Source: a virus. Taken from it: a DNA stretch of 23,414 nucleotides. Where the stretch lies: positions 1 through 23,414 of the IMG/VR virus record IMGVR_UViG_3300021964_000557. One strand, written 5' to 3'. Shown here piece by piece: positions 1-23,414 of this stretch (its first letter is position 1; each line of letters starts with the position of its first letter). The notes beneath the pieces are model-generated. The model was not told where the DNA came from. It made no database searches and saw only the letters and a program-made list of their open reading frames with translations. The position numbers and the translations under genes were made by a program.

Positions 1-356
1 CAACAACACATACATTAACATTTACTACTGACCCCACATCTTACGCAGACGAAGACGGAAGAAACTTTGTCCTAAACTTCGGCGGTTCACCAGGGGGCAC
101 TTGTACGGTTACAATACCCGCGCTGGAAACAGTGTATATGGTATTGAACAATACAGCAGATAGTAATGATATAATCTTAACAACAGGAAGCGGAACAACA
201 TTCACTGTCCCTTCTGGTCGTGACGCGTTTGTTTATTCAGATGGTACTAACGTAGGTAATGCGTTAGCTGACCTACAGGTAACAACAGTCAATGGGCAGG
301 ATTTAACAACTGTCCCATCAAGTGGATTCGTAATCGCAATGGCGATTGCATTATAA
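1..356 (+). CDS. Phage tail-fibre/structural protein, C-terminal part (5' end outside window)
   Basis: The frame that ends at the TAA at 354-356 is open back to the first bases of the window (codons start at base 3), so this is the C-terminal ~117 residues of a larger protein and not a 74-residue gene starting at the internal ATG at 138. The visible part is rich in Thr, Ser, Gly, Asn and beta-branched residues, with a stretch like VLNNTADSNDIILTTGSG followed by TVPSGRDAFVYSDGTN. This is the style of repeat seen in marine phage tail fibres, where a beta-sandwich ends in a printed string such as YSDGTNV. A GGGGGCAC word lies inside it at 93-100. It is followed by a strong Shine-Dalgarno for the next gene, consistent with a tail operon. 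Function is by resemblance only; no catalytic motif is visible. Confidence 0.75.
   Translation, partial: TTHTLTFTTDPTSYADEDGRNFVLNFGGSPGGTCTVTIPALETVYMVLNNTADSNDIILTTGSGTTFTVPSGRDAFVYSDGTNVGNALADLQVTTVNGQDLTTVPSSGFVIAMAIAL
93..100 (+). repeat. GGGGGCAC word, copy 1
   Basis: Forward copy in the truncated fibre gene, read as Pro-Gly-Gly-Thr (phase ggg|ggc|ac). Flanked by GGTTCACCA and TTGTACGG. Confidence 0.7.
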
Positions 357-367
357 AGGAGTAAAGC

Positions 368-694
368 ATGGCGCAGAATTTTAGAAGGTACACATCTAAT
401 GCAGTCGGGACTTCTGCTGCTACCCTCTTTACTGCAAACTCATATGATACTGTAGTTGGAATCTCAGTCGCAAATATTACAGCAAGCGCGATTAACGTAA
501 GCGTGTATATTAATGACGCAAGTAATGATATTTACTTAGTCAAAGACGCCCCGATTCCTGCAGGTTCATCTTTGCAGGTACTAGATGGTGGCGCGAAATT
601 CGTAGTCCAGTCGGGCGACGCATTAAAAGTAATTTCTGATACAGCATCTTCAGCTGACGTATGGGTTTCAGCAGTGGATGATATATCAACATAA
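368..694 (+). CDS. Small phage structural protein (tail-associated, beta-rich)
   Basis: This is a 108-residue protein that starts at an ATG preceded by AAAGGAGTAAAGC, a near-perfect Shine-Dalgarno. The sequence opens with MAQNFRRYTSNAVGTS and continues as alternating hydrophobic and Ser/Thr residues (VVGISVANITAS, INVSVYIND, PIPAGSSLQVL, SGDALKVISD), the pattern of a compact beta-sandwich. Similar ~100-residue proteins beginning with a 'F+RYTS..VGTS' motif and containing 'PIPAGSSL' are common beside tail-fibre genes in marine phages and are usually annotated as virion structural proteins. It has no signal peptide, membrane segment or cysteine. Position between two tail-fibre-like genes supports a virion role, perhaps as a tail or fibre subunit. 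Exact role unknown. Confidence 0.8.
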   Translation: MAQNFRRYTSNAVGTSAATLFTANSYDTVVGISVANITASAINVSVYINDASNDIYLVKDAPIPAGSSLQVLDGGAKFVVQSGDALKVISDTASSADVWVSAVDDIST

Positions 695-704
695 GGAGTA
701 AGAA

Positions 705-1355
705 TTGAGTTATATAGGTAATCAACCAGCCGAGAAGTACACAACCTTCTCTGTTCAGCACTTTACAACTAGTGCCACAACTACATATACGCTTGATTAT
801 CCTGTAGCTAATGAAAACGAAATTGCTCTTTTCATTAATAACGTGCGCCAAGAACCAGGGTCTTCCTATGCATATACAGCAGACGGAACTAACTTAGTAC
901 TATCATCAGCAACTTCTGCGACAGATACTATGTATGCAGTGTTTATTGGTAAAGCAGTTCAAACAGTTACACCAGGTGCTAACTCTATTACTGCTAGCAT
1001 GTTCAACAGCAATACTTCTTTTGAATTTCCTACACAGCTTTATGTAGCAGAAGCTACACTAACAGATGGTGCTACGATTGATTGGAACTTAGAAACACAA
1101 CAGGTTGCTAAAGTAACTCTAGCTGGTAACAGAACTTTAAATGCTCCCACAAATCAAAATGCTGGTGGCTTCTATGGTTTAATGATTATCCAAGATGCTA
1201 CAGGTTCTAGAACTCTTAGCTTCAATTCTGTTTACAAGTTCACTAATGGGTCGGCTCCAACTTTAAGTACATCTAATGGTGCTAAAGATATTCTAGTATT
1301 TAGAAGTGATGGTACAAATTTATATGAAGTAGGAAGGAGCTTAAACGTAAGCTAA
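705..1355 (+). CDS. Phage tail-fibre protein, SYIGNQP-type N-terminus, TTG start
   Basis: This 216-residue protein uses a TTG start. The Shine-Dalgarno AAGGAG at about 692-697 is properly spaced from TTG at 705, and no ATG or GTG fits the conserved N-terminus, which reads (M)SYIGNQPAEKYTTFSVQHF. N-termini of this SYIGNQP kind are frequent in tail-fibre and adhesin proteins of marine phages and probably attach the protein to the virion. The first ~90 residues include the typical run LDYPVANENEIALFINNVRQ, followed by a Ser/Thr-rich beta region. The C-terminal half (about residues 115-215) has ATIDWNLETQQVAKVTLAGN, a beta-helix-like stretch also common in fibres. The stop overlaps the next start as TAATG. 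Receptor binding is inferred from family and position. Confidence 0.82.
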   Translation: MSYIGNQPAEKYTTFSVQHFTTSATTTYTLDYPVANENEIALFINNVRQEPGSSYAYTADGTNLVLSSATSATDTMYAVFIGKAVQTVTPGANSITASMFNSNTSFEFPTQLYVAEATLTDGATIDWNLETQQVAKVTLAGNRTLNAPTNQNAGGFYGLMIIQDATGSRTLSFNSVYKFTNGSAPTLSTSNGAKDILVFRSDGTNLYEVGRSLNVS

Positions 1356-1966
1356 TGTTTGCACTCGTAGAAAATAATCAGTTTGTCAAAACAATATCTT
1401 CTAGTAAAGGTATTGAATTAAATGAAGTCCAATATCCTAAAACAATATTTACTTTATGGACCGAAGCAGAAAGGAATGCGATAGGCGTTTATGAGATCAC
1501 TGTTGATTCCCAAAATAAAAAGGATGAGGCGTATTACATTAATACGGACATTACATACTCTTTTAACAATGGGATTGTTACTGGTAGTTATGGTACTGCT
1601 ACTGCAAAACAATTAACTAATGTTTTATTTGTTGAGGGAGATGAGATTCCTGAAGATAAAGCGGTAGGCGATATTAAAGTCCCAGGATTAAAAGAACAAA
1701 AGATTTCAGTTATTAAACAACAGGCAGCAGGTTTACTTGCTCCAACAGATTGGCATGTCGTAAAAGCGGCAGAGGTTGCAGAGTATTCTGTACCTGCAGA
1801 TATCTCTACATACAGAGCGGCGGTTCGTACAGCCTCTAATGATATGGAAGCAAAGATTAATGCGGCGGCAGATGTGGATGCACTAAAGACTTTATATGAA
1901 TATACAGAACAAGAAGATGGTACTTTCACTAGACCACTCGGCGAATTTCCAGAGGAGATTGAATAA
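1355..1966 (+). CDS. Tail-fibre assembly chaperone-like protein
   Basis: This 203-residue protein starts at the ATG of a TAATG junction with the upstream fibre gene. The N-terminal half is short and beta-rich (MFALVENNQFVKTIS), resembling the small domain that begins many phage tail assembly proteins. The C-terminal part (about residues 110-190) reads KVPGLKEQKISVIKQQAAGL, then LAPTDWHVVKAAE, VPADISTYRAAVRTAS and ALKTLYEYTEQ. That order of a helix, 'L..TDW.V.+..E', 'VP..I..YR..VR' and a final short helix is the pattern of tail-fibre assembly chaperone or XkdW/DUF4376-like domains. Such proteins usually help fold or attach the adjacent fibre, which fits its place between two fibre genes. The assignment is by pattern; it may be a minor structural protein instead. 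Confidence 0.72.
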   Translation: MFALVENNQFVKTISSSKGIELNEVQYPKTIFTLWTEAERNAIGVYEITVDSQNKKDEAYYINTDITYSFNNGIVTGSYGTATAKQLTNVLFVEGDEIPEDKAVGDIKVPGLKEQKISVIKQQAAGLLAPTDWHVVKAAEVAEYSVPADISTYRAAVRTASNDMEAKINAAADVDALKTLYEYTEQEDGTFTRPLGEFPEEIE

Positions 1967-3048
1967 TGGCATTATCTAAAATACCAGCAGCAGCATTTAG
2001 CTCAGACCCAGGTGTAAACTTCCGCAACATCATCATCAATGGTGATATGTCTATTGCACAGAGGGGTACTTCTTTTACAGGACAAACAAGTGGTGGTTAT
2101 TACAATGATAGATTTAAAACTGGAATAAGTGGTTTAGGTACTTGGACTATTTCTCAAGTTACTGATGCTCCTACAGGACAAGGCTTAGTTAAATCTCAAA
2201 AGTTTGATTGTACTACTGCTGATGCCTCACCTTCTGCGGGAGATTTCTTAACATACCTTCAAGCAATAGAAGGTCAAAATATTCAAATGTTAAAAAAAGG
2301 AACAGCAAATGCTGAAAGTTTGACTTTATCATTTTGGGTTAAATCAAACAAAACAGGAACTTATATCTCTCGTTTGTATGATGTAGATAATCAAAGAGTC
2401 ATCTCTAAATCTTATACTATTAGCAGTGCTTCGACTTGGGAAAAGAAAACTTTAACTTTTGCGGGAGATACATCTGGAACTTTAGATAATGATAATGGTT
2501 ATAGTTTTGCTGTTGAGTGGTGTTTAGGTGCGGGTACGAATTATACTTCTGGAACTTTAAATACTTCTTGGAATAGTAAAACAGATGCTGACCAATTTGT
2601 CGGTCAAGTAAACCTAGCCGACAGTACATCTAACGAATGGTACATCACAGGAGTACAATTAGAAGTCGGCACATCTGCTAGTGATTTTGAGTTCTTACCT
2701 TATGATGTGAATTTAGGAAGATGTCAGAGGTATTATTTCGAAGAAGGTAACAATGCTCAAGGTTTTGTTGCTGGTGCTTTTAACGTATCTGATTCGCCTT
2801 TTAGATATACATTTTTAAAACCCATGAGAGCAGCGCCTTCAGGTTCAATAGGTGGCTCAGTTAATACAGATTTAAAACTTTATAGTGCGGGAAGTGATAA
2901 AACTTTAAATAATGTAGGATTTTCAGCTATTACTACACACGGTGCAAGGGTAGATATATATGCACCTGGTCAATTTACTGACGGACAAACAGGACATTTT
3001 TATTTACTTAATAACACAGGAAAATTTAAATTTGATGCGGAGTTATAG
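1966..3048 (+). CDS. Phage tail fibre with carbohydrate-binding-like beta-sandwich
   Basis: This 360-residue protein starts in a TAATG junction. It begins MALSKIPAAAFSSDPGVNFR and then reads NIIINGDMSIAQRGTSFTG, the 'N.I.NGDM.IAQRGTSF' signature widely seen in tail-fibre and host-recognition proteins of aquatic phages. Residues ~60-230 look like a carbohydrate-binding-module type jelly roll: YNDRF, SLTLSFWVKSNKTGTYIS, WEKKTLTFAGDTSGT, then NEWYITGVQLEVGTSASDFE, which is a classic end of such a domain. The last ~110 residues (from FLPYDVNLGRCQRYYFE on) form a second small beta domain. The expected role is binding a surface glycan of the host. The codons are distinctly AT-rich compared with the gene at 3228. 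No lyase or hydrolase motif is visible. Confidence 0.85.
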   Translation: MALSKIPAAAFSSDPGVNFRNIIINGDMSIAQRGTSFTGQTSGGYYNDRFKTGISGLGTWTISQVTDAPTGQGLVKSQKFDCTTADASPSAGDFLTYLQAIEGQNIQMLKKGTANAESLTLSFWVKSNKTGTYISRLYDVDNQRVISKSYTISSASTWEKKTLTFAGDTSGTLDNDNGYSFAVEWCLGAGTNYTSGTLNTSWNSKTDADQFVGQVNLADSTSNEWYITGVQLEVGTSASDFEFLPYDVNLGRCQRYYFEEGNNAQGFVAGAFNVSDSPFRYTFLKPMRAAPSGSIGGSVNTDLKLYSAGSDKTLNNVGFSAITTHGARVDIYAPGQFTDGQTGHFYLLNNTGKFKFDAEL

Positions 3049-3228
3049 ATGATACAGACAGTAACAAAAATTATAAGTGCAATGGATAATTCAATTACAT
3101 ATAAAGTTGTTTTTCAAGATAATTCAACAATCTATGTACCTCACGACACAGACAACAGACACTACCAAGAAATACTAGAATGGGTAGCAGAAGGAAACAC
3201 AATTACAGATAATGGGGGTGGTGAGTAA
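3049..3228 (+). CDS. Small tail-associated protein, 59 residues
   Basis: A short gene sits exactly between the stop of the fibre gene (TAG 3046-3048) and the ATG of the next gene (TAATG at 3226-3230). Translation gives a 59-residue protein, starting MIQTVTKIISAMDNSITY and ending with VPHDTDNRHYQEILEWVAEG then NTITDNGGGE. The 'VPHD..N..YQ.I.EWVAEGNTI' ending is common in short proteins and in N-terminal segments of tail genes in phages of marine bacteria. The frame fits both neighbours without a gap, which supports it strongly. It is probably a small tail or fibre-assembly protein; no function can be proved from the sequence. Confidence 0.85.
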   Translation: MIQTVTKIISAMDNSITYKVVFQDNSTIYVPHDTDNRHYQEILEWVAEGNTITDNGGGE

Positions 3229-3683
3229 TGGCATACGTAGGAAGAATACCGCAAACGGGCGCATATCAACTGATTGATGATATCTCAGGCTCATTCAACG
3301 GCACACTAACAAGTTTCACATTACAGTCGGGCTCACAGAACATTACTGTAGAGAACGAGCAATCCCTGATCATCAGCATTTCGGGCGTTGTCCAGTACCC
3401 GAATTCCGCGTACACTGTGAGCGGCAACACCATAACATTCACCAGTGCCCCCCTCTCGACCGATACGTTTAGTGGCGTATTGTTAGGGAACGTATTTGAT
3501 ATAGGGACTCCAACCGATGCAACCGTAGGTCAAGCATCATTGAGCTCCACATTCATCGCGCAAAACGCACAGACATTTAACAACATAACCATAGGCGCAA
3601 GCAAGAACGCTTCTGCCGCGGGACCGATTACTGTCAGCGGAACTTTAACCATTCCATCTGGTAGTACTTTTGTGATAGTATAG
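3228..3683 (+). CDS. Short beta-rich tail/adhesin protein, GC-rich module
   Basis: This 151-residue protein begins MAYVGRIPQTGAYQLIDDIS, a fibre N-terminus related in style to the SYIGNQP type (a short anchor followed by a 'G.FNGTLTSFTLQ' strand). The central run SLIISISGVVQYPNSAYTV and NTITFTSAPLSTDTFSGVLLG is the common tail-fibre domain that also appears at 705-1355 (ALFINNVRQEPGSSYAYTA). The last 40 residues form a simple Ser/Thr-rich stem. It is visibly richer in GC than the genes on both sides (3361-3420 is about 52% G+C; 4021-4080 about 33%), with 'ggc', 'ccc' and 'cgc' codons. This suggests it was acquired separately from its neighbours. A reverse-oriented GGGGGCAC word lies at 3445-3452. 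Confidence 0.82.
   Translation: MAYVGRIPQTGAYQLIDDISGSFNGTLTSFTLQSGSQNITVENEQSLIISISGVVQYPNSAYTVSGNTITFTSAPLSTDTFSGVLLGNVFDIGTPTDATVGQASLSSTFIAQNAQTFNNITIGASKNASAAGPITVSGTLTIPSGSTFVIV
3445..3452 (-). repeat. GGGGGCAC word, copy 2
   Basis: Reverse copy in the GC-rich adhesin gene at 3228, sense strand read as Ser-Ala-Pro-Leu. Six G in a row on the reverse strand, followed by TGG. Confidence 0.7.
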
Positions 3684-3695
3684 TAGGAATAAATT

Positions 3696-4235
3696 ATGAG
3701 TACATTAGAAGTAAATACAATAACCCCACAATCGGGAAGTACCATTACTTTAGGAAGTAGTGGCAACACAGTAGCCTTAGGCAGTGGTGTAAGTGGAAGT
3801 GGATTTGGAAAGATTGGTCAAGTGGTTAGTACACCATTAACAACTACAGTAGTTACAAGTTCATCTACATTAACACCAAGTGGTTTTAGTGTTTCAATTA
3901 CACCAAGTTTTACATCATCTAAAATATTTTTAAGTCTAAGCTGTAATGCTTATATCAACACAGACCCTTATGGTTATGTAGGGTTTTTCAGAGGAACAAC
4001 AAATTTAGGTGGTTCTAATCATGGTATGTTTACTATTAGTACACCTGACAAATATATGCCAATGACATTTCAACACCTAGATAGTCCTAATTCTACATCT
4101 TCTTTAACTTATAATGTTTACTTTAAAAAATCTGGAACAAATAATGTTTATCTTAATCCTACTGCTGGGGAATTAGGTAGTGGAGTTCCAGACGGAGCAA
4201 CAGGAGTATTATCAGCAATGGAGGTACTCGCCTAA
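3696..4235 (+). CDS. Tail adhesin paralogue A
   Basis: This 179-residue protein starts at ATG after TAGGAATAAATT (weak AGGA Shine-Dalgarno). The order is MSTLEVNTITPQSGSTITLG (N-terminal anchor shared in style with 4235-4693 and 5162-5680), a Gly/Ser stem ending FGKIGQVVS, a beta-sandwich with SVSITPSFTSSKIFLSLS, then LDSPNSTSSLTYNVYF and a C-terminal SAMEVLA. The same three landmarks (SITPS.TS.K, LD.P..TSS.TY, MEVLA) recur in the proteins at 5162 and 5680, so these are paralogues that probably arose by duplication and diverged. The fold is that of small trimeric phage adhesin tips. Receptor binding is likely but unproved. It carries one copy of an 18-base direct repeat at 3810-3827. Confidence 0.85.
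   Translation: MSTLEVNTITPQSGSTITLGSSGNTVALGSGVSGSGFGKIGQVVSTPLTTTVVTSSSTLTPSGFSVSITPSFTSSKIFLSLSCNAYINTDPYGYVGFFRGTTNLGGSNHGMFTISTPDKYMPMTFQHLDSPNSTSSLTYNVYFKKSGTNNVYLNPTAGELGSGVPDGATGVLSAMEVLA
3810..3827 (+). repeat. 18-base direct repeat, copy in adhesin A
   Basis: AAGATTGGTCAAGTGGTT is identical to 5249-5266 in adhesin B, about 1.44 kb away, encoding the shared KIGQVV strand in the same frame. Confidence 0.8.
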
Positions 4236-4693
4236 TGTCTATACTCAAGGTTAATACCATACAGGATAAAGGTGGCAACACTATTATCTCTAGTGATGGA
4301 AGTGGAGCGTTTACCTCTAATGTAGCACCTAAAGATAATACTGTCACAATGGCAAAACTTTCTACAAGTGCTACTGAAGCTGATAATGTTAAACAAAGAG
4401 TAGCAAAAGTTTGGGTAAAATTTGATGGAACAGGTACTCCTTCTATAGATGATGATTTTAATGTTAGTAGCATTAGTGATGGTGGAACAGGTATTTTTAC
4501 AGTCAATTTTTCATCTAATTTAGGTAATGATAACTATGCTCTTGCAGGTTCTGTTGGAGGAAATTCTGGAAGAATTATGGGTCAAGAAGGAACTTACTCA
4601 ACAAGTGCTGTTACTGTTCGTGTAAATGATTTTAATGGCAATTTATCAGATGAAGGTCGTAATTCTGTTATAATATTTGGAGATAGTGCATAA
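4235..4693 (+). CDS. Tail adhesin-like protein with shared N-terminal anchor
   Basis: This 152-residue protein starts in a TAATG junction with paralogue A. The first residues MSILKVNTIQDKGGNTIISS repeat the anchor seen at the start of the adhesin at 3696 (MSTLEVNTI), so both may dock at the same site. The body is different: KVWVKFDGTGTPSIDDDFNV, SSISDGGTGIFTVNFSSNLG and a C-terminal SVIIFGDSA. This is the 'AW..F.G.....I..S.NVSSITDNGTG.Y.V.F...' domain that is frequent at the tips of phage tail fibres. That gives a modular picture: one anchor, exchangeable heads. No enzyme motif is present. Confidence 0.85.
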   Translation: MSILKVNTIQDKGGNTIISSDGSGAFTSNVAPKDNTVTMAKLSTSATEADNVKQRVAKVWVKFDGTGTPSIDDDFNVSSISDGGTGIFTVNFSSNLGNDNYALAGSVGGNSGRIMGQEGTYSTSAVTVRVNDFNGNLSDEGRNSVIIFGDSA

Positions 4694-4920
4694 TGGCAGA
4701 CCAAACAAAAAGAATTATTTTTAAACAGGGTAATGGTGTAATCGCTATTATTATTCCTGCAATTAATGAAAAAAGGTCTATTGAAGAAATAGCTCGTAAA
4801 GACGTACCAACAGGCAAAGCGTATAAAATTGTCAATGTATCAGAAATATCTTCAGATAGAACATTTAGAGATGCGTGGACCATTGCTGATAATGAATTGA
4901 CAGATGGAGTAGGGGATTAA
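4693..4920 (+). CDS. Small tail-associated protein (VPTGKAYKIV family)
   Basis: This 75-residue protein starts in a TAATG junction. It contains GVIAIIIPAINEKRSIEEIA and DVPTGKAYKIVNVSEISSDR followed by TFRDAW. The block 'VP.G..YKIVDASEIPSDRTFR.AW' is very common in phages and in prophage-like genes next to tail-fibre genes, where it is annotated only as hypothetical. It is followed directly by the 80-residue gene at 4920, and the two are usually found as a pair. The role is probably fibre assembly or a minor virion component, but this is inference. The 75-residue length is the normal size of this family. Confidence 0.82.
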   Translation: MADQTKRIIFKQGNGVIAIIIPAINEKRSIEEIARKDVPTGKAYKIVNVSEISSDRTFRDAWTIADNELTDGVGD

Positions 4921-5162
4921 TGGGTATTACAGTTGACATAACCAAAGCTAAAGATGTTTGGAAAAATAAAATAAGAAAAGCAAGAGAATCTGCTTTAAAA
5001 AAATTAGATATAGATTATATGAAAGCACAAGAACAAAGTAGCGATACCACTTCTATTGTTGCTGATAAAAACACATTAAGAAATTTACCAAGTCAGGTAG
5101 ATTCTGCGACCACAGTTGATGAAATTAAAGCTGTGTGGAATGATATGTTAGGAGATAAATAA
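4920..5162 (+). CDS. Small helical tail-associated protein
   Basis: This 80-residue protein begins MGITVDITKAKDVWKNKIRK and continues ARESALKKLDIDYMKAQEQS; it is clearly helical, with the typical '..H+..IR.AR...L.+LD.DY.+A.E' pattern. The end, LPSQVDSATTVDEIKAVW, matches the conserved tail of the family ('ID.A.T.DELKAVWP'). It is the usual partner of the gene at 4693, and both are overlapped as TAATG. The role in the virion or in fibre assembly is unknown. Confidence is high that it is a real gene because the frame, the overlap and the family pattern agree. Confidence 0.83.
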   Translation: MGITVDITKAKDVWKNKIRKARESALKKLDIDYMKAQEQSSDTTSIVADKNTLRNLPSQVDSATTVDEIKAVWNDMLGDK

Positions 5163-5680
5163 TGACATCTTTAATTAAAGTAGATTCAATTCAGACATCT
5201 GCTGGGGGAACTCCTACAGCTTCATCTTTAGGTATTGGTGGTGTTGGTAAGATTGGTCAAGTGGTTCATGGTTTAACTTCTACAGCAGTGAATGTAACAA
5301 CAAGTACTTTTACAGATACAGGATTAACAGCTTCGATTACCCCTACTAGCACTTCAAGTAAAGTGTTAATTATAATTTCTCAAACATTAGTTACTGATAG
5401 AGATAGTGAGTATGGAAGGTCTAGGTTTAGAATACTTAGAGATGGAAGTGGTCTTGCAAATGCTGAATGGAATAGATTAATGTGGATTGAAGCTGGAGGA
5501 GTAGGTGCAGTAAAAAATGGCGGATTGGTAGCTGTAAATTATTTAGATACTCCAAGTTCAACAAGTTCTTTAACCTACAAAACACAAGGAGCGGCAGAAA
5601 CTACAACTAATAATGGAACTGCAAGATTTCAACAAAATTCAGAGTCATCTTTTATAACACTAATGGAGGTACTAGCATAA
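5162..5680 (+). CDS. Tail adhesin paralogue B
   Basis: This 172-residue protein starts with MTSLIKVDSIQTSAGGTPTA, an anchor like that at 3696 and 4235. It shares with the protein at 3696 the stretch GKIGQVV (DNA repeat 5249-5266 is identical to 3810-3827 over 18 bases), SITPTSTSSKVLIIIS, LDTPSSTSSLTYKTQG and the ending LMEVLA. The middle, FRILRDGSGLANAEW and LMWIEAGGVGAVKNGG, differs completely from paralogue A. Such conservation of framework with variable loops is what one expects of a small receptor-binding tip that adapts to host surfaces. It overlaps the following gene as TAATG. Confidence 0.85.
   Translation: MTSLIKVDSIQTSAGGTPTASSLGIGGVGKIGQVVHGLTSTAVNVTTSTFTDTGLTASITPTSTSSKVLIIISQTLVTDRDSEYGRSRFRILRDGSGLANAEWNRLMWIEAGGVGAVKNGGLVAVNYLDTPSSTSSLTYKTQGAAETTTNNGTARFQQNSESSFITLMEVLA
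5249..5266 (+). repeat. 18-base direct repeat, copy in adhesin B
   Basis: Partner of 3810-3827. A shorter shared tract, AATGGAGGTACT, also joins the 3' ends of the two genes (4217-4228 and from 5662), so both framework ends of the head domain are preserved at DNA level. Confidence 0.8.
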
Positions 5681-6231
5681 TGGCTATCACAAGACTGAAC
5701 AATAACTCGATTACCTCTGTTACTGCTTTGCCTAGTGCAATACCTACAGGGAAAGTTTTGCAAGTTAAACAAACTTATGTAAATACTACTAGCAGTCAGT
5801 CTTTATCAAATTCAGCTTTTACAAATATTACAGGCTTAGAAGTATCTATTACTCCTTCTAGTACAAGTAATAAAATACTTATATTTGTAGAATGGTGTGG
5901 CGAACACAGTGAAGATAACCCACATAATAACTTATTTGGTATTAAAAGAAATTCTACAGATATTGGTTTACCTTCAAGTTATGGAAGTAGGCAACCAGGA
6001 ATTGCTCCTATAAATATTAGTTTTGGTTCTAATGCGGATTCTACACCTGAAAATGCAACCTATAACTTTCTTGACAGTCCTAATACAACGAGTTCTATCA
6101 CATATAGAGCTACTATTTTCTGTCAAGGTAGCGGTCAGACATTGTATAACAATCGAACAGTAAGTGATAGTGATGTAATAGATTATGAAAGATTAACATC
6201 ATCAATAACAGTAATGGAAATCGCAACATAA
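5680..6231 (+). CDS. Tail adhesin paralogue C
   Basis: This 183-residue protein starts in a TAATG junction with MAITRLNNNSITSVTALPSA, a different anchor from the other paralogues. It then follows the same plan: KVLQVKQTYVN, LEVSITPSSTSNKILIFVEW, LDSPNTTSSITYRATIF and the ending TVMEIAT. The variable centre includes HSEDNPHNNLFGIKRNSTDIG. It closes the cluster of three adhesin paralogues; the following gap holds a good Shine-Dalgarno (AAAAGGAGAAAAGC) for the gene at 6253. Receptor binding is inferred from family resemblance. Confidence 0.84.
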   Translation: MAITRLNNNSITSVTALPSAIPTGKVLQVKQTYVNTTSSQSLSNSAFTNITGLEVSITPSSTSNKILIFVEWCGEHSEDNPHNNLFGIKRNSTDIGLPSSYGSRQPGIAPINISFGSNADSTPENATYNFLDSPNTTSSITYRATIFCQGSGQTLYNNRTVSDSDVIDYERLTSSITVMEIAT

Positions 6232-6252
6232 ATTTAAAAGGAGAAAAGCAAA

Positions 6253-6618
6253 ATGACAGACATAGCAACAGCAATACAATCTCTCAACAAAAAGGGTGGC
6301 AATAGCCATGAGTTTGTTGTCAGAGGTGAACCAACAAATGAAGCAGAATACAACAGTAATGTTGATTATGTTTCAGGTAGTGATGCTAATGGTACTGCTA
6401 TCTTCTCTGATACTAAACCTTATACATGGTCTGAAGTAAGTGCTGAAAAAGCATTACTACAAACTGAGTATGATAATAATCAGTATCAAAGAGATAGAGC
6501 TTCTGCTTACCCATCAATCCAAGACCAGTTAGATATGCAGTATCACGATACTGTAGACGGAACTACTACTTGGAAAGATGCAGTAGCAGCAGTTAAAACA
6601 GCACACCCTAAGCCATAG
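6253..6618 (+). CDS. XkdW-like tail-fibre assembly protein
   Basis: This 121-residue protein is preceded by AAAAGGAGAAAAGCAAA. The N-terminal half is a short variable domain (KKGGNSHEFVVRGEPTNEAE). The C-terminal quarter, about residues 85-120, reads YPSIQDQLDMQYHDTVDGTT then TWKDAVAAVKTAHPKP. The 'YPSI.DQLDM.YHD...GTT.WKD.I.AVK...PK' pattern is that of the XkdW-like domain found in small proteins beside tail-fibre genes of many tailed phages. The family is thought to assist tail-fibre assembly; its mechanism is not established. Position at the end of the fibre cluster agrees with this. Confidence 0.82.
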   Translation: MTDIATAIQSLNKKGGNSHEFVVRGEPTNEAEYNSNVDYVSGSDANGTAIFSDTKPYTWSEVSAEKALLQTEYDNNQYQRDRASAYPSIQDQLDMQYHDTVDGTTTWKDAVAAVKTAHPKP

Positions 6619-6637
6619 GAAATTAAAAGAGAGTTAA

Positions 6638-6838
6638 ATGAAAATAGACCTCAAAATGATATTACCGTACATAGTACTGGCAGCTAGCATAGCTATGTCT
6701 TGGGGTATGTTTTCAGAAAGACTCAATGCGGTTGAAAAGAAAGTAGATTCCGTAACACAAATGCAACAAGACATTGCCATTATCAAAGAGAAGATAATGT
6801 GGATGGAGAATTACTTAATATCAATACCTAAGCGGTAG
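6638..6838 (+). CDS. Small N-anchored membrane protein with coiled coil
   Basis: This 66-residue protein starts after GAGAGTTAA (weak GAGAG Shine-Dalgarno). Residues ~6-24 (KMILPYIVLAASIAMSWGM) form one membrane segment, and residues ~27-60 (RLNAVEKKVDSVTQMQQD, IAIIKEKIMWMENYL) form an amphipathic coiled coil. Small phage proteins with one membrane helix and a coiled coil occur among spanin, holin-partner and XhlA-like proteins, but this one is far from the lysis genes and next to tail genes. It may alternatively be a tail-associated membrane protein or a superinfection factor. I do not assign a function. Confidence 0.75.
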   Translation: MKIDLKMILPYIVLAASIAMSWGMFSERLNAVEKKVDSVTQMQQDIAIIKEKIMWMENYLISIPKR

Positions 6839-6842
6839 GGAA

Positions 6843-6850
6843 GGGGGCAC
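6843..6850 (+). repeat. GGGGGCAC word, copy 3
   Basis: Forward copy in the gap directly before the ATG at 6858, where its G-run also supplies the Shine-Dalgarno-like sequence. Followed by GGG. Confidence 0.7.
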
Positions 6851-6857
6851 GGGCAAA

Positions 6858-8708
6858 ATGCCATTCGTACAATTAACAGCGCCTCCAGGGGTTATCACAG
6901 ACATCACAGACTACCAAGCGCAGATGCGATACACAAACGCAGACAAGGTGCGCTTCTTCCAGGGATATGCGGAGAAGATAGGCGGCTGGACTAAGAGGTT
7001 CAGTTCCGCGCAAATCAGTGGTGCGTGCCGAAACATTCTACCCCATCGTGATCTCAACGGAACCAAGATGATTCTCATGGGTACATCAACCCATGTCTAT
7101 ATTGAATACTCGGGTGTTGTTTATGATGTTACTCCTTACAGAACAGATACAGTTAGTTTAACAAATCCATACACAACAGGAGCGGCAGGTACTAGTACTG
7201 TTACAGTTACAGACGTATCACACGGTCTCGCGAATACCGACCCAGGTTCACGTGTGGTTATTGATACGGCGGTGACCTTAGATGGTATTACTATTGCGGC
7301 GGGCGAATATGTTGCAACTTATGTAAGTGCAAATACTTATACAATTGAAGGCTCAGGTACAGCTGTTACAGGTGGTGTGACAGGCGGCGGAGCTGTGGAC
7401 TTACGTTATCTCGTGAACAATGGTCCTTCCGATGGTTTAACAGGTTACGGTTATGGTGTAGGTTTATGGGGACAATCATCTTGGGGTACAGCAAGAAGTA
7501 CATCAGGTATTGTTTTGTCACCAAGAGTTTGGTCAATGGATGCGTGGGGTGAAGACATTGTAGCATCTGTAGGTGGTGGTGAAGATACTATTTATTATTT
7601 TGATATCAGCGCGTTTATCGCATCCCCTTCTACTTTCCGTGGTACAACTTTATCTTATTACATTACAAATACTTTAAGCGGTGATGCATCTCAAGTCCCG
7701 AGTAAAGTTGGACAAGTCATGGTATCCACACCAGACAGACACTTAATTTGTTTTGGTTCTAATCCTGTAGGTTCATCAGACTATGATCGAATGACTGTAC
7801 GCTTTTGTAACCAAGAAGATTTTCAGACATGGACACCTCAGCTAATTAATACAGCGGGTGAACAAAGACTAGGTACAGGTACAAACATTGAAGCTGTAGA
7901 AAAAGGTCGTGGTCAAATATTCTTATGGACAGATGTGGATGTCTATTCAATGCAGTTTATTGGTCCACCATTTACATTTTCATTCTCAGTGCTAGGAGAA
8001 ATCTCTGGTACCATATCCAAGAACGCGGCAACCACAATCGAGGGTGCTTCATTCTGGATGGGTGTGGATAACTTCTATATGTATGATGGTGCTGTGCGTA
8101 CTTTAGAATGCCCTGTATTGACACACATCTTTAATGACTTCAACCAAGTACAGCGCGAAAAAGTTTTCTGTGGACAGAATATTAAGTTCAATGAACTCTG
8201 GTGGTTCTATCCATCAGCGGGTTCTTTAGATGTAGATAAGTATGTTATCTATAATTACATTGATAAGACTTGGTCTATTGGTGACTTAGGTAGAACAGCG
8301 TGGGCAGATTCTAATATTTATTCTAATCCACTAGCGATTGATTCTTCTGGTATCCAATACAATCAAGAAGATGGAGTCGATGCGGCAGGTAGCGCGATTA
8401 CTGCTTTTGTCGAAACAGGTTTCTTTAATGGGGATCAGAATGGTGACAATGTTTACTTCTTAGATAGAGTGATTCCTGATGTCACATTTAAAAACGGCAG
8501 TGTAATGAAGTTTACATTAAAGACAAAGATATATCCTCAAGGCGAGCAGATAACCAAAGGACCATTCACAATCAATTCAACAGATGGTGATTTTGATTTT
8601 CGCGCTAGAGGTAGATCGTTTCAAGCAAAGTTTGAATCCGACACGACTGGTGTATCATGGAGATTAGGTACATGGCGTGCTGACGGTAGACAGGATGGAT
8701 TAAGGTAA
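6858..8708 (+). CDS. Tail/DNA-stabilisation beta-propeller protein (P22 gp10-like)
   Basis: This 616-residue virion protein begins MPFVQLTAPPGVITDITDYQ followed by KVRFFQGYAEKIGGWTKR, the usual opening of phage stabilisation proteins in which a 'VRF..GY.EKIGGW' strand starts a beta-propeller. Residues ~113-175 (TVTDVSHGLANTDPGSRVVI onward) are an inserted 'SHGL..GS.V' module with a Gly-rich end (GGVTGGGAVD). The later part has the family pattern: ADTH-like blades ending in LWTDVDVYSMQFIGPPFTF (~residues 353-372), GASFWMGVDNFYMYDGAV (~395-412) and ITAFVETGFFNGD near the C-terminus. In P22, gp10 sits under the portal and helps seal packaged DNA; the position here before ejection-type genes fits. 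Its Shine-Dalgarno region is the GGGGGCAC copy at 6843. The gp10 comparison is by pattern, not alignment. Confidence 0.78.
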   Translation: MPFVQLTAPPGVITDITDYQAQMRYTNADKVRFFQGYAEKIGGWTKRFSSAQISGACRNILPHRDLNGTKMILMGTSTHVYIEYSGVVYDVTPYRTDTVSLTNPYTTGAAGTSTVTVTDVSHGLANTDPGSRVVIDTAVTLDGITIAAGEYVATYVSANTYTIEGSGTAVTGGVTGGGAVDLRYLVNNGPSDGLTGYGYGVGLWGQSSWGTARSTSGIVLSPRVWSMDAWGEDIVASVGGGEDTIYYFDISAFIASPSTFRGTTLSYYITNTLSGDASQVPSKVGQVMVSTPDRHLICFGSNPVGSSDYDRMTVRFCNQEDFQTWTPQLINTAGEQRLGTGTNIEAVEKGRGQIFLWTDVDVYSMQFIGPPFTFSFSVLGEISGTISKNAATTIEGASFWMGVDNFYMYDGAVRTLECPVLTHIFNDFNQVQREKVFCGQNIKFNELWWFYPSAGSLDVDKYVIYNYIDKTWSIGDLGRTAWADSNIYSNPLAIDSSGIQYNQEDGVDAAGSAITAFVETGFFNGDQNGDNVYFLDRVIPDVTFKNGSVMKFTLKTKIYPQGEQITKGPFTINSTDGDFDFRARGRSFQAKFESDTTGVSWRLGTWRADGRQDGLR

Positions 8709-8905
8709 TGGCATTATACAGCAGACCCGCATACCCCGAACCTTCATACAAAGAAAGAACTGAAGGTAAGATTGATGTGAGAACATATGATGCATTGATA
8801 CAGGTTTTAAAATTAAGGGATTACTCAGAAGAGAATCCACCAGTCAAAATATCAGACCAAACAGAAGCGAGAGCTTATACTTGGTTTATGGGGAATGGAG
8901 ATTAA
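8708..8905 (+). CDS. Hypothetical phage protein, 65 residues
   Basis: This 65-residue protein is in a TAATG junction with the stabilisation gene. It reads MALYSRPAYPEPSYKERTEG, then DVRTYDALIQVLKLRDYSEE and ends YTWFMGNGD. It has no membrane segment, cysteine pair or enzyme motif. Genes of this size and place between the propeller protein and a small structural protein are common in this phage type, but I do not recognise the family. The two TAATG overlaps at its ends support it as a real gene translated with its neighbours. Confidence 0.75.
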   Translation: MALYSRPAYPEPSYKERTEGKIDVRTYDALIQVLKLRDYSEENPPVKISDQTEARAYTWFMGNGD

Positions 8906-9243
8906 TGTCAACACTATATAAATCAGTCGGCTTTGATTTAAATACAACCAACTTAACCACAATCTATACTTGCCCTGAAGAAACAGAAACAATTATGAAG
9001 AGTATCCAGACTGTGAATTACGGGGGAAGTAATGTAGATTTAGAAATATTTGTTAATAAGGGTGGTACCGATTATGATATTGCTCACCACACCATTGGCG
9101 GTAAAGTATCTTTAAATAGTATTGACAGTACTATTGTTTTAGAAGAAGGTGATATATTAAAACTACAAGCGCAGACAGCTAACTCGATTAGCGGTTTGGT
9201 TTCCTATTTGGAGGTCAGAAGTGATACGAAAAACCCGATATAA
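8905..9243 (+). CDS. Small phage structural protein, neck/tail candidate
   Basis: This gene starts at the ATG of the TAATG at 8903-8907 and not at the in-frame TTG at 8881, because the former gives the coupled junction used throughout and GGAG lies just upstream. The 112-residue product begins MSTLYKSVGFDLNTTNLTTI and contains YTCPEETETIMKSIQTVNYG, DLEIFVNKGGTDYDIAHH and VLEEGDILKLQAQTA. This is the layout of a compact beta-sandwich found in small phage head-tail or tail proteins (a 'V.+..GD.LKLQA' strand is typical). The 48-base gap after it holds a hairpin and a possible promoter. The role is inferred. Confidence 0.78.
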   Translation: MSTLYKSVGFDLNTTNLTTIYTCPEETETIMKSIQTVNYGGSNVDLEIFVNKGGTDYDIAHHTIGGKVSLNSIDSTIVLEEGDILKLQAQTANSISGLVSYLEVRSDTKNPI

Positions 9244-9250
9244 TTTCGCC

Positions 9251-9258
9251 GTGCCCCC
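9251..9258 (-). repeat. GGGGGCAC word, copy 4
   Basis: Reverse copy in the gap between the genes ending at 9243 and starting at 9292; it forms one arm of the hairpin at 9252-9273. Followed on the reverse strand by GGCG. Confidence 0.7.
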
Positions 9259-9273
9259 CTTGTATTCGGGGCA
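9252..9273 (+). other. Short hairpin overlapping a GGGGGCAC copy
   Basis: TGCCCC (9252-9257) and GGGGCA (9268-9273) are perfectly complementary over six bases with a 10-base loop. It lies between the stop at 9243 and the start at 9292. A run of A, not T, follows it, so it is not a typical terminator for + strand transcription. It may affect the mRNA leader or just follow from the GC-rich word present here. Confidence 0.4.
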
Positions 9274-9288
9274 AAAAAAGGATATAAT
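9260..9288 (+). promoter_or_regulatory. Possible sigma-70 promoter before the ejection-type genes
   Basis: TTGTAT at 9260-9265, then 17 bases, then a perfect TATAAT at 9283-9288. The -35 matches TTGACA in only three positions, so strength is uncertain. Transcription would begin about 9295, at or inside the ATGATG start of the gene at 9292, so the transcript would have almost no leader and its first codons would be read from the very 5' end. The AAGGA that could serve as Shine-Dalgarno (about 9278-9282) lies upstream and would serve only read-through transcripts. Confidence 0.35.
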
Positions 9289-9291
9289 ATT

Positions 9292-10830
9292 ATGATGCAA
9301 GGATACGCAGGTCCAGTACAGCAAGGAGATATGGTCGTACGCGCGAACGAGGTTTCGCCAGGTATTACTGCACTCTTATCTAAACAGAACAGGAAGGGGG
9401 CACAGGGAATCTATGAACTTCCTAGTGCGAAACAGCCAGCCCCGAACTACTACAACATGGCATTAGACAATGTCCAAAACGATATTCGATCAGCGGCGCG
9501 TACCGTCAACTCATTAGCGCCCGAAGGTGAGCGACTAGCTTACATTAATCCACAAGAAGAAGGTATTTTAAAACTATTAGGTGGTTCAGGTCAACCTGAG
9601 CCTGTGACTGGTATTCCTTCTTATGCTCCTCCAGGCAGAGGGGCAACTGGAACAAGTCCACAATTCACAGGTTCTTACAGCCGCCCCAAAAGCGGAGGTG
9701 GTGGGGGCAATCAAAATAAGCCTGCACCTAAGCAAGGTGACCAATCTATATTAAGAGATTTAGAAAATGCAATGGCGGCTAGAGAAAAAGAAACGGGCGT
9801 TAAGATGGCTCCACGAATTACTGAACCTAAAAAAGAAAAAGGGTTCTTTGAAAAATTGTTTGGTGGTAATGATGAAGTTAAAGCAATTCAATCAGAAGTA
9901 GATTCGAAAATTGCAGAAGTTAAAAACGATCCTAACCTAACAAACTTCCAAAAGAATCAAATGATAGACAGACTTAAGTTCGCTAAAAGTCCTGAAGGCA
10001 GAAGCACTGGCTACAGTATGGGCGAACTATCCAAGATGATTATGTCAGGTGTTGACCAAAACAGATTAGGTAGCATAAGATTAGGCGGTAAAGATGCTAA
10101 ACAATTATTAGATGCAGGAGTTATCACAAAAGAAAATTACGATCAAGCTTTAGCTAACATTGAAAAGTATGGGCGTGGTGTGGTATTTGATCCAGTTAAA
10201 AAAATTCTAAGAACAGCCCCACCAACAGGTAAAGAATTTTTAGGTGATGTAACTAGGGGTGCTGGAAGTCTTTTAGAAAATTTACCTTTAATGCGACTTA
10301 TTAAATCATTAGGTGGCGGTGAAGAAGTTGAAAAAGAGCCTACTGAAAGTGAACAAGAATTTCAAGACAGAGTTAGATCAATATTATTAGGTTCAGGCGC
10401 AGTTGGTGGTGCAGGTATGGACCCAGGAACTGCAAGAGCAATGTACGGTCAAGAAAAGATGTTAGATTATGCAGGACTAAGTCCATCATTTTTTGATCCA
10501 GCCACGGCAGGTACAGGATTTAACTTAGCAACAGGACAATTTGGGGAGAGAGCTACCGTAGGACAACCTGCAATTAGCGCTCAAGCAGAAGGAGCTATTA
10601 CTCGAGCTATGTCTCCTAAAGATAGTGGTGGTGATAATATTCCATCAGCGGCTACAAGTACTACAGAAGAAGAAGAGGAAGAGACTACAGAAGGACTTCC
10701 GTATTTTTCATACGCTAGAAGATTTCAACAACCAATGACTTACCAAGATATTATTAAAAGAGCCTATGAAGGCACAGATAAAAATTTATTAGAAAGTTTA
10801 CAAGACGCAATAGCAAGAGGGACAGCTTAA
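9292..10830 (+). CDS. Large linker-rich virion protein, ejection-type candidate
   Basis: This 512-residue protein starts at ATG 9292 (a second ATG follows directly at 9295). The N-terminal third is Pro/Gly-rich and probably flexible, with PGRGATGTSPQFTG and a five-glycine run (residues 135-139). Residues ~145-345 are charged and helical (EKLFGGNDEVKAIQSEVDSK; DPNLTNFQKNQMIDRLKFAK). A Glu run (459-464) precedes a conserved-looking C-terminus, GLPYFSYARRFQQPMTYQDI. No enzyme motif or membrane helix is visible. It lies before three genes of internal-virion type and overlaps the next one as TAATG, so a role in the particle, perhaps as an ejection or scaffold-like protein, is likely. I do not recognise a named family. 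Confidence 0.75.
   Translation: MMQGYAGPVQQGDMVVRANEVSPGITALLSKQNRKGAQGIYELPSAKQPAPNYYNMALDNVQNDIRSAARTVNSLAPEGERLAYINPQEEGILKLLGGSGQPEPVTGIPSYAPPGRGATGTSPQFTGSYSRPKSGGGGGNQNKPAPKQGDQSILRDLENAMAAREKETGVKMAPRITEPKKEKGFFEKLFGGNDEVKAIQSEVDSKIAEVKNDPNLTNFQKNQMIDRLKFAKSPEGRSTGYSMGELSKMIMSGVDQNRLGSIRLGGKDAKQLLDAGVITKENYDQALANIEKYGRGVVFDPVKKILRTAPPTGKEFLGDVTRGAGSLLENLPLMRLIKSLGGGEEVEKEPTESEQEFQDRVRSILLGSGAVGGAGMDPGTARAMYGQEKMLDYAGLSPSFFDPATAGTGFNLATGQFGERATVGQPAISAQAEGAITRAMSPKDSGGDNIPSAATSTTEEEEEETTEGLPYFSYARRFQQPMTYQDIIKRAYEGTDKNLLESLQDAIARGTA
9396..9403 (+). repeat. GGGGGCAC word, copy 5
   Basis: Forward copy 145 bases after copy 4, read as Lys-Gly-Ala-Gln in the 512-residue protein. Followed by AGGG; surrounding ~100 bases are GC-rich. 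Confidence 0.7.
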
Positions 10831-11714
10831 TGGCATTTTTAGATTTTTTATTCGGGACTAAACAAGCAGCACAAGATACAACAACTCAGATAAAACTTCC
10901 TGAGTATATGGAAAAAGCTGCTGAGTCTTTAGTAGCAACTGCAGGTGATGTAGCGAAAGAGCAATACATTCCTTACACAGGTCCTAGACTTGCTACAATG
11001 TCACAAGCAGAAAAAGACGCAATAGCAAGAGCTCAAGCTCAAACAGGTATTGCAGGTACTCAAGCAGGTCAAGCATTCACTGCGGCAACAGCAGCGGGGG
11101 CACCGATTGGTCAAGCTGATCTTCAAAGATATATGGACCCATACATGACCAGCGTGGCGGACATCGCGGCAAGAGAAGCGCGAAGACAGTCTGCTATTGA
11201 ACAACAAGGTATTGCGGCGCAATCTGCACAAGCAGGTGCATTTGGTGGTTCACGCCAAGCTGTGTTGGAAGCTGAGCGTCAAAGAAATTTACAACAAGGT
11301 ATCTCTGATATCTATACACAAGCCCAGCAACAGGCTTTCCAAACTGCACTCGGCGCGGCACAACAAGAAAGACAGCAACAATTACAATCTGCATTAGGTA
11401 TGGCAAGCACTGGTCAAGCAGGTCAAGCGGCAAGACAAGCAGATTTTCAACAAATGATGGGCATTGGCGGATTACAAAGACAAATGGAGCAACAAGGTTT
11501 AGATGTAGGATACCAAACATTTATGCAAGAAAGAGATTATCCTAAACAACAACTTGGATTCTACTCTGATATTCTTCGTGGAGTTCCTACAGGTGAAACA
11601 AGAATGTATTCAGGTGCACCAATACAACAACCTAGTTTATTCTCACAAGCGATGGGTCTAGGTATCCAAGGATTAGGTGTAGCGGCAAATTTAGGATGGA
11701 GTCCTTTAGGTTAA
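10830..11714 (+). CDS. Ala/Gln-rich helical internal virion (ejection) protein
   Basis: This 294-residue protein begins MAFLDFLFGTKQAAQDTTTQ and has IKLPEYMEKAAESLVATAGD, then a very long Ala/Gln/Arg-rich helical part (FTAATAAGAPIGQADLQRYM; FGGSRQAVLEAERQRNLQQG; GAAQQERQQQLQSALGMAST). It ends with the hydrophobic LFSQAMGLGIQGLGVAANLG. The pattern 'QGIAAQSAQAGAFGGSRQAVLEAE' followed by Gln-rich helices is characteristic of one of the internal or ejection proteins in podoviruses (similar in style to T7 gp14 and P22 gp7). Those proteins leave the capsid with the DNA and help to build a channel in the host envelope. Its place directly before a charged helical protein and the giant protein matches the usual trio of ejection proteins. 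Confidence 0.78.
   Translation: MAFLDFLFGTKQAAQDTTTQIKLPEYMEKAAESLVATAGDVAKEQYIPYTGPRLATMSQAEKDAIARAQAQTGIAGTQAGQAFTAATAAGAPIGQADLQRYMDPYMTSVADIAAREARRQSAIEQQGIAAQSAQAGAFGGSRQAVLEAERQRNLQQGISDIYTQAQQQAFQTALGAAQQERQQQLQSALGMASTGQAGQAARQADFQQMMGIGGLQRQMEQQGLDVGYQTFMQERDYPKQQLGFYSDILRGVPTGETRMYSGAPIQQPSLFSQAMGLGIQGLGVAANLGWSPLG
11096..11103 (+). repeat. GGGGGCAC word, copy 6
   Basis: Forward copy in the Ala/Gln-rich protein, read as Ala-Gly-Ala-Pro; a GC-rich tract follows with GCGTGGCGGACATCGCGGC near 11151. Confidence 0.7.
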
Positions 11715-12661
11715 TGGCAGAAAAAAATAACGGAATACTTGATAACTTAAATAGACTTGGTATGACTACCTTAAGCATACCATACAACCTTAGTTCTGAT
11801 TTTTTAAACCGTATCCCATTTTTAAATTTAGATACTCCTTATATTGACCCTAACGCAGAAGGTTTTATGCAAGGTGGTTTTATAACTAAAGATGAAATGG
11901 ATAAAATGCGCGAGGATAGAATAGTTGAAAATATGGGAGATGAGTATAAAGGAATGTTAACTGGTGATTCGGGTATCGCAACTCTCACAGGTATGGAAGG
12001 TTCACCAGAAATGCCTGCACAAAAACCCAAGCTAGCGGCAGAGCCTGATATTGAATTAAAACCAAGACCAACAGAAGAAGATAAAGCCGCGGCTAAAAAA
12101 AGAATTGAAGGTGATAAGGAAGAGCCTAAAGAAGATGACAGACCTAAAACTTTAAAAGATTATATGTCTAAAATTCTTGATGATGGTGATGCTTTGATTG
12201 CTCTAGGAGGTGCTATAGCCAGAGGTGAAGGTTTAGTCGGTGGATTAGAAGAGTTCTCTAAAACTAGAAAAGAATCAGAGGCAACTGAGTACGCTAGGCA
12301 GGTTGCTAAATATGAAAGAGAAAGACAAGCAGAATTAGATGCGCTAGAAAAGACAGCAACTTTAGCAGAAGTGGCTTATAAAGAAAGTCAACTAACAAGT
12401 GATGAGCAAAAGATAGCACAAGACTTGGCTATCCAAAAAGCTAGAGCCCAAGGAATTACTGACATAGAATCAGTAGAGTTTGCTGAAATATATGCAGACG
12501 CTATTGAGTCAGTTGTTAATAAAGAGAAGCCTTTAAGTCTAGCAGACATAGCAGAAGGAAACGCTTTTCAGGCTTTAGGTATTGATCCAACTGGAGCGGG
12601 AATGAATACTGTGACAAGTATTCCCATACTTGACTTAAAAACATTAGAACAAGTTAACTAA
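11714..12661 (+). CDS. Charged helical virion protein, ejection-type candidate
   Basis: The start is the ATG of the TAATG at 11712-11716; the in-frame ATG at 11696 would overlap the previous gene by 19 bases and lacks a better signal. The 315-residue product begins MAEKNNGILDNLNRLGMTTL. A Met/Gly segment (EGFMQGGFITKDEMDKMRED) follows, then a charged linker with PKLAAEPDIELKPRPTEEDK. The helical block ALIALGGAIARGEGLVGGLE is followed by a coiled coil (~residues 180-235; YARQVAKYERERQAELDALE). The 'ALGGAIARG.GLVGGL' segment is like the membrane-seeking helix of ejection proteins. Role in DNA delivery is inferred from place and pattern. Confidence 0.75.
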   Translation: MAEKNNGILDNLNRLGMTTLSIPYNLSSDFLNRIPFLNLDTPYIDPNAEGFMQGGFITKDEMDKMREDRIVENMGDEYKGMLTGDSGIATLTGMEGSPEMPAQKPKLAAEPDIELKPRPTEEDKAAAKKRIEGDKEEPKEDDRPKTLKDYMSKILDDGDALIALGGAIARGEGLVGGLEEFSKTRKESEATEYARQVAKYERERQAELDALEKTATLAEVAYKESQLTSDEQKIAQDLAIQKARAQGITDIESVEFAEIYADAIESVVNKEKPLSLADIAEGNAFQALGIDPTGAGMNTVTSIPILDLKTLEQVN

Positions 12662-12667
12662 TAAGTA

Positions 12668-12699
12668 AAGAGCTTAGCTCTTGAATACACGAAAGTGTA
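12668..12699 (+). promoter_or_regulatory. Two tandem hairpins in the leader of the giant gene
   Basis: Hairpin 1 is AAGAGC-TTA-GCTCTT (12668-12682). Hairpin 2 is TACAC-GAAA-GTGTA (12686-12699), five pairs closed by a GNRA-type GAAA tetraloop. Only ACTAAAAAT separates hairpin 2 from the ATG at 12709-12711, and there is no Shine-Dalgarno there. No T-run follows, so they are not intrinsic terminators. They may stabilise the mRNA 5' end, be a processing site, or control translation of the giant protein. Confidence 0.5.
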
Positions 12700-12708
12700 A
12701 CTAAAAAT

Positions 12709-15700
12709 ATGGCAGAAGAAATAAAATACATACCAATTAGTGACGAAAAAGTCACATCCTTATTATCAGAAGCTTCTGCTACCTCAGCCCAAGGAGCGTC
12801 ATTATCCCAAAAACTTGCTCAAAGTCCATTAACAACTGAACCAACAAGAACTCCTAAAAATATAGCTTATGTAAGATTAGGCGATGATGCTGATAGTCCT
12901 ATGGTTCAGATAGATGCTGATGCTCCCCAAGAAGAAATACAATCACTTTTAAAAAATCCAGAACTAGAGAAAAAACTATTTGAACAAGGGTATGTTTACA
13001 AGTATGGTGTAGGCGCGGAAAGATACAACAGACCCGATGATTTAAACGACACTGCTTTTATGAAAGGTTTGAAAGGTGGTTGGACTGGTCTTAAGACTAT
13101 AGGAGCGGGGGCACTGGGAACCGTATTCGATTTACTGGGTGCAGAAGATTTAGAGAAAGCAACGAATGATGCTATTCAAAGATACCAACTAGAAGGACAA
13201 GCCAAACAATATATTAAAACAGATGATGGGGAAATAATTCCTTTCAGTACATCTGTCGAAGAAATATTTAATTCTGAAGCCAGAACAAAAGACTTTTTAA
13301 AATGGTTAAGTTTTAATGTGGGTCAAGGATTAGTAACCACCATTCCTATTTTTGCGGCAAGCTTAGTTAATCCCGTCATAGGTGTGGGAGCTGCTTACGG
13401 TATGGGTGTTGGTGATTCTCGAATCGCTCAGCTGGAAGCTACTGATTTTGAAAAAGCTAATGCTGGAATTTCTTTAGCTGCAGGTATCCCTTACGCGGCG
13501 GCAGAAAGATTTTTCGGTGCTGGTATGCGCTTGGCGGATTTATTAAATCCTGCTAAAGAAGGTGCAAAAGAAGCTTTTGAAAAAGTATTAAAAGAAAGTA
13601 CAGCAAAGACTATCGCGAAAGCTACAGGTAAAAGTATGCTGGGCGAAGCAGTGGCTGAAGGAAGTCAAACTGTTGTCACTGAAACTGCAGGCAAAACTGA
13701 AGAAGCCTTATACAAAGATCAAAGTATAATAGCAGGTCTATCTGATTTATACACAGATAAAAATTTCTATAAAAATATAGGTGAAGCGGCAGCTGCTGGT
13801 GCTGCGGGCGGTGGACCATTTGGTATTGCAGGTGGAGTTGCCCAAAGAATAAACATTAATGAGGCGGGTAAAGTTGATGTAAAAGATTCTAAAGAATACA
13901 CTGACCAAAGACCAATTGACGAAAACAATAAAGACCTTGTGGATAAGTTAGGTGAAGATTTTAAAAATAAAAAATATACTATTACTGGTGTAGGACAAAG
14001 CATAGGTATAGATGGTAAACCTATATTAGACGAAAATGAAAACCCCGTTAAGCCAACTTTTGAAATCAAAGGTGTTTATGATGACAAAGGTAAACGAAAA
14101 GTTATTTTAAAGGACACTACACCTGGAGCAGCGCGTACTTATTTAGATCAAGATGCTTCTATTTTAGATTATTTAAATGTAGAAGAAGATGTTGCAACAG
14201 ACAAAGTAACTACTCCTGTACTACAAGTGGGTGAAATATATACAGATAATAAAGGTAATAGATTTGAAATATTAGAAATATTAGACCCAGATAAGTTAGG
14301 AGTAACCAATAAAACTATTAGGTTTAAAGAGTTAGATAGACCAGATCGTGAAGTTGGTACTATGGATTACAATGGTTGGGTTAAAAATGTTAAAGGCGGG
14401 TCATTCCAAAGATCAAGTGAGAAACCTGTTTTTGATAAGCCTGGTGACTATGATAAAGTTAATGTTAAACCAGCTACAACTAAGCAAAAAGAAAAAGCTA
14501 AAAATATTTTAAAAGCTAGAGGCTACACAGATGGTGCTATTGATCGTATAGATTCCGCTGGTAATCGTGCTTTACTGATAGAAGCTAACAGCGAAGATTC
14601 CCAAAATTATATTTCACCAGAAGAAACAGAAAGACTAGGTCAACTAGGTTACCTAGAAGAAATGGCTAATGGGTTTACTGTTGAAGTTCCGCGCGGCGGC
14701 AAACAATCTATATATACAGCACAAAAAGTAAATGAGATTTTAAACAACACATCTATAAATAGAAAGACAGGTAAAAGTGTTGGCAGAGAAATTCTAGAAG
14801 ATATACTAGAGAACAACGTGGAGAATACAACTACTCCCGTAGGCAAAGAGGTAGTCGGTAGAACATCCGCCGTGCCCCCTCTGAGCGAACAGGAAATTGT
14901 TAATCAGTCAGACGAAAAGATAGCAAAGCAGTTATCTAAAATTGGTGATCAGTTACGAGATCCTAAAACACCAGAAAATAAAAAACAAGAAATACTTAAC
15001 TCTAGAGATATTTTAGATGTTGCTTCTTCTACAGAAATGTATCGCCCTGCAATAGATAGAAGATATGAGATGGAAAGTCTAGCCACTAGGATTGGATTTG
15101 GTGGTACTCCTGCCGCGATTATAGGTTACCAAAAAGCAATTGAGGGTCTAAAGAAACGAGTTGGTATTACTGAAGAAGATAGAGCTGAACAAATAAAACA
15201 ATTCCAAGATAGAATAGATTCTGCTGAAGAAGATTTAAGAAGATTTAATATTTTATATTCTTCTTTCGGATTTCCCCCATTAACTAGAGAACAATTTAAT
15301 AAAATAAAACACAACTCATTTCCTAAAAGAAATGACATACGCCAAATGTATCAGGGTAAACCTGAAGGAAACTTAACACAAGTTAAAGAAGTATGGGAAG
15401 CAACAGACGATTCTCAAGTTATTAAAGCCAGAGAAAAGCAAACTATTATTAATGATAATAAAATTAAAGCGAGACTTAATCAAACTTTCTTAGGTACAAT
15501 CAGCAATACTTTTTGGAATATGGATGGAGGCTATCCTGGGAACAAACCATCAGCTAATGCAGACTTAGCCGTAGTATATATGATGCCTAAAAGTTTTACC
15601 AAATTAGCTTTAAAAGAACCAGACTTAACTATGGCAAGACAATTGCAAAGACAAATTGCTTACGCTAGAGAAGGTACTAATGGTATCACTCCACCTTATT

Positions 15701-18700
15701 TAGAACTGACAGTAGAGCAAGATGAAAATAATAATTATACTGTAATTGTTAATGGACATGAAGGTAGAGGTAGAGCGCATTTCGCTAATAGTTTAAATCC
15801 AAACAAACCTATACCTGTTTTAATAAAAGTAAATCAAAAAGGTAAGAAGTATAAAAATTTAACATTAGCTAAAGGGGACAGTTACAAAGAAGTAAGGGAT
15901 AGAGTATTTAGAAATCCTAAGACTATTTATCAGAACGAAGCTCTCACTAAGATAGATGATCTTCCTGAAGAACAGCAAGTAGAATACAATCCTAAAGCTT
16001 ATACTTCTAAAGAGGTGCCTATTGTTGGATTCATTCATGACACTGATAGCAAGTTTGGTCCTATATTTAAAGATGATTATGAATATAATCCTTTTGGTAT
16101 GGATATTCAAATGGCGCAACTTGCGCCGAGATATACTCAAGAGTTTACAAAGAATATGCCCAGAGTATATACAGCATTAAGAAATGAATTAGATAGACTA
16201 GGCTTAACATATGTAAATTTAAGTATCGTTAATAGGTGGTTAGATGGTGCCAGAGCAAAAGGTAAATTTATATCACATCAAGACATAGCAACTCAAGCTT
16301 TGAATTTCCAGAAGCCTCAATTGATATCTGTATTAAATAGTCCTAAAGGGGAATATGGTGGAGTTGTTACTACTACTGATTCTCAATTAATGACACTAAG
16401 ACATGAAGCAATGCACGCTATGTTTAACAGTGGATTCTTTACAGATCAAGAAATGAAAGTGTTAAAAGATTATTCTAAAAGAGTTTGGGTAGATAAGTAT
16501 AATGTTAGAAATAGTTATTCGGGACAGCCAAATGCTTCTGAAGAATTATATATTGAAGAGGGAATAACATTTGCTTTCGCAGATTACTTAGCCAATAAGT
16601 ATGCAGCGAAAGGAATATTAGCGCAAGCTTTTGAAAGATTAAAAGCTTACTTAATAGCTTTAGGAAATGCGCTACGTGGTTTAGGATTTACAACAGCAGA
16701 AGATATATTTAATGATATAGATGCTGGAATGTTTAAAGAAAGAGTAGAAGAATACAAGAGATTAGAACGTAATAATATAATAATGAATAATAGTATTCTA
16801 GCTAAACAGTATGGTAAAGCTACTTTTGATACTCAGATTGTTAATGCTTTTGGTTCTCTATCAGATGCACCAGGTACACAACCCAATTACAAAAATAGTT
16901 TAGAGTATATTGATGAGCCATCATCACCAGATTTGGATACTTATATACCAGGTACTAGACAAACGCTTAGAAAAGAAATGCGTGAAATGGCTAACGATAT
17001 TAAATCGCAGGAAAAAGAAGAAGCACGTGGTGTAGTTACTGAAAAAGGTTTAGGTACTTTTAGCAGAGTATTATCACACGCTAGAATCTGGGCAAAGAAA
17101 TATCCTATTTTTGAAAAACTATATACTGCTGTAAATTTTAGAGATCAAAAGTCTAGAGAGTTACAAAGTAAGTTTGTAGAAATTTTAGGTAAGAGTTATT
17201 TAAAAGTAATCCGCAATCCTCAAGCTACAGATTTATTAAACAAAGCATTCGAAATATCTCAGCAAGTTCCTGGCAGATATAGAAGAGACCAGAATGGTCG
17301 AATAGTTTTTCGCGCTGATAGAGATGGTGATGGTGCTGATAGTAAAGTTAAAGCAGGGGATGTGGTTATCCTTGAAGGTGATTTAGCAGATGCTTACGAA
17401 AATGCACAAGAAGGTATTCAGTATATGCACAAAGAAATTGTTAGAGGTTTACTAGCTAATGATGCATCAACTGAATTATTAAATAGCGCAATTGCTTTAG
17501 CAATACAATATGAAGCATTAGATTTAACAGGCAAAACTTTTATCAATAATACAAAAGCTATCACAGAATTAACTGATAAAGATTTTGAGAATCTAAGTTA
17601 TGCTGACATTAATCAAATTACAACAGCTATAGCTAACTTACAAGAAACAATTCAAGACAACCCAGAGTTTTTAATTAACAGAGGTATCTCTACTGATGAA
17701 GCTAAAATTTTAAATAGTGAAATCGCTCGAGTACTGGGGGCACGGGATTCGGCTGAGGTCGCTGGGTCTGGTATGCTTGCCTTAAGTAGCGAATTAAAAA
17801 AGTATGATGATTTTACGAAAACAGATTACGTACCTTTACAAAGATTTGGTAACTATTTTATTGTGGTAAAAGATAAAGATAATAAGACTGTTGATTACAG
17901 ATTATTTGAAAGAGGATATTTTGGTGGAAGATTATCTAATGAAGAAAGGGAAGTGCGGGCTGAGCTTGAGGCGAAGTATGGTGGCAATACAGACTACACA
18001 ATATCAGAGTCCAGAGAAGTAAGTATCCAACAATTAAGAGATAGAGTGCAAGCAGATTTTGCTAGCATAGATTCCGCCGCAAGTTTTATATCTGATACCA
18101 ATAAAGAGTTATATAATCAAATAAGAAAAGAAATAGAAACTATATTAAACAAAGGAACTGATTTAACTAAAGGTCAAGTGTTAGGGTTCAGCGCTTTCAT
18201 TAAACCTCGTAAACAAGAAGGCGGTATTCCAGGATATAGTACTGATTTCGCTAGAGCAATTACCCAATATGGTTTGGCTAGTAGTAATTTTGCATCTGGC
18301 AATAGATTCAATCACACAATAGGTAAGGCTTGGCGAGATACTCAAGACGAAAAACAAAACCCAGATAAAAATTTAAGAGAAGCTTCTAATGATTGGTACC
18401 AATATGTATTAAATCCTAAACAAGAGTTAGCTAGTATTAGAAGATTAGGTTTCTGGTATTACCTTGGTGGTAATCTTTCTTCAGCATTCTTACAGTTAAT
18501 GAGTGTTGTGCAATTTAGTGGTCCAATATTAAGCACAATTTCTGGTAAGAAACAATCTGCCGCAATAGAATTATCTAAAGCATTTAAAGATGTTATGAAG
18601 ATGTTACAGTTTAATGGTAGAAGATACCAAGATGTTTATATAGATTTTAATAAACTTCCAGAAGACGTACGTGAAGACGCGATGGCTGATGTGTTTAATG

Positions 18701-20091
18701 GTACTATTAAACAAGGTATGGCTATGCATGAAGCAGGTATGCCACAAGGTGGCGGAATTGTTGGAAGAAATGAAAGATTAAAAAGAAATTTCAGAACATT
18801 CGAGAACACTGTTATTGGGGGTGTGTTTAATACTTTTGAAACTATTGCGCGTTTAACTGCTTACATCGCTACACATAGAATAATGCAACAAACAGACGCT
18901 ATGGAAAATGCTACTAAGTTTTTTAAAACAGATGCTGATTTCCAATCTAACATGGATAGGAATAACGGGGTGGCTACGCCTAGAATGGTAGCCCAACAAA
19001 TGTTGGAAGAAACTTTCGGTGTGTATGGTAAATTAAATAGACCTAAATATATGAGAGGTTGGGGTTCTGTGTTCTTCTTATTCCAGACATACATCAGTCA
19101 GATGTATAGTTTAATGATTAGAATGTTTAAAGACCGAGGTCCTGCAGGTAAAAAAGCGTTAGCTAAAATGATGTTAATGATTGCACTTACTGGCGGATTA
19201 TTAGGATTACCTGGTATGGATGAAATAGCGTGGTTAAGAGATTTAATAAGAAGTCGAGTAACTGGTATTGATAGAGATACTAGAGCAGAGCTTCGTAACA
19301 TGTTAGTAGAAGTGTCTAATCCTAAAGTAGCAGAATTTTTTGAAAATGGTATATTTAATGCATTAGCAAATGTGGATGTCCAAAGAAGATTATCTTTTGG
19401 TAATATTCCAGGATCAGCGCAAATACGCGCCATTGTAGGAATGATGGGTATAAATACTGGGGCAAGAGCTGAAGAATTTTTAGGAGCACCTGGTGCTATC
19501 TTATTCCAAAATGCTAGAAACTTTTTTGGAGCTTATGATAGAACTGGAGATTTCCCATTACAGGAATTTTTATATGCAGTAACTCCTACATTTATTACCA
19601 ACTTAATTAAAGCGGGTGATGTTGCGTTAGATGGTAGAGTTGAATCTAGATATGGCACAGTGTTAACAGATGATGCGGGAATATATGATGCCTTCTTACA
19701 AGGATTAGGTTTTACTCCAACTAAAGTATCTAAAGAAAGAGAACTTTTAAGATTAGAAAAATTAAACGCTGGTCAAAATTCTTTAGTACAAAGTAGAATG
19801 AATACTAAAGTAACTGCCGCTTACAAGAAAATATATAGTGGCATGATGCAAGAGGATTTTAATTTACAGCTGGAAGGTCAAGAAGATTTAAGAGAAATAC
19901 TTCAAACATTATTTGCACATAACTCTAAACAAGACTTGGCAGGTCAATTAAATGTTGACGTACCAAGACTTGCCAGCGAAGCCTTGAAAGATTTAATAAA
20001 AGAATACAGGCTTCTAAAACAGGGATCTAAAGTAATACCTCTAAATGTTAAGAATGCTAAAGACTTAGGGGTAATGTACGATATACCCTAG
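12709..20091 (+). CDS. Giant polyvalent ejection protein, zincin-like and PLxRFG motifs
   Basis: This 2460-residue protein is the largest in the window, one uninterrupted frame. Residues ~195-240 and ~358-378 are Gly/Ala-rich and hydrophobic. N-G-H-E-G-R-G-R-A at ~1015-1023 is a motif I associate with phage polyvalent proteins. LRHEAMHAMF puts HExxH at 1232-1236, with EEGITFAFADYL (E1283/E1284) as a possible third metal ligand, suggesting a zinc metallopeptidase-like domain. PLQRFG at 1709-1714 in DYVPLQRFGNYFIVV is the hallmark of PLxRFG-domain proteins. Near the C-terminus, a hydrophobic stretch (~2151-2168; LAKMMLMIALTGGLLGLPG) is typical of that family. Such proteins are carried in the capsid, enter the cell with the DNA and may act on host targets. 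Activity is inferred from motifs. The gene has no Shine-Dalgarno but two leader hairpins; three GGGGGCAC copies lie inside (13107, 14872, 17736). Confidence 0.85.
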   Translation: MAEEIKYIPISDEKVTSLLSEASATSAQGASLSQKLAQSPLTTEPTRTPKNIAYVRLGDDADSPMVQIDADAPQEEIQSLLKNPELEKKLFEQGYVYKYGVGAERYNRPDDLNDTAFMKGLKGGWTGLKTIGAGALGTVFDLLGAEDLEKATNDAIQRYQLEGQAKQYIKTDDGEIIPFSTSVEEIFNSEARTKDFLKWLSFNVGQGLVTTIPIFAASLVNPVIGVGAAYGMGVGDSRIAQLEATDFEKANAGISLAAGIPYAAAERFFGAGMRLADLLNPAKEGAKEAFEKVLKESTAKTIAKATGKSMLGEAVAEGSQTVVTETAGKTEEALYKDQSIIAGLSDLYTDKNFYKNIGEAAAAGAAGGGPFGIAGGVAQRININEAGKVDVKDSKEYTDQRPIDENNKDLVDKLGEDFKNKKYTITGVGQSIGIDGKPILDENENPVKPTFEIKGVYDDKGKRKVILKDTTPGAARTYLDQDASILDYLNVEEDVATDKVTTPVLQVGEIYTDNKGNRFEILEILDPDKLGVTNKTIRFKELDRPDREVGTMDYNGWVKNVKGGSFQRSSEKPVFDKPGDYDKVNVKPATTKQKEKAKNILKARGYTDGAIDRIDSAGNRALLIEANSEDSQNYISPEETERLGQLGYLEEMANGFTVEVPRGGKQSIYTAQKVNEILNNTSINRKTGKSVGREILEDILENNVENTTTPVGKEVVGRTSAVPPLSEQEIVNQSDEKIAKQLSKIGDQLRDPKTPENKKQEILNSRDILDVASSTEMYRPAIDRRYEMESLATRIGFGGTPAAIIGYQKAIEGLKKRVGITEEDRAEQIKQFQDRIDSAEEDLRRFNILYSSFGFPPLTREQFNKIKHNSFPKRNDIRQMYQGKPEGNLTQVKEVWEATDDSQVIKAREKQTIINDNKIKARLNQTFLGTISNTFWNMDGGYPGNKPSANADLAVVYMMPKSFTKLALKEPDLTMARQLQRQIAYAREGTNGITPPYLELTVEQDENNNYTVIVNGHEGRGRAHFANSLNPNKPIPVLIKVNQKGKKYKNLTLAKGDSYKEVRDRVFRNPKTIYQNEALTKIDDLPEEQQVEYNPKAYTSKEVPIVGFIHDTDSKFGPIFKDDYEYNPFGMDIQMAQLAPRYTQEFTKNMPRVYTALRNELDRLGLTYVNLSIVNRWLDGARAKGKFISHQDIATQALNFQKPQLISVLNSPKGEYGGVVTTTDSQLMTLRHEAMHAMFNSGFFTDQEMKVLKDYSKRVWVDKYNVRNSYSGQPNASEELYIEEGITFAFADYLANKYAAKGILAQAFERLKAYLIALGNALRGLGFTTAEDIFNDIDAGMFKERVEEYKRLERNNIIMNNSILAKQYGKATFDTQIVNAFGSLSDAPGTQPNYKNSLEYIDEPSSPDLDTYIPGTRQTLRKEMREMANDIKSQEKEEARGVVTEKGLGTFSRVLSHARIWAKKYPIFEKLYTAVNFRDQKSRELQSKFVEILGKSYLKVIRNPQATDLLNKAFEISQQVPGRYRRDQNGRIVFRADRDGDGADSKVKAGDVVILEGDLADAYENAQEGIQYMHKEIVRGLLANDASTELLNSAIALAIQYEALDLTGKTFINNTKAITELTDKDFENLSYADINQITTAIANLQETIQDNPEFLINRGISTDEAKILNSEIARVLGARDSAEVAGSGMLALSSELKKYDDFTKTDYVPLQRFGNYFIVVKDKDNKTVDYRLFERGYFGGRLSNEEREVRAELEAKYGGNTDYTISESREVSIQQLRDRVQADFASIDSAASFISDTNKELYNQIRKEIETILNKGTDLTKGQVLGFSAFIKPRKQEGGIPGYSTDFARAITQYGLASSNFASGNRFNHTIGKAWRDTQDEKQNPDKNLREASNDWYQYVLNPKQELASIRRLGFWYYLGGNLSSAFLQLMSVVQFSGPILSTISGKKQSAAIELSKAFKDVMKMLQFNGRRYQDVYIDFNKLPEDVREDAMADVFNGTIKQGMAMHEAGMPQGGGIVGRNERLKRNFRTFENTVIGGVFNTFETIARLTAYIATHRIMQQTDAMENATKFFKTDADFQSNMDRNNGVATPRMVAQQMLEETFGVYGKLNRPKYMRGWGSVFFLFQTYISQMYSLMIRMFKDRGPAGKKALAKMMLMIALTGGLLGLPGMDEIAWLRDLIRSRVTGIDRDTRAELRNMLVEVSNPKVAEFFENGIFNALANVDVQRRLSFGNIPGSAQIRAIVGMMGINTGARAEEFLGAPGAILFQNARNFFGAYDRTGDFPLQEFLYAVTPTFITNLIKAGDVALDGRVESRYGTVLTDDAGIYDAFLQGLGFTPTKVSKERELLRLEKLNAGQNSLVQSRMNTKVTAAYKKIYSGMMQEDFNLQLEGQEDLREILQTLFAHNSKQDLAGQLNVDVPRLASEALKDLIKEYRLLKQGSKVIPLNVKNAKDLGVMYDIP
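13107..13114 (+). repeat. GGGGGCAC word, copy 7
   Basis: Forward copy in the N-terminal region of the giant gene, read as Ala-Gly-Ala-Leu; followed by TGGGAAC. Confidence 0.7.
14872..14879 (-). repeat. GGGGGCAC word, copy 8
   Basis: Reverse copy in the giant gene, sense read as Ala-Val-Pro-Pro. 14841-14890 is about 60% G+C; the 50 bases before and after are about 36% and 32%. Confidence 0.75.
17736..17743 (+). repeat. GGGGGCAC word, copy 9
   Basis: Forward copy in the giant gene, read as Leu-Gly-Ala-Arg, just before the PLxRFG region. 17731-17780 is about 64% G+C; 17681-17730 is about 34% and 17791-17840 about 26%. Confidence 0.75.
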
Positions 20092-21326
20092 CACATCCAA
20101 GAAACCCAATCTTTAGACTTCTTTTTAATAGGCTCATCAACTACTACAGGTACTTGAAAAGTTACGCCGTATTCTGGGTGGGTAAACCATAAAGCCTGTT
20201 GAGGTCTCTCTGATGTGAATCTATTTGAGTAGGCATATTCATCATAGCCTTTTGTGGAACCATTAACGATACAACCTTTTAAAGATATGTATTGGTGATA
20301 GTGTCCCATGATTACATAATCAATTGTTTTGTTTTGGTTATTGTATTCTTGCTTTATCTTCTGCACACCGCGCGCAATCGGACCAAGCATTCCCACAATC
20401 CCCGTGCCCCCCGCCACTCCGAGGCGATCACCATGTGTTAGCAGGTAGTTAACACCGTAAACTTTATATACGGTATCAAATCCTGTAGGTATTTGGAATT
20501 GGATTCGCTTGTCATTTTTAAAATGTCTAGCCAACAGATTGTATAACATCCAATCGTAGTTGGTTTTCGCGGCTTGCTTGTGGCGATATTGTTTATATGT
20601 ACGAGAGTGGTTACCAAACGTACAAGGCACAAATACTTTACCAAATACATCCGCAAATTTACCTAACGCCCATGTGAGATTGTCCAGTAAATCTAAGACA
20701 TGCTCAATATTAGAGCCATCATTACTCTCAGCTAGCTCATCATGAATATCACCCGAGATCATATCACCGCCTAACGCACAGATAATCCCAGGATATTTAG
20801 GATTAACCATATGGTTAGTGCATAGGTCTATGGTCGTATTGATTACGTTCTTGAATCTTCTCAAAGCAATTGCTCTATCATATTCATTGATACCATTGAC
20901 CGCTTCTTTGTATACCACCTCGCCCCAGTGAAAGTCTGAGAGGAATATCGTTGGCACACCAGGTGCCCCCTTGGCAGGGGTATTCTTCGTCAACCATTTG
21001 GGTGATTTAACTTCATGCTTCTCTGCCTTGAGCAAACTGTCTTTAAGTTTTCGATGAGATAGATTCTCTTTGGCTAGTAAATCTACTTGCCTTTTCATAT
21101 CACGCATCTCTGCGTCATGTGCATACTGCTGTTCAATCAATGCCGCCTCAGCGTCGGGGGGCACCAATGTGGGTTTAACCCCTTGCAGTTGTGCTTGTTC
21201 AATTCTCTCAATGAGAGTAGTGCGCGGGATTCCTAGCTCTCTAGAAGCCGCCGCTTTATTGCCTTTGTTTCTGATGACTGCATTAAGTGCATCAATCAGT
21301 ATAGTTTTTGCTATTGTTTTACCCAT
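20088..21326 (-). CDS. Fis-type HTH fused to calcineurin-like metallophosphoesterase
   Basis: The start is ATG at 21326, not the earlier in-frame ATG at 21485, because CAGGAG sits six bases upstream, the promoter lies just before it, and the extra 53 residues would overlap the divergent gene. The product has 412 residues. Residues ~6-44 form a Fis-family helix-turn-helix (LIDALNAVIRNKGNKAAASR, then ELGIPRTTLIERIEQ). A Pro-rich linker and coiled coil (~63-108) follow. The C-terminal ~285 residues are a calcineurin-like phosphoesterase with all metal motifs: D131-F-H133, G-G-D188, G-N239-H240, H298-G-D300 and G-H342-Y-H344. The family includes nucleases (Mre11/SbcD) and other phosphodiesterases. 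The HTH suggests a DNA target. It is the only reverse gene; its TAG stop overlaps the giant gene's stop within CTAG. Three GGGGGCAC copies lie in it. Confidence 0.9.
   Translation of the reverse strand: MGKTIAKTILIDALNAVIRNKGNKAAASRELGIPRTTLIERIEQAQLQGVKPTLVPPDAEAALIEQQYAHDAEMRDMKRQVDLLAKENLSHRKLKDSLLKAEKHEVKSPKWLTKNTPAKGAPGVPTIFLSDFHWGEVVYKEAVNGINEYDRAIALRRFKNVINTTIDLCTNHMVNPKYPGIICALGGDMISGDIHDELAESNDGSNIEHVLDLLDNLTWALGKFADVFGKVFVPCTFGNHSRTYKQYRHKQAAKTNYDWMLYNLLARHFKNDKRIQFQIPTGFDTVYKVYGVNYLLTHGDRLGVAGGTGIVGMLGPIARGVQKIKQEYNNQNKTIDYVIMGHYHQYISLKGCIVNGSTKGYDEYAYSNRFTSERPQQALWFTHPEYGVTFQVPVVVDEPIKKKSKDWVSWMC
20404..20411 (-). repeat. GGGGGCAC word, copy 10
   Basis: Reverse copy in the metallophosphoesterase gene (sense for that gene, Ala-Gly-Gly-Thr-Gly). 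20361-20430 is about 67% G+C. Followed by GGGGATTG. Confidence 0.75.
20963..20970 (-). repeat. GGGGGCAC word, copy 11
   Basis: Reverse copy in the metallophosphoesterase gene, read there as Lys-Gly-Ala-Pro. Followed by CTGG. Confidence 0.7.
21157..21164 (+). repeat. GGGGGCAC word, copy 12
   Basis: Forward copy, antisense to the metallophosphoesterase gene, whose codons read Val-Pro-Pro-Asp here (the linker after the HTH). It lies 194 bases after copy 11, in opposite orientation. Confidence 0.7.
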
Positions 21327-21348
21327 AATTATCTCCTGTAGTGCGCGA

Positions 21349-21377
21349 ATATTATCACGTTTTTTGACCCTTGTCAA
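21349..21377 (-). promoter_or_regulatory. Reverse-strand sigma-70 promoter for the metallophosphoesterase
   Basis: On the reverse strand, perfect TTGACA (+ coordinates 21377-21372), 17 bases, then TAATAT (21354-21349). Transcription would start near 21342, giving a leader of about 16 bases that carries the CAGGAG Shine-Dalgarno of the gene starting at 21326. The -35 box lies in the palindrome at 21364-21377 and overlaps the -35 of the forward promoter. Confidence 0.8.
21364..21377. promoter_or_regulatory. Palindromic operator candidate
   Basis: TTGACCCTTGTCAA: half-sites TTGAC and GTCAA are exact inverted repeats around a 4-base CCTT. It covers the -35 boxes of both divergent promoters, so a dimeric repressor (phage or host) bound here would shut both. 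The Fis-type HTH of the reverse gene is one candidate binder. It may also be only a by-product of two -35 boxes facing away from each other. Confidence 0.5.
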
Positions 21378-21399
21378 GCAAATAATGATGTGGTATAAT
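21371..21399 (+). promoter_or_regulatory. Forward sigma-70 promoter with extended -10
   Basis: TTGTCA (21371-21376), 17-base spacer, TATAAT (21394-21399), with TGG directly before the -10 (extended -10 type). The predicted start is about 21406, which is the A of the ATG of the gene at 21406, so the message appears to be leaderless. It would drive the small basic and lysis genes to the end of the window. Confidence 0.82.
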
Positions 21400-21405
21400 C
21401 TTTGT

Positions 21406-21519
21406 ATGAAACTGACAGAAGAAATAAAGATAACAGCACCCATCGTTAAAATTGGTGGCGATGCAGTTAAAGTAGAAGCCCCCACATCGGAGGGTTCTTC
21501 TGAATCCCCAAATACTTAA
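21406..21519 (+). CDS. Leaderless 37-residue peptide
   Basis: ATG at 21406 opens a 37-codon frame (MKLTEEIKITAPIVKIGGDA and then VKVEAPTSEGSSESPNT) that ends with TAA at 21517-21519, just before the AAGGAG of the next gene. The promoter -10 ends at 21399, so transcription should begin at or next to this ATG and no Shine-Dalgarno is possible. Acidic and Ser-rich, with no membrane segment or cysteine; I do not recognise it. The frame exactly fills the space between the predicted transcript start and the next ribosome site, which supports a real peptide or a translated leader. The longer frame upstream of this ATG is antisense to the metallophosphoesterase and is not expected to be made. Confidence 0.6.
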   Translation: MKLTEEIKITAPIVKIGGDAVKVEAPTSEGSSESPNT

Positions 21520-21529
21520 GGAGTAAATT

Positions 21530-21922
21530 ATGAAAAGTGGAAGACTGAGTCTATACCGAGACAAGGTAACTAAAAAAGCTAAAAGCAACAGTACCAATAA
21601 AAAGACAACAAAAAAATCTGATAGCAAATCTGGTAAAGCTAAATTCCAAGAAGATGCTCAGAAGCCAATCAAAGTCGCAGAGAAAATAAAACAAGATGCT
21701 CAAAATCGGCAAGGTTCTATTTCTGGCAACGCTGGCACATACGAAAAGAAAAATAATTCTATGACTTTTAAAGAAGCGTTCGCCAAAGCTAGAAAAGAAA
21801 AAGGCAAAGACTCTACGTTCACATGGCAAGGCAAATCGTACAGCACTGTTACTGCAGATGATGTTAAAAAAGCAGGCTTTAGTTCTTTAAAAGAATACTT
21901 AAATTCTAAAAAGAAAAAGTAA
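21530..21922 (+). CDS. Lys-rich phage protein with EAFAKARK C-terminal domain
   Basis: This 130-residue protein is preceded by TTAAGGAGTAAATT, an excellent Shine-Dalgarno. The first ~65 residues are very rich in Lys, Ser and Thr (TKKAKSNSTNKKTTKKSDSK) and probably disordered. The C-terminal part MTFKEAFAKARKEKGKDSTF then TWQGKSYST is a small domain often seen in phage proteins, 'F..AF..AR...G..TF.W.GK.YST', which also occurs repeated or alone in hypothetical phage genes. The strong positive charge suggests a DNA- or RNA-contacting or structural role, possibly virion-associated. No further function can be supported. Confidence 0.82.
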   Translation: MKSGRLSLYRDKVTKKAKSNSTNKKTTKKSDSKSGKAKFQEDAQKPIKVAEKIKQDAQNRQGSISGNAGTYEKKNNSMTFKEAFAKARKEKGKDSTFTWQGKSYSTVTADDVKKAGFSSLKEYLNSKKKK

Positions 21923-22041
21923 TGCCTAAATTAACTGCCGCAGAAAAATATAGACAATTAAAAAAGCAGACAGAGGATGCTGGAATGAAGGTTACTGAAA
22001 AAGATGGTAAGATTGTAGTAACTAGAAAGAAGAAAAAGTAA
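21922..22041 (+). CDS. Lys-rich micro-protein, 39 residues
   Basis: ATG at 21922 belongs to a TAATG overlap with the previous stop; the TAA at 22039-22041 overlaps the next ATG in the same way. The product is MPKLTAAEKYRQLKKQTEDA then GMKVTEKDGKIVVTRKKKK. It looks like a short helix followed by a two-strand turn and a basic tail. It is too small for most automatic searches, but the double TAATG and the high Lys content shared with both neighbours make it convincing. Function unknown. Confidence 0.8.
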   Translation: MPKLTAAEKYRQLKKQTEDAGMKVTEKDGKIVVTRKKKK

Positions 22042-22262
22042 TGCCAATTACCAGAGCTAGTTTACCAAAGACAACTTCTTTAAAAGCAAAGAACAAAAAG
22101 AAAAAGAAGTTTCAAACTAAAGGTGCTAAAGATAGAGCCAAGGCTACGGCTAAAACAAAAGCTATCTTATCACAGCAAAGAGGAGAAGGATCTCCTCAAG
22201 GTAAAGTAGTAATGCGAGGATTTGTTAAAGCGTTATATGATAAAGTCAAAAACAAAAAGTAA
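22041..22262 (+). CDS. Strongly basic small protein, 73 residues
   Basis: The start is in a TAATG junction. The 73-residue product has 20 or more lysines, with KAKNKKKKKFQTKGAKDRAK as the densest part, and ends VVMRGFVKALYDKVKNKK. It has no cysteine or membrane segment. Such small Lys-rich proteins near phage lysis genes may neutralise packaged DNA or bind nucleic acid, but this is inference. It overlaps the next gene (ATG 22237) by 26 bases in another frame. Confidence 0.75.
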   Translation: MPITRASLPKTTSLKAKNKKKKKFQTKGAKDRAKATAKTKAILSQQRGEGSPQGKVVMRGFVKALYDKVKNKK

Positions 22263-22431
22263 ATCCACAGTTAACAAAGCAGGCAACTACACCAAACCTG
22301 GTATGCGTAAGTCTTTGTTTAATAGTATAAAAGCTGGTGGAAAAGGTGGAGCCCCAGGACAGTGGTCAGCACGCAAAGCGCAGATGCTAGCCAAACAATA
22401 TAAAGCAAAAGGTGGGGGTTACAAATCTTAG
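22237..22431 (+). CDS. Small basic protein, DUF5872-like (GGKPGQWSARKAQLL)
   Basis: I chose ATG at 22237, which gives 64 residues; a TTG at 22222 would add five and has a GAGGA only one base away. The body reads NKAGNYTKPGMRKSLFNSIK then AGGKGGAPGQWSARKAQMLA and ends KQYKAKGGGYKS. 'KA...GGKPGQWSARKAQLL...Y...GGGYK' is a very recognisable pattern of a short basic domain found in phages and some large eukaryotic viruses, which I remember as DUF5872 (from memory, not searched). The role is not known; high charge and the invariant Trp suggest nucleic acid or protein binding. The gene is translated from within the end of its upstream neighbour. Confidence 0.75.
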   Translation: MIKSKTKSKSTVNKAGNYTKPGMRKSLFNSIKAGGKGGAPGQWSARKAQMLAKQYKAKGGGYKS

Positions 22432-22432
22432 G

Positions 22433-22537
22433 ATGGAAGGGACTTGTAAAAATTGTGGGCACGCTTGCCACTGCAGTAACTCATCCCAATGTCATTGCGG
22501 GTGTGCCAACTGCGAACATCAAACACAAAATGCCTAG
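22433..22537 (+). CDS. Cys/His-rich metallothionein-like peptide, 34 residues
   Basis: ATG at 22433 follows the previous TAG (22429-22431) with one base between. The 34-residue product contains eight cysteines and four histidines: CKNCGHACHC (C5, C8, H10, C12, H13, C14) then, after five residues, CHCGCANCEH (C20, H21, C22, C24, C27, H29). This pattern of CxxC and CxC pairs is what metal-binding peptides such as bacterial metallothioneins or tiny zinc knuckles look like; chance coding of twelve such ligands in 34 codons is unlikely. The last eight bases overlap the next gene (ATGCCTAG). The function (metal storage, zinc knuckle, or capture of host metal) is inference. Confidence 0.75.
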   Translation: MEGTCKNCGHACHCSNSSQCHCGCANCEHQTQNA

Positions 22538-22790
22538 CTTAAAGAAACCGCAGAAAAGTTTAAAGGCTTGGACCAAACAGAAGTGGCGTACTAAATCTGG
22601 TAAGCCATCTACTCAAGGTCCAAAAGCCACAGGCGAAAGATATTTGCCCGAGTCTGCGATCAAGTCTTTATCTTCTGGGGAATATGCAGCGACTACTGCT
22701 GCGAAAAGAAAAGGCAGAGCGCAAGGTAAACAGTTTGTGGCTCAACCAAAGAATGTTAAAAAGAAAGTAAAAAAATTTAGGAAGGTATAA
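22530..22790 (+). CDS. Conserved basic phage protein (WTKQKWRTKSGKPS)
   Basis: I place the start at ATG 22530, not the GTG at 22455, because the preceding Cys-rich gene occupies 22433-22537 and the conserved part begins MPSLKKPQKSLKAWTKQKW. The 86-residue product continues RTKSGKPSTQGPKATGERYL then PESAIKSLSSGEYAATTAAK. That string is recognisable from many marine phages: 'WTKQKWRTKSGKPS.Q.P.ATGERYLP..AI..L...EYAAT...K'. No enzyme motif is visible. It is strongly basic (last segment KNVKKKVKKFRKV). The end overlaps the next gene as TAATG. Function is unknown, probably nucleic-acid contacting. Confidence 0.82.
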   Translation: MPSLKKPQKSLKAWTKQKWRTKSGKPSTQGPKATGERYLPESAIKSLSSGEYAATTAAKRKGRAQGKQFVAQPKNVKKKVKKFRKV

Positions 22791-23176
22791 TGATCTGGTC
22801 TTTATTAGGAACAGTAGCTAAAGGAGCAGTAGATGTCATCAAGACACGTACTGAAACCAAGAAGCTAATGGCAGAAGCAGAACAAACGCACATCAGAAAG
22901 ATGGCGGAAGGTGAGATTGATTTCGCGATTGCGTCACAAAAGAATATGCAAAACTCTTGGCGTGATGAATGGTTCACTGTCATCTTATCACTGCCATTGT
23001 TAATTGTATTTGGCGCTATCTTCTTTGGTAAGCCAGAGTGGATACAAAAATTAAAAGAAGGATTCGATACTTTAAATCAATTACCCGACTGGTATATCTG
23101 GGCATTGATGGCTAGTATCGCAAGTTCATTTGGATTAAAGGTATCTGATATCGCGATTAAGAAATTTAAAAAGTAA
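22790..23176 (+). CDS. Holin-like membrane protein
   Basis: This 128-residue protein starts in a TAATG junction. The N-terminal ~55 residues are charged and helical (KTRTETKKLMAEAEQTHIRK). Then comes SWRDEWFTVILSLPLLIVFG with membrane segment ~63-80, and a second, WYIWALMASIASSFGLKVSD, at ~101-120. The short 'SW+DE..T..LS.P' box before the first membrane segment is characteristic of GTA-type 3TM holin proteins. A holin would form the membrane lesion that lets the lysozyme reach the cell wall, and the lysozyme gene follows one gene later. The charged N-terminus and only two clear helices leave open that it is a related membrane protein. Confidence 0.78.
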   Translation: MIWSLLGTVAKGAVDVIKTRTETKKLMAEAEQTHIRKMAEGEIDFAIASQKNMQNSWRDEWFTVILSLPLLIVFGAIFFGKPEWIQKLKEGFDTLNQLPDWYIWALMASIASSFGLKVSDIAIKKFKK

Positions 23177-23289
23177 TGTATCAAGTAGAAATATTAGCAT
23201 ATAAAATCATGAGTAAAATATGGAAGCTATTTGAAAAAGAAAAACCTAAAGATGAACATGAAGTTCACTGGGGTATAGGAGGCAAATAA
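23176..23289 (+). CDS. Small gene between holin and lysozyme, 37 residues
   Basis: The frame is joined on both sides by TAATG: ATG 23176-23178 and stop 23287-23289. The product is MYQVEILAYKIMSKIWKLFE then KEKPKDEHEVHWGIGGK. It has an amphipathic helix at the N-terminus (with aromatic and aliphatic residues), a charged middle and a Gly-rich end. It may be a lysis accessory peptide, but I do not recognise it. It is too small for ordinary gene finders; the junctions make it credible. Confidence 0.72.
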   Translation: MYQVEILAYKIMSKIWKLFEKEKPKDEHEVHWGIGGK

Positions 23290-23414
23290 TGTTTGAAGAA
23301 CTTAAGGAGAGAATAAAAGAACACGAAGGATTTAGGTCTTATGTTTATAAGGATTCATTAGGATTCGCAACCATAGGATACGGTCACTTGGTAACGAAGG
23401 AGGACAACTATGAA
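23289..23414 (+). CDS. Phage lysozyme (endolysin), GH24/T4-type, 3' end outside window
   Basis: Forty-two codons are visible, beginning MFEELKERIKEHEGFRSYVY and continuing KDSLGFATIGYGHLVTKEDN. 'I+.HEG.+...Y.D..G..TIGYGH' is the signature of the T4-type lysozyme family. The Glu of the HEG (residue 13) is the expected catalytic acid, and the TIGYGH segment forms the rest of the active-site cleft. The enzyme hydrolyses peptidoglycan between N-acetylmuramic acid and N-acetylglucosamine. There is no signal peptide, so it needs a holin, consistent with the holin-like gene just upstream. The remainder of the gene lies beyond 23414. Confidence 0.9.
   Translation, partial: MFEELKERIKEHEGFRSYVYKDSLGFATIGYGHLVTKEDNYE

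Follow-up and report, generated by a model that had tools for sequence, protein, structure and literature searches.

A dispersed G-rich octamer under DNA-level selection in a phage family and its possible Chi-like role

The octamer GGGGGCAC is a real, family-wide signal of phage DNA, under strong selection that acts on the DNA and is not driven by the encoded proteins. It is spread in both orientations along the whole genomes of an uncultivated phage family, probably a marine one, and fits none of the phage dispersed-site systems that could be put to the test. We favour, with a probability of roughly one in three, the reading that it is a Chi-like signal for DNA-end processing, of which a nuclease encoded by the phage itself would be the likelier reader. 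The G+C-rich island noticed around one of the copies by a sequence-only reading is a minor consequence, mostly explained, and the word is the more interesting object.

Occurrence in the window and in the phage family

The window, that is the whole stretch of 23,414 nucleotides analysed, is a virus record of 23.4 kb that carries podovirus-like genes. The word occurs in it 12 times (seven copies on the plus and five on the minus strand) against 0.21 expected, a count reached in none of 100 shuffles, and ranks first among the 8-mers of the window for over-representation. The plus-strand copies are at 93-100, 6843-6850 (intergenic, directly 5' of the ATG at 6858), 9396-9403, 11096-11103, 13107-13114 (kept in 10 near loci), 17736-17743 and 21157-21164, and the minus-strand copies at 3445-3452, 9251-9258 (intergenic, and diverging from the copy at 9396, 145 bp away), 14872-14879, 20404-20411 and 20963-20970. 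The copy at 17736, hereafter the focal copy, is read as the codons L-G-A-R in the gene of a 2460-aa virion protein, while those at 20404, 20963 and 21157 lie within the nuclease gene discussed below, where the copy at 20404 covers the codons G-G-T and that at 21157, near the start of the gene, encodes V-P-P on the opposite strand. The copies at 14872 and 20404 are the eighth and the tenth of the sequence-only reading. The gene of the 2460-aa protein (12709-20091) takes up one third of the record; only the C-terminal third of the protein matches a phage family, phrog_11358, with a weak resemblance to virion proteins of F116-like phages. Two further words, GCGGCAG (13 copies versus 0.8 expected) and AGAAGAT (28 versus 4.9), are also over-represented in the window by counts uncorrected for codon usage, and an Rfam search of the window gave no match to an RNA family.

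The motif is a family trait that ends at the boundary of the family. The six largest relatives examined carry 10-27 copies of GGGGGCAC each versus 0.3-0.4 expected, the largest family records being of about 50-60 kb. In most relatives it is the top 8-mer, and in the records of 20 relatives it is found 3-27 times, the reversed word used as a control appearing in two of these records only, once each. Loci were gathered in three ways, through the nuclease gene, the terminase and the DNA polymerase, and enrichment within the family was found in all of them. The PolA-anchored loci, picked without regard to the nuclease, hold 257 copies versus 4.2 expected and no reversed word, and the terminase-anchored loci of the family (75-86% identity) hold 26 occurrences of GGGGGCA versus 1.8 expected; in the next terminase group, at about 40% identity, GGGGGCAC occurs 4 times versus 8.1 expected. 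No copy was found in the stretches examined of the cultured or complete phages HTVC027P, 023Pt_psg01 and DSL-LC04 (terminase about 38%), nor in those of the more distant phages CRP-901, CRP-810 and ct7QV12, and no phage paper containing the word was found in the literature searched. Along the genomes of the family the word is kept about once per 2-4 kb (a density of about 0.2-0.6/kb), with a spacing more even than random in 10 of 10 genomes, weakly in each (P 0.03-0.23).

Selection at the DNA level

That the word could be a by-product of codon usage or of repeated peptides, devoid of function, has a probability next to nil. The codons do favour in part the same-strand copies (83-95% same-strand expected), but shuffling of synonymous codons yields 0.15-0.44 copies per genome versus the 5-18 observed in coding sequence (in two clades the variant AGGGGGCA was substituted for the word in these shuffles), and copies exist on the opposite strand and between genes; the shuffles thus refute a codon or peptide origin. 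When the coding copies of the family genomes are pooled, 46 are found on the same strand as the gene versus 2.3 in the synonymous shuffle, and 21 on the opposite strand versus 0.2; therefore the orientation with respect to transcription is neutral, or the opposite one is slightly favoured. The pooled noncoding sequence has 34 copies in 48 kb, i.e., 0.70/kb versus about 0.24/kb in coding sequence, the copies being mostly intragenic and the intergenic enrichment about 3-fold. Also against a by-product, the copy at 21157 does not vary at all among the 18 distinct homologs, a behaviour shared by 6% of the other fourfold sites; at 20404 the 8-mer is found intact in 17 of these 18, and the copy at 20963 is kept in one third of the homologs.

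Form and turnover of the site

The word is embedded in an extended consensus that approximates AAA-GGGGGCAC-GG..A; that of 38 site families is an A-rich stretch, GGGGGCAC and G(G/C)..A, and AAAGGGGGCACGGAGA is an extended form carrying the word. The GGGGCA core is constant across clades; at the first position either G or A is found, and CA is followed by C in the clade of the window, in many cases by G in another clade, and by A or C in a third one. This form supports what the sequence-only reading had offered as a fallback, namely a larger site that is exact in its core alone, and such a clade-wise drift of the edges is the pattern that would be expected from a slowly changing reader.

The focal copy is retained in the homologous locus L018, while in L028, L021, L022, G003 and G001 the focal position has no site and a copy is found 18 bp downstream, within the codons E-G-A-P-G (GAG GGG GCA CCT). 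In a general test, a nearby copy that could compensate for a lost site was found for 16.0% of the site-less homologs and for 16.3% of random positions; therefore the downstream copy is regarded as turnover and not as proven compensation, and compensation as a general tendency was rejected. Wherever two copies are closely spaced in near relatives, at 144-228 bp, the pair diverges, the minus copy preceding the plus one. Such pairs are seen at 9251/9396 and 20963/21157 in the window, and at 37086/37235 in G002, 49226/49391 in G006 and 41751/41979 in G003; more distant relatives have converging pairs too. In L090 (11540-11600) and its homologs (e.g., L078:6568 and L040:699) an intergenic copy is placed just 3' of a TATAAT-like box and precedes a conserved stretch, AAAGAACCTT; it is present in all the homologs aligned, and an extra role is possible there.

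The G+C-rich island

The G+C values given by the sequence-only reading are correct (0.64 over 17731-17780, between 0.34 over 17681-17730 and 0.283 over 17781-17840, with 0.60 over 14841-14890 and 0.671 over 20361-20430 for two other copies), and to this extent its observation stands; a wide island around the sites does not. Windows of 50 bases with at least 58% G+C contain 11 of the 12 copies, and many such windows are free of copies. On average in the window, the flanking G+C is 0.545 up to 12 bases from the copies versus 0.398 for GC-rich 8-mer controls (P<0.001), 0.431 versus 0.395 at 12-50 bases (P=0.035) and 0.417 versus 0.397 at 50-100 bases (P=0.13), and beyond 100 bases it is at background (0.378). 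The sequence-only reading let the islands run some 50-100 bases past the 8-mer, and what holds of this is a rise over mainly about 12 bases and, weakly and in the window, to about 50. The averaged G+C does not drop to background immediately outside the word in the window, and in most family genomes no excess is left beyond about 12 bp: among the relatives compared, an excess at 12-50 bases is seen only in the near relative G002, and G003, G006, G012 and G013 have none. What is left of the excess at 4-17 codons once amino-acid and gene effects are taken out amounts to +0.038 for the window and to a mean of +0.007 over 12 genomes relative to GC-rich control words (positive in 8 of 12). Because the excess is missing in most family genomes, the modest island is peculiar to the window and its nearest relative and is not a property of the site.

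A further claim was that the islands use GC-rich codons with no obvious protein reason. The focal stretch, of 17 codons (RVLGARDSAEVAGSGML), has a G+C expected from its amino acids of 0.488 versus 0.351 for the gene; the four codons of the site have 0.83, the codons 3' of it 0.58 versus about 0.49 expected, and in relatives without a site at the focal codon the G+C of this place is about 0.5 where a similar Gly/Ala-rich linker is kept. Relative to window-wide codon usage, z over ±17 codons is 0.61 at the focal site, where the Gly/Ala codons account for the composition and the claim fails; at the copies at 14872 (z 3.3) and 20404 (z 5.1) the G+C is above expectation. The stretch at 17731-17780 is not a separate feature, and the island is mostly the 8-mer, its consensus extension of about five bases on each side and the Gly/Ala-rich codons. 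It would be a by-product, the 8-mer and its extended consensus being placed where the protein tolerates Gly/Ala codons.

The composition had been attributed to recombination tracts or GC-biased conversion. When homologs bearing the site were compared with site-less ones, averaging over 25 site families, their G+C was higher by 4.7% at 3-12 bp, which corresponds to the extended consensus, by 1.3% at 12-50 and by 1.7% at 50-100, and therefore there is no decaying island; in the focal family the difference at 12-50 is -4.9%, opposite in sign, the site-less homologs being not poorer in G+C. The break-points of identity between relatives, whose clustering at the sites had been proposed as a check, are not enriched within 200 bp of them (0.21 versus 0.18, P=0.47), and the somewhat short median distance from site to break-point (423 versus 615 bp, P=0.016) is a weak effect confounded by gene boundaries. 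Although this distance and the small synonymous excess near the sites of the window speak for recombination hot spots with GC-biased conversion, this explanation has only a very slim chance and is unsupported because the differences between paired homologs are small and the break-points are not in excess near the sites; with the composition of the relatives, the paired comparison largely refutes it. A recombination function of the sites is possible, a G+C footprint of recombination is not supported, and a G+C island at a word of this kind does not by itself imply biased gene conversion.

A candidate reader

The gene at 20091-21323 on the minus strand (phrog_284, 6e-47) encodes a family-wide nuclease that is the candidate reader of the motif. 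It joins a long helix and a metallophosphatase domain to an N-terminal helix-turn-helix of the Fis type (residues 2-46, 21186-21320 on the minus strand, AlphaFold pLDDT 76-88; an HTH_8 match in 16 of 16 members). The AlphaFold model, built from 33 sequences, has a mean pLDDT of 70, and its best seven PDB matches in Foldseek are all Mre11/SbcD (E 7e-6 to 1e-4, with a TM of only 0.32-0.46); a PDB search with the sequence gave no sequence-level match. The putative metal-binding residues D130, H132, D187, N238, H239, H297, H341 and H343 are invariant. The model thus predicts a fold of the Mre11/SbcD metallophosphatases, a fold of DNA-end nucleases; the fold and the metal-binding residues are what the phage protein has in common with these enzymes, from which it differs by the Fis-type helix-turn-helix and the long helix.

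The nuclease is present in every family genome tested, and in 17 outer records both the motif and the helix-turn-helix nuclease are absent. Among the 41 early and replication ORFs of G003 it is the only one with a Pfam helix-turn-helix match, the family of the terminase small subunit being the other expected DNA binder. The same genomes encode a Sak4-like annealing protein, a PD-(D/E)XK exonuclease, a family A polymerase and a DUF3987/primase-like gene.

Possible roles of the word

In the favoured reading, the A-rich stretch, GGGGGCAC and GG..A would together make up a DNA-level, orientation-neutral signal along the entire phage genome. A DNA-end-processing nuclease would travel along the phage DNA, read the asymmetric G-rich word and change its activity there, by halting, by being attenuated or by loading an annealing protein. 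In this way the ends and concatemers of the phage would be shielded and channelled into recombination, and unmarked host DNA would be degraded. If the reader is the protein encoded at 20091-21323, it would work with the Sak4-like annealing protein and the PD-(D/E)XK exonuclease, whose presence in the same genomes is consistent with this role, as are the enrichment, the selection on DNA, the dispersal on both strands, the predicted fold, the single helix-turn-helix among the ORFs of G003 and the joint presence in the family and joint absence in the outer records of motif and nuclease. This co-occurrence, however, amounts to one phylogenetic event and is true of other genes of the family too, and the co-variation of changes in the helix-turn-helix with those at the motif edges is loose and confounded by kinship. 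Moreover, distant homologs with the helix-turn-helix (L127, L132, L304-L350) are found in genomes not enriched in GGGGGCA (3 versus 20.6 expected in the AT-rich set), site-less homologs have no excess of nearby compensating copies, and GGGGGCAC is asymmetric, unlike the symmetric sites that Fis-type domains usually bind as dimers. The fuller proposal of a self-contained phage system, in which the helix-turn-helix/Mre11 nuclease would read the word as a genome-wide self tag, spare or recombine tagged DNA and degrade untagged host DNA, tag and reader co-evolving by clade, is rather doubtful. With a phage-encoded reader, the word would be the equivalent of Chi in a phage and would serve as a tag distinguishing self from non-self.

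The known Chi sites are mostly GC-rich 5-8-mers with a spacing of about 3-5 kb, and in some species they have no polarity (PMC5959072, PMC8022716). As a GC-rich asymmetric octamer, present about once per 2-5 kb and tolerated in genes, the word resembles these sites of RecBCD/AddAB, and it is absent from the published lists of Chi motifs compared (PMC5959072, PMC8022716). It might be the Chi, or a Chi-like sequence, of a host RecBCD/AddAB that the phage carries at high density in order to survive degradation and recombine; phages without RecBCD inhibitors do over-represent Chi (PMC3784561), the G-rich octamer, its dispersal and its density agree with this, and a clade-wise variation of the edges would be expected if the signal belonged to the host. 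Nevertheless, in 398 Pseudomonadota genomes GGGGGCAC does not exceed about 0.08/kb, broadly equal to the reversed control, so that none of these 398, which sample Pseudomonadota only, reaches a phage-like density; the excess over expectation is tens of times, versus about 2-fold for Chi as known from E. coli and Salmonella. A scan of genome contigs for the host found only a distant nuclease homolog, on an Achromobacter contig. This role is rather unlikely, and were it true the word could be used to trace the host and its Chi. That the word is bound by a phage regulator or a DNA-architecture protein, acting as a stoperator-like roadblock or in condensation or packaging, is quite unlikely. The stoperators of cluster A mycobacteriophages, which number 20-30 and for the most part share one orientation relative to transcription (PMC6550527), are likewise phage-borne, asymmetric and subject to consensus drift by subclade, comparable with the 10-27 copies per 50-60 kb genome seen here, and the intergenic enrichment would suit such a site. 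The word has a shorter core, however, and is not oriented with transcription, the opposite orientation being the more over-represented after codon correction, and on orientation a stoperator fails; a search of 10 family records, some of them incomplete, gave no PF00589 integrase, and that of 41 ORFs of G003 no repressor-like helix-turn-helix gene.

Site-specific nicking has little to recommend it as an explanation. Motifs of this kind, kept across whole groups of T5-, phiKMV- and tf-like phages, are similarly short and dispersed (e.g., a 9-mer with 13-14 copies per genome), but all those described lie on one strand (PMC3517423, PMC11780129), while the word is near-equal on the two strands, as in the window so in the relatives, and nicks on both strands of the diverging pairs would risk breaks; on strand distribution a nick motif fails. 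A signal for replication, for instance one recognised by the primase on the lagging strands of both forks, is very improbable: the dispersal on both strands and the DUF3987/primase-like gene agree with it, but same-strand gaps reach about 12 kb in G003, far above the length of Okazaki fragments, and the word is longer than the known primase sites, of about 3-5 bases. A polar sequence of the KOPS type was rejected, as the strands show no polarity and the orientations interleave in every genome. With DNA uptake sequences (DUS/USS), which belong to competent hosts and occur at about 1/kb, the word has in common the presence on both strands, the A-rich flank and the intergenic enrichment; they differ in being a feature of a competent host, and no such host was found among the 398 Pseudomonadota genomes.

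Motifs and genes of other phages and replicons

In the genomes with distant nuclease homologs no equally clear substitute motif was found. A candidate second motif in L364 proved to be a tandem peptide repeat, and CAGGCACA lies largely within repeated protein sequence, with a 3-12-fold residual after codon correction. On the Achromobacter contig TAGTATATC was considered as a parallel case and rejected; with their -10-like TATACTA boxes and a -35-like sequence upstream, its copies look like the -10 boxes of a replicon-specific promoter, and 21 of the 21 copies of the 7.2-Mb genome are on one 487-kb contig (G021 contig C5; L127, L134-L143). In the AT-rich phages L304-L350, GGG words are strongly avoided (GGGCAC 4 times versus 89 expected), the opposite of the family of the window. 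The phage 023Pt_psg01 (L131) has its own frequent word, CCACCACC, found 42 times versus 0.6-1.3 expected, codons and proteins accounting for about half of the coding copies. Finally, a single protein of L090 (4341-5423) matches both the uracil-DNA glycosylase superfamily and the 3'-5' exonuclease domain of DNA polymerase I; its gene lies near a separate polymerase A gene, and it may be a UDG-exonuclease fusion within a split polymerase.
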